Origin: Blastopirellula sp.
GTDB taxonomy: Bacteria; Planctomycetota; Planctomycetia; Pirellulales; Pirellulaceae
Assembly: GCA_021298375.1 (NCBI GenBank)
Contig: JAJTFE010000004.1
Coordinates: 1-45,588 of the forward strand
DNA length: 45,588 nucleotides
Direction of reading: 5' to 3'
How positions within the stretch are numbered: the first letter of the stretch is position 1; the number at the start of each line of letters is the position of its first letter. Below, piece after piece: positions 1-45,588 of this stretch. A program made the position numbers and the translations under genes. The notes below the pieces were generated by a model. That model was not told the DNA's origin. It saw only the letters and a program-made list of their open reading frames with translations, and did no database searches.

Positions 1-520
1 AAGTGATTGGCGAGGTCTGGAGGGCCGGGAAAGTTTCGCTGGAGTCCCGAGGGGCTCGATCGACCGGCGCGGTTGAGGGGCTGTTTTTTCCCGAGGGTTG
101 TGGAGCCGTATGAGGCACCGAACCAGCTTTGGGTGGCTTGCCTGCAGCTATCGGATGGGAAGTTCCCGCAGGAGGCTGCGGCGACTTGGCGGGTGCGGAA
201 CTGCCCTGTGTGTTGCCACTCGCTCCACTCGTGTTTCGGCCTGCAGCCTCCGCTCGCCCCGGATCGCCAACCTGACGGGGCTGGCTCGGGTCACGCTTGA
301 CGTGGTCCCCCTTCACAGACCCGCCGATAATCTGTTCGATGTCATCAAAATCCGAGCCATCTACCGAGTTCTGGGCGGATTCCTGTGGCGCGACCCAACC
401 GGGAGGCGGAGTCACTTCGACCATTTCGCCGCATTTCGGACAAGCCAATCGCTGGCCAATCGCCGCATCGCTCTTTACCTTGAGCCGTGCAGCGCACGTC
501 CGACAGGTGATCGAAAACAT
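1..520 (-). CDS. Zinc-ribbon N-terminal protein, partial (runs off left edge)
   Basis: An open reading frame on the minus strand starts at ATG 518-520 and stays open to base 1, so the 3' end lies outside the window. I translated it by hand. The N-terminus holds two CxxC knuckles (CRTC at residues 6-9, CPKC at about 34-37) in the arrangement of the short MJ0042/zinc-ribbon motif that planctomycetes put at the start of many membrane or regulatory proteins. After about residue 45 the chain becomes rich in Pro, Ser, Gly and Ala, typical of a disordered linker. The linker normally leads to a transmembrane segment and a C-terminal domain, which is not visible here. An AGGGA ribosome-binding site lies just upstream of the ATG. 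The function is unknown; the zinc ribbon is the only recognisable part. Confidence 0.7.
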   Translation of the reverse strand, partial: MFSITCRTCAARLKVKSDAAIGQRLACPKCGEMVEVTPPPGWVAPQESAQNSVDGSDFDDIEQIIGGSVKGDHVKRDPSQPRQVGDPGRAEAAGRNTSGASGNTQGSSAPAKSPQPPAGTSHPIAAGKPPKAGSVPHTAPQPSGKNSPSTAPVDRAPRDSSETFPALQTSPIT

Positions 521-713
521 CTTCCCTCAGTCCTCATCTCAGTCAGTTGCCCTCACCCACTATTGTAGCGAAACCGACTGGCGGAGTTCCTGAAAACTCA
601 GGTGAAGCCGACAAATATTTGCCACCGCAGCCGGCCAATCACCCGAAACGCCGTCCGCGGGCAGGCTGCGATTCCGTCGGCGTCCAGCCAGCGATTTTGA
701 CCCGCGAACCTGT

Positions 714-3641
714 CTATTTGTTCGCGGCAGGCTGGAAGTCAGCCGGAAGCGTCAGTCCGCGCTCCGCGGCGGCCGCGCGCGTCGTGACCAGAACGATACG
801 GTCAGCTGGATTGGTCGGGTCCAGCGTCATGAGCCAAACCAATTTGCAATTGGGGTCACTGGCTTTCTGCGCTGACTTGTCCGGATTCGCACGGAGCATA
901 ATCTCGGTCAAGATTGCGGAGAGCGGTCGCTGTGCGGCAGTGAAGTCCCCCGGACGCTGGTTTTGGGTAATCCCTTCCTTGGCGAGGTCGGTACCAGCAA
1001 GCTCAATCCTGAATTTGAATGGAAGTTCAGGAAACTGTTCGTTGACCTCGGTGGCGATCCCCTGCAGCAACAGATTCAGGTCAGGGTTGGTCGTCACTGA
1101 GAGGGAGCGAGGTAAAGCCAGCAATTCCTCCAGCGTTTGCGGCGCAGTTTGTGCCGGAACCTCAGCCACCGAAAGATTGGTGGCATCACCCAGACCGAGC
1201 GCCAGTTCCGTGGCAGCCAATAAATTGTGCGCAGCCATCGGCGGCAACCACGCGTTGGCGACAACCAGATTACGCTCGACGCCAATCCTCAACTGCTGAT
1301 AAAAATCGTTCAGCATGTTGTCAAAGCGGAGCCGTACCCGTTCCCAGTAAGGGTTTGCGCTCATGGTCGCCAGAATCTTGACCACGTCTTCCCTTGCCCG
1401 GCGAAACTGGGCCGCCATCTGCGGACGCAATTCCACCGGCCGTTTGTCGACCGAGTGACAAAGCACCAACTCCAGATAGACGCCTTGGTCCAGATGAACG
1501 CTGAACAATCCCGAGCGGGCTGATTCGTCAAGCATACCCCTCAGGTAACGATTGAGCGGAGCCCATTGGCCAGACATCAGCCACTGGCCTTCGTCGTTAA
1601 ATAACCCGGCGGGTTGAAACAACAGGTTGAAATGGCGTTGGCCATCGAGAGCCTGATTCAGGGCTGCAAAAGGTCCAGACAGGTTGTCGACTCTGGCGGA
1701 GTCCCGCGCCGAATTGACCAATTCCGTTGGTCCGTACAAGAACGAATCGACGAGCCCGGTGCTGCTGTTCCCGGTTGGAGTCGCGGTCTGTTCAACGCCC
1801 CCACCATAGGGAAGCAGGAAAATCGATTCATTGCCTCGCGAGATCAACTGGTTTGTGGTGGTTTCACTCACCAGGTCGACTTGCCAACGGTCGCCCAATT
1901 CAGTGCGGGAAATCGGCCGGGCCAGCGTGATCCGCGCCAAAGCCTGATATTCCTGATTCTCTGTGGGATAAAGTCCCACAACGACGGACGAGATTTCAGC
2001 CAAGGGGGTCGCAATCGAATTGGCCCACCTGTTGACCGTCGATCGCAATCCGCTGTCGAGCGATTCAAACAACAGCGGACCCTCAGGCTCAGCCAGCAGC
2101 ACAGACGGTCGAGCCGTCAGGACGATGCGGGCACCTGGCGGAAGGTAATTCAAGTTCGCAGCCCGCCCCGAGGTGGGTGCTTGCCAGAGTGTATTGCCGT
2201 CATCAGGGATAATGCTTTGACGCACTACGGCGTTGGGCTCGCTCGGCAAAATCTCGCCCGAACTGGCTGTAGCTGGCGTTGCCGCCGCCCCAGTTGAACT
2301 GGCTGGCGTTGCCGCAGTCGATACGACGGGGACGGTTTTGTTCCAAGTCAAACTCCAGGCCAGCAGCCCAAGGACTGCGGCGAACAGCAGCAGGGAACTC
2401 GCGGTCGCCAGAAAAATGCGCCGCTGTTTGGCTTGGCGAATGGCTCGCAGTTCCTGCAACGTCAGGGAAGGCATGGGGGGCGCCGTTTTGGTTGGGGGCG
2501 GTTCTTCCAGTGCAGCAACGGCGACGTCCGTGGTCGACTCATCCAGACGCGTTCCAGACACGACCGGAGTTTGTTCCGTGATCGAGCGGAGCAGGCTGGT
2601 CAGGGAAGTCGAGGGAGGAGTGCGCGGGAACAGTTGCTCCAGCGATTGGCCGCTGAGGTCCGCCAGTGAGCGAGCGACCTCTGCCGCGGTCGATGGTCGC
2701 TCCGCCGGTAGACGCGCGAGCAAGCGGTCGAGAAGTTGCTGCATCCCCGGTGGTACTTCGTATTTGCTTAAATCCCGAGTTCCCCCCTGACGCTGACTTT
2801 GCTGCTTCTCTGGCAGCGTCGACCCTTGAGTGACAGGACGTCCCGTGACCAGGCGAAAGAGCAAACAGCCGAGCGAGTAAAGATCGCTGGAGATGTTTGG
2901 AGAGGCACCGCCCAGCACTTCCGGGGCTTGGTAGTCGCAAGCAGCTTCCTCGGTTTCGGCCTGAACATTTTCAAACTCAGAGTCCGGCTGCCAGAGGATT
3001 CGCAACTGGACCTGCGATTTGCCAAACAACCAAACCGAGCGCGGCGAGAGTCCGCCATGGACCAGGCCGATTTTTTCCAAGACCCCCAGTGCCGTGGCCA
3101 ACTGGGCCCCAATCGCGGCGGCCTGATTCCAAGGCAAGCGCGCTTTCCGCGGCACCTTTTGCTCGAGCGGCACCCCCGCCGGAACTTCGCTGACGATAAA
3201 CGCATGGTCGGTCAAGGTTACCGCTTCCAGCGTCCGGACCAGTGCGGGGTGCGGCGCCGCCGCCAGTTTTTGCGCTCGATCACGCCAGGCTTGCCACAAC
3301 GTTTGAGCTTTGGCTGAACCATCGGCAAAAAAGTCGAGCTGCACTGGGTGCTGGCTCGTTACATGCCGCGCCAGAAAAGTCCCCGTGAGCGGGCCTTGCT
3401 GGACCCGATCCAGCAACAAATAGTTGTCCAGCCTGAGGGGCCCGTTCAGCCCCGAAGTGAAGAGTTTGGCTTGGTAGGGGGTCAACGCGCCGTTTTGGAG
3501 CAGCCAGTCCCACAAGCCCCCCGGACCGCTCGGTTGGGGCTGCTCCTGCTCGAAGCGAGCGCGCAACTTGCCCAGCTGATCTTCATTGAACAGCCGACTC
3601 AGGGAAAGAAGCTGCCAAGCTTGGTTGAGATTAAGGTCCAC
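714..3641 (-). CDS. Membrane-anchored Ser/Thr pseudokinase
   Basis: The protein has a planctomycete-type kinase layout: an N-terminal LTPYQAKL segment, a kinase fold at about residues 60-345, a Ser/Pro-rich linker, one transmembrane helix near residues 406-432 and about 540 residues that should be extracytoplasmic. The kinase fold lacks its catalytic residues. The VAIK lysine position reads PVQLDFF, HRD is replaced by HGG in VHGGLSPRS (about residues 192-200) and there is no DFG. The structural APE and SDLYSLGCL elements remain. It is therefore probably a pseudokinase that binds or scaffolds rather than phosphorylates. The C-terminal region contains no domain I recognise. The frame stays open to an ATG at 4025, but the extra 128 residues look non-coding, so I place the start at the GTG ending at 3641. 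That start has only a weak GGAAA upstream and is uncertain. Confidence 0.8.
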   Translation of the reverse strand: MDLNLNQAWQLLSLSRLFNEDQLGKLRARFEQEQPQPSGPGGLWDWLLQNGALTPYQAKLFTSGLNGPLRLDNYLLLDRVQQGPLTGTFLARHVTSQHPVQLDFFADGSAKAQTLWQAWRDRAQKLAAAPHPALVRTLEAVTLTDHAFIVSEVPAGVPLEQKVPRKARLPWNQAAAIGAQLATALGVLEKIGLVHGGLSPRSVWLFGKSQVQLRILWQPDSEFENVQAETEEAACDYQAPEVLGGASPNISSDLYSLGCLLFRLVTGRPVTQGSTLPEKQQSQRQGGTRDLSKYEVPPGMQQLLDRLLARLPAERPSTAAEVARSLADLSGQSLEQLFPRTPPSTSLTSLLRSITEQTPVVSGTRLDESTTDVAVAALEEPPPTKTAPPMPSLTLQELRAIRQAKQRRIFLATASSLLLFAAVLGLLAWSLTWNKTVPVVSTAATPASSTGAAATPATASSGEILPSEPNAVVRQSIIPDDGNTLWQAPTSGRAANLNYLPPGARIVLTARPSVLLAEPEGPLLFESLDSGLRSTVNRWANSIATPLAEISSVVVGLYPTENQEYQALARITLARPISRTELGDRWQVDLVSETTTNQLISRGNESIFLLPYGGGVEQTATPTGNSSTGLVDSFLYGPTELVNSARDSARVDNLSGPFAALNQALDGQRHFNLLFQPAGLFNDEGQWLMSGQWAPLNRYLRGMLDESARSGLFSVHLDQGVYLELVLCHSVDKRPVELRPQMAAQFRRAREDVVKILATMSANPYWERVRLRFDNMLNDFYQQLRIGVERNLVVANAWLPPMAAHNLLAATELALGLGDATNLSVAEVPAQTAPQTLEELLALPRSLSVTTNPDLNLLLQGIATEVNEQFPELPFKFRIELAGTDLAKEGITQNQRPGDFTAAQRPLSAILTEIMLRANPDKSAQKASDPNCKLVWLMTLDPTNPADRIVLVTTRAAAAERGLTLPADFQPAANK

Positions 3642-4127
3642 TTTCCAGCCACTGGTGTTGGATTCGTTTCCGCTAAAGAATACAGTATGGGGGGCTGGAA
3701 AAGAATGTCCGCCGCCCGTTATTGTGGTCTGCAGAAGCGGAAGGCAAACAGGCTCAGTGCCGGATTGCCAGCCTTTGCTGGCCGTTTGCTGGGCAAATCT
3801 GTTGCTTTGCCGCGCGAGCGGCGGTTGGGGAAGCTGATGACGGGCGACAGGCCAGCGGCTTTGGGCTCGAACTTCCCAAACTCCCCCAGCCGACGATTTT
3901 TCCGAGACGCAGTCCTGACAAACAGGGACTCTGTTTCGGTCTGCCCCGATGAATTTTGGTTTCGCGGGGTTTACTGTGAGTTCGTGTGGCCCAATTTGAC
4001 TCACGTGGTCCGATTTGACTCGCATGGCCTATGGCGAAACCGCTGTGGTTTTCCATCCCCGGCGGTCCGCTGGTGATCGCAACGTTCCGGGTTTGTCCCG
4101 ATCCTGATTTGTTTTTGAGTGGAATCA
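3642..4127. other. Divergent intergenic region between pseudokinase and glutamate dehydrogenase
   Basis: About 490 bases separate the chosen starts of the two divergent genes. If the pseudokinase used the ATG at 4025 the gap would be only about 100 bases. The only structure I see is a pair of direct repeats close to the dehydrogenase: AATTTGACTCACGTGG at 3993-4008 and GATTTGACTCGCATGG at 4012-4027, with a 19-base period. I could not assign a convincing -35/-10 pair. Confidence 0.4.
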
Positions 4128-5216
4128 ATGAACACTGCCGCTGTCGCTGCTGCTCCCAAGCCGTCGCACATGAAACAGAACGAAGCCGTCCAACTCTACT
4201 TTGACCGCGCGGCGGACAAACTCGGCCTCGATGAGGCCACACGCAAGCGGCTGAAAATGGCTCGACGCGAACTGACAGTTCAGGTCGCTGTCGAGATGGA
4301 CGATGGCCGGCAGGAAACTCTGGTTGGCTACCGCGTGCAGCACAATAACGCCCGCGGGCCGATGAAAGGTGGTTTGCGATACCACTGGGAAGTCGACCTC
4401 GACGAAGTCCGAGCCCTCGCCTCGCTGATGACTTGGAAGACGGCTCTGGTCAACATTCCCTACGGCGGGGCCAAGGGCGGGATCTGTGTTGACCCGCGCG
4501 AACTCAGCCGCAAGGAAATGGAACGGATTACGCGGAAGTTTGTCGACCAGATTCACGAAATCATTGGTCCGGATGTCGACATTCCCGCTCCTGACATGGG
4601 GACGAACGCCGAGACCATGTCCTGGATTCGAAACCAGTGGGAAAAGTACCACGGCTTCAACCCGGCCTGCATCACGGGCAAGCCGGTTGAGGATTACGGG
4701 GCCCGGGGACGCGAGGAAGCGACCGGACGCGGAGTCGGTATCCTGGCATTCAAGTTGCTCAAGCGGCTGGGGCGACGCCCCGCCGATTGCCGCGTCGCGA
4801 TTCAGGGGTTCGGCAACGTGGGGTCGCACGCCGCCAAGTACATGCACGAGTCGGAATTTAAAATCGTTGCAGTGGATAATGTCGCAAACATCAAGGCAAA
4901 GTTTGTCATCGAAGGTGCCAACAATCCCGTCCACCCGCTGGCGGACGAAGTTCTCCACGAGCGGGGTGTGGTCGTGATGCCCGACATTCTCGCCAACGCC
5001 GGCGGTGTGACGGTCAGCTATTTCGAATGGGTCATGAACCGTCAGTACTACAGCTGGGACCTCAACCGGGTTCGGCAGCAACTCGATGCGGTTCTTTCCG
5101 CGGCGTTTGAGGACGTTTGGCAAGAAGCGAATACCCACCAAGTCAGTCTTCGTACGGCAGCCTTCATGATTGCGATCTCGCGCGTCAAACGGGCCAGCGA
5201 GCTTGGCGGTTACTAA
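4128..5216 (+). CDS. gdhA: Glu/Leu/Phe/Val dehydrogenase (glutamate dehydrogenase), internally shortened
   Basis: This belongs to the family that interconverts glutamate with 2-oxoglutarate and ammonia using NAD(P)(H). The substrate-binding half is complete: [10 protein letters not shown] near residue 80, the catalytic lysine in YGGAKGG (about K116), and PAPDMGTN with its catalytic Asp (about 156). The Rossmann GFGNVG motif is present near 228, and the C-terminal [17 protein letters not shown] block is intact. The Rossmann domain, however, jumps from KIVAVDN (about 245-251) straight to [14 protein letters not shown]. It skips roughly 60 residues that family members carry there, including the INPxG-like segment and the (C/V)D(V/I)L(V/I)PAALE motif. 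The total of 362 residues against the usual 415-425 agrees. I chose ATG 4128 over an in-frame GTG at 4119 because GAGTGG sits 6 bases upstream of it. Reading frame is kept throughout. Activity with this deletion is doubtful. Confidence 0.9.
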
Positions 5217-5404
5217 AACCCCGGTTTCCGCTCTACTCCGTCAGCGTTTGCCCGTCAGCATCGAGCCATCCAGCGGCGCGATGGTGCGTCGCGCTCCAGC
5301 AACCGGTCGATTGTTCTCCGCCGGGGTGGCACCTCAGATCTCCTTGGTCTCGGTTGACCAGTCCCAGCCCTCGTCGGCCTGAAATTTTTTGAGGTCCCGG
5401 AACA

Positions 5405-7300
5405 ATGAGCGAATCTGCTCGATCTCCCTTGGCGGGGCAATCCGCCTCGCGACTGGCCGAATATGAGCTGAAAGTCAGTCAGCTATCGATGGAGGAAGCT
5501 GCCAGCGCCGAGCGTTGGCGCCGGCTCGGATTTGTCCGAGGTGGCCTGTTTCTCCTCGCCCTGGGTGGACTTCTCTGCTGGCTGACGGGGCAACTGGGAT
5601 GGGGAAGCGGCTGGCTGGTGGTGGCGGGCTTGAGTCTGCTCGCGTTTCTGGCTGTGGCTGGAATTCACGAATCGCTGGCCGGGAGGATCTTCCTCACTCG
5701 GCTTCGGCTTCGAATTAACCGAGATGCTGTGTTGCGGCAGCAGCGGCGTTTGCGTGAACTCGACTCCGTGCCGCAAGTGCTGGTTCCTCCGCAACACCTC
5801 AGTTTGGCCCGCGACCTCGACCTCCTTGGTGACAATTCGCTCTACCGGCTACTGGGTACGGCGCGCACGCCGCTCGGCATTCTCCTTCTCCGCGACTGGA
5901 TTCTCGAAGGGGCTGACTCGGCTGAAATCACGGCCCGGCAGGCTGCAGTCGCCGAGCTTCGCGACCAAACGGAGTGGCGAGAAGAATTTCAATTGATCTG
6001 CGAGCAACTCTCCGTGAGCGAGGCCGGTCCCAGCCGCTTCGTCGAATGGTGCGAAGGTGAAAGCTGGGTGCAGCGCCGTCTGCCTCTGCTCTGGATAGCT
6101 CGTTTGGCGCTCGCACTCTGGCTGCTGGTCCCCCTGGGTCTGATTTCGGGCTTGGTGCCGCCACTGGTGGGAGGCGCGATTCTGCTGGCCACGACCGTCG
6201 TCAGTTTTTTGCTCTCGGTTGTTTTCGCCGGCAGCATTCACGACATCTTCAACCAGATTTCAGCCCGGCAGGAAGATGTCCGCTGCTATCGCCGACTGTT
6301 CGGCCAGTTGGCAGAATACCAGCCACAGGCCGAGCGCCTCCGCGAAATCCATCAACGGCTGTTTGAGAATGGAGCGCTTCAGCAAAAACTGGTCCAACTG
6401 GGACGCTTGACCTGGCTGTCCAATTTGCGCCGTAACGGCATCTTCTTTCTGGCCTATATCTTCTTTCAATTCATGTTTTTCTGGGATATCCATGTGCTCG
6501 ACTTGCTGGAGCGGTGGAAGCGACGGAACGCCGGAGGCGCTCGGGTCTGGTTTGCCGATCTTGCTCAGTGGGAAGTGCTGGTAGCGCTCGCTCGCCTCGC
6601 CTGGGATCATCCCCAATGGGCTTTTCCGGAAGTCACAGCCCGACGCGATGCGGCTGACTTGATTTTTCGGGCCAGCCAACTGGGGCACCCGCTTCTGCCA
6701 CCGCAGCAATGCGTTGCCAATGATGTCGAAATCGGACCGCCCGGGACACTTTTGCTTGTTACCGGCAGTAACATGTCGGGCAAGAGCACGCTGTTGCGCA
6801 GTGTCGGACTCAATGCCGTGCTCGCTCAACTGGGCGCCCCGGTCTGTGCGGAATCGCTGCGAATGAATCCGGTGGAACTCGCCACCAGCATGCGGATCAG
6901 CGACTCGCTGGCTGACGGTGTGTCGTTTTTCATGGCCGAACTCAAACGACTGCGCGAGGTCGTCTCCCGGGCCGAAGCGTTGGGGAAAGACGCTCCGCGA
7001 GGTCAGTTGTTCCTGCTCGACGAAATTCTTCAGGGGACAAACTCTCGAGAGCGCCAGATTGCGGTTTGCCGGGTCCTCAATCGCCTCCTGGCGGCCGGGG
7101 CAATTGGGGCGGTATCAACCCATGACCTTGAACTGGCGAGTTTGCCTGAATTGAAGTTGGCTTGTCGACCCGTTTATTTTGCCGAGTCGTTTGCCACGGT
7201 CGAAGGCAAAAAGGTCATGACATTTGATTATCGGATGCACGCCGGGATTTCGCCTACGACCAACGCGCTGAAACTCCTCGAACTCGTCGGACTGGAGTAG
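5405..7300 (+). CDS. Membrane-anchored MutS-family ATPase
   Basis: The C-terminal 200 residues are a MutS domain V ATPase: Walker A TGSNMSGKS at about 453-461, Walker B LFLLDEILQGTNS around 536-548, and the STHD signature of the family. The rest does not resemble canonical MutS. There is no mismatch-recognition domain I or connector. Instead there are two hydrophobic hairpins, near residues 46-87 and 226-276, that look like two pairs of transmembrane helices. This matches the MutS-like membrane proteins found in Bacteroidota and Planctomycetota, which are annotated as mismatch repair proteins only because of the ATPase domain. A role in mismatch repair is not supported. The gene follows the dehydrogenase by 188 bases and has GAGG upstream of its ATG. 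Its 3' end is 23 bases from the convergent squalene-synthase-like gene. Confidence 0.88.
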   Translation: MSESARSPLAGQSASRLAEYELKVSQLSMEEAASAERWRRLGFVRGGLFLLALGGLLCWLTGQLGWGSGWLVVAGLSLLAFLAVAGIHESLAGRIFLTRLRLRINRDAVLRQQRRLRELDSVPQVLVPPQHLSLARDLDLLGDNSLYRLLGTARTPLGILLLRDWILEGADSAEITARQAAVAELRDQTEWREEFQLICEQLSVSEAGPSRFVEWCEGESWVQRRLPLLWIARLALALWLLVPLGLISGLVPPLVGGAILLATTVVSFLLSVVFAGSIHDIFNQISARQEDVRCYRRLFGQLAEYQPQAERLREIHQRLFENGALQQKLVQLGRLTWLSNLRRNGIFFLAYIFFQFMFFWDIHVLDLLERWKRRNAGGARVWFADLAQWEVLVALARLAWDHPQWAFPEVTARRDAADLIFRASQLGHPLLPPQQCVANDVEIGPPGTLLLVTGSNMSGKSTLLRSVGLNAVLAQLGAPVCAESLRMNPVELATSMRISDSLADGVSFFMAELKRLREVVSRAEALGKDAPRGQLFLLDEILQGTNSRERQIAVCRVLNRLLAAGAIGAVSTHDLELASLPELKLACRPVYFAESFATVEGKKVMTFDYRMHAGISPTTNALKLLELVGLE

Positions 7301-7323
7301 GCTGGACGGTGTCTCACCGCAAC

Positions 7324-8268
7324 CTAGTGGTGCTCATCGTCCCCGCCAAACGGCAAGGGGGCATCCAGTCCCAGGAACTGTCGCGTTTTGAGCTTGAACA
7401 GGTCCGAGTCGCTGAAGGCGGCCCCGGACTCGCGGAGCAAACTCGGATTCAGCCGCGCGTTGCTTAGTGCTTTCCAGCAGATTCCCAGTAACGTGCGGAG
7501 CACGCGCTGGCCATCGTAATTGAGGTGATGGTAGAGAGGACTGCCGGCGGCCAAGATGTTGTCAATTCGTTGAGCGTTCAAACGCACGAATTGGTTCAGC
7601 TCTTTCGACGGTTCAGGGGCGAGGACTCTTTCCGGCTTGAGCTGGCAAGTAGTGAAATCGCTTTTGGCCAGTCGCAATTTGTCAGCCCGAACATCGTCCG
7701 CCAAGTGCAGCAGCCACCAGGTCAGCGTCAAGCCTTGGCCCGTTTTCAGGGCAGCTTGTTCGAAACCGGGCTGCTCGATTCCCAAGACGTGAACCAGCTG
7801 CCGCATCAGGGCGCCTCCCAAACGGGTCGCGGTCGCCAGCATTTCCTGTTCGGTGGCCGGTTGGCCAAACCGCCAGTGGCGATCGCAGGCCTCGAGGGGC
7901 TCGAAAATAAATTGCTTGGGAATCCGAAACTTGGCCACAACATCGGCCAGAAAATAGAGAGGCGCGGAAACATACCTTCCGACAAAGGCGTCGGACAGGT
8001 CTTCTCGCAATTGGTCACAGGGAGCTTCGGTTTTTGGAACGTCTTTTCGCTCCAAGCTGGCCGCTTGTGCAAGTTGCAGCAGATGAGCCAGCCCGCAAAC
8101 CGCCTGATACTGTTCCTTGGGAAGATTGCGAAACGCCCACATCCACTGCCCAAAATGCTCGCGCGCCGATTTGACGCTTTGCTTCGCACCCCGCTCCAGT
8201 TCCGCGGGGGTTGGCTTGATGAATGTTCGCTGTTGAGGCGAAAGACCGCCGGGGTGAGTGGCTTCCAT
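7324..8268 (-). CDS. Divergent squalene/phytoene synthase family protein
   Basis: The 314-residue protein follows the trans-isoprenyl diphosphate synthase (head-to-head) family along its length. An SAREHFGQW start aligns with the HpnC/HpnD-type N-terminus, and FIFEPLEACDRHW sits where the family has its mid-helix. The second aspartate-rich motif is represented by LADDVRADKL, and the C-terminal helix reads GQRVLRTLLGICWKAL. Active members use two DxxxD motifs to bind Mg-diphosphate and condense two farnesyl or geranylgeranyl diphosphates. The first motif is missing here: the corresponding helix reads VCGLAHLLQLAQ with no aspartates. The protein may be a non-catalytic partner or have changed function. 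The next gene rightward, transcribed away from it, is ispH of the MEP isoprenoid pathway, which fits an isoprenoid context. The family call rests on pattern, not on a database search. Confidence 0.6.
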   Translation of the reverse strand: MEATHPGGLSPQQRTFIKPTPAELERGAKQSVKSAREHFGQWMWAFRNLPKEQYQAVCGLAHLLQLAQAASLERKDVPKTEAPCDQLREDLSDAFVGRYVSAPLYFLADVVAKFRIPKQFIFEPLEACDRHWRFGQPATEQEMLATATRLGGALMRQLVHVLGIEQPGFEQAALKTGQGLTLTWWLLHLADDVRADKLRLAKSDFTTCQLKPERVLAPEPSKELNQFVRLNAQRIDNILAAGSPLYHHLNYDGQRVLRTLLGICWKALSNARLNPSLLRESGAAFSDSDLFKLKTRQFLGLDAPLPFGGDDEHH

Positions 8269-8833
8269 ATCTCGTTTTGCTCAATGGCCAAATTGGAACA
8301 GCTGATGCCTCGTGACCCGGCCGCCGTCAAACCGGGAAACCAAACGCGACTCCGGGGACGCGCGGCCGACTGCGACCGACCACTCGCCGGCGTGAGTCGC
8401 CGGAGCCTTCCCTCGGGAACCCCTCGGGCAGCACCAGACTTGACCCCTGACAGAACCGACCGGGAACCCTAAAATCGGAAGTTCCGCCTGCGAGACCGGA
8501 CCGCTCTCTATTTTACCCGCTGGATGCGATTGTGGCGGCGAAAGTCCGAAATTCACCAGTCACGCGCCATTTGTTAAAGTAGAGGCAACTATCGCAAGGC
8601 CAGTCGAATCGACAGAATTAGTGCGGTTTTCCCAAGCTGGACGAACGGAACCCATTCGGAACAGTGACATTCGGCCCGGCTTGGCGGGGAATCCGGATGG
8701 CGGTCGTTTTTTGTAAGCGACTGGCGACGGGTTCGCCACTCTCGTGGAGGGTTGCCCATCGCCCCCCGAATTGTTTTTGCCCCTGCTCGGCTGAGCGCGA
8801 AAAAAGCCCCTCAGCCCACTCCGGAGACGCACA
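8269..8833. other. Intergenic region between squalene-synthase-like gene and ispH
   Basis: About 565 bases lie between the two divergent starts. The small open frames here have no recognisable sequence and look like chance frames in GC-rich DNA. I see no convincing promoter, RNA gene or repeat. Confidence 0.3.
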
Positions 8834-9775
8834 ATGAAAGTAATCCTGGCAAACCCGAGGGGGTTCTGTGCCGGCGTCAACATGGCCGTCGACAGTTTGG
8901 AACTCGCGCTTCAGGCCTTCGGTTCGCCTGTCTACGTTTATCACGAGATTGTGCATAACAAATATGTCGTCGAGACCTTCCGTCAGAAAGGAGCCGTCTT
9001 CGTCGACCATTTAGACGAGGTTCCGTTGGGAGCGAACCTTCTATTTTCCGCTCACGGCGTCTCGCCCGAAATCCGTCGTGTTGCCCGCGAGCGGAAGCTG
9101 AATGCGATCGATGCCACCTGCCCGCTGGTCACCAAGGTGCATCTGGAAGCAATCAAGTACGCCCGCGAGGGATACACCATTTTTCTGATCGGCCACGAAG
9201 GGCACGATGAGGTGATCGGCACGATGGGCGAAGCGCCCGAGGCGATGATCCTTGTCGAAAGTGAGGCTGATGTCGATCGGCTGACGATTCCCTCCGATGC
9301 GAAAGTCGCCTACCTGACGCAGACCACCCTTTCAGTCGATGACGCCAATCGAATCATCGCCCGTTTGCGGCAGAAATTTGTCAACCTGGTGAATCCGCCC
9401 AAGGAAGACATCTGCTACGCCACTCAAAACCGGCAGGAAGCAGTCCGGATCCTCTCTGACTTGGCGGAGGTCTGTCTCGTCCTTGGGAGTCAGAACAGTT
9501 CCAACAGCCAGCGGTTGCGTGAACTCGCCAAAGAGCGAGGCAATCAAGCGTACCTGATCGACGGCGTTGCCGACCTCGATCCGAATTGGTTTGCGAACAT
9601 CAATTCGGTATTGGTCACGGCCGGAGCCAGCGCCCCCGAAAAGGTCGTACAGGAAGTAATTGATTGGCTTGTCGACCGTTACTCGGCGACAGTCGAAGTG
9701 CGGACGACGCGCGAGGAAGCGGTGCACTTTCCGCTCCCCAAAGTCCTCCGCGCCCTGGTCAAAGGGACTGACTGA
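8834..9775 (+). CDS. ispH: 4-hydroxy-3-methylbut-2-enyl diphosphate reductase
   Basis: IspH (LytB) performs the last step of the MEP pathway, reducing HMBPP to isopentenyl and dimethylallyl diphosphate with a 4Fe-4S cluster in the cytoplasm. The three cluster cysteines are present: C12 in NPRGFCAGV, C96 in DATCPLV and C194 in EDICYATQNRQ. The HEIVHNKYVV, SAHGVSP and GHEGHDEV motifs that bind the diphosphate and carry the catalytic glutamate region are also present, as is LGSQNSSNSQRL near the C-terminus. The length of 313 residues is normal. GGAG lies 7 bases upstream of the ATG. The gene is followed by a short tandem repeat. Confidence 0.97.
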   Translation: MKVILANPRGFCAGVNMAVDSLELALQAFGSPVYVYHEIVHNKYVVETFRQKGAVFVDHLDEVPLGANLLFSAHGVSPEIRRVARERKLNAIDATCPLVTKVHLEAIKYAREGYTIFLIGHEGHDEVIGTMGEAPEAMILVESEADVDRLTIPSDAKVAYLTQTTLSVDDANRIIARLRQKFVNLVNPPKEDICYATQNRQEAVRILSDLAEVCLVLGSQNSSNSQRLRELAKERGNQAYLIDGVADLDPNWFANINSVLVTAGASAPEKVVQEVIDWLVDRYSATVEVRTTREEAVHFPLPKVLRALVKGTD

Positions 9776-9789
9776 GAGGCGACCGCGCT

Positions 9790-9849
9790 GCGTTGTACTA
9801 ACGAGCGTTGTACTAACGAGCGTTGTACTAACGAGCGCTGTACCAAGAA
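9790..9849. repeat. 15-bp tandem repeat, three exact copies and one degenerate copy
   Basis: The unit GCGTTGTACTAACGA occurs at 9790-9804, 9805-9819 and 9820-9834, then in degenerate form at 9835-9849. It begins 15 bases after the ispH stop codon and ends about 60 bases before the convergent DUF1080 gene. The unit is a multiple of three and is open in a frame, but no gene uses it. It is likely a small minisatellite. Confidence 0.9.
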
Positions 9850-9907
9850 GCGGAGGACTGCGGGGAACAAAACCGGCAAGTCCCTGCGCATCCTGAAGGT
9901 CGAGGCC

Positions 9908-11245
9908 TCACTGTTCTGTTCGCCGCGGAGGGAGTTCCGCAGCCCGGAGGTTCCGAAACAGAATGTCGGTGCCCGGGTCATGCCCCTGAAGGATCAGGGT
10001 CCCCGAATCCAGGCGAAGCCCGTTCCGCGGGTTCTCGTGTGCCGGCCGGGAATCAGTCCAGTCGCAGACTTGGAAGCCGTTGACCCAAGTCGCAAAGTGC
10101 GAGCCGCTGGCGATCAGGGTTTTTGTGAACCAGATTTGGTCCTGTGCCACGATTCGCCGAGCCGGCTGCCGTCGGAATATGCCTCCGGTTCCAAAATCAG
10201 CGGGCTTCTCCGGGTTGTCCTCCTGCATCCCATTCTGAATCTGGCTTTCATAGCCATTCATCAGTTGGCCCGGGATAGCGCGAAAAAAGATTCCGGAATT
10301 CTGGTTCGCCGCGCTGGTCCGGCAATCGAGTTGCAGCACGAAGTCGCCGAATCGCCCTTTGCTCTCCAGTTGGCCTCGGCCACCCTGGATTTGTAATTCC
10401 CCCGCCGAGGTGACGCTGCTGCGGCTTGCTTCGGCCAGACGCGTGTCCCAGCCATCCAGATCCCGGCCGTTGAACAGTGGCTTTAAGCCGAGCGGCAACA
10501 AAGCAATTTTGCGAAAGGCCACCGCGCCTTGATTGAATTGCAAGCCGATATACCCTCGGCCCAGCGGTTTGGGATCGTTGTAGGCAAGCATCTCTTGGCC
10601 ATCGATGGTTACCAGAAAGCGGCCTCCTTCGGCGAGGACTTCAAGTTGGTGCCAAGCGTCGGCCACGAGCGCTCCGAATTCGACCTTCGCTTTCTCGCGG
10701 CCGACAAACGAACCAGTGGGAAAAGGATTGTTGGGAGGGGCGATGTTCAGCTCGTAGCAATCCGCCGCCGGATCGCGGGGCTGAGGGCTGGTGCGGAGAA
10801 AAATACCGCTGTTGGTTTCAGGCTCGGCGCGAAATTCCAACCGCAGTCGGTAATCACCGAATTGGCTGGTTGTCCGCAGCAACCCGACCAGCCCGCCGCT
10901 GGCCCGAATCTCGCCGTCGACGACTTGCCAGTCCACGGTCGATTCGGCCTTCCAGCCGTACAGCGTTTTCCCATCGAACAGCGAGAGCCAGCCCGCCGCA
11001 ATTTGCTCCGGAGTCAGCCCGGGAGTCAATTCATCGCCGCGTTCATCGCCGGCGGCGATCGGATACCAGTCGTCGCTGTGAGTCGCCTTGGAAGCGGCTT
11101 GGCCATCCCAAGTGTCGAATCCCCGCGGGGCTTTCCCTGAAGAGCCTGGACAGAGCCCCAACAGGCCCAGCCAGAGTCCGATGACAGCCCCTGAAAATGG
11201 CAGCCAGCCCCCGATGCCGAGCGGGCGGAGTGAAGACAAAGACAT
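9908..11245 (-). CDS. Secreted protein with two 3-keto-disaccharide hydrolase (DUF1080) domains
   Basis: The protein carries two tandem copies of the concanavalin-like 3-keto-disaccharide hydrolase fold. Copy one runs from about residue 85 (WLSLFDGKTLYGWK, then FGDYRLRLEFR and NSGIFLR). Copy two runs from about 250 (LKPLFNGRDLDGWD, then FGDFVLQLDCRT and NSGIFFRAIP). The family is very common in planctomycetes, where it acts with oxidoreductases and PVC cytochromes in oxidative breakdown of polysaccharides outside the cytoplasm. I chose the ATG ending at 11245 because it gives a hydrophobic signal-like start (PFSGAVIGLWLGLLGLC); the open frame extends 34 residues further upstream. No convincing ribosome-binding site is visible. 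It is convergent with ispH. Confidence 0.85.
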   Translation of the reverse strand: MSLSSLRPLGIGGWLPFSGAVIGLWLGLLGLCPGSSGKAPRGFDTWDGQAASKATHSDDWYPIAAGDERGDELTPGLTPEQIAAGWLSLFDGKTLYGWKAESTVDWQVVDGEIRASGGLVGLLRTTSQFGDYRLRLEFRAEPETNSGIFLRTSPQPRDPAADCYELNIAPPNNPFPTGSFVGREKAKVEFGALVADAWHQLEVLAEGGRFLVTIDGQEMLAYNDPKPLGRGYIGLQFNQGAVAFRKIALLPLGLKPLFNGRDLDGWDTRLAEASRSSVTSAGELQIQGGRGQLESKGRFGDFVLQLDCRTSAANQNSGIFFRAIPGQLMNGYESQIQNGMQEDNPEKPADFGTGGIFRRQPARRIVAQDQIWFTKTLIASGSHFATWVNGFQVCDWTDSRPAHENPRNGLRLDSGTLILQGHDPGTDILFRNLRAAELPPRRTEQ

Positions 11246-11616
11246 GGCTAAATTCACGTTAGGGTAAGGAGCGCCACCGTCAGCGGGGGCCGGGGTAAAC
11301 AGCCTCGACCGGGGTTCGATTGTGTGGGTCAGGCCAACTGAAGTCAATCAAAACGCCCGTTTTTGCCGACGGTCTGGCGGAATCAAGTGGCCACCCTGAA
11401 CGCTTGGTCTATACTCAACCGAATAGCTCGTTGAAATTAAAGCGAGTTTGCCGATTGTATCGTGGGTCTGTGGCGGGTACTCAAGTACCAAAACTCCCCC
11501 CCCGAAACTCTCGTTTCCGAGCCTCGTTTGCCTGACTTCCGGTTCGGACACCGGTCAGAATACAACCCCCGACTCGTCCCGCAACTTGATGCTCACGGGG
11601 CCGCATTTCCGTTCCA
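11246..11616. other. Divergent intergenic region upstream of DUF1080 and the SDR gene
   Basis: About 370 bases lie between divergent genes. I see no clear promoter. The stretch 11500-11670, which runs into the next open frame, gives short frames in several phases, and a T-arm-like element sits at its right end. I could not build a tRNA from it. Confidence 0.3.
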
Positions 11617-13380
11617 ATGATTGGATGTGGAAGCGGTTCCGCGATTCGAGCCCGCGTCCGGATACCATTCGTGAACCATAATCCGCAGTATTCCCCGTCA
11701 CCCTTTTCCCGAGCTTCCGGCCGACCGTCGCCCCACGGCGAACGGCCAGTTTCCGGCTGCTCCGACGGGAGTCTGAAAGGATTGGATGCTGCGACCTCTG
11801 CCGACCTCGCATCGAACGACAAACTCTCGGGATATTTCTTTCTGACCGGAGCGAGCGGGCTGGTCGGGCGCTATCTGACCCGCGACCTGCTCGCCAGCGG
11901 CAAACGGTTGGCCGTTCTCGCCCGCTCCAATCGCCGCATGTCGGCTCACGACCGAATTGAACTTCTGTTGCAGCGTTGGGAGCAGAAACTCGGTTATTCT
12001 CTGACCCGGCCGATCGTGCTGGAAGGCGACGTCTCCCAACCCCAACTCGGCCTGTCGCAAGCTGATCAGCGGTGGGTCGCTCGACACTGCACGGGACTGA
12101 TTCACAACGCTGCTGTCGTCAAATTCGAACCGGCGGAGCAGGATCAGGAACCGTGGCGGACAAATCTCCAGGGAACTCGAAACGCTCTGAAGTTTGCCGA
12201 GCAGACGGGGCTGCGGGAACTTCACTACGTCTCCACCGCTTACGTTTGCGGCAATCGCTCCGGACTCGTGCTCGAAGAACAATTGGACTGCGGACAGGGA
12301 TTCCGCAATTCCTACGAAGAAAGCAAGTTTCTTGCCGAGCAGACGGTAAGGGAAAGCCGCTCCTTTGAATCCAAGACGATTTATCGCCCTTCGATCATTG
12401 CCGGCGATTCTCAAACGGGCTACACCTCCTCCTATCATGGGCTGATGTGGTATCTCCGCCTGCTGGCGATGCTGGTGCCGCAGCAACCGCGCGATGCCAA
12501 CGGTCGAATTCAGACGGACATCGAGTTGCCGGTTTCGGGCGATGAGCCTCACAATGTCATCACGGTAGACTGGGTATCACGGGCCATTTGCCGCCTGCTG
12601 GAGCATCCCGAGAGTCGTGGGCGGACCTTTCATCTGGTTTCCGAACACCCGACTACTTTCCGGGAAGTGATCGACTGGTGCTGCGAGTTCTTTAACAGTA
12701 CTGGAGTTCGCTTCGTCGAGCGAAGCCTCGGTCGTCGAGCCACTTCGGAATTTGCCGAGATGTTTTTCAGCAGCAGCCGCGTCTATCAGGATTACGACGC
12801 CTGTCTGGTTGAGTTTGATAATCGAAATTTCAAGGAGCTGATTCCGGATTTCGATTGCCCGGCAATCACCCGGGAGCAAGTCGTCCGCTATCTCGAATTC
12901 GGAGCCCAAGACTCGTGGGGCAAGCGTCGCGACCAGTTGCCAGAGACGCTTGGGCAACCGCTTCGATTGGCTGAACAAGTTGCAGCCAGTTGGTTAGAGA
13001 ATTCGGTAGCCAACCCTGCCGACCCGCATGCGGCGCGAGAAGGGCGACTCTGCAGTCTGGACATCCGTGGGATCTCTGGTGGACAGTGGCATTTTTGGGT
13101 CACCCCTGACGAAAACCTGCAACTTTATCCGGGGCTGCAGGATGCGGCCGACGCATGGCTGGTGTTCGACACCAACGATTTGCTGACCGCTGAGGGACCT
13201 GCCGCGCGGCACCCTTTTTCCAGCGAACGGCTGGCCGGAATTTTGCGGCGTCAATTGTCCCGAATGGCAGCCGGGGAATATCCTTTGCCGCTCTCGCCTA
13301 CGGACAAGCTCAAAAAATCGACTGCGAACGGTCCGTCTGCAGCTGATACGGCTGATAATCCAGCATTTCAATCGCTTTAG
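11617..13380 (+). CDS. Thioester/fatty-acyl reductase-like SDR with C-terminal extension
   Basis: Residues from about 72 form an extended short-chain dehydrogenase of the NAD_binding_4 (male-sterility/thioester reductase) type. The nucleotide motif is TGASGLVG, followed by NLQGTRNAL, a YVSTAYVCG strand and the catalytic tyrosine and lysine in YEESK. IYRPSIIAGDSQTG is the usual region after the active site. Relatives reduce acyl thioesters to aldehydes or alcohols, or act on lipid-linked substrates; the substrate here is unknown. After the SDR part (about residue 400) there are about 180 further residues, including a short beta-rich block (GGQWHFWVTPDENLQLYPG) that may be an SCP2-like lipid-binding fold. 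That assignment is weak. The first 60 residues look non-coding, so the true start may be downstream, for example near 11671 or later. Its last 71 bases overlap the antisense glycosyltransferase gene. Confidence 0.75.
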   Translation: MIGCGSGSAIRARVRIPFVNHNPQYSPSPFSRASGRPSPHGERPVSGCSDGSLKGLDAATSADLASNDKLSGYFFLTGASGLVGRYLTRDLLASGKRLAVLARSNRRMSAHDRIELLLQRWEQKLGYSLTRPIVLEGDVSQPQLGLSQADQRWVARHCTGLIHNAAVVKFEPAEQDQEPWRTNLQGTRNALKFAEQTGLRELHYVSTAYVCGNRSGLVLEEQLDCGQGFRNSYEESKFLAEQTVRESRSFESKTIYRPSIIAGDSQTGYTSSYHGLMWYLRLLAMLVPQQPRDANGRIQTDIELPVSGDEPHNVITVDWVSRAICRLLEHPESRGRTFHLVSEHPTTFREVIDWCCEFFNSTGVRFVERSLGRRATSEFAEMFFSSSRVYQDYDACLVEFDNRNFKELIPDFDCPAITREQVVRYLEFGAQDSWGKRRDQLPETLGQPLRLAEQVAASWLENSVANPADPHAAREGRLCSLDIRGISGGQWHFWVTPDENLQLYPGLQDAADAWLVFDTNDLLTAEGPAARHPFSSERLAGILRRQLSRMAAGEYPLPLSPTDKLKKSTANGPSAADTADNPAFQSL

Positions 13381-14560
13381 GCGAAATCTGGTAAGTAATT
13401 CCCCGCCAGGTAATCAACCGAGCGGATGCTGCTCTCAACGCTGCCCAGGAATGGACCAGCTGCGTCCAGGTCACCAGCAGCAATTGACGAGGCAATTGGC
13501 GAGCTGTCTCGAGAACTTCCCGCTGTCGCTGGGGAGCCGGTACCGTGGTCTCTTCGATCCAGGCCAGCAAACCCAGATTCGACAACTGGGCGATCGCAAA
13601 GCCAGCAAACAGGAGAAGGCACGCACTCCCCTGCCCCAGCAGCAAGGTGAGCAGGATTCCCAACAGCGAGAGCAAGGTGGTTGATCCGACCAGCAGGGAA
13701 TGGCCTGCGACGAGCGGCCAAGCCGGGTGATAAAGCCGGGCCGTAATCAGTTGCCGCACGATCCAGTTCGCCGCCGCTGTCGAGGTTGCCGATTCTTGAC
13801 TCACCAGCGCCAGTCGGGGCAGCCAGGCCACCTGCAGGCCAACCTGTCTGAGCGCCCGCTGCACAACCGTGTCTTCGCAAAGAGTGCGCGACCAGACATC
13901 AATCAGCCCAGCTTGCTCAATCGCGCATCGACGGAGTGCCAGCGCCCCGCCCCAGGGAATCCGATAAAGATACATCTGCACAATGGCGGCTGCATTCCAA
14001 ATCCGACGGACCTCTGACCCCCAGCCCGGCGCATGTCCATACCAACGGTTTCCGGAGACCGCTCCGACAGACGGTGAATCAAAGGGCTGAAGCAGACGGG
14101 CCAGCCAATCCGTCGGGGTCACGCAATCCGCATCGGTGAAGACGACAAACTCAACCGCCTGGCTCAGGCGACTGTAAGCCAACCGCTGCAGGTCACACTT
14201 CAATCCACATCGGCCCGAAGGACGGGACAACACATGGACAGATGTTGGCACCACGTTTCGGGCAGCAAACTGGCGGGCGATCGCATGTGCCGGGTCGCTG
14301 GAGGAGTCGAGCGCCAAATGCAACTCAAAGTCGGGCCAGACCTGCGCCCCTAGCGCATGAAGACTCTGCTCCAACGTCGGATCCTGTCCGCGTAGACAGA
14401 CGATCACGGCAACCTTGCCCGTGAACGCTCCCGGGACCGCGCTGAGCGAGGGACGCCTAGCCCCTCGGTGGTACAGCCAAACGTAAACGACCTGGGCCAA
14501 GGCTAAAACCAGGACCGCGCCGGCGATGATCGATGCTGCCAACAACCACGACAGTTCCAA
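13310..14560 (-). CDS. Membrane glycosyltransferase family 2
   Basis: An N-terminal transmembrane helix (residues about 5-30) is followed by a GT-A catalytic domain: KVAVIVCLRGQDP, the metal-binding DAD motif in VVFTDADCVTP, GGALALRRCAIE, and the LCED acceptor/base motif near 230. The C-terminal part holds further hydrophobic helices at about 275-325. This layout resembles processive or ceramide-glucosyltransferase-like GT2/GT21 enzymes that transfer a sugar to a lipid at the cytoplasmic face. The acceptor is unknown. It starts with TTG, 11 bases after an AGGAG site. It lies 57 bases downstream of corA on the same strand and its 3' end overlaps the convergent SDR gene by 71 bases. An SDR and a GT2 enzyme next to each other could act on one lipid or glycan pathway, but their opposed transcription argues against simple co-regulation. 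Confidence 0.85.
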   Translation of the reverse strand: MELSWLLAASIIAGAVLVLALAQVVYVWLYHRGARRPSLSAVPGAFTGKVAVIVCLRGQDPTLEQSLHALGAQVWPDFELHLALDSSSDPAHAIARQFAARNVVPTSVHVLSRPSGRCGLKCDLQRLAYSRLSQAVEFVVFTDADCVTPTDWLARLLQPFDSPSVGAVSGNRWYGHAPGWGSEVRRIWNAAAIVQMYLYRIPWGGALALRRCAIEQAGLIDVWSRTLCEDTVVQRALRQVGLQVAWLPRLALVSQESATSTAAANWIVRQLITARLYHPAWPLVAGHSLLVGSTTLLSLLGILLTLLLGQGSACLLLFAGFAIAQLSNLGLLAWIEETTVPAPQRQREVLETARQLPRQLLLVTWTQLVHSWAALRAASARLITWRGITYQISPKAIEMLDYQPYQLQTDRSQSIF

Positions 14561-14617
14561 CTCAACCGGGCTCCTGCCAACTCAAGGCTCTATGTTGATT
14601 GCTTCTCTGAATCCAAT

Positions 14618-15775
14618 TCACTTCGTCTCGGACACTTTGTCTGGGTCAGCGTTTTCCCGGCCTTGGAGCGATGGCAACTCGTTCCCGCTCAGCCAGCCCT
14701 TGCGCCAGAAATAATAAACAAATCCAAGGGCGGTCATGGCCATCAAGCCGAGTGCGAACAGGTAGCCAAACCGCCAACCCAGTTCCGGCATGTTCCAGGG
14801 ATACTCGGTATCAAAATTCATGCCATAGACACTGGCAATGAAACTCAAGGGAATGAAAATCGTCGAGATCACCGTCAAGACCTTCATGATCTCGTTCATG
14901 CGGAAACTGATCATCGAGACATAGTAGTCCCGCAAGTCACTGCATAATTCCCGATAGGTCTCCAGAAGTTCAATTATCTGGATGCAATGATCGTGACAGT
15001 CCCGTAAGTAAAATTTCGTTTCGTCGTGAATAAAGGGAGAGGGATCGCGAATCAGCTGGTTGATTGCATCGCGCAGCGGACGGACGGAACGACGGGCAAT
15101 CAAAATGCAATTGCGAACACGGTGCAATTCATAGATCAGTTGGGGCGAACGCGAGGAATCGACCTGGTCCTCCAATTGGTCGAGCTCATCGGCAAGCCGA
15201 TCCACAACGGGGAAGTAGGAGTCAACAATCGCATCGAGCAGGGAGTAGGCGAGGTAATCCGCCGTGCACTTTGCCAGTTTCCCGCGACTCTTCCGAATCC
15301 GTTCGCGCACCGGATCGAAACAATCACCCGGATACTGTTGAACCGTGACGACGAAGTCACGCCCCAGAAACAGGCTTAACTGCTCCGACTCAATGACGCC
15401 AGTCCAGTTAATCATTCTCGAAACGAAGAAGAGGTGGGAAGGATAGTCTTCGCACTTCGAAACCTGATGCTGGTTGAGTACATCTTCCAACGCCAGCGGA
15501 TGGAGATCGAATTGTTGTCCCAACTCCCGGATTGCGTTGACATCCGCCAATCCGTCCACGTTGACCCAGACCAGCGGAAATTTCGCCCGCAATAAAGGGA
15601 GTTGCGTTAGGTCGACGATTGTCTTCTCTTCGTAGCCTCCATTGCCGAAGGCGAATACCCGCACTTGGCTGGGCTCGGCGTCGGACCGGGGAGCGAGGGT
15701 TCCCGGCGAGCGAAAACGGTTCTCCGTGTTCGGGCGCGGCTTGTGACGGAGTTTGCGACGAACGCGACGTGCCAT
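14618..15775 (-). CDS. corA: CorA-type magnesium/cobalt transporter
   Basis: This is a CorA channel for Mg2+ (also Co2+ or Ni2+) in the inner membrane. It has a basic N-terminal tail, a large cytoplasmic alpha/beta and stalk domain with LALEDVLNQHQVSKCEDYP near residue 100, and two C-terminal transmembrane helices. Between the helices lies the selectivity signature YGMNFD near residue 317. The 385 residues exceed the usual 315-370, mainly because of a charged N-terminal extension of about 35 residues (MARRVRRKLRHKPRP). The gene is followed at 57 bases by the GT2 gene. Confidence 0.93.
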   Translation of the reverse strand: MARRVRRKLRHKPRPNTENRFRSPGTLAPRSDAEPSQVRVFAFGNGGYEEKTIVDLTQLPLLRAKFPLVWVNVDGLADVNAIRELGQQFDLHPLALEDVLNQHQVSKCEDYPSHLFFVSRMINWTGVIESEQLSLFLGRDFVVTVQQYPGDCFDPVRERIRKSRGKLAKCTADYLAYSLLDAIVDSYFPVVDRLADELDQLEDQVDSSRSPQLIYELHRVRNCILIARRSVRPLRDAINQLIRDPSPFIHDETKFYLRDCHDHCIQIIELLETYRELCSDLRDYYVSMISFRMNEIMKVLTVISTIFIPLSFIASVYGMNFDTEYPWNMPELGWRFGYLFALGLMAMTALGFVYYFWRKGWLSGNELPSLQGRENADPDKVSETK

Positions 15776-16388
15776 GCAGTTTCAGCTCATCGTCCCGCGT
15801 GGGCAGTAAGTAGAAAAAGAAATCCAGAAATCCGCTCCGGTTGGCCGCGTGTAACTCCGACCCGGCCGACCCGGAAACCCACTTCAGCAAAGCCAGCTAT
15901 GAGAGGCTGCCGAGAGCCGGATGCCTGGTCGATTTGCGAGCGAGCTGGCCCGTTGCCTCAAGTCTTGCTTCCAGCCCGCAAACTTTAACAAACCGAACTA
16001 GTCGCGGCAACCTGAACCAAACCCAGCGGCGGACCACATCATGGCTCTCCAGAGCCTCGAGGCACCCCGCAAGTTTCCCCGGAAACTGCTCACAGCCAAC
16101 CGCCACCTTGCGCGAAAATGGCCTCGACTCGCTTTATTTCAGGATTATGTTTTTGCCTCTTGAAATTCAATCACCCTGAATCCCGACTCGGGCCGTCGCG
16201 GGCGAAGGCTGCATGATCTGAGCAGGTCACAAGTTCCTTGCGAGGACGAAAAACAAGCTAAGGCGAGATTCCGCGTGAAACCGGAACAGCCCCTACCTTA
16301 GCTAATTTGTGAAAATCCTGTACCCGGCAAATGCCAATTGAGGAGTCGGCCGATTTAAAAAAGAACTCATTTGTGCGGGGCAGAATTC
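15776..16388. other. Intergenic region upstream of corA and the small secreted protein
   Basis: About 610 bases separate divergent genes. I see no gene. The one structure is an 8-bp inverted repeat, AGCTAAGG at 16256-16263 and CCTTAGCT at 16296-16303, with a 32-base loop. It lies about 85 bases before the secreted-protein start and could fold in its leader. Confidence 0.3.
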
Positions 16389-16958
16389 ATGATTCGATGG
16401 TTTCACTGCATTGCGCTGACGGCTGCCGGCGGACTCTCCTTGGTCGCGATCGACAATCTCACGGCCCAGGAACCGGGCTGGACGCCGCGAGTCCTCAAAT
16501 TGGGCGAAGAACGGGAAGTCAGTGAGCAGACTCCCATTCTTGAGCGTCCCTACCGACCTTTACACTTTTACGGCAACGCCGTGCGGCGGAACTACTATCG
16601 TGGCAATCCCTGGCCGCTTCCGCGCGATATCTTGATCACCACCGCCTTTCTCGCACCGACACCGAGAGAACGAGAGGCTCAGCTCGAACAGCGACTGGCT
16701 GGACCAAGTCTCCTGCTCCCTGAAGCCGATCAGGATGAATCGCGCCCTGACGCGGAAGGCTCGGAAACATCAGGAGCAGCGGAAACGGCCACGGAGGCGG
16801 CACCTGAAGCCAATCCTCGCGAGAGCCAGCCCGGTGCTGAATCGCCGACCGCGGACTCTGTTGCTCCAAGCCCCAAACAGGCGCTCGCCGACGGCAGTGC
16901 GCCGGCGCGGCCGACGCCGACTGAACCTTCCTCGCGGCGGGGACGCCGCAATCGCTAG
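16389..16958 (+). CDS. Small secreted hypothetical protein with Ala/Pro/Glu-rich tail
   Basis: The 189-residue product starts with a signal peptide (MIRWFHCIALTAAGGLSLVA, cleavage probably near TAQ at about 27). It has a compact conserved-looking core with RPYRPLHFYGNAVRRNYYRG and WPLPRD, then a low-complexity tail rich in Ala, Pro, Glu and Ser that ends in a basic RRGRRNR stretch. I do not recognise a named domain. The core has the look of small planctomycete-specific secreted proteins. The open frame begins at TTG 16371, but ATG 16389 is preceded by GCGGGGCAG and gives the signal peptide directly. The function is unknown. Confidence 0.7.
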   Translation: MIRWFHCIALTAAGGLSLVAIDNLTAQEPGWTPRVLKLGEEREVSEQTPILERPYRPLHFYGNAVRRNYYRGNPWPLPRDILITTAFLAPTPREREAQLEQRLAGPSLLLPEADQDESRPDAEGSETSGAAETATEAAPEANPRESQPGAESPTADSVAPSPKQALADGSAPARPTPTEPSSRRGRRNR

Positions 16959-17241
16959 GCCAGATGCCGGGAACGGGCTTTATCGCTGCGGAACGCTTGC
17001 TCACTCGGCCTGACTTTTCTGCAAGGGCAATTCAAAAACAGTCCTTGTGAGTTGTTTGCCTCGTTCTCTCCCGGCATCAACTGATTACTGGACGACGCAC
17101 GTGCCGCTGTCGGGTGACCGCCATCACTTTTGGGCTCGTTTCCCGGGCTGCTGACTTCCGGGCCGATCAACAGTCATAATGCTGGCTCTGCCCCGTCGTC
17201 TCCGATCGGGCTCGTCCCTCAACACTCGGCCGCAATCCAGC

Positions 17242-18339
17242 ATGACAACGTCGCAGCCTTTTTCTTGCATCGCGGGCGACCAGAAACGGTTGGCCGAATT
17301 ACAACTGCTGGAGAGTCGCTTGCGTGAGCTTGTCGCAGTAAGGGACCCTCAAGCCCGCTGGGTCGGCCCCGAGCTCAAAATTTGCGCTGAGCAAAAGGTA
17401 TTCGAATGGTTCCACCGCCGGGAGTGGTATGGAAAGCAGTGGTCACCTGCCGAAATCGTTGCGGGATATCTCGCTCTCAGCCGCGCTTGCCTGACAACAG
17501 CCTTCGTGATTACCCAGCGAACTGGAGCGTGTCAGCGAATTGAGAGCTCGCCCAATCGGGACCTGGCAGCGGAGTGGCTCCCCCGCTTGATTCATGGCGA
17601 AGCCTTCGCGACCGTCGGCATTTCTCACTTGACAACCAGTCGGCAGTATCAGAACCGGCCTGCCGTTGCGGCCGTCGAGACTGAGCATGGTTTTCTGCTT
17701 GAGGGCTTCAGTCCCTGGGTCACAGGAGCCGTGGCGGCCGATCTGTTCGTCGTCGGAGCTACTCTCCCGGACTCCCGCCAAGTCTTGCTCGCTGTGCCGC
17801 GGACCCTGCCGGGAGTCAAAGTACCACCGGCGAATGAGCTGCTCGCTTTGCAGGCGAGCCAGACTGGGCCCGTTGAGTTTCACTCGGTCGAGGTCCCACG
17901 TCGATATCTTTTGCAGGGACCGGCTCCGCAAGTGTTGCAGCTGGGGCTCGGCGCGGGGACAGGGGGATTGCAAACATCGACTCTCGCCTTGGGGCTGGCC
18001 AGCTCGGCGCTCGACTACCTTGGTCAGGAGTCCGATACGAGGCCAGAGCTTCATTCATTCGGGCAAGCCCTGCGGCAGGAGTGGATTGCATTACGAACCG
18101 ACTTGCTGGCTGCTGCTGATGGCCATCCGGTTTGCAGCAATGAACGGCTGCGCCAGCGCGCCAACAGTCTGGTCCTCCGCGCCACGCAAGCTGCCTTGGC
18201 CGTCGCCAAGGGAGCAGGATTCAGTCCCGGGCATCCAGTCGGCCGGTGGTGCTGTGAAGCCTTGTTCTTTCTGGTCTGGAGTTGTCCCCAGCCAGTGGTC
18301 AACGCAAATCTGTGCGAGTTGGCTGGACTTGCTGTATGA
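17242..18339 (+). CDS. Acyl-CoA dehydrogenase-like protein
   Basis: The 365-residue protein has the acyl-CoA dehydrogenase layout. An N-terminal helical domain (FEWFHRREWYGKQWSP, then GYLALSRACLTTAFVITQ) leads to a middle beta domain starting at GEAFATVGISHLTTSR and running to VEVPRRYLLQGP. A C-terminal four-helix region contains LALGLASSALDYL and ends QAALAVAKGAGFSPGHPVGRWCCEALFFLVWS. Family members are flavoenzymes that desaturate acyl-CoA or oxidise related substrates. I could not identify a reliable catalytic glutamate, and the substrate is unknown. The N-terminal region is short compared with typical 380-400 residue members. Start ATG 17242 avoids 21 non-coding-looking residues from 17179. 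No partner electron-transfer gene is nearby. Confidence 0.72.
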   Translation: MTTSQPFSCIAGDQKRLAELQLLESRLRELVAVRDPQARWVGPELKICAEQKVFEWFHRREWYGKQWSPAEIVAGYLALSRACLTTAFVITQRTGACQRIESSPNRDLAAEWLPRLIHGEAFATVGISHLTTSRQYQNRPAVAAVETEHGFLLEGFSPWVTGAVAADLFVVGATLPDSRQVLLAVPRTLPGVKVPPANELLALQASQTGPVEFHSVEVPRRYLLQGPAPQVLQLGLGAGTGGLQTSTLALGLASSALDYLGQESDTRPELHSFGQALRQEWIALRTDLLAAADGHPVCSNERLRQRANSLVLRATQAALAVAKGAGFSPGHPVGRWCCEALFFLVWSCPQPVVNANLCELAGLAV

Positions 18340-18359
18340 ACCTCTGCAGGATGGACTTA

Positions 18360-19026
18360 AACTTCGGGGGCAAGCTGCAGCTGGGCCCAAGGCTCCGCCC
18401 TCGTCCTCTTGGAGATTTTCGACTGCAAAAATCCCAGCCCTGAGGTAAAGAGTCGATTGGCGCCGTACTAATGCTCCCAAGTCGTGTCGAGGCATCAGGC
18501 TGAACAGCCTGTTTGGGAAGCTTTCAGGCGGGAGCGGTGTGGAGCGTCCCCCGGCGGGTTGCTGCCGGTATTCGCTTCGCTCGCGCTGGAGCGACTGCAG
18601 TAAATGCCAGTACCGCTGGTCGGCACTCACTGAGATTCTCAGCCACGCTGCGGCCTCGTTGCCAAAGGCAACATATCCCCGGGCCGAAAGCCGGCAACCG
18701 GTGAGCGGTTGCTCAAAGGGAAACCGACAAATGCTCACGCCAACTTAACGCGACTCTTCGACTCGCCAGTAGTCGTCGGCCGGAGAAGTGCGCTCGTTTT
18801 CCCGCGCGATCAGGACGGCGTGTTGGCTGGAGAGTAAATACTGATTCAATCTGCGATCAAAGAATGACAAGTTGATTGGAGCCTTGACCGAAAGCAACGC
18901 TGAGGTGGGGTTTGGCGGTGCTGGTCTCAGCAGCATGCTGGTCCCCAAGCCGACCGTGCCGAGCCCAATCGATCCGAGTCCTGAAAGGGTAAACGCGCGG
19001 CGCGACCGTTTGGGCTGCGTTTGCGG
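18360..19026 (-). pseudogene. Severed C-terminal half of the adjacent Ser/Thr kinase (two in-frame TAA codons)
   Basis: Downstream of the kinase stop (TAA at 19027-19029) the same frame continues. It gives a transmembrane-like segment (LSGLGSIGLGTVGLGTSML), then a region that aligns by eye with the extracytoplasmic part of the intact kinase at 23799-25577. For example, NQYLLSSQHAVLIARENERT pairs with NAFLFNKENATLVTMERLTL, and FEQPLTGCRL pairs with FSEPLAGCRL. A second in-frame TAA (18745-18747) interrupts between YWRVEESR and VGVSICRFPF. The three pieces share one frame. Similarity fades at GGALGPAAA near 18380; a shift there would reach a TAA near 18358, just before the neighbouring gene ends. 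The region is best read as a decayed sensor domain. Readthrough or sequencing error are alternatives. Confidence 0.72.
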
Positions 19027-20181
19027 TTACCAGTTTCGCCGATGAGGATTACCCGGGGTGAGGTTGCTGCCGCCTGGTTGCTTGTCGAGCGAAGCGGAAA
19101 TTGCCTGCAAACGATTCAATACTTCCAAGATATGGCTAGGCCGCTGAGCCGGTCGCTTGGCTACCAATTGCTGGAGCAGGCATTCCAATTCCTGCGGTGC
19201 CGGCAGGCCGAATCGGGTCAGCGGCTCAGGCTCAGCACTCAACGTTAATTGCACTGTCTGGATGCGAGAGACGCCGGCAAAAGGACTCTGGCCAGTAAGC
19301 AGCGCGTAGGCCAAACAACCGAGGCTGAACAGGTCTGTGCGATGGTCAACCAGTTCGCCACGAAGCTGTTCCGGCGAGCTGAATTGCGGTGTCCCGACCA
19401 CTGGCTCAGGACCCGAGTCATGCACCGAATGAGCAAGTCCAAAATCGCTCAACTTCACGCGATCAGGGAACTGATCAATCAGGACATTGCTCGGCTTCAC
19501 ATCGCGATGCAGGATTCCTTTGCGATGAGTTGCGTGCAGCGCTTCTGCCACTTGAATCAAAACGGAAAGGCCGTCCTTGATCGACAGGTTCCCCTCGGTT
19601 CGCAAGAGGGACTGCAGCGAACCGGCGGGGAGGTATTCCATCACCAGATAGGGGACTCCTGCTTGCTCGCCAACCTCATACACCTGCACCACGTGTTTAT
19701 CGCGAATCGCGGCAGTCGACCGAGCCTCTCGGAGGAATCGCTGGGTGGCTTCGACGTCCTTGGCAATTTCAGGGCCCAGCAGCTTGAGCGCGACTTGGCG
19801 GCCGAGCAGTTTGTCCTCCGCCAAGAGTACGATCGAGAATCCCCCATATCCCAGCAGGCGGAGTACCTTGAAGTGACCGATCGTGCCAAGTCCATCCTGG
19901 TCAGCGGAACCTTCCGCCCAGACGCCCCGCAAGCGGAGTGAAAGATCGACTCCAGCCGGATGAGCATTCCACCCGGAAAGAAGGCTCGGATCCCGCTCCA
20001 GTGCAGTGAGTTCCAAAAAACTCCCGGCTTGGTCGTGCAACTCCAGCATTTGCTCGACTGCCTGCAGGAGGTCTGCGTTTGCTCCAATCTCTTCGTGAAG
20101 AAAGCTGTTGCGCGCTGGCCCCGCCGGCAACCGGAGGGCGGTTGCGAAAACCTTTTCAGCGGTAACATCGGGGCGATCCAT
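19027..20181 (-). CDS. Ser/Thr protein kinase, truncated before its membrane anchor
   Basis: The kinase has all catalytic elements: glycine loop LGYGGFSIVLLAED, ATP-binding lysine in VALKLL, catalytic loop HRDVKPSNVL, DFGLA and SSPEQ, then HRTDLFSLGCLAYALLTG. The first 90 residues (AEKVFATALRLPAGPARNSF and LELHDQAGSFLE) are the N-terminal module found in planctomycete kinases that sit beside TIGR02999-type ECF sigma factors. The protein ends after 384 residues at NPHRRNW, exactly where its paralogue at 23799-25577 enters its transmembrane helix. The product, if stable, would be a soluble kinase without sensor. It follows the SUMF1-fold gene by 74 bases on the same strand, so the two are probably co-transcribed. 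Confidence 0.9.
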   Translation of the reverse strand: MDRPDVTAEKVFATALRLPAGPARNSFLHEEIGANADLLQAVEQMLELHDQAGSFLELTALERDPSLLSGWNAHPAGVDLSLRLRGVWAEGSADQDGLGTIGHFKVLRLLGYGGFSIVLLAEDKLLGRQVALKLLGPEIAKDVEATQRFLREARSTAAIRDKHVVQVYEVGEQAGVPYLVMEYLPAGSLQSLLRTEGNLSIKDGLSVLIQVAEALHATHRKGILHRDVKPSNVLIDQFPDRVKLSDFGLAHSVHDSGPEPVVGTPQFSSPEQLRGELVDHRTDLFSLGCLAYALLTGQSPFAGVSRIQTVQLTLSAEPEPLTRFGLPAPQELECLLQQLVAKRPAQRPSHILEVLNRLQAISASLDKQPGGSNLTPGNPHRRNW

Positions 20182-20255
20182 AAGTTCACAAAGTGGGTGG
20201 ATGACTCACTGCGGCAAGCAGCCGTCGCTTCAGTCGGTCAGTCTTTTTTGAACGT

Positions 20256-21143
20256 TTAGTTTTCTGTTCGCGAGCCCTCGGGGGAATTTCCGACCAGGAC
20301 GACGCGGAGCCCGAGATTGATGCCCCGCGAGGCTGGTCCCGCCGGGTCCCAAGGCACCCGGATCGCCGAGCGCAAGTAGGTCATGGGGCTGTTAAAGGCT
20401 CCACCTCGAAGCACGCGGTAATCGCCTGAAACTGGTCCTTTGGGGTCGGAAGCCTCTTGGGCAGGCAGGTCGTCGTACCAGTCGCTGCACCATTCCCAGA
20501 CACTGCCGTGCATGTCGTAAAAACCCCAAGGATTCGGTTTCCGACTACCGACTCGTTTCAGTTCATTCTCGGAATTGAGGGAACTCCATGCGTAGCTTTC
20601 TCCCGACGCGGGATCGTCGCCCCATGAGTAGACCGTCTTCGTCCCAGCCCGACAGGCATATTCCCATTCAGCCTCAGTGGGCAAGCGATAACTGCGCCCC
20701 GCCGCTCGCTCAACCTCCAACTCAGACAGCTTGCGACAGAATTCTTCGGCGTCGTACCAGGAGACACCATTTTCCGGGAGGCTGCCGTCAGGAGCAGTGT
20801 CTAACGGCTTACCCATCACTTCCCGGAACTGTCTGTGCGTGACCTCTTCCATCCCCAGCCAATAGGCTTCGCTGATGCGAACCGGATGTTGCTGCTCGCC
20901 CTTGAACCGATGTCGCTCGTCAGGCGGGCTTCCCATCAAGAACTCGCCCGGCTCGACTCGAAGAAAACGCATGCCGACGGAGTTTTCCTGTACCTCTTCG
21001 GCCGGGTGTCGCTTGAACGCCTCGCGTGTCCTCAAGGCCGATAATTCCTGCGCCTCGGCAATTCCCGCAAGTACCCCGACCAAGCATGCGACGCCAATGG
21101 CCAAGACCGGCGAATCGATTAACAGGAGCCGCTTCCAAATCAT
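20256..21143 (-). CDS. Secreted SUMF1/FGE-fold protein, non-FGE type
   Basis: After a signal-anchor (PVLAIGVACLVGVLAGIAEA, about residues 12-31) the chain is a formylglycine-generating-enzyme fold. Its marks are NSVGMRFLRVEPGEFLMGS, YWLGMEEVTHRQFREVMG, SYRLPTEAEWEYACRAGT, NPWGFYDMHGSVWEWCSDWY, YRVLRGGAF and NLGLRVVLV. True FGEs use a cysteine pair in the strand after RGG; here it reads RGGAFNSPMTYLRSAIR, with no cysteine. It is therefore unlikely to modify sulfatases and more likely a binding or structural domain. I chose the start at 21143 for its signal peptide. It is upstream of, and probably co-transcribed with, the truncated kinase, and divergent from the sigma factor gene. Confidence 0.9.
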   Translation of the reverse strand: MIWKRLLLIDSPVLAIGVACLVGVLAGIAEAQELSALRTREAFKRHPAEEVQENSVGMRFLRVEPGEFLMGSPPDERHRFKGEQQHPVRISEAYWLGMEEVTHRQFREVMGKPLDTAPDGSLPENGVSWYDAEEFCRKLSELEVERAAGRSYRLPTEAEWEYACRAGTKTVYSWGDDPASGESYAWSSLNSENELKRVGSRKPNPWGFYDMHGSVWEWCSDWYDDLPAQEASDPKGPVSGDYRVLRGGAFNSPMTYLRSAIRVPWDPAGPASRGINLGLRVVLVGNSPEGSRTEN

Positions 21144-21461
21144 CTTTGCATCCGTTTTGGGTAAACCCGGGTACGAGCAAACTTGAGTCAAACGCCGCCG
21201 AAATCACTCGCTGGAGGGTGAAACTCACTCGCTGACGAGCAGCCATCCAGACAGCGGTTTTCCGGGCAATATGTCTCGCCAAATTGATGGTTTTCAAGTT
21301 TTTCGAGATTTTGCCTTCCTCGGCGAACCTCGGCTTGGGCCGGCCCGGCGAATTCCAGCCTGAAAGGTGTTTTCAACCTGCTGCTTGGTGTAAACTAAAC
21401 GCGAGTATGAATTGCCTTGTTTATCGGTAATCCAAGCCAACTGCTCCCGATTGTACCCCCG
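21144..21461. promoter_or_regulatory. Shared divergent promoter region with direct repeats
   Basis: These 318 bases separate the leftward SUMF1/kinase pair from the rightward sigma/TIR pair and must hold both promoters. They contain two near-identical direct repeats, GAAATCACTCGCTG at 21200-21213 and GAAACTCACTCGCTG at 21220-21234. The shared TCACTCGCTG cores are 21 bases apart (two helical turns), 60-90 bases upstream of the leftward start. A possible vegetative -10 (TAAACT near 21391) lies before the sigma gene. These are visible patterns only; regulator identity is inference. Confidence 0.4.
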
Positions 21462-22043
21462 ATGAATGTCGCCAAAATCCCGATCAACGACATCTCAGTC
21501 CAAGACGGCCAAGACTTTGGGAATCTTGCAGATGTATTGCCAATTGTTTACGAGGAATTGCGAAGGCTAGCCCGGGCGAAAATTGCAGGGGAGGCCCCGG
21601 GGAACACCCTTCAGACCACGGCTCTTGTGCACGAGGCTTTCGTGAAGGTTGCCAACTACCACGGAGGGCTGTGGCGGAGCGAGCGGGATTTTGTCGCTGC
21701 GGCCGCTCAAGCCATGCGGCAAATTCTGGTTGATCGAGCCCGGGCCAAGCACGCCGCCCGACGCGGTGGCGGCGCTACCAAGGTCCCCGGCACGGAGTTG
21801 GAGCAATACGCCTGCCCTAACTCGGAAAAACTGCCCGAAGTGCTTCTGGTCGACCGCGCTTTGGAGCAACTGGAGTCGCAGGATCCGGAAAAAACGATGC
21901 TGGTCAAGTTGAAGTATTTTGTCGGGCTTTCGCTGGAGGAGTGTGCGGCAGCGATGGGAATTTCCCGTTCGTCAGCCTATCGCCAGTGGAACTGCGCGCG
22001 AGTCCTGCTCAAGCAGTTGATCGACAACGAACTGAAAGCCTAG
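21462..22043 (+). CDS. ECF-type RNA polymerase sigma factor (TIGR02999/PF07638 type)
   Basis: The 193-residue product has sigma region 2 (VLPIVYEELRRLARAKIAGE, then TLQTTALVHEAFVKV and RDFVAAAAQAMRQILVDRARA) and region 4 helix-turn-helix (LSLEECAAAMGISRSSAYRQW). The TLQTTALVHEA block is diagnostic of the PF07638 group, which in planctomycetes is habitually linked to Ser/Thr kinases with the AGSFLE N-terminal module instead of a classical anti-sigma factor. Two such kinases lie within 4 kb here. The open frame begins at TTG 21417; I chose ATG 21462, which gives the usual N-terminus. The TIR-SUMF1 gene starts 62 bases downstream on the same strand. Regulation by phosphorylation is an inference from the family context. 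Confidence 0.92.
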   Translation: MNVAKIPINDISVQDGQDFGNLADVLPIVYEELRRLARAKIAGEAPGNTLQTTALVHEAFVKVANYHGGLWRSERDFVAAAAQAMRQILVDRARAKHAARRGGGATKVPGTELEQYACPNSEKLPEVLLVDRALEQLESQDPEKTMLVKLKYFVGLSLEECAAAMGISRSSAYRQWNCARVLLKQLIDNELKA

Positions 22044-22105
22044 CGGAGGGTTCTGCTTTTCCCCGCCCTCGTCCTATTTGCCCTCATCAAACCGGAGTAG
22101 CTTTC

Positions 22106-23599
22106 TTGGACTGCGATATCTTTTTAAGCTACTCGCACTCAGACTTGCCGATCGCCCGCGTTATCGCACGGGAGTTGGAGGCCCGCGGCTATCGCTGTTG
22201 GTTCGCCGCCCGCGAATTACAGGCCGGCCTCCCGCCCCTGCAGGCGATTGCCAGTGGCCTCAAAGGCGCGCGTGCTGGCGTGGTGCTGGGCAGTGCTGCG
22301 GCTGAGACTTCCAGTCAAGTCCTCAGGGAGCTCGAATGGCTGGTGATCAACGATCGCCCTGTCTTTGTGCTGCAGCTCAAAGCAACTCCGGTCGCGGGCT
22401 TGTTGAGCGAGTTGCTAACGCAAGCGACGACAGTTGTTTTTCCCGAGGCGGTCGGAGCTTTTTCCTTGAGCCGCAAGAGCGCTGAATGGCAGCAGTTTTT
22501 GAACTTGTTGGAGCGGACAGGCTTGCAACCGCGGGCAACGGCCCAAAGTCAGGCACCGAAAACTCCTGGACGTTGGATGTCGGGCGAGTGGAGCGGAGCG
22601 GGACGCCTTGCGATTGCCGCTGCCTTGTTCTTCTGTTTACTGTTGGGATTGGGAGCCGTTCGGATTTGGAGCCAGTCGGGCACGGAACAGCCAATTCAAG
22701 ATGGATTTCTGGTGGACCAGACCACCCCTCACTTCTCGCCAGTTTTCAACGTGGAGAGTCTGGTGCGGGTCGAGGCTCCGCCCTCCGGTCTGCCTCGCCA
22801 ACTGCGCAATTCGATCGGGATGAAATTTGCGCTGATTCCCTCTGGCAGCTTCACCCGTCGCTCGGCACTTGCTCCGATGGAAAGTTACACCGTGACGTTG
22901 ACCAAGTCCTACTATCTGGGAGTAACGGAAGTCACGCAGCAGCAGTTTCGCGAGTTGATGGGAGTGGACGCCGCGGAAAGCGTGGAAGGCGACCTGTTGC
23001 CCGTTAATGCGGCCTCTTGGGAACAGGCGTCCGAGTTTTGTAAGCGGTTGAGTGCCCTTCCCGCCGAACAAATGGCCGGTCGAACTTATCGCTTACCCAC
23101 CGAGAGCGAGTGGGAGTTTGCAGCCCGGGCAGGAAGCGGCAAACGCTTTTTCTTCGGAGACGATATCGCCAGTCTGGAGCAGTTCGCCTGGGTAAATGAA
23201 AATTCCCGAAAACAAGTGCAGGCCGTCGGACTCAAACTCCCCAACTCCTGGGGACTCTATGATGTTTACGGCAATGTTGCTGAATGGTGCAGCGATTGGC
23301 TGGCGGAATATCCGACCGCGGGCGCAACGGACCCCCGAGGTCCCGAGAGCGGCACCTTGAAAGTTATCCGCGGCGCAGGGGTTTGGGAACATTCGCTCTC
23401 GGTACACTCGGGTCTGCGGCAATACGGCAACTCGGAATCACTCCACGGGTTCCGCGTGCTCTGCGAGGTTTCTCCTTCTATTGCCGAGAAACAACTACCT
23501 CCCCCCGGGCGCGAAAAAAGCCTCGAAGGTCCGATCGCCGACGTCCCGAATTTGTCAAAATCCGGACGGTATCGGATGGAAAATAAGTTCGACCGCTGA
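22106..23599 (+). CDS. TIR domain - transmembrane - SUMF1-fold fusion protein
   Basis: Residues 1-135 are a TIR domain (TIR_2 type): CDIFLSYSHSDLPIARVIA, LEARGYRCWFAAREL, then GVVLGSAAAETSSQVLREL, which carries the glutamate position used by NAD-cleaving TIRs. A linker leads to one transmembrane helix (RLAIAAALFFCLLLGLGAV, about 167-186). Residues about 233-455 are a SUMF1/FGE fold: NSIGMKFALIPSGSF, YYLGVTEVTQQQFRELMG, TYRLPTESEWEFAARAG, WGLYDVYGNVAEWCSDW, HGFRVLCEV. The strand after the RGA motif (RGAGVWEHSLSVHSGLRQ) has no cysteine, so FGE activity is unlikely. The topology predicts a cytoplasmic TIR and an outer SUMF1 domain. The open frame extends upstream into the sigma gene. I chose TTG 22106, which has GGAG 8 bases before it and starts immediately before the TIR strand. 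Co-transcription with the sigma factor is likely. Confidence 0.85.
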   Translation: MDCDIFLSYSHSDLPIARVIARELEARGYRCWFAARELQAGLPPLQAIASGLKGARAGVVLGSAAAETSSQVLRELEWLVINDRPVFVLQLKATPVAGLLSELLTQATTVVFPEAVGAFSLSRKSAEWQQFLNLLERTGLQPRATAQSQAPKTPGRWMSGEWSGAGRLAIAAALFFCLLLGLGAVRIWSQSGTEQPIQDGFLVDQTTPHFSPVFNVESLVRVEAPPSGLPRQLRNSIGMKFALIPSGSFTRRSALAPMESYTVTLTKSYYLGVTEVTQQQFRELMGVDAAESVEGDLLPVNAASWEQASEFCKRLSALPAEQMAGRTYRLPTESEWEFAARAGSGKRFFFGDDIASLEQFAWVNENSRKQVQAVGLKLPNSWGLYDVYGNVAEWCSDWLAEYPTAGATDPRGPESGTLKVIRGAGVWEHSLSVHSGLRQYGNSESLHGFRVLCEVSPSIAEKQLPPPGREKSLEGPIADVPNLSKSGRYRMENKFDR

Positions 23600-23798
23600 G
23601 CAAAAGCCCGAAGTCAACTCTGATTGAAACCCGGTGTTGATTGCGACCCGGCCCTGTTTACTGTCGGGCGCGGTATTTTGTCCGGTCTGGCCGGTGATTC
23701 CGTGTCGTCGATGCGTGAGCAGGGAACGCCCTGCCCCGTTGCCGCGGAAAACGCTCAAGGATTCGCCAGCGGGTAGCTCCGGCAGCTTCCCACGCTCG

Positions 23799-25577
23799 CT
23801 AACGTCTCACATCCAGCACCAATGCAACCTCCCCAAATTCCGGGTTGGTTCGCAGAAACTGGGCACCCGCCGGACCCAGCGAAAGGCCAGACCAAGTCAG
23901 AATGTCTTTTGAGGCATAGAGTTCCGCTTCCAGAAAGAAGCTGGTTTTTCCCCGGACCAGACTGGAAATATCGACCCAGCGTTTGGGGCCAAACAAAGCC
24001 TGGGAGTCGTCAGTGCTAATCAATGGCAGGGAGGAGCGGACTCCTGGTTCCGGCCAGAACTCAAATCGGTCTTTGGCCACATTGATCATGTCATGCAAGT
24101 CATCGAGTGCAGCCCCAACGCGAACTTTCGACCACGCCGATTCGTCGAACCCAATCGCGACAAAGGTGTTACATTTCAGCCGACAGCCCGCCAGCGGCTC
24201 GGAGAAGTCAAATCGATAGATCACCTTGCCTGCCTCACCCACGCGACTGGGCCGCCAATAATACATCGGCTTTGCCAGCGTCAGTCGTTCCATCGTCACG
24301 AGCGTGGCATTCTCCTTGTTAAACAGAAACGCGTTCAGGCTGCCGTCGTCGTGTTTCAAATTGATTTCGGGAGCGATTTGCAAGAGCGGCCGGGGCTTTT
24401 CGGATCGGGCCCGCCAAAAGGCCAACAGGCCCACCCCTGCCGCAAGCGCCGAACCACCGGCAGCCCACAGCCATTTGCGGCGGTCAGCGCGCGGCAGCTG
24501 AGGGCTTCCAACAATTTGCTCGAACTTTCTCGCAATCTGTTTGAGGTCACTCGGACGATCTTGCCTTGATTTCGCGAGTAAGCCGTTGATCAACTGCTGA
24601 AACTCTTCCGGAACCTCCAAGCCAAAGTGACTGAATGGCTCCGGCTGAAGTTCCAGTGTCATCTGGATGGTTTGCAGGCGACTGGTTCCCGAAAAAGGAC
24701 TGTGTCCCACCAGCAGCGAATAGAGCAGGCAGCCAAAGCCGAATAAGTCCGTCCGCTCATCGACTACCTCGCCGCGAATCTGTTCAGGCGAGCTGAACTG
24801 TGGTGTCCCAATCGCACGATCCTCATCTTCCATGATCAAGGACCGCGCCAACCCGAAATCACCCAGCTTGACCCGATCGGGAAAACGGTCGACGAGCACA
24901 TTGCTCGGCTTGATGTCGCGGTGCAAGAGACCTTTGGAGTGGGCCACTTCCAGAGCATCGAGGATTTGCCTCGCTACGGTCAAGGTGTCCGGGAAGCTCA
25001 ACGGTCCGCGGTTGGAAAGGAAGCTTTGCAGCGAGCCCTCGGGGAGATACTCCATCACGAAGTAGGGCATCTCGCGATATTCGCCGACTTCGTAAATGCT
25101 GACAATCTGCTCTCCGCGCAAGCCGGCAATGGTCTTGGACTCCGCCAGAAAGCGTTGTCGCTGCTGCGGCACGGCCGCCAGCGCGGGTTTTAGAATCTTG
25201 ATGGCCACGTCGCGATGCAGTCGCTGGTCCCGGGCCCGAAACACACATGCTGACCCACCTTCGCCCAGTAACTCCAGCAGCAAAAAATGCCCCAGCACGG
25301 CTAACCCGTCTGCGCCCTCCGTCCGCGGCAAGCGTTCCAGAATCTGCTCAAAGGCAACCGTCTGCTCCTGCGGCTGATTCGCCGAAACGAGAGTGTCGTC
25401 TTTCTCCCAAGCTGCGCGCTCGAGAAAACTACCTGCCTCGTCATGGACTTCCAGCAGCTTGAGCAGTTCCAGACGCAATTGGGGGTTGCCCTTCGTCGCC
25501 GTCTCAATCATGGCCGTGCGGGCGGCTCCGGGCGGCAAGTTCAGGGCTGTCGCCAGAATCTCGTCCCGCTGATCCAT
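23799..25577 (-). CDS. Ser/Thr protein kinase with transmembrane helix and C-terminal sensor domain
   Basis: The N-terminal module (RDEILATALNLPPGAARTAM, then LLEVHDEAGSFLERA) precedes a complete kinase: GEGGSACVFRARD, VAIKIL, HRDIKPSNVLVD, GDFGLARS, SSPEQ and ERTDLFGFGCLLYSLLVG. One transmembrane helix follows (KWLWAAGGSALAAGVGLLAFW, about 365-386). About 200 beta-rich residues outside the cytoplasm contain EPLAGCRLKCNTFVAIG, KDRFEFWPEP and VRGKTSFFLEAEL; I do not recognise the fold. The N-terminal module links it to the nearby ECF sigma factor, and its sequence is closest to the truncated kinase at 19027-20181, of which it is the intact paralogue. The ATG ending at 25577 has GAGG 8 bases upstream. 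It is convergent with the TIR-SUMF1 gene and lies 111 bases downstream of a PVC cytochrome gene. Confidence 0.92.
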   Translation of the reverse strand: MDQRDEILATALNLPPGAARTAMIETATKGNPQLRLELLKLLEVHDEAGSFLERAAWEKDDTLVSANQPQEQTVAFEQILERLPRTEGADGLAVLGHFLLLELLGEGGSACVFRARDQRLHRDVAIKILKPALAAVPQQRQRFLAESKTIAGLRGEQIVSIYEVGEYREMPYFVMEYLPEGSLQSFLSNRGPLSFPDTLTVARQILDALEVAHSKGLLHRDIKPSNVLVDRFPDRVKLGDFGLARSLIMEDEDRAIGTPQFSSPEQIRGEVVDERTDLFGFGCLLYSLLVGHSPFSGTSRLQTIQMTLELQPEPFSHFGLEVPEEFQQLINGLLAKSRQDRPSDLKQIARKFEQIVGSPQLPRADRRKWLWAAGGSALAAGVGLLAFWRARSEKPRPLLQIAPEINLKHDDGSLNAFLFNKENATLVTMERLTLAKPMYYWRPSRVGEAGKVIYRFDFSEPLAGCRLKCNTFVAIGFDESAWSKVRVGAALDDLHDMINVAKDRFEFWPEPGVRSSLPLISTDDSQALFGPKRWVDISSLVRGKTSFFLEAELYASKDILTWSGLSLGPAGAQFLRTNPEFGEVALVLDVRR

Positions 25578-25688
25578 ATCCTTGTCCTCAGCCGTGGGCT
25601 GCCGTCGCCGCAAGATTTGCCGGAAGGCGGGAGTCGATATTCGACTGAGCCCGCCTGAAATCGAACCAGGTACGCCGTCGAACGCTGG

Positions 25689-28600
25689 TTAGTTCGCCGC
25701 CGGTTTGAGGAGCAAAAAGTCGAGCCCAAACATGTACCCGGGCGCTGCTTCGGGATGCTTGCCAATGATCTCGACTCGCAAACGATGATTCCCGGCGTCC
25801 AATTCCCTCACTCCCAGTGAAATCACCCCCGTCGTGATCACGTCTGGCGTGTGGAACAGATCAATCGCCTCTCCCAGCGGTTGGTCATCAATCGCCAATT
25901 GTACCAGCGCATAATCCCGAGCTTTGGTCATGACAGCTTGAAGTTCGTACCGACCCGTTGCCGGAACCTCAAATTCGAGCACCAGTCGGTCGCCCTCCTT
26001 GGCTCCCGTCCACCAAAGGTGGTCGCGGCCGCTCCAGCGATCCTTGGGGAAGGAAGCCATGTCCTGTCTGCCAGCTTTTCCGCGGCTCGTCTCGAGAACC
26101 TTGATCGTCTCACCCTCGATTGCACCGGTCACCTTGCCGGTCGAGGGATCGAACTCTGGCCGCGGTCCGCGAATCGGCACCTGTACTGGACTGGCAAGGT
26201 AAGCGACAAGATCGCGGACCTCCTCGGCCTGCAATGGATCGAGCAGACCGTTGGGCATCAGTGACAGGTCAGAAAGCTTGCGATCCTCAATTTCATTCAA
26301 CGCGACCACAACCGTGTCGTTAATCGTCTTCAAGGTCAACGCACTGTCTGTCTCCTTGAGAATCAATCCCGAGACGACTCGTCCATCCAGCAGTTGGAGT
26401 AGCGTCATCTGGTAATCCTTCCCAACCACAGCGTTGGGAGCGACCAGGTTCTCGAGAATGTAATTCAAGTCAGCCCGGTTGGATCCAGTCAAGTCAGGTC
26501 CAACCTTCTCCCCTGCCCCGAATAACTGATGACAGGCCGAACAGTGCTTGTTGAACATCAGCCGGCCATGACTGATGTCGGCGTCCGCCAGTCGGTCTGC
26601 CGTCAGCAGGCCTTGATACTTGGAGATCGCCTGCTGCTGGTCTTCCGTAGAAGTACCGACCTTGCCCCATGACGTGGTGATTCGTTCGATGAGCGACTTG
26701 TCGTTGAGGCTGACCATCTGGCGGACGTGGAATGCGTGCACATCGGTGCGCGAAACTTCGCCCCGATCGATGGCGTCCAGCAATGGCTGGGCAAAACTCG
26801 CTCGCGAGACCAGCGTGGCGATTGCATCCTCGCGCCCCGCCGCGATCAGTCTGGGCCATGCCGCCAGCAGCTTTTGTGGTGTGCGGGGGTCCGCCACTGC
26901 GGCCATCGCGCGAATCGCCGCCGATTGCAGCTCGGGTGTCTCCATCGCCGTAAACAGCGAATCCGCCAGCTCCTTGTCGCGCCCCTTCACCAGAATCTCC
27001 AAGGCCTTTTGTCGCTCCGGCACTGGCCGCTTGCCATCCGCCAGCAAGCCGCGAAGTGCAGGGAAGGCACGCTGGTCGCCAAAGGCAACCGCAAGTCGCA
27101 AGGCTTGGTCGCGAATCGGGGATTCGCTGCTTTGCGAGAGAACTTCGTAAGCCGTTTTCCACGATTCGGGCTGGGCTACATTGACCCGCCCCTCCAGCGC
27201 CTGGTTAATCTGCTCCAAGGCCATTTGCTGCAATTCAGCAGGCCAACCGGCCAATTGGTCAAGCACGGTATTCAGCGCAACTGCATCCGCCGCCGCCCGA
27301 CGGACAATAAACTGCTTCAGCTGCGGCAGTTGACTGGATTGGACCAGCCGCATCGCGCGTGCCGGGTCCAGCGTGACCAGAGGCTCGAGGCCATACCACA
27401 ACAGCATCGGCAAGTTGCGGTCCTGCGCATCTTCACCCCTGGCTGCCAGCGCTTCAATCACGCCCCAACGCTGGGACGGGGGGATCCGCTGCAAGGCCGA
27501 AGCAAGGTACAACCGGACGATTGGATCCGATTGGGGACCTTTGGCCAGTTCATCGAGTTGGTCGGTCACCCGGGCCGAAATCTTTTCCGATGACTCGCAC
27601 AGCAACTGGACGCTCCAGGCACTGACGTAGGGGGAAGCGTGCTTGAGCAATTCGATAAGTTGCTCTTGCTCAAGCAACCCGGTCGCATGCCCCAACCAAA
27701 TTCCGCGCAGGACCCGCGTATCATCATCGCTCACCAGCAGTTTATGCAATTCATCCTGAATAGCGCCTCGATTCAGCTGGCCTTGGGCTGCCCGATCCTG
27801 CAGTAGCCTCCGCGCGACCCGCACATACCAGTCATTTGCATGCCAGGCCAGCTTGGCGAGCGCGGCATCATCGAGCCGAGCCAGGTCAACAGATTCCCTG
27901 TTGGGAACACCATAAGCGAGGTTGTAAATCCGCCCATTGGTCCGGTCCCAGATCTCGGGATTCACGCGATGGCAGGCGTTGCGATCGTACCAGTCAATCA
28001 AATAAACCGAGCCGTCCGGACCGCAGCGCAAGTTGATGCCACGGAACCAGCGGTCATTGGCCATCAGCAAATCATCGCCATGTTTGCCGATGTAACCACT
28101 CCCCTCGCGGTACAGCCGGTCCATATTGACCCGGTTTCCGTGGATGTTGTTGAAAAAGACCTGGTTGCGATAACGCTGCGGCCAATTGTCTCCCAAGTAA
28201 ACCATCCCACCGCAGTGGGCATGTCCGCCGCCCGCATTGGATGTATCGGTCTGGATGTCAGGCTCGTGGCCCCACCAAGCATGGTCGCCTATGTTCCCCG
28301 CGTAGTGCAGGTGGTCGGCGATCGTTTGAATCTCAGCATAGACATGGCGATTGAAGTGCTCGCCCGCCTGTCGCTGGTAGTGTCCTCCCTGAATGATGTG
28401 ATAGAGGTGCGGGATCACGCAGGCGGTAGCAAACGCCTGACCATAGTCATTGAAATCGACACCCCACGGATTGCTCGTCCCCCAGGCAAAGACCTCGAAC
28501 TGATGGCGAATCGGGTGGTATCGCCAAACCGCCGCATTCATCGGCGTCCGCTCCGCATCCGGTGTTCCTGGAACGCCGACCTTGCTGTGCGTGAACACTC

Positions 28601-30362
28601 CATGGCATCCATACAGCCAGCCATCCGGACCCCAATTAAAGGTGTTGAGCGTTTCGTGCGTGTCCTGATACCCGAATCCGTCGAGCAGGATTTTGGGCTC
28701 GGCATCCGGGATGTCGTCGCCGTTGGCATCGGGAATAAACATCAGGTAAGGGGCCGCCCCAACCCAGACGCCACCAAAGCCAACCTCCAGCCCGCTGACC
28801 AGATTCAGGCCTTCTGTGAATTGCTTCCGGGAATCAAACTTGCCGTCGCGATCGGTGTCCTCAAGGATCACGATTTTGTCCAGCCCCTCCCCTTCCTTGG
28901 CGCGAATCGGGTACGTGTATGCCTCGGCGACCCACAGGCGACCGCGGTGGTCGAAAGCCATCGCGACAGGCTGGTGAATTTCGGGCTCAGCCGCCGCCAA
29001 TTGGACCTGAAAACCCTCAGGTACGGTCATATAAGCCGCCGCCTCGAGGCCGGAGAGGTCCTCTTTGAGGGGGCGCCGTGGTTTGGGCTGGGCTGCAGCA
29101 TACGCCAGGCCTTCAAGCTCCTCGCTCTGATGCCGGAGCACGTGACAGCCGAGCATCCCGCCTGTCACCAGGTCCAAGCTTTGATTGCCATCGACATCGG
29201 CGACCACAATTTGCCGACCGATCCCCGCCCGATCATCCGCTAAATGAGGAATCCACTCGACCCCTTGCTTGCCGCGCTGCAACTCAAACCAATAAACGAC
29301 CGGGCCCGCATCCCATTTCGGGCTCTGGCGGTGATGCGACCAATAGGTCTTGCCTGTGACGATGTCTTTTAAACCATCCCCGTTCATGTCGGCCAGTTGC
29401 ACCGAATGCAATTCGGAGAAACAGACTCCATACGCGCTGTCCGACGGCATCAAGTGCCGCTGGAAATCGATCTTGCCCGAGGCGTCCCGCTGCTGTTCCC
29501 ACCAGACCAAGCCGAATGCATGGGCGTCCAGGCTGGTGATCACATCGTTCAAGCCATCGCCATTGACATCGTAGGCGTGCATGTCCGCTCCGCCCGGCTC
29601 ACAGAACGAAAACGGTTGAAAGGCCCACAGCACGTCCTTGTCCGGCCCCGGATTGCGGAACCAGCCGTCTTTGGTGAGCAAGTCGTTTCGCTGGTCGCCG
29701 TCGATATCGCCAAAGCCCAAGGCGTGACCAAATTTGTCGGTGGTGACTTTGCCGGAAATGCGGCGGAAGGTCCAAGGCTCGAAATCCTTGAAACTCGGTA
29801 CCGCGTAGCCATACATCCCGTCTCGCGTACAAATCAATTCCGGCTTGCCGTCTCCGGTCAAATCAGCAAACGCCGGGGACTCGTTCGAAACCCAGTCAAA
29901 GACTTCGTGCTTAGTCCACGCCGTTGCCGTTGCCAGCCCGGCGCCAGGATTTTCATAAACGTATGCAGGCGTTCCTGGAAACCCGACTGCGAGCACATCG
30001 TTCCAGCCATCGGCGTTGAAGTCGTGGACCCAGGCAAAAAAGTGATCCGCGTAGCCCGACATCGGCTGCGGCTTGGCGGGATAGATCTCCTGTGCCTGTT
30101 TGAAATCGGGGCCAGCGTACCAGTGCGGACCATAAACGACGTCTACATGCCCATCCGCATTCAGGTCGCCGACGGCAGTCCCCTCGCTGAAATAGGTCCG
30201 CGTCAACGGTTGGCGCTGAAAGCGGTGGACGATTCCGCTCGCCGAAACCGACGCGCCACCGTCGTCAGCGATTGCCGCGACGAGCGACGTAAAGCTGCCC
30301 AGTAGGAACGCCAAGACTCCCGCCAGTTTCCCTGCAAACGCATCGCGCACGAAGAGACTCAT
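25689..30362 (-). CDS. Giant PVC-type haem-binding protein with VCBS repeats, beta-propeller and cytochrome c motif
   Basis: After a signal peptide (GVLAFLLGSFTSLVAAIA) there are FG-GAP/VCBS-type repeats with calcium-loop motifs such as GDLNADGHVDVVYG and HDFNADGWNDVLAVG (to about residue 420). Then comes the PVC-type propeller (FQVQLAAAEPEIHQPVAMAF, GRLWVAEAYTYP, WGTSNPWGVDFNDYG), about 350 residues of helical HEAT-like repeats, and a c-type haem site CSACHQ near residue 1273 with GPDLTG and a following methionine as possible ligand. A C-terminal beta domain from about 1400 resembles a carbohydrate-binding module. Such proteins are thought to work outside the cytoplasm in oxidative carbohydrate degradation; the exact reaction is unknown. 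The ATG has AAGGA 8 bases upstream. It lies 93 bases behind the frameshifted ThuA-PVC gene, in the same direction. Confidence 0.93.
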   Translation of the reverse strand: MSLFVRDAFAGKLAGVLAFLLGSFTSLVAAIADDGGASVSASGIVHRFQRQPLTRTYFSEGTAVGDLNADGHVDVVYGPHWYAGPDFKQAQEIYPAKPQPMSGYADHFFAWVHDFNADGWNDVLAVGFPGTPAYVYENPGAGLATATAWTKHEVFDWVSNESPAFADLTGDGKPELICTRDGMYGYAVPSFKDFEPWTFRRISGKVTTDKFGHALGFGDIDGDQRNDLLTKDGWFRNPGPDKDVLWAFQPFSFCEPGGADMHAYDVNGDGLNDVITSLDAHAFGLVWWEQQRDASGKIDFQRHLMPSDSAYGVCFSELHSVQLADMNGDGLKDIVTGKTYWSHHRQSPKWDAGPVVYWFELQRGKQGVEWIPHLADDRAGIGRQIVVADVDGNQSLDLVTGGMLGCHVLRHQSEELEGLAYAAAQPKPRRPLKEDLSGLEAAAYMTVPEGFQVQLAAAEPEIHQPVAMAFDHRGRLWVAEAYTYPIRAKEGEGLDKIVILEDTDRDGKFDSRKQFTEGLNLVSGLEVGFGGVWVGAAPYLMFIPDANGDDIPDAEPKILLDGFGYQDTHETLNTFNWGPDGWLYGCHGVFTHSKVGVPGTPDAERTPMNAAVWRYHPIRHQFEVFAWGTSNPWGVDFNDYGQAFATACVIPHLYHIIQGGHYQRQAGEHFNRHVYAEIQTIADHLHYAGNIGDHAWWGHEPDIQTDTSNAGGGHAHCGGMVYLGDNWPQRYRNQVFFNNIHGNRVNMDRLYREGSGYIGKHGDDLLMANDRWFRGINLRCGPDGSVYLIDWYDRNACHRVNPEIWDRTNGRIYNLAYGVPNRESVDLARLDDAALAKLAWHANDWYVRVARRLLQDRAAQGQLNRGAIQDELHKLLVSDDDTRVLRGIWLGHATGLLEQEQLIELLKHASPYVSAWSVQLLCESSEKISARVTDQLDELAKGPQSDPIVRLYLASALQRIPPSQRWGVIEALAARGEDAQDRNLPMLLWYGLEPLVTLDPARAMRLVQSSQLPQLKQFIVRRAAADAVALNTVLDQLAGWPAELQQMALEQINQALEGRVNVAQPESWKTAYEVLSQSSESPIRDQALRLAVAFGDQRAFPALRGLLADGKRPVPERQKALEILVKGRDKELADSLFTAMETPELQSAAIRAMAAVADPRTPQKLLAAWPRLIAAGREDAIATLVSRASFAQPLLDAIDRGEVSRTDVHAFHVRQMVSLNDKSLIERITTSWGKVGTSTEDQQQAISKYQGLLTADRLADADISHGRLMFNKHCSACHQLFGAGEKVGPDLTGSNRADLNYILENLVAPNAVVGKDYQMTLLQLLDGRVVSGLILKETDSALTLKTINDTVVVALNEIEDRKLSDLSLMPNGLLDPLQAEEVRDLVAYLASPVQVPIRGPRPEFDPSTGKVTGAIEGETIKVLETSRGKAGRQDMASFPKDRWSGRDHLWWTGAKEGDRLVLEFEVPATGRYELQAVMTKARDYALVQLAIDDQPLGEAIDLFHTPDVITTGVISLGVRELDAGNHRLRVEIIGKHPEAAPGYMFGLDFLLLKPAAN

Positions 30363-30455
30363 CGTTCGATCCTTTTTTCACCAAGGTCAGATGATGTTAT
30401 CTGTTTTGAATGTTGAGTTGGGAGCGGCATCACTGTGACTCGCCAGGCTTGCAGC

Positions 30456-32072
30456 TTACCGCGTCTCTACCGTAATCGCCATCACGACTGGCGCGGTCTG
30501 GTCTGGTCCCTTGATCAATTCCAGCTTGGTAATTTTCAGAGCCTTCTCGGGGAAAACTGCGAGGTAGCGGATTTGACGCCCAGCCAAGTCAAACGCGTGC
30601 TCCGACTTGGGCACATCCACCCGGCGAATGTAGTCGGCGAAGTGCTCGCCGTTCCGCAGGGGATGCTCTTCGGTTGTTCCATCCTCGTAGTGCAATTTGA
30701 CGATCATCGAAACCGATTTATCGCCACCGTAGGGGAAGCCCCAGCCGCTGACGCCGCTCAAAAAGTGAATCGCCCGCCCCGGTGCGTTGACCGGCAACTC
30801 GACTTGCTGCGGCAGGCGTTCGGTCAGCGATCCGCGCGGCCCTCGCAGCAAAATCACATTGGCTCGCTGGCCGTCTTGCGGGTCGACCAGTTGAAAAGGG
30901 ACCTTGTTGAACTCCTGAACCTTCCATTCGGGGAAGACCAACCGCTCCGCTTCCGCTTCGCGACTGTAGAACATCCCCCGATCGCTGGCGACCGTCGCAA
31001 CCTTGGCCACATCCAGCGGCAACCACGTTCCCCGCTGAGTCAGGAATTCGAGCAGGTCAGTCATTTGGGCAACGGTGATTTCTTTCTCGATCCCCTCGGG
31101 CATCACGCTCAGTCGCGAGCCCTTCATCTCTTCGATCTCTTCGCGCAGAACCGACTTGCGCTGTCCTTGCGAGTCGATCAGCTCAATCGCCGTCTTCGAC
31201 TCACCACCGAGCATCCCGGCCAAGGTCAGCCCGTCGATCGTCTGCACCTGGAACATCCGGTAGTTGGTTTCGACGCTGCGGCTCGGGTCGAGAATGTGTA
31301 CAAGAAGTTCCTCTTTCGGATGGACAGCCATCCCGGTCAGCTCAGGTCCAATCTGTTGGCCTTCGCCGGAGTGTTTGTGGCACTTGGCACAGACGTTGAG
31401 GAAGACTTGCTTTCCTGCCGTTGCGTTTCCGCTGCTGTGCGTTGCCACCTCGTATTCGGTCAACACGGCTTGGCGATCGGCATTGGGCAACGCCCCGCCG
31501 CGCGAGAGCAATTCCATGGCCCGCTTGCGAATTTCCTCGTTGGGATGATTCTGCAAGTTGGTTCGTTGTTCCAGTGAGAGATCCGTAATCTGCAGTTGGC
31601 CCTGCTCCAGCAGCTCCATCGCCGCGCCTGTCCAGCCTCGGCGGCCGAGCAGGATTTCCACGGCCGTTCGCTGGACCGATGGAGGCCAATTCAAAATATT
31701 CGCAGCAAGTTGCGGTCCGACTTCATCCGCCTGCATCTTCGCCATGGACTTGACGATGCCGGTTGCCAGGCCCGGTTCCATTTGCGGGGTGATTCGCTCC
31801 AGCAGGGCACTTGCCGTCTCGACCGAACCCGGGCGGAAGTCCACCAAGCGTTCGGCCGCGGCCAGACGCTCTTCCGCAGACTTGTTTTCGTCGTCGAATT
31901 CCTGGAGCAGTCCTGCAGTAATCTCCTGCGCGTAACCCTCCAGTTTCCTGCTTCCCCAGTGGTCAGCCAGTTGCAGCACTGGCGAGCGTTCGGCCAGCGG
32001 TAATCGCTCGACGAGTTTCGCAAGTCCCTCCTCAGTTCGGGAGTCAGGGGCACCGCAGAGCGATCTGGCCAA
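30456..32072 (-). CDS. 3' part of frameshifted ThuA-PVC cytochrome (HEAT-like repeats, CxxCH, C-terminal domain)
   Basis: This frame continues the helical repeats of the upstream frame (from about EEGLAKLVERLPLAERSPV onward). It contains the haem site CAKCHKH with GPELTG, an ILDPSRSVETNYRMFQVQ segment and a C-terminal beta domain ending at VVMAITVETR. The pairing of the CxxCH and GPxLTG motifs is the standard end of PVC-type cytochromes. On its own it has no signal peptide and begins only from a TTG within the overlap, so it is most likely not an independent gene. It joins the 5' part by a -1 change of frame near 32020-32034, where the mRNA reads CTGAGGAGGGACTTG. If the frames are joined, the product is about 1,435 residues. 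Confidence 0.85.
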   Translation of the reverse strand: MARSLCGAPDSRTEEGLAKLVERLPLAERSPVLQLADHWGSRKLEGYAQEITAGLLQEFDDENKSAEERLAAAERLVDFRPGSVETASALLERITPQMEPGLATGIVKSMAKMQADEVGPQLAANILNWPPSVQRTAVEILLGRRGWTGAAMELLEQGQLQITDLSLEQRTNLQNHPNEEIRKRAMELLSRGGALPNADRQAVLTEYEVATHSSGNATAGKQVFLNVCAKCHKHSGEGQQIGPELTGMAVHPKEELLVHILDPSRSVETNYRMFQVQTIDGLTLAGMLGGESKTAIELIDSQGQRKSVLREEIEEMKGSRLSVMPEGIEKEITVAQMTDLLEFLTQRGTWLPLDVAKVATVASDRGMFYSREAEAERLVFPEWKVQEFNKVPFQLVDPQDGQRANVILLRGPRGSLTERLPQQVELPVNAPGRAIHFLSGVSGWGFPYGGDKSVSMIVKLHYEDGTTEEHPLRNGEHFADYIRRVDVPKSEHAFDLAGRQIRYLAVFPEKALKITKLELIKGPDQTAPVVMAITVETR

Positions 32073-34771
32073 CCCGCAACCAAACCTCGAACCACGATCG
32101 CCGCGACTTCCGGTTGAGCTTGGTTCAATCCGGAAATCAGGGCATTCAGGTCGAGCTGCTCCGCGGTCGACCGCCTCGCCGCATGCTCGGCGACAATCGC
32201 CAGTGGCTCGCGGAGTTCCGCGGGCAGGTCCTGCAGTCGCGCGAGTTCGGGCAACCCATACCTGGCGTGACGAGCAAGAGCGCTGGTCGCTGCATCTCGA
32301 AGATGCTGGTCGCGGAAGTTCACCGACTCGCGCAAGCCCTCAACCGCGGCAATGGCCGCCAGTTCGCTCGACGGAGTGTCCGCCAGGCTCAAAAATGCCT
32401 GCAAGCGAACTTGCGGGTCGTCATCGGAGAGCAACTTGTTGCGGGTGATCTTCTCGACCGTGACGTCGCTGCCCGGAATCACTTGCAACGCATTGCGGCG
32501 AACACCGGCGGAAGGGTGGCTTAAACAAGCACTGACTGCCTCGAGCACTGCCGGGTTTTCTGGCTTGATCGCGCCCAGTCCCTGTAAGGTCCACAGCGCG
32601 TGAATCGCGCCGACGTTCAGGCCGATCGGATCGACATCCTGGTTGGCGATCAGCCGCAGCAATGCCGGAACGATGTCTTTTTCTCCCCGCTCGACCAGCA
32701 ATCGCTGGGCGTGCTTGCGCCAAAGCTGTGTCGGATGACTCAGTCCCGCGATTAAGCTGTTCACATCCTCGCGATTGAACTTGGGCGGTGCTGTTGCCGG
32801 CTTGTCGTTGTACACAACGCGGTAGATCCGGCCATGCTTCTTGTCCCGGAGGTCTGACTCGTAAGCGGCACCTTTGCCAGTCTGGAATCCTTGCGGCGTC
32901 GGATTGTGCTGCACGATGTAGTTGTACCAATCGATTACCCAAACATTTCCATCTGGCCCAACCTCTGCCATGATCGGCGCCGTCCACTCATCGTTACTCG
33001 CCACCAGATTGAATGGATTGGACGAGCGAAAACCGGCCCCATCCCGCTTGAGAATAAAGGTGCCGACCAGATGTCCGGTCGGTTCGCAGACGAACGCCGT
33101 CTGGTTCCAGTACTCCTGGGGATAATTCCGCCCCGTGTAAATTGCATGGCCCGCCGCCGCGGTGTAGCCGCCGTGCCAGTCAACTTGTCGCACCCGCTCG
33201 GTAATCGGCTGAAACCTGTTCGAGTCGGCAATCGAACTGAGCGTCAACGATTTCCGCCAACCGGCGACCTGCTCGTAGTAGCGATTGGGGATCGGCATGA
33301 AAACCGAAGGATTACCGTTGGCGGTCGAGCCGAAAATCAGCCCGTCTTCAGTAATCCCCAGGCCCCAGGTGTTGTTGTTTGTCGCCCGCAGAAACTCGAT
33401 TTCCCGCGTGTTCGGATGGATGCGGAAAAACCCTTGATGGAAACCGGGATACTTTTTGTTGCTCGAGGGCTCCGAGTGATTGTAGCCCTGCATCGCCCAA
33501 ATCCAGTTGTCCAGTCCGTATTGGAAGTTGCTCACTCCGCCGTGCGTGTCGCCCTGATTCCAGCCTTCAAACCAGAGTTCACGCTCGTCGGCTTGGTCGT
33601 CACCGTTAGTGTCGCGAAGATAGAGCGTCTGGATTCCGTTCTGCACAATCACGCCGCCCTTGTGGAACGCAAGTGACGCAGGAATGCTGAGGCTTTCGGC
33701 GAAGACCGTAAACTTGTCTGCTCGGCCATCTCCATCGGTGTCCTCGCAAATCCGAATTCGGTCCCGACCGGATCCCGGCGGTTGCAATTCATTCGGGTAG
33801 TCAACCGTCTCGCAAACCCAAAGCCGTCCGCGCTCATCCCACGTCATGAAAATCGGCTTGCCCTGCAGGTCGGGCTCGGCCACAAACAGCTCAATGCGAA
33901 AACCTTCAGGAGTGACGATGTGCTTTTGAGATTCCGCGGGATCCAGTGGCCGCTGCATCATGTTCAGCGGCTCGCCCTGCGCGCCCCACTGATTGGACGG
34001 CGTGTAGTTGGGAATCTTTTTCCCCACGTCGAGATATTCAAATGCCGCCAGTTCCTTGGTCAGCTCAGTCATCTTCGGGATCGGAAAACCCCGGTCCTTG
34101 AGATATTCGCCCGCGACCGCCGGATCGTCACCGGCGGCCCAGCGAATTCCCCGCTCAACCAGATTGGCAAAGCCTGGATTGGTCCAAGTGCGACCGTCGT
34201 GTCCCCAAGCAGTGTAGAAGACGCGACCTTTGCCCTCTTGGCGGACCCAAGTCCAAGGCTCGCGTCCTTCGGCGTCCACTCGGTAATCCAAAACCACGCG
34301 CCCATCTTCGTTGTGCAGATGATGCACATAAGTCTCATCCCAGCTTTCGAAACCACCAAAGCCCCGCATCACGGGATGGTCCGACTTGGCGATCTGGGTC
34401 CGAAAAACACCCGTCCCATGCCGCTGGAACTGACCGCCGATCATCGCGACCACTTCCTTCGAATTGCGGAAGCAGAAGCTCGCGCAGTGCAGCGGCACGA
34501 AGCCCCCACCGCCGCGGACATAGTCCAGCAAACCCCGTTCCGCCTCAGCATCAATCACATCGATATTGGCGTAGACGACGAGCGCGTCATAATTCTTCAG
34601 ATTCCCCAGCCGCAAGTCGCCGAGCGATTCCGTGTAGGTCAGGTCAATCTTGCGATCTGCCAGCAGCGGATTGAGCTCGTCGAATCGCTCCCGCGGCACA
34701 TGGTGCCCCCGGTCGCCGAGAAACAAAACCTGTAGTGTCTTTAAACTCTCTGTTTCCTTGCTCCCTATCAT
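31691..34771 (-). CDS. 5' part of frameshifted ThuA-PVC cytochrome (ThuA domain, beta-propeller, HEAT-like repeats)
   Basis: Residues about 12-235 are a ThuA (glutamine-amidotransferase-like) domain: LQVLFLGDRGHHVPRERFDE, GGGGFVPLHCASFCFRN, VFYTAWGHDGRTW. Residues about 290-700 are the PVC-type propeller with VAEPDLQGKPIFMTWDERGR, LWVCETVDYPNEL and CEDTDGDGRADKFTVF. HEAT-like repeats follow to about residue 912 (VPLTPELR). Beyond that the frame becomes an arginine- and tryptophan-rich missense tail to 31691, while the genuine continuation is in the -1 frame. The start MIGSKETESL leads directly into the ThuA domain with no signal peptide. That is odd, because the downstream CxxCH half would need export for haem attachment. 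The gene lies behind a terminator-like hairpin after the Gfo/Idh gene, so it may have its own promoter. Confidence 0.88.
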   Translation of the reverse strand: MIGSKETESLKTLQVLFLGDRGHHVPRERFDELNPLLADRKIDLTYTESLGDLRLGNLKNYDALVVYANIDVIDAEAERGLLDYVRGGGGFVPLHCASFCFRNSKEVVAMIGGQFQRHGTGVFRTQIAKSDHPVMRGFGGFESWDETYVHHLHNEDGRVVLDYRVDAEGREPWTWVRQEGKGRVFYTAWGHDGRTWTNPGFANLVERGIRWAAGDDPAVAGEYLKDRGFPIPKMTELTKELAAFEYLDVGKKIPNYTPSNQWGAQGEPLNMMQRPLDPAESQKHIVTPEGFRIELFVAEPDLQGKPIFMTWDERGRLWVCETVDYPNELQPPGSGRDRIRICEDTDGDGRADKFTVFAESLSIPASLAFHKGGVIVQNGIQTLYLRDTNGDDQADERELWFEGWNQGDTHGGVSNFQYGLDNWIWAMQGYNHSEPSSNKKYPGFHQGFFRIHPNTREIEFLRATNNNTWGLGITEDGLIFGSTANGNPSVFMPIPNRYYEQVAGWRKSLTLSSIADSNRFQPITERVRQVDWHGGYTAAAGHAIYTGRNYPQEYWNQTAFVCEPTGHLVGTFILKRDGAGFRSSNPFNLVASNDEWTAPIMAEVGPDGNVWVIDWYNYIVQHNPTPQGFQTGKGAAYESDLRDKKHGRIYRVVYNDKPATAPPKFNREDVNSLIAGLSHPTQLWRKHAQRLLVERGEKDIVPALLRLIANQDVDPIGLNVGAIHALWTLQGLGAIKPENPAVLEAVSACLSHPSAGVRRNALQVIPGSDVTVEKITRNKLLSDDDPQVRLQAFLSLADTPSSELAAIAAVEGLRESVNFRDQHLRDAATSALARHARYGLPELARLQDLPAELREPLAIVAEHAARRSTAEQLDLNALISGLNQAQPEVAAIVVRGLVAGWPDRSAVPLTPELRRDLRNSSSDYRWPNARQCCNWLTTGEAGNWRVTRRRLLQDCSRNSTTKTSLRKSVWPRPNAWWTSARVRSRRQVPCWSESPRKWNRAWQPASSSPWRRCRRMKSDRNLLRIF

Positions 34772-34836
34772 AACACAAGGGAGAAGTGGGAATGCGGAAA
34801 GTGGAATGCGGTTAATCGTTGAGCTCGCCGCGCATG

Positions 34837-34868
34837 AAAAAAGACTGGACGCTTTTTCGGCAATCCAG
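34837..34868 (-). terminator. Probable intrinsic terminator after the Gfo/Idh/MocA gene
   Basis: Read on the minus strand, CTGGATTGC and GCGTCCAG form an interrupted stem around a CGAAAAA loop (34845-34868), directly followed by TCTTTTTT (34837-34844). It lies about 52 bases past the stop codon of the oxidoreductase gene and before the ThuA-PVC start. Confidence 0.6.
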
Positions 34869-34920
34869 CCTTTTCATTTTCTTCAGTTAGTCCCGATTAG
34901 TCGTTCCCTCTTCCCCGGCT

Positions 34921-36033
34921 TTACTCCAACGTAAACGCTGGCAAGTGCACGATTTGCCCCCCCTTGAGCGCCGACTCATGCGCACAAATTCCAACGCAGG
35001 TCCAGTTCGCACTGGTGACCGCATTCGGCCAAGGATCGCGATTCTGCTTCAGCGCACTGACAAATTCGTGCACCATGTGCGGGTGCGAGCCACCATGTCC
35101 GCCGCCTTGAATAAATGAAAGGTGGTCGGCGTCCTGAATCGATTGGGTAAACTTCCGAATCGGTTCCGGCAGCAGATGCGCGAAATCCGGGACATCGATC
35201 AGCGAAGGGATCTCCGGTTCCGGCTTCTTGGCCGTGTGGAGCACGTGCTTGCCATGCTCGACCAGCGACCACTCGAACGATTTCTTGGAGCCGTAGACGT
35301 CGATGCTCTCGCGATACTGCCGAGCCGTATCGTAGAGGAACCGCCAGATGTGAGCCGCCAGGTCGCTGTTGCGAATCTTGATATGGCAAGATTCTACCGC
35401 AAACTTGTTACCAGACTTCTTTTGGATATCCTCACGGACCGTTCCCGAACCAAAGCAGGAAACGTACTCGGCCAGTCCGTTGACCAGCCCGAGCACGGGG
35501 CTGACCACGTGCGTGGCGTAGTGCATCGGGATCATCTTTTCCCAGTAATCCGGCCAGCCATCCATGTCCTGCGGGTGCGAAGCGGCCAAGTACTGAATCT
35601 TTCCCAGCTCGCCGCTGTCGTAAAGCTGCTTGATGTAGAGAAACTCGCGGCTGTAGACGACCGTCTCGGCCATCATGTATCTCAGGCCCGTCTTGCGAAC
35701 CTTGTCCACGATTTGCTCGCACTCGGCGATGCTGGTCGACATCGGCACGGTACACATCACATGCTTGCCGGCGTCGAGGGCCTGAAGCGTCATCTTGCCA
35801 TGGTCCGGGATCGGGCTGTTGATGTGCACGAAATCAACGTCGGGATCGCGAAGCACATCTTCGAACTGGGTGTAACGACGGTTAATCCCAAATCGGTCGC
35901 CGACCAGGTTCAGTTCCTTTTCGTTGCGGCGGCAAATCGCGTGGACTTCGGCATCCGGGTGGGCTTGGTAAATCGGAATGAACTCCGCCCCGAATCCCAA
36001 GCCAACCATTGCGACACGAACAGGTCGATTCAT
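34921..36033 (-). CDS. Gfo/Idh/MocA family oxidoreductase
   Basis: The N-terminal Rossmann fold starts VRVAMVGLGFGAEFIP and continues with AICRRNEKELNLVGDRFGI and DVDFVHINSPIPDHGKM. The C-terminal alpha/beta domain includes YLAASHPQDMDGWPDYWEKM and HGGSHPHMVHEFVSAL, a His-rich substrate site. The family uses NAD(P) on sugars, inositols and their derivatives. The usual EKP motif after the third strand, whose lysine is catalytic in many members, is replaced: the strand reads KHVMCTVPMSTS. Either another residue does its job or the substrate differs. The start at 36033 has GGGAG 11 bases upstream, and the 13 residues further upstream look non-coding. It lies 166 bases after the MFS gene and precedes the ThuA-PVC gene, so it fits a carbohydrate utilisation cluster. 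Confidence 0.92.
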   Translation of the reverse strand: MNRPVRVAMVGLGFGAEFIPIYQAHPDAEVHAICRRNEKELNLVGDRFGINRRYTQFEDVLRDPDVDFVHINSPIPDHGKMTLQALDAGKHVMCTVPMSTSIAECEQIVDKVRKTGLRYMMAETVVYSREFLYIKQLYDSGELGKIQYLAASHPQDMDGWPDYWEKMIPMHYATHVVSPVLGLVNGLAEYVSCFGSGTVREDIQKKSGNKFAVESCHIKIRNSDLAAHIWRFLYDTARQYRESIDVYGSKKSFEWSLVEHGKHVLHTAKKPEPEIPSLIDVPDFAHLLPEPIRKFTQSIQDADHLSFIQGGGHGGSHPHMVHEFVSALKQNRDPWPNAVTSANWTCVGICAHESALKGGQIVHLPAFTLE

Positions 36034-36199
36034 TTCAAAGATTCTCCCAAAGATGGTCAGGTGTCCGCTCAACGGTCGCGACCGCGGCGGGCAAAATACC
36101 GCCGAGGGAAATCCGTCCGGCGGCGCGAAGTTTGGAGATGTCTGGCTGAGGGCGAGCGTCTGCTTCCTGCGGTCAGACTCTCGCAGATGACTGTCGGGT

Positions 36200-37879
36200 T
36201 TAGTGGTCGTGTACCGCTGTCGCCCGATATCCGCCTTGCGTCTTGAACCACGCCAGGAGCCCGAGGTAGCACAGGAACATGATTGCCGGTACCGCAGCGG
36301 TCATGATGAGGGCTTGCCGGCCACCATGCAAACCGGCCGCTGTGACTTGAGTCTTGTCTTGCCCGGCAGACGCCTTTGCCGTTCCGGTCCACCAATCGAC
36401 CAGCGACTTCTGTGCGGCAATCGCCTCTGGCTTGGCCTTTTGTTGCTCCAGCAGGTTCAGTGCGCGTTCCGCTTCTTTGCCATTGTCCGACAGCACGCCG
36501 ACTTTCGCTCCGTCCAGGCCGACCGTCTTCATCCAGAGGAATTGGTTTTCCTTTTCGGCCTTGTAGCGGTTGTAAATCGACTCGTCGGCCTTTTGCAGGT
36601 AAGCCGAGGCGTTCTGGTCCTGCAGAAAGCCGATTCCCGGGCCGCCCAGCAATCCGGCCGAGAGCATCCCCACGCCGCCAGCGGCTCCAATCGTGATCGC
36701 ACCCCCCTTGGGGAATTGCTCGCTAACCACGGCCAGCATCGTCGGCCAGAGGAACGTCTTGCCAACACCATAAATCGTCGCTGCGACCACGCACATCAAC
36801 GCGCCTTGCGCATTGCCCAACAGGTACAAGCCAATCGCACCAAATGCTGCGGAGACTGCGAGCAAACCAAGCGGCGAAATCTTTTCGACAATCGGTCCCG
36901 CGAAAAATCGAAGAGTGAACATCAGTGCCGATGTATAAACGAACAGCAGCAAGCCATTGGCCGGACTGGCCATGATTGCTCCCGTGATTTTGCCAATCCA
37001 GGAGTCAGTGCCCAGTTCGACGTAACCAACCAAAGCGTGAATCACCAGCAATGCGGCAAGCAGTAAATGTCCGAAGCGGAAGCTGCTGAACATGCCGAAG
37101 ACCACCAGCAGGACCGCAGCCAAGCCCGCAGCGACCAGCGGCGAAAGCCCCAAGTCACTTCGCATGAACAGGGCCAGCAGCACGCAAATCACGGCGGCGC
37201 CGGCCAGGCCGAGTTCGCCCAGCATGTCGCGGTACGCGACGCCCGAGGTCGACGCCTCGCTCTTCGGGAATCGCTGGCCGATCATCATGAGGCCGTACAA
37301 AACCACGGGGACGAGGAATAACGAAATCTGAATTTGCCAAGCAACTGGTTTGGTTTCTTCACTTCCAGCCATGAAATAGCTGGCCAAACCGCCGATGATG
37401 AGCCCGCCCGGCCAGCCGGCGTGCAGAATGTTGAGGTAATGAGTCTTGTTCTTCGGAAACAGAGCCGCAACCAGCGGATTGACTACCGCTTCGGCGATTC
37501 CGTTGCCAATCGCAAACAGGAACATCCCCCAGAACAGACACTGGAACGCGAGTGGCTTGCCACCCGCCTCGTAAGCCGCACCCGTGGCCAACGTCAGGAC
37601 CGCACTGATCAGGTGCATCAGAAAAGCGACGAACATTAAAGGACCGAAGCCAATCCGGTCAGCGATGAGGCTGGACAACAAAATAATGATCCCGAAACCG
37701 GTCAACCCGCCGCCAGTAATCGCGCCGAGTTCAGTCTGAGTAAACCCATACTGTTCGGCCCACTGACCGAGAATCCCCGCGCGAATCGAGAAGCCGACGC
37801 CGGCCGCCAAGATCGCCATAAAACCGGCCCAAAGCAAGCGCTGGGCATTGGAAGCAGTTCCGCTGTCGCTGGTCATCAT
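36200..37879 (-). CDS. MFS transporter, probably for a sugar
   Basis: Twelve hydrophobic segments run from LLWAGFMAILAAGVGFSIRA to the C-terminal AVPAIMFLCYLGLLAWF. The first half has GLTGFGIIILLSSLIADRIG, the usual loop 2-3 region, and FGNGIAEA-type helix 4 residues (FAIGNGIAEAVVNPLVAAL). The second half contains GVGKTFLWPTMLAVVSEQFP. A long hydrophilic insertion of about 80 residues between the last two helices (QNASAYLQKADESIYNRYKA and following) is unusual and may be periplasmic. The family moves small solutes by proton- or sodium-coupled exchange; a sugar is likely because the next genes are a Gfo/Idh/MocA oxidoreductase and PVC cytochromes. GGGG lies 7 bases before the first ATG. Confidence 0.9.
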   Translation of the reverse strand: MMTSDSGTASNAQRLLWAGFMAILAAGVGFSIRAGILGQWAEQYGFTQTELGAITGGGLTGFGIIILLSSLIADRIGFGPLMFVAFLMHLISAVLTLATGAAYEAGGKPLAFQCLFWGMFLFAIGNGIAEAVVNPLVAALFPKNKTHYLNILHAGWPGGLIIGGLASYFMAGSEETKPVAWQIQISLFLVPVVLYGLMMIGQRFPKSEASTSGVAYRDMLGELGLAGAAVICVLLALFMRSDLGLSPLVAAGLAAVLLVVFGMFSSFRFGHLLLAALLVIHALVGYVELGTDSWIGKITGAIMASPANGLLLFVYTSALMFTLRFFAGPIVEKISPLGLLAVSAAFGAIGLYLLGNAQGALMCVVAATIYGVGKTFLWPTMLAVVSEQFPKGGAITIGAAGGVGMLSAGLLGGPGIGFLQDQNASAYLQKADESIYNRYKAEKENQFLWMKTVGLDGAKVGVLSDNGKEAERALNLLEQQKAKPEAIAAQKSLVDWWTGTAKASAGQDKTQVTAAGLHGGRQALIMTAAVPAIMFLCYLGLLAWFKTQGGYRATAVHDH

Positions 37880-38096
37880 TCCCTTTCCCCTTTAAGAGCA
37901 ATCATTTGCAATTTGGCCGACATCTTAACGCTCGCCCAAAGCAAAAGGAATCATCCAACCCGTCTCTGAGGGCGGGAAATGTCGAAGATAATTGGCGAGC
38001 GGAGGAAGTCAAAAGGAGCCAGCTTGCCAAGTTTCTCTGGCTTTTCCCGAGCCAATCCCGGCCACCAGCCAAACCAGCAGCGGCAGGTTCCGCGCA

Positions 38097-38879
38097 TTAC
38101 CTCACACCGAACCGCTCCGCCAAATCGTACTTCTCTTCTACGCCAATCAGTCGGTTGAACTCGCTGAACGTCATCAGCCGCTGCTCGTCACCCAGCGTCG
38201 TCCCGGCAAGCTGCAGCTTGCGGAAAATCTCTTCCATGATCTTGGCGGCTGAGAACAAGCCCGCGAGGGGGTAGAGAATGATTTGAAAGCCGAGAGCGAC
38301 CAGCTGCTCCTTTGGCAGCACCGGTGTCTTGCCTCCTTCAATCATGTTGGCCACGTTGGGCCAAGGCGAACGCTTGCCGATTTCGATCAGGTCCTGGAGC
38401 GAAGCTGGCGCCTCGACAAAGCTGGCATTCGCTCCCGCTTCCCGAGCTGCCGTCACGCGCGCAATCGCTTCATCCATCCCATGGATCGCCAGCGCATCGG
38501 TTCGGGCGACGATAAAGAAGTCGCGACCAGCCCGCGCGTCGACCGCGGCTCGAATCTTGTCGACGTATTCCTCGCGGTCGATCACTTTCTTGTTCCGCAT
38601 GTGACCGCAGCGCTTCGGCCAGACCTGGTCCTCCAGGAAACAACCCGCCGCCCCGGCCGCGATCAACTCATTCACGGTCCGGTGCACATTCAGCGGGTTG
38701 CCGTAGCCCGTATCCGCGTCGACGATCACCGGAATCCTGACGCTCATACAAATGCGCCTCGCCCGGTCGATTAACTCCGTCTGCGTGAGCAGCCCCATAT
38801 CCGGCTCGCCGATTGCCGTTGCCGCAACCGAGTAACCAGAGACAAACCCCATCGGAAAACCAACCCGCTCAGCACCCAA
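38097..38879 (-). CDS. Isocitrate lyase/PEP mutase family protein with damaged N-terminus
   Basis: The TIM-barrel family acts on carbon-carbon or carbon-phosphorus bonds beside a carboxylate (2-methylisocitrate lyase, oxaloacetate decarboxylase, PEP mutase). The main active-site elements are present: FVSGYSVAAT, DADTGYGNPLNV, the catalytic-loop cysteine in WPKRCGHM, EDQV, FIVARTDA and SFVEAP. The first strand and helix are missing. The expected start (MTTRIEQLLQQLG) lies upstream in a different frame, from ATG 38911-38913 to a TGA at about 38870, so the readable frame begins only with a TTG at 38879. About 20-25 codons that the family carries between these parts are absent. The gene is probably disrupted, or the consensus is wrong at this point. 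Substrate cannot be assigned. Confidence 0.85.
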   Translation of the reverse strand: MGAERVGFPMGFVSGYSVAATAIGEPDMGLLTQTELIDRARRICMSVRIPVIVDADTGYGNPLNVHRTVNELIAAGAAGCFLEDQVWPKRCGHMRNKKVIDREEYVDKIRAAVDARAGRDFFIVARTDALAIHGMDEAIARVTAAREAGANASFVEAPASLQDLIEIGKRSPWPNVANMIEGGKTPVLPKEQLVALGFQIILYPLAGLFSAAKIMEEIFRKLQLAGTTLGDEQRLMTFSEFNRLIGVEEKYDLAERFGVR

Positions 38880-38929
38880 GTTGCTGGAGCAATTGTTCGA
38901 TGCGTGTTGTCATCTGTTCTCTCTGCCGT

Positions 38930-38979
38930 AGAAAAGGGGACGGGGGTCAATTCGTGATTTGACCCCCGTCCCCTTTTCT
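38930..38979. repeat. Perfect 21-bp inverted repeat with 8-base loop
   Basis: The arm AGAAAAGGGGACGGGGGTCA plus one A at 38930-38950 has an exact reverse complement at 38959-38979, around the loop TTCGTGAT. It lies between the divergent starts of the PEP-mutase-like gene and the small gene at 39039. A related GGGGTCAGGTCC fragment occurs at about 39362, after that gene. Palindromes with this kind of G-rich GGGGTCA arm look like dispersed REP-type repeats, but copy number outside the window cannot be seen. As RNA it would form a very stable hairpin. Confidence 0.9.
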
Positions 38980-39038
38980 TCTCAAGACGCCTACGATTTA
39001 CCTACAAACTCAACAGACCTCAGCAAGACTTTGCCGCC

Positions 39039-39353
39039 ATGAACCCACCTTCCGACTCAGCCACCCTCCTGACCTTTGTCACCACCAATGAAGACGGCTC
39101 GTACAAAATCAACATCTATGGCACACCAGCCGGACTGCGAAATCTTGCCGCTCAGCTGCTCAAGCAAGCGGATGTCGACCAGCAGCCGATGACTTATCTT
39201 CGCGATTACGACACCGACCATACCCACATCAAGCCGACCTATGCGACCGCAATTCTGGCTCCAAGTTCAGACGAGCTCCAGCTCGGGCGGCTCGACACGC
39301 GAACCGGCGAACTCGCTTACTGGGCGCAGAAACGCATCAATGCGGCTGAATGA
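39039..39353 (+). CDS. Small Imm32-like protein
   Basis: The 104-residue protein reads as a compact alpha/beta domain: YKINIYGTPAGLRNLAAQLL, then an acidic/His segment (DYDTDHTHIKP) and a C-terminal strand APSSDELQLGRLD. The order (strand, GxxxGLRxLAxxL helix, His-rich loop, SxELxLxR strand) resembles the Imm32 family, first described as polymorphic-toxin immunity proteins but common as orphan genes. No toxin gene is adjacent, so an immunity role is not supported. The ATG follows a GCCGCC stretch with no good ribosome-binding site. The gene is boxed between the 21-bp palindrome and the large repeat block. Confidence 0.6.
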   Translation: MNPPSDSATLLTFVTTNEDGSYKINIYGTPAGLRNLAAQLLKQADVDQQPMTYLRDYDTDHTHIKPTYATAILAPSSDELQLGRLDTRTGELAYWAQKRINAAE

Positions 39354-39384
39354 AGCAAAACGGGGTCAGGTCCAGTTTCACTCT

Positions 39385-39410
39385 TCATCCCGGAGGGCCC
39401 GGAGGGATGA
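39385..39410. repeat. Short inverted repeat after the small gene
   Basis: TCATCCC and GGGATGA flank a GC-rich centre containing GGGCCC, so the 26 bases can fold back on themselves. It begins about 30 bases after the stop codon at 39353. No T-run follows, so it is not a standard terminator. Confidence 0.6.
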
Positions 39411-39461
39411 CAGAAACTAGCAGTGGGTTGAGCACAAGCGACACCCCCGGCTAATCAGGTG

Positions 39462-40163
39462 CTTGTAGGGTGGGACAAGTTCGCGGGAGGACCACATTAA
39501 GCTCTCATTGAAATACAAGCGTTGCAGCGCATGTAAAGCCCCGCGAGCGCCGGCCCACCAACGCGGTTTGGAAAGATCGTCCGTTCGCATCGGCGCGAGA
39601 ATGGAGCACCGTTGGTGGGCCGGCGCGGTGCGGGATCTACCTGTTTTGGGACTCTAACTTGCTTCAAGCCGATTCTTTGGGTCAACGTTTTGCAGAGCTT
39701 GTAGGGTGGGACAAGTTCGCGGGAGGACCACATTAAGCTTTCATTGAAATACAAGCGTTGCAGCGCATGTAACGCCCCGCGAGCGCCGGCCCACCAATGC
39801 GGTTTGGAAAGATCGTCCGGTCGCATCAGCGCGTGAATGGAGCACCGTTGGTGGGCCGGCGCGGAGCGGGATCTCCCTGTTTCGGGACTCTAACTTGCTT
39901 CAATCCGACGCTTTGGCTCAACGTTTTGCAGAGATTCCCCGCCCCGCTTGTCCCACCCTACGAGCATGTAAAGCCCCGCGAGCGCCGGCCCACCAACGCG
40001 GTTTGGAAAGATCGTCCGGTCGCATCAGCGCGAGAATGGAGCACCGTTGGTGGGCCGGCGCGGTGCGGGATCTACCTGTTTCGGGACTCTAACTTGCTGC
40101 AAGCCGATTCTTTGGCTTAACGTTTTGCAGAGATTCCCCGCCCCGCTTGTCCCACCCTACGAG
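39462..40163. repeat. 236-bp tandem repeat block with 15-bp terminal inverted repeats
   Basis: Two full units lie at 39462-39697 and 39698-39933 (period 236, few differences). A third, 5'-truncated unit is at 39965-40132. Units two and three are followed by the same 31-base tail (39934-39964 and 40133-40163). Each full unit opens with GTAGGGTGGGACAAG and each tail contains its exact reverse complement CTTGTCCCACCCTAC (39947-39961, 40146-40160). Inside each unit a 17-bp arm GCGCCGGCCCACCAACG (39547-39563 in unit one) pairs with CGTTGGTGGGCCGGCGC (39610-39626). Frames that cross the block encode nothing recognisable. The layout suggests a small non-coding mobile or REP/MITE-like element that amplified locally. 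Confidence 0.92.
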
Positions 40164-40281
40164 TACCAACCATTTTCCGCCGTGGGCCAGGTATTGGGGC
40201 TGCGCCGCCCCAAACAGGTTCAGATTCCCCCGCATCGACCATCCCCCGGCCCCTGTTCCTCAGCCAGCTTTCGGCGGCGAT

Positions 40282-41820
40282 TTACTGGTGCTGACGCGAA
40301 AACAGATACGCGACAATTCCCAGGCCTGCGACCAGTAGGATCGTCATCAGTCCGGGCTGCGGATAGAAGTAATCGGTCAGCGAAAAGACGAAATGCAAGA
40401 TGCTCGCCAATTGATTCACGCCTGGCATTCCACCTCCCGCCAGAATCGTCATCCGGCCAGTGGCCCCGACGCGCAGCGGTTGCTGCTCGTTGTCATCCGC
40501 CAGGCGAATCACGACCTGAAATTCCTGACCTGCCTGCGGCGTGTCGCTTTGCCGAGTCCGCCGCGGATCAGTGTCGGCCAGCGTCCCGCTCGGAATCCCC
40601 TGTCCTTGTATCACGCCCCGACCCACCGACTCCACTTTGCCCCGGCTCAGCCGTCCCGGGTAATTTCGCAGACTGTAGATCACTTCGTCTCCGGGACGAA
40701 TCAGCTCCAGCCAATTCTCCGGCACCGCCGCAATCATGGTCCATGAGCTGCCGTCGATCAGGCTGACCAGTGGCGCGCCAGCCCGTGCGTAAGTCCCCGG
40801 TGTCACATGCAGGTTGCTGACCGTGCCACTAACCGGAGCTCGCACCACCGCTCGGTCGAGATTGTAAGCCGCGATCCGAGCCGCCTCCTCAGCCACCTGC
40901 ACGCCCGGCGATTGAGCTTGCACTAACAGCGGCGTCGACTCTGCCAGTTGCAGGAAGCTACGCAGTTGTGCGACTTCCGTTTCCAAACCCGCCAGTTCCC
41001 CTTCGCGGCCACCTGCTCGAGCCGCATCCAGCACTCCCTGCCGCCGCTCAATCGTTTTTCGCAAAGCGTCCACCGGCTCCACCATCAACTCATTCTTCGC
41101 CAACACGGCGCGGGCTTCACGCACGGCAGCATCCGCATTCCGCAATTGCAAGTCGGCGATCTCCACCTCCGCTGAACTGCTGGCAATCCGGTTGCGGGCC
41201 TCCAGGGACTGGGCTCGTACCGCCGCCGCGGAACTGGAAGCGCGTTCCCACTCGTCTCGCGAGACGGCCTTGGCGTCGAGCAATTCAGCCGCTCGCGCGA
41301 GTATGCTCTCGGCGACCTCCAGCTGTTTGGCGATTTCAGCCGCACTTTGTTCGGCCGTCTGCAGATTCAACCGAGCCGACTCAAGTCGCCTCTTTGCCAC
41401 GGCGACGCCCGTTTCGGCTGTCCCCAAATTCTCTCGCGCGGCGTAAACCCCGGCGTATTGAACGAGATAACTTTGTTTCGCCTCCACCGCCTTGGCGGTC
41501 GCCTGTGCGAATTGATGCTGATAGGGTTGCGGATCCAATTCGAGCAAGGTTTGGCTGGCCGAAACCGAAGCGTTATCGGCAATGGGTACGCGCGAGACCA
41601 CGCCGGACACTTCCGCCGCGACCTGGACCACCGGAGCTTGCACGTAAGCCGTCGCTACCGTGGGCGTGTAACGTCCCAGCGCGAACCAAAGGAAGATCGC
41701 CGCCAGCAGCGGCGGGATCCAGAGAAACACCCGCCAAAACGGAGTCAGCGTCAACAGCTTGAAGCGGAAGAAGACGAGATAGACTGGCAGGAGATACAGC
41801 AGCAGTAATAAGACGAGCAT
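40282..41820 (-). CDS. HlyD/EmrA-like membrane fusion protein with N- and C-terminal membrane helices
   Basis: Two hydrophobic helices open the protein (LVLLLLLYLLPVYLVFF and FLWIPPLLAAIFLWFAL). A lipoyl/barrel-sandwich half follows (VQAPVVQVAAEVSGVVSRVP), then a long coiled-coil hairpin of about 200 residues rich in Ala, Glu and Arg. The second lipoyl half is RAVVRAPVSGTVSNLHVTPG with a beta-barrel (VPENWLELIRPGDEVIYSL). An extra C-terminal transmembrane helix (GLMTILLVAGLGIVAYLF) is not usual in HlyD proteins. Partners should be an inner membrane transporter and an outer membrane channel; neither is in the window. The first residues are very hydrophobic and start at an ATG without a clear ribosome-binding site. 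It is the last gene of a same-strand series, 100 bases after the AIM24 gene. Confidence 0.88.
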   Translation of the reverse strand: MLVLLLLLYLLPVYLVFFRFKLLTLTPFWRVFLWIPPLLAAIFLWFALGRYTPTVATAYVQAPVVQVAAEVSGVVSRVPIADNASVSASQTLLELDPQPYQHQFAQATAKAVEAKQSYLVQYAGVYAARENLGTAETGVAVAKRRLESARLNLQTAEQSAAEIAKQLEVAESILARAAELLDAKAVSRDEWERASSSAAAVRAQSLEARNRIASSSAEVEIADLQLRNADAAVREARAVLAKNELMVEPVDALRKTIERRQGVLDAARAGGREGELAGLETEVAQLRSFLQLAESTPLLVQAQSPGVQVAEEAARIAAYNLDRAVVRAPVSGTVSNLHVTPGTYARAGAPLVSLIDGSSWTMIAAVPENWLELIRPGDEVIYSLRNYPGRLSRGKVESVGRGVIQGQGIPSGTLADTDPRRTRQSDTPQAGQEFQVVIRLADDNEQQPLRVGATGRMTILAGGGMPGVNQLASILHFVFSLTDYFYPQPGLMTILLVAGLGIVAYLFSRQHQ

Positions 41821-41920
41821 AAGTCAGCAATCTCTTTTTTGATTGGTAAGTTCAGCGGCAAAATCGGGCTGTGGGATAGTTCGGTTCTAGTTCGTGTAAA
41901 CCGGCGGGGCTGGGTTTGGC

Positions 41921-42589
41921 TTACCTGGGCGACTTCTTGCGTTGCTGGTCCATGTAGTAACGCCAATACATGGTCGGGTTGAGGAGCACTTTTCCCGGCC
42001 CGCGATAAGTTCGGACGATCGATTCGCCCGACGTAAATCGCCCCCAGAAATTCTTCGTCGGACGGCGCATCTGAAATTTCACGCTTTGTGTTCTGCCAAT
42101 AACGCAGTTCCCCTCGACGACCAACTGCTCCCCTTCGACTAGCTCCATCTCTTCGACCGGTCCTTTGGTGCAGACGACCAGTTTGCCTTGCCCGGAGACA
42201 CGGGTCTGCAGATAGACAACTCCTTCGCCCGCCCAGAGCGACGTCAACAGCCGTTCGCGGAAGAATTGCAGCTCGACGCTCCCCTCGGAAGCCCAGTAAC
42301 TCCCCTTTTCCAGGATCCAGCTTTCGCCTTTGAGTTCAAACACATGGAAACCGCCCAGCGAAGAGGCGAGCGTAATCACGCCTGTTCCGGCATAGGTCGG
42401 TCGGTATACCGATTCATTCGCGACCAAAGAGGAAACGAGGCTGCCAACTGAGGGAATCAGCTGGGAGTGCACAGCAATGTTCCCGCGCAGATAATTCAGG
42501 GCACCCGACTCGCAGCGGACCATCTCGTGCTCGAGGTGAATATCGACGAATCGCATCCCCTCCAGATATTGAACTTCAAATCGCGCCAT
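41921..42589 (-). CDS. AIM24 family (DUF124) protein
   Basis: The 222-residue protein is an AIM24-type double beta-helix: FEVQYLEGMRFVDIHLEHEM, VRCESGALNYLRGNI, AGTGVITLASSLGGFHVFEL, LEKGSYWASEGSVEL and WAGEGVVYLQTRVSGQGKLV. The family was named for a yeast mitochondrial protein; bacterial members have no firm function. It is 9 bases downstream of the zinc-ribbon membrane protein gene and certainly co-transcribed with it. The C-terminus is rather basic (MDQQRKKSPR). Confidence 0.88.
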   Translation of the reverse strand: MARFEVQYLEGMRFVDIHLEHEMVRCESGALNYLRGNIAVHSQLIPSVGSLVSSLVANESVYRPTYAGTGVITLASSLGGFHVFELKGESWILEKGSYWASEGSVELQFFRERLLTSLWAGEGVVYLQTRVSGQGKLVVCTKGPVEEMELVEGEQLVVEGNCVIGRTQSVKFQMRRPTKNFWGRFTSGESIVRTYRGPGKVLLNPTMYWRYYMDQQRKKSPR

Positions 42590-42598
42590 CGGTGTTGA

Positions 42599-43138
42599 TC
42601 AGGTCTTTTTGGAGAGGGTGATGAGCTTGGCCGGTTGAGCGCAGCGCACGCAACTGTACGCGGTCGTGGAACGAGGCAGCTCAACGCTTCGTTCCTTGCC
42701 GAAAATGTTCAAGCCTGCCGCGTGCAGGAGGTACCCTATCCCGGGATAGAGTGCAAGAAACGCCAGTCCGCCAGCGAGGAAGGTTGTCCGCCACGTGATG
42801 TAACTGGAGAGCAGGACGCAAATCAGTAGCCAGGCCGGCCAGTAGCCGTCAGTGGGCTCTTTGTAAAGAAACGGCTTTTCCTCGGTGGTCTGCGAAAGAT
42901 CGCATTGACTGCAAACCATTTTCCCGAAGTACTCGCAATCGCGGTTGACGCATTGCAGGAGGACGTCGTTCGGAGTGACTTGCGAACGGCAGATGAAACA
43001 AAAGTAATTCGAGCACTGCGGGCAGAAGTAGGCTTGGGGGTGCACGCTGGAACCACATACCGGGCAAACGTCGAGTTCTCCCCGACGCGCGGCTGGGTCA
43101 TTGGCCTTTTCTTGTTTCTCAGTTGAGGTCTCGCTCAT
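42599..43138 (-). CDS. Zinc-ribbon membrane protein
   Basis: The first 85 residues carry CxxC pairs: CPVC near 25, CPQC near 39, CFICRS near 47, CVNRDC near 63 and CSQC near 76. These suggest two or three zinc ribbons or a RING-like treble clef. Two hydrophobic helices follow (AWLLICVLLSSYITW and FLAGGLAFLALYPGIGYLL), and a last CVRC pair lies near 164. The protein is probably inner-membrane bound with cytoplasmic zinc modules. I do not recognise a named family. Its position between the UrtA-like lipoprotein (74 bases) and AIM24 (9 bases) indicates one operon. Confidence 0.8.
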   Translation of the reverse strand: MSETSTEKQEKANDPAARRGELDVCPVCGSSVHPQAYFCPQCSNYFCFICRSQVTPNDVLLQCVNRDCEYFGKMVCSQCDLSQTTEEKPFLYKEPTDGYWPAWLLICVLLSSYITWRTTFLAGGLAFLALYPGIGYLLHAAGLNIFGKERSVELPRSTTAYSCVRCAQPAKLITLSKKT

Positions 43139-43212
43139 CTTGCTCTTCTTCTCAAACGTTCCAGGCGGTTACTTTTGGACGCATCGACGCGGGCGTTGTC
43201 AGTGACAGGCTT

Positions 43213-44568
43213 TTAATGTTCCAACTCGACGGCCGGACCAGCCTGCAGCCCGCCTGCGGTCCAATCGCAGCTCCAGCCCGGAAAGGCAAAACCAGGGTAG
43301 GGATCGGGAGGGAGCAGGTCGGGAGACTCGTACAGGATTTCATACTGCTGGTTAGGCAGGATGCGGCCGATCCGCAGGAGTTTGTAGGTGTGGTGGTTTT
43401 TGGGGTCCACTTTGACCGTGCCAGCTGGACCCGCAACCGAAACTCCCTGTTCCAGAATTTTGCGCACGTCAGCGGCTGCAAAACTCCCTGCTTTCTCGAC
43501 TGCCTCACGCCAGAGATAAACTTGGGAGTAGGCGGACTCCATCGGATCGTGGACGGGGCGGTCGGAGCCGTATTCATCCTGAAATCGCCGCACAAAAGCT
43601 CGAGCGGATTGGGTGTCGAGTGACTGGAAAAAATTCCAGGCCGCATAATGCCCGGTGGTTAAAGCAGCCGGAATCGAACGCAGACCGGCCTCGCCAATGC
43701 TGGTTGAAAAAATCGGAGTCGACTGCGGGTCCAGTCCCTGCAACCTGTATTCGCGAAAGAAGGAAATGTTGCTCTGGCCATTGATCGTGCTCAGGATCAA
43801 GTCCGCGTTGGACGCCTTGATCGCCTGATAGACCTGATCGAAATCCTTGTGGTCAAAGGGAACGTACTGCTCGCCGACGACCTGCATGCCCTTCCCTTCG
43901 AGATACTTTCGGACGATATGATTCACCGTCCAGGGGAAGACGTAATCGCTGCCGACGAGAAAAACCCGCTGCCGCGAGCCGCCTTCCGGACTCATGAACC
44001 AATCCAGCGCTGGCAGCACTTGCTGATTGGGAGTCATTCCGCCGTAGAAGACATTTCGCGATGATTCGTTGCCTTCGTACTGCAGCGGATAAAACAACAG
44101 CGCATCCGCCTGTTCGATGATTGGGAGCATGGCCTTGCGGTCACTCGAGCGCCAGCCCCCAAAAATGACCGGGACGGCCCGTGATTCGATCAGTTCGCGG
44201 GCGCGTTTGGCGAAGATGTCTTCACGGGTCCGGCCATCTTCGATGATCGGCTCCAGTCTTCGTCCCAGTACTCCGCCTGCCGCGTTAATTTCGTCGATCG
44301 CCTGAATGACAACGTGTTTCAGCTGGGTCTCGCTGATCGACATCGAGCCGGTCTGGGAAAACAACACCCCGACCGGAATCGGTGGGGGCTCTTTTTTCCC
44401 AATTAGTTGCTCCAGCAATTCGGGCGACGGATTCGCAGATTGCTCAACACAGCCGAGGCAGATTAGTACACCGGCAAGAAGCAGCACTGCGGTGAGACAG
44501 TGCTGGACTCTTCGCGAACCGGCTGCGAGCGAAATCGGTTTCCAGACCTGGGGCAGGACCATCGTCAT
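43213..44568 (-). CDS. UrtA/AmiC-like periplasmic-binding lipoprotein
   Basis: The N-terminus has a hydrophobic stretch ending in a lipobox (VLICLGC, modified Cys40). The body is a type I periplasmic-binding protein of the urea/amide group: IPVGVLFSQTGSMSISE, AIDEINAAGGVLGRRLEPII, VPVIFGGWRSSDRKAM, LFYPLQYEGNESSRNVFYGG and PVHDPMESAYSQVYLWREAV. The PLQYEG and SRNVFYGG features are typical of the urea-binding UrtA and the amide receptor AmiC/FmdD. No UrtBCDE permease or ATPase genes and no urease genes are in the window. Its first ATG overlaps the stop codon of the upstream DUF4239 gene (ATGA, 44565-44568), so the two are translationally coupled. It is therefore probably a sensor or partner for that membrane protein rather than part of a classical importer. 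Confidence 0.9.
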   Translation of the reverse strand: MTMVLPQVWKPISLAAGSRRVQHCLTAVLLLAGVLICLGCVEQSANPSPELLEQLIGKKEPPPIPVGVLFSQTGSMSISETQLKHVVIQAIDEINAAGGVLGRRLEPIIEDGRTREDIFAKRARELIESRAVPVIFGGWRSSDRKAMLPIIEQADALLFYPLQYEGNESSRNVFYGGMTPNQQVLPALDWFMSPEGGSRQRVFLVGSDYVFPWTVNHIVRKYLEGKGMQVVGEQYVPFDHKDFDQVYQAIKASNADLILSTINGQSNISFFREYRLQGLDPQSTPIFSTSIGEAGLRSIPAALTTGHYAAWNFFQSLDTQSARAFVRRFQDEYGSDRPVHDPMESAYSQVYLWREAVEKAGSFAAADVRKILEQGVSVAGPAGTVKVDPKNHHTYKLLRIGRILPNQQYEILYESPDLLPPDPYPGFAFPGWSCDWTAGGLQAGPAVELEH

Positions 44569-45350
44569 TCTTCCATCAAGCGGTCGAGGATTTGTTGAAA
44601 TGGCGCTGGTGAGATGCTCACATCGCCGCGAAACGGATTGTCCATCGAGGCGATCAGGAAGATCATCATTCCCAGGAAGCAGGCCAGCATGCCACCCAGA
44701 AACAGGTGGCTCATCAATCGCATGTCAAACAACCAGACTAAAGTAATGTTCATCAAGGCGCCGACGAGCACCACAACCCACATGATCTGCGGAATCGAGG
44801 TCGATACCGCCAAACCGCGAAGCTGCCGCTTTTCCAGGTACTGGTTGTACTGCTTGAGCGTTTCGGCGTGCATGATTTCCTGTCCCGCCGTGCTTGGTTC
44901 AAATCGAATCAGGCGCTCGTGAAAGGCATCCATCGTGAAATTGCCTTCAGTGGTAACGATGCCGCGGCGCTGGTTGGGCCACGCAATCTTAATCAAGTCG
45001 CGAGTGTAGTCGCGAAGATTCCAGATCAGGTTCGTGCGGTCTGGTTCCGGGTAGGCAGAGACATCGGTGACCAGCGCCGAGAGTGACGAGGCTTCACCGG
45101 AGACGATATTTTCCACGTCTCGGAAATTCTGGTAGGCGGCGACAGCGAGCAATCCGAGCAGCAAGCCGTAGAAGACGCCGAAACAGGACAGGATGTAGCC
45201 GACGAGATCGTTGACATTCTCCCGGTGTTTGACAAAGGCCCGCAGAATCGGCCGGGCGATCACGGTTCCCACCCAACTAAAGGCGACGAAAAACCCACAG
45301 GTGACCAGGGCAAAGCGCAGGGGTGGAATCGAATAAATCCAGTCAATCAC
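44565..45350 (-). CDS. DUF4239 (bestrophin-like) membrane protein
   Basis: The 261-residue protein has two N-terminal helices (FALVTCGFFVAFSWVGTVIA and LVGYILSCFGVFYGLLLGLLA), a soluble loop of about 100 residues, and two C-terminal helices (IPQIMWVVVLVGALMNITLVW and HLFLGGMLACFLGMMIFLIA). The GVFYGLLLGLLAVAAYQNF block is characteristic of the DUF4239 family, which has distant relation to bestrophin-type channels; function is unproven. It starts with GTG, 9 bases after a GAGG site, and overlaps the UrtA-like gene by 4 bases. It is probably the first gene of the leftward series to 40282. Confidence 0.85.
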   Translation of the reverse strand: MIDWIYSIPPLRFALVTCGFFVAFSWVGTVIARPILRAFVKHRENVNDLVGYILSCFGVFYGLLLGLLAVAAYQNFRDVENIVSGEASSLSALVTDVSAYPEPDRTNLIWNLRDYTRDLIKIAWPNQRRGIVTTEGNFTMDAFHERLIRFEPSTAGQEIMHAETLKQYNQYLEKRQLRGLAVSTSIPQIMWVVVLVGALMNITLVWLFDMRLMSHLFLGGMLACFLGMMIFLIASMDNPFRGDVSISPAPFQQILDRLMEE

Positions 45351-45588
45351 TGGGAAGCCTCAGGTCAAAGGTGCAATCTCTCGCGGGAAGACATTCCCAT
45401 TTTAATCGGCGAATAGTACCTGACGAGCCAGTTGCCCTGAACTTGCGCGAGGAAGGCCAATCGGCAAGGCCGGTGGCCGGGTGGCCCATGGCAAACGATG
45501 GTTGAACCTCCCGGTCCTGTTTTGCGGGCTGATTCCCGGCTGATCGTCAAGATTTTGCGGGAATTGGGTTCGAATAATCAGAGTCAGC
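45351..45588. other. Right-edge region upstream of the DUF4239 operon
   Basis: These 238 bases contain no recognisable gene on either strand. They should include the promoter of the DUF4239-UrtA-like operon, but I cannot point to a convincing -35/-10 pair. Confidence 0.3.

Follow-up and report, generated by a model that had tools for sequence, protein, structure and literature searches.

Probable loss of the sensor half of a planctomycetal Hanks-type kinase by nonsense mutation after an old duplication

Introduction

In the 45,588-nucleotide stretch of Blastopirellula sp. DNA analysed here (the window; contig C59 of an assembly that totals 3.6 Mb in 320 contigs and is 78% complete), a kinase gene ends at a TAA codon and its reading frame runs on into what resembles the sensor half of an intact paralogue. 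Gene content likewise suggests a planctomycete. The question raised by this locus is whether the gene (kinase A) has been cut down to its kinase, is dying as a whole, is an artefact of a draft assembly or is read through to give a receptor like its paralogue (B). The features needed for the answer are the following, with the basis of each call in brackets.

19027 to 20181, minus strand: kinase A, a 384-residue Hanks-type Ser/Thr kinase ORF (ORF call; PF00069; motifs in translation)
19027 to 19029, minus strand: first in-frame TAA, in the linker that joins the kinase to the membrane segment (translation, alignment)
18748 to 19026, minus strand: 93 open codons with a degraded membrane segment and the first part of the C-terminal domain (alignment, hydropathy)
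18745 to 18747, minus strand: second in-frame TAA, within the conserved YWxPSxxGExG stretch of the domain (alignment)
18373 to 18744, minus strand: remainder of the decayed C-terminal domain, in-frame homology being gone at about 18370 (alignment)
18357 to 18389, minus strand: probable third lesion, with AQ...PEV residues like the domain ending in the next frame (frame-1 translation against the family alignment, by eye)
17179 to 18339, plus strand: convergent neighbour similar to acyl-CoA dehydrogenases, with an intact end (ORF; PF02770 below cut-off; relatives)
23799 to 25577, minus strand: paralogue B, intact, with kinase, membrane segment and C-terminal domain encoded by a single ORF (ORF, Pfam, similarity)
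21417 to 22043: ECF sigma factor (TIGR02999 above cut-off)

Results

The kinase half of A

Kinase A comprises 384 codons closed by the TAA at 19029-19027 of the minus strand. Its translation matches PF00069 in Pfam (E 2.2e-49, 168.7 bits against a curated cut-off of 31.7) and holds the lysine of VALK, HRDVKPSN and DFG, the catalytic Lys, HRD and DFG motifs. The score above cut-off and these motifs assign A to the Hanks-type Ser/Thr kinases, and its kinase half looks sound in sequence. The PASTA kinase model NF033483, of the PknB/Stk1 kind, reached 259.5 bits of the 450 needed, on the kinase part only, and Pfam gave zero matches to PASTA repeats; A is accordingly classified outside the PASTA kinases. 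Strong matches to the PADLOC models PD-T4-6 and MADS6 were restricted to the kinase domain, and the NCBIfam MADS6 model scored 135.5 bits against a cut-off of 460.

Paralogue B and its C-terminal domain

In proteins of the B type a cytoplasmic kinase is joined through a single membrane segment to an outer domain some 200 residues long. The last 213 residues of B match no Pfam family, and the same holds for the domain members tested; searching solved structures with the domain profile gave nothing convincing (best E 0.61), and AlphaFold2 on the B domain alone gave no usable structure (mean pLDDT 31.5). A single-sequence search found relatives of the domain at kinase ends in 6 of 241 genomes of the family, including the window's own, and a seven-row profile run over 396 genomes of the order found it in 42, with 57 matches listed. 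All 20 aligned intact relatives, B included, carry the kinase and the domain as a single-frame fusion; they were picked for both parts being readable in one ORF.

Seven intact members share invariant residues that include YW, P, G, Y and the ending GP..AQF.R. The unnamed domain lies at 23802-24440 in B and occurs also at loci L061, L062, L063, L064 and L065, with the ending GPxxAQFLR. Aligned intact members close the domain with a version of this ending and a further strand, and in most members outside the family its GP is replaced by GL or another pair.

Two in-frame stops and a readable relic

An earlier note on this DNA had stated that the kinase ends at TAA 19027-19029, that the frame runs on to a second TAA at 18745-18747 and that no frameshift lies between them. 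Each of these points held: both codons (19029-19027 and 18747-18745, minus strand) share the frame of kinase A, and the family alignment needs no frameshift between them. Alignment of the translation of A with the product of 23799-25577, which the earlier note had proposed as a check, matched 18373-19017, which contains one TAA, to residues 361-572 of B (31% identity, E 1.5e-23), and the domain-profile search also recovered the relic domain of A (E 6.9e-14). The downstream B-like domain was thus borne out; the membrane helix claimed ahead of it is weak, its peak 19-residue hydropathy of 1.23 being the lowest of 21 (1.52 in B). The first TAA falls in the variable linker ahead of this segment. 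Among the 57 listed domain matches, A's is the only one with an internal stop.

Between 18391 and 19026 the frame of kinase A has one stop in 212 codons, against 6.75 expected from 5000 base shuffles (P 0.0066), so that the open frame is unusual and chance does not explain it; the other two frames have 8 and 3 stops. Codon-position GC is gene-like in both relic segments, and a codon-usage scan past the first stop gave at most a weak frame-0 signal that is too noisy to locate a frameshift. Starts lying in frame after each stop were considered for internal restart and rejected; the ATG at 18936 (minus strand), with GGGGA just upstream, could open a short ORF inside the relic to the second TAA, giving a short fragment that lacks the membrane segment. 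Repeat and promoter scans around kinase A returned nothing informative.

A probable third lesion at the domain end

The two stops are probably not the only breaks, as had been supposed. At the end of the domain the frame of A reads GPAAAC and then unrelated residues, the GPxxAQFLR ending being gone near 18370, and the shifted frame reads AQ....PEV and closes at TAA 18359-18357. The conserved ending is lost from A's frame as aligned, and inspection by eye points to a probable frameshift and truncation against the neighbour at 17179-18339. Relatives of the neighbour's 386-residue product mostly align to residues 382-386, by which comparison the neighbour runs intact to its own stop. That stop is near the one closing the shifted frame of A, and a domain of B's length in A would overlap this neighbour. 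With two TAA codons and this lost ending, A reads as no longer a membrane kinase of the B type; B still is one. The disrupting changes, and the constraint that appears relaxed beyond the stops, place A among truncated genes or pseudogenes.

Divergence of the two halves

Kinase and domain identities are 58/56, 76/75 and 87/87% in intact pairs, and 54/32% between A and B. With the tree of 21 proteins kept fixed, maximum likelihood gave branches of 0.40 for A and 0.61 for B in the kinase, and 1.25 and 0.82 in the domain. In 95% of 60 column bootstraps the A/B branch ratio of the domain exceeded that of the kinase; the bootstrap interval (log2 -0.15 to 2.51) spans zero, so that the rate contrast is suggestive and not firm. 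The tree comprised 13 loci of the order-wide profile search in which the kinase could be read and the domain ended cleanly, together with A, B and 6 copies taken from 5 fetched regions. Excluded were L090, L104 and loci without an automatically pickable frame; L075, L076 and L078 duplicated copies that the set already contained, L077 was partial, and these four were dropped too, along with the remaining kinases of the fetched regions.

Profiles built without A and B scored the two kinases alike (188.5 bits for A, 187.3 for B) and the domains at 24.4 bits for A and 47.5 for B. A retains 10 of 22 conserved domain columns and B 11, indicating that decay is modest; B's own domain is also divergent, and the intact member L099 likewise has a high domain-to-kinase branch ratio. 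In a neutral simulation two stops fit about 0.1-0.15 substitutions per site, a short divergence that makes much of the domain divergence probably older than the stops. The disconnection of the sensor half looks fairly recent and the duplication old.

Origin of the pair and its surroundings

The best match of A is B (E 6e-104; next 1e-73), the best match of B within its own genome is A, and together they form one side of a fully supported split in the tree of 21. Their kinases are 54% identical, which dates the duplication, on sequence grounds, as old. Matches to kinase A were absent from four congeners at E 1e-60 and, at E 1e-70, from a phylum sample of 392 outside its own genome; at 1e-68 an order sample of 296 gave three other genomes, each with a match less close to A than B is. 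The congeners, the order sample and the phylum sample thus yielded no orthologue of A, and the stop event is undatable by such comparison. One scan of named genomes for close orthologues, with B as query, returned only distant kinases. Two flanking genes have relatives on separate contigs of congener G004, where the stretches covered, limited by contig ends, show no kinase cluster. Genome G221, of the same family, carries two intact kinases of the same type about 5 kb apart (L061, 7061-8869 and 12516-14330; 58/56% identical in kinase/domain), an independent close pair indicating that such pairs arise repeatedly.

Between the kinases, 21417-23599 encodes the ECF sigma factor and a same-strand protein combining a TIR with an FGE-sulfatase-type domain; immediately upstream of kinase A, on the minus strand, is a second gene of the FGE type (20256-21191). 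Kinases, sigma factor, TIR and FGE genes may form one signalling or conflict module. In congener G003, a second copy (L060, contig C399) of the gene at 14618-15775 of the window holds one internal TAA. At L147 (G000:C6, 109-604), five tRNA genes (Val, Asp, Leu, Arg, Arg) lie within 500 bases, several with low Rfam scores, an arrangement that suggests a mobile element carrying a tRNA array.

Discussion

As the best and a very probable explanation of the data, A has lost its sensor half through nonsense mutation after an old duplication, leaving a soluble kinase that is predicted to be active. An old duplication of a membrane sensor kinase would have given A and B; nonsense mutations would then have disconnected the sensor half of A, which decayed; and translation stopping at TAA 19027 is predicted to yield a soluble 384-residue kinase with neither anchor nor sensor. 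Kinase A is presumably made, active, kept by selection and acting without the input that B receives. Decay after duplication leaving a soluble kinase had been the favoured explanation in the earlier note, and it is strengthened by A's being the sole one of 57 listed domain matches with an internal stop, by the domain scores and by the 1.23 membrane segment; the duplication itself, at 54% kinase identity, is old and not recent. As partial pseudogenisation the event is ordinary, a receptor-type kinase having been cut to its kinase.

That the whole gene is dying, its kinase half not yet hit, is a less likely but serious alternative, and differs from the above only in the fate of the kinase. It fits the probable third lesion downstream, the lack of orthologues of A in relatives and the short time implied by two stops, in which a kinase could escape damage by chance. 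A kinase branch shorter than B's, an equal family score and the catalytic motifs argue against it, the sensor half alone being worn. Sequencing or assembly error is very improbable: the genome is in 320 contigs and a gene of congener G003 also has one internal TAA, but an artefact would have to place two separate stops, with a probable frameshift besides, in the very half of the gene whose membrane segment is weak and whose family score is poor, and the 20 other rows of kinase matches in the genome hold no internal stops. Programmed or leaky readthrough giving a minor full-length receptor, the earlier note's other option, would accord with the frame preserved over both stops and the residual homology, but it is very unlikely and the least credible reading, since both stops are TAA, generally the tightest stop codon, the product would still be without the conserved domain ending, and no UAA-reading anticodon was found at the 38 of 39 Rfam tRNA matches called by ARAGORN in the 78%-complete assembly; with an extension less conserved than its kinase and the ending lost, A is unlikely to be a readthrough gene.

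Under loss of the sensor half with a kinase left in use, the truncation might even be adaptive, A acting untethered and independently of signal in the same pathway as B, its kinase kept while the sensor half rots, but this is rather doubtful. The shared target would perhaps be the ECF sigma factor encoded between them.

Here, in a small, clear case, nonsense mutations following duplication appear to have made a membrane receptor kinase soluble, and the half that was discarded can still be read. The locus also exposes an unnamed extracytoplasmic domain, carried by 42 of the 396 genomes searched in the order and lacking a Pfam match in the members tested. A literature search turned up neither this locus nor truncated planctomycetal kinases, which is not proof of absence.

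Comparison with known systems

According to PMC11032199, planctomycetal Ser/Thr kinases are mostly membrane-spanning and have expanded by lineage-specific duplication and/or transfer. B and the relic of A agree with the kinases described there in having a cytoplasmic Pkinase domain, one membrane segment and an outer domain; the predicted product of A differs from them in lacking the last two, and the outer domain itself has no Pfam match in any member tested. In being 384 residues long with no membrane segment, that product instead resembles the cytoplasmic Hanks-type kinases, but unlike them it would owe this state to truncation, with the relic remaining downstream. Finally, in the PknS-EcfK system, as presented in PMC13147305, a transmembrane Hanks kinase acts through an ECF sigma factor; as in such pairs, an ECF sigma gene (21417-22043) sits beside the kinases, here between A and B.
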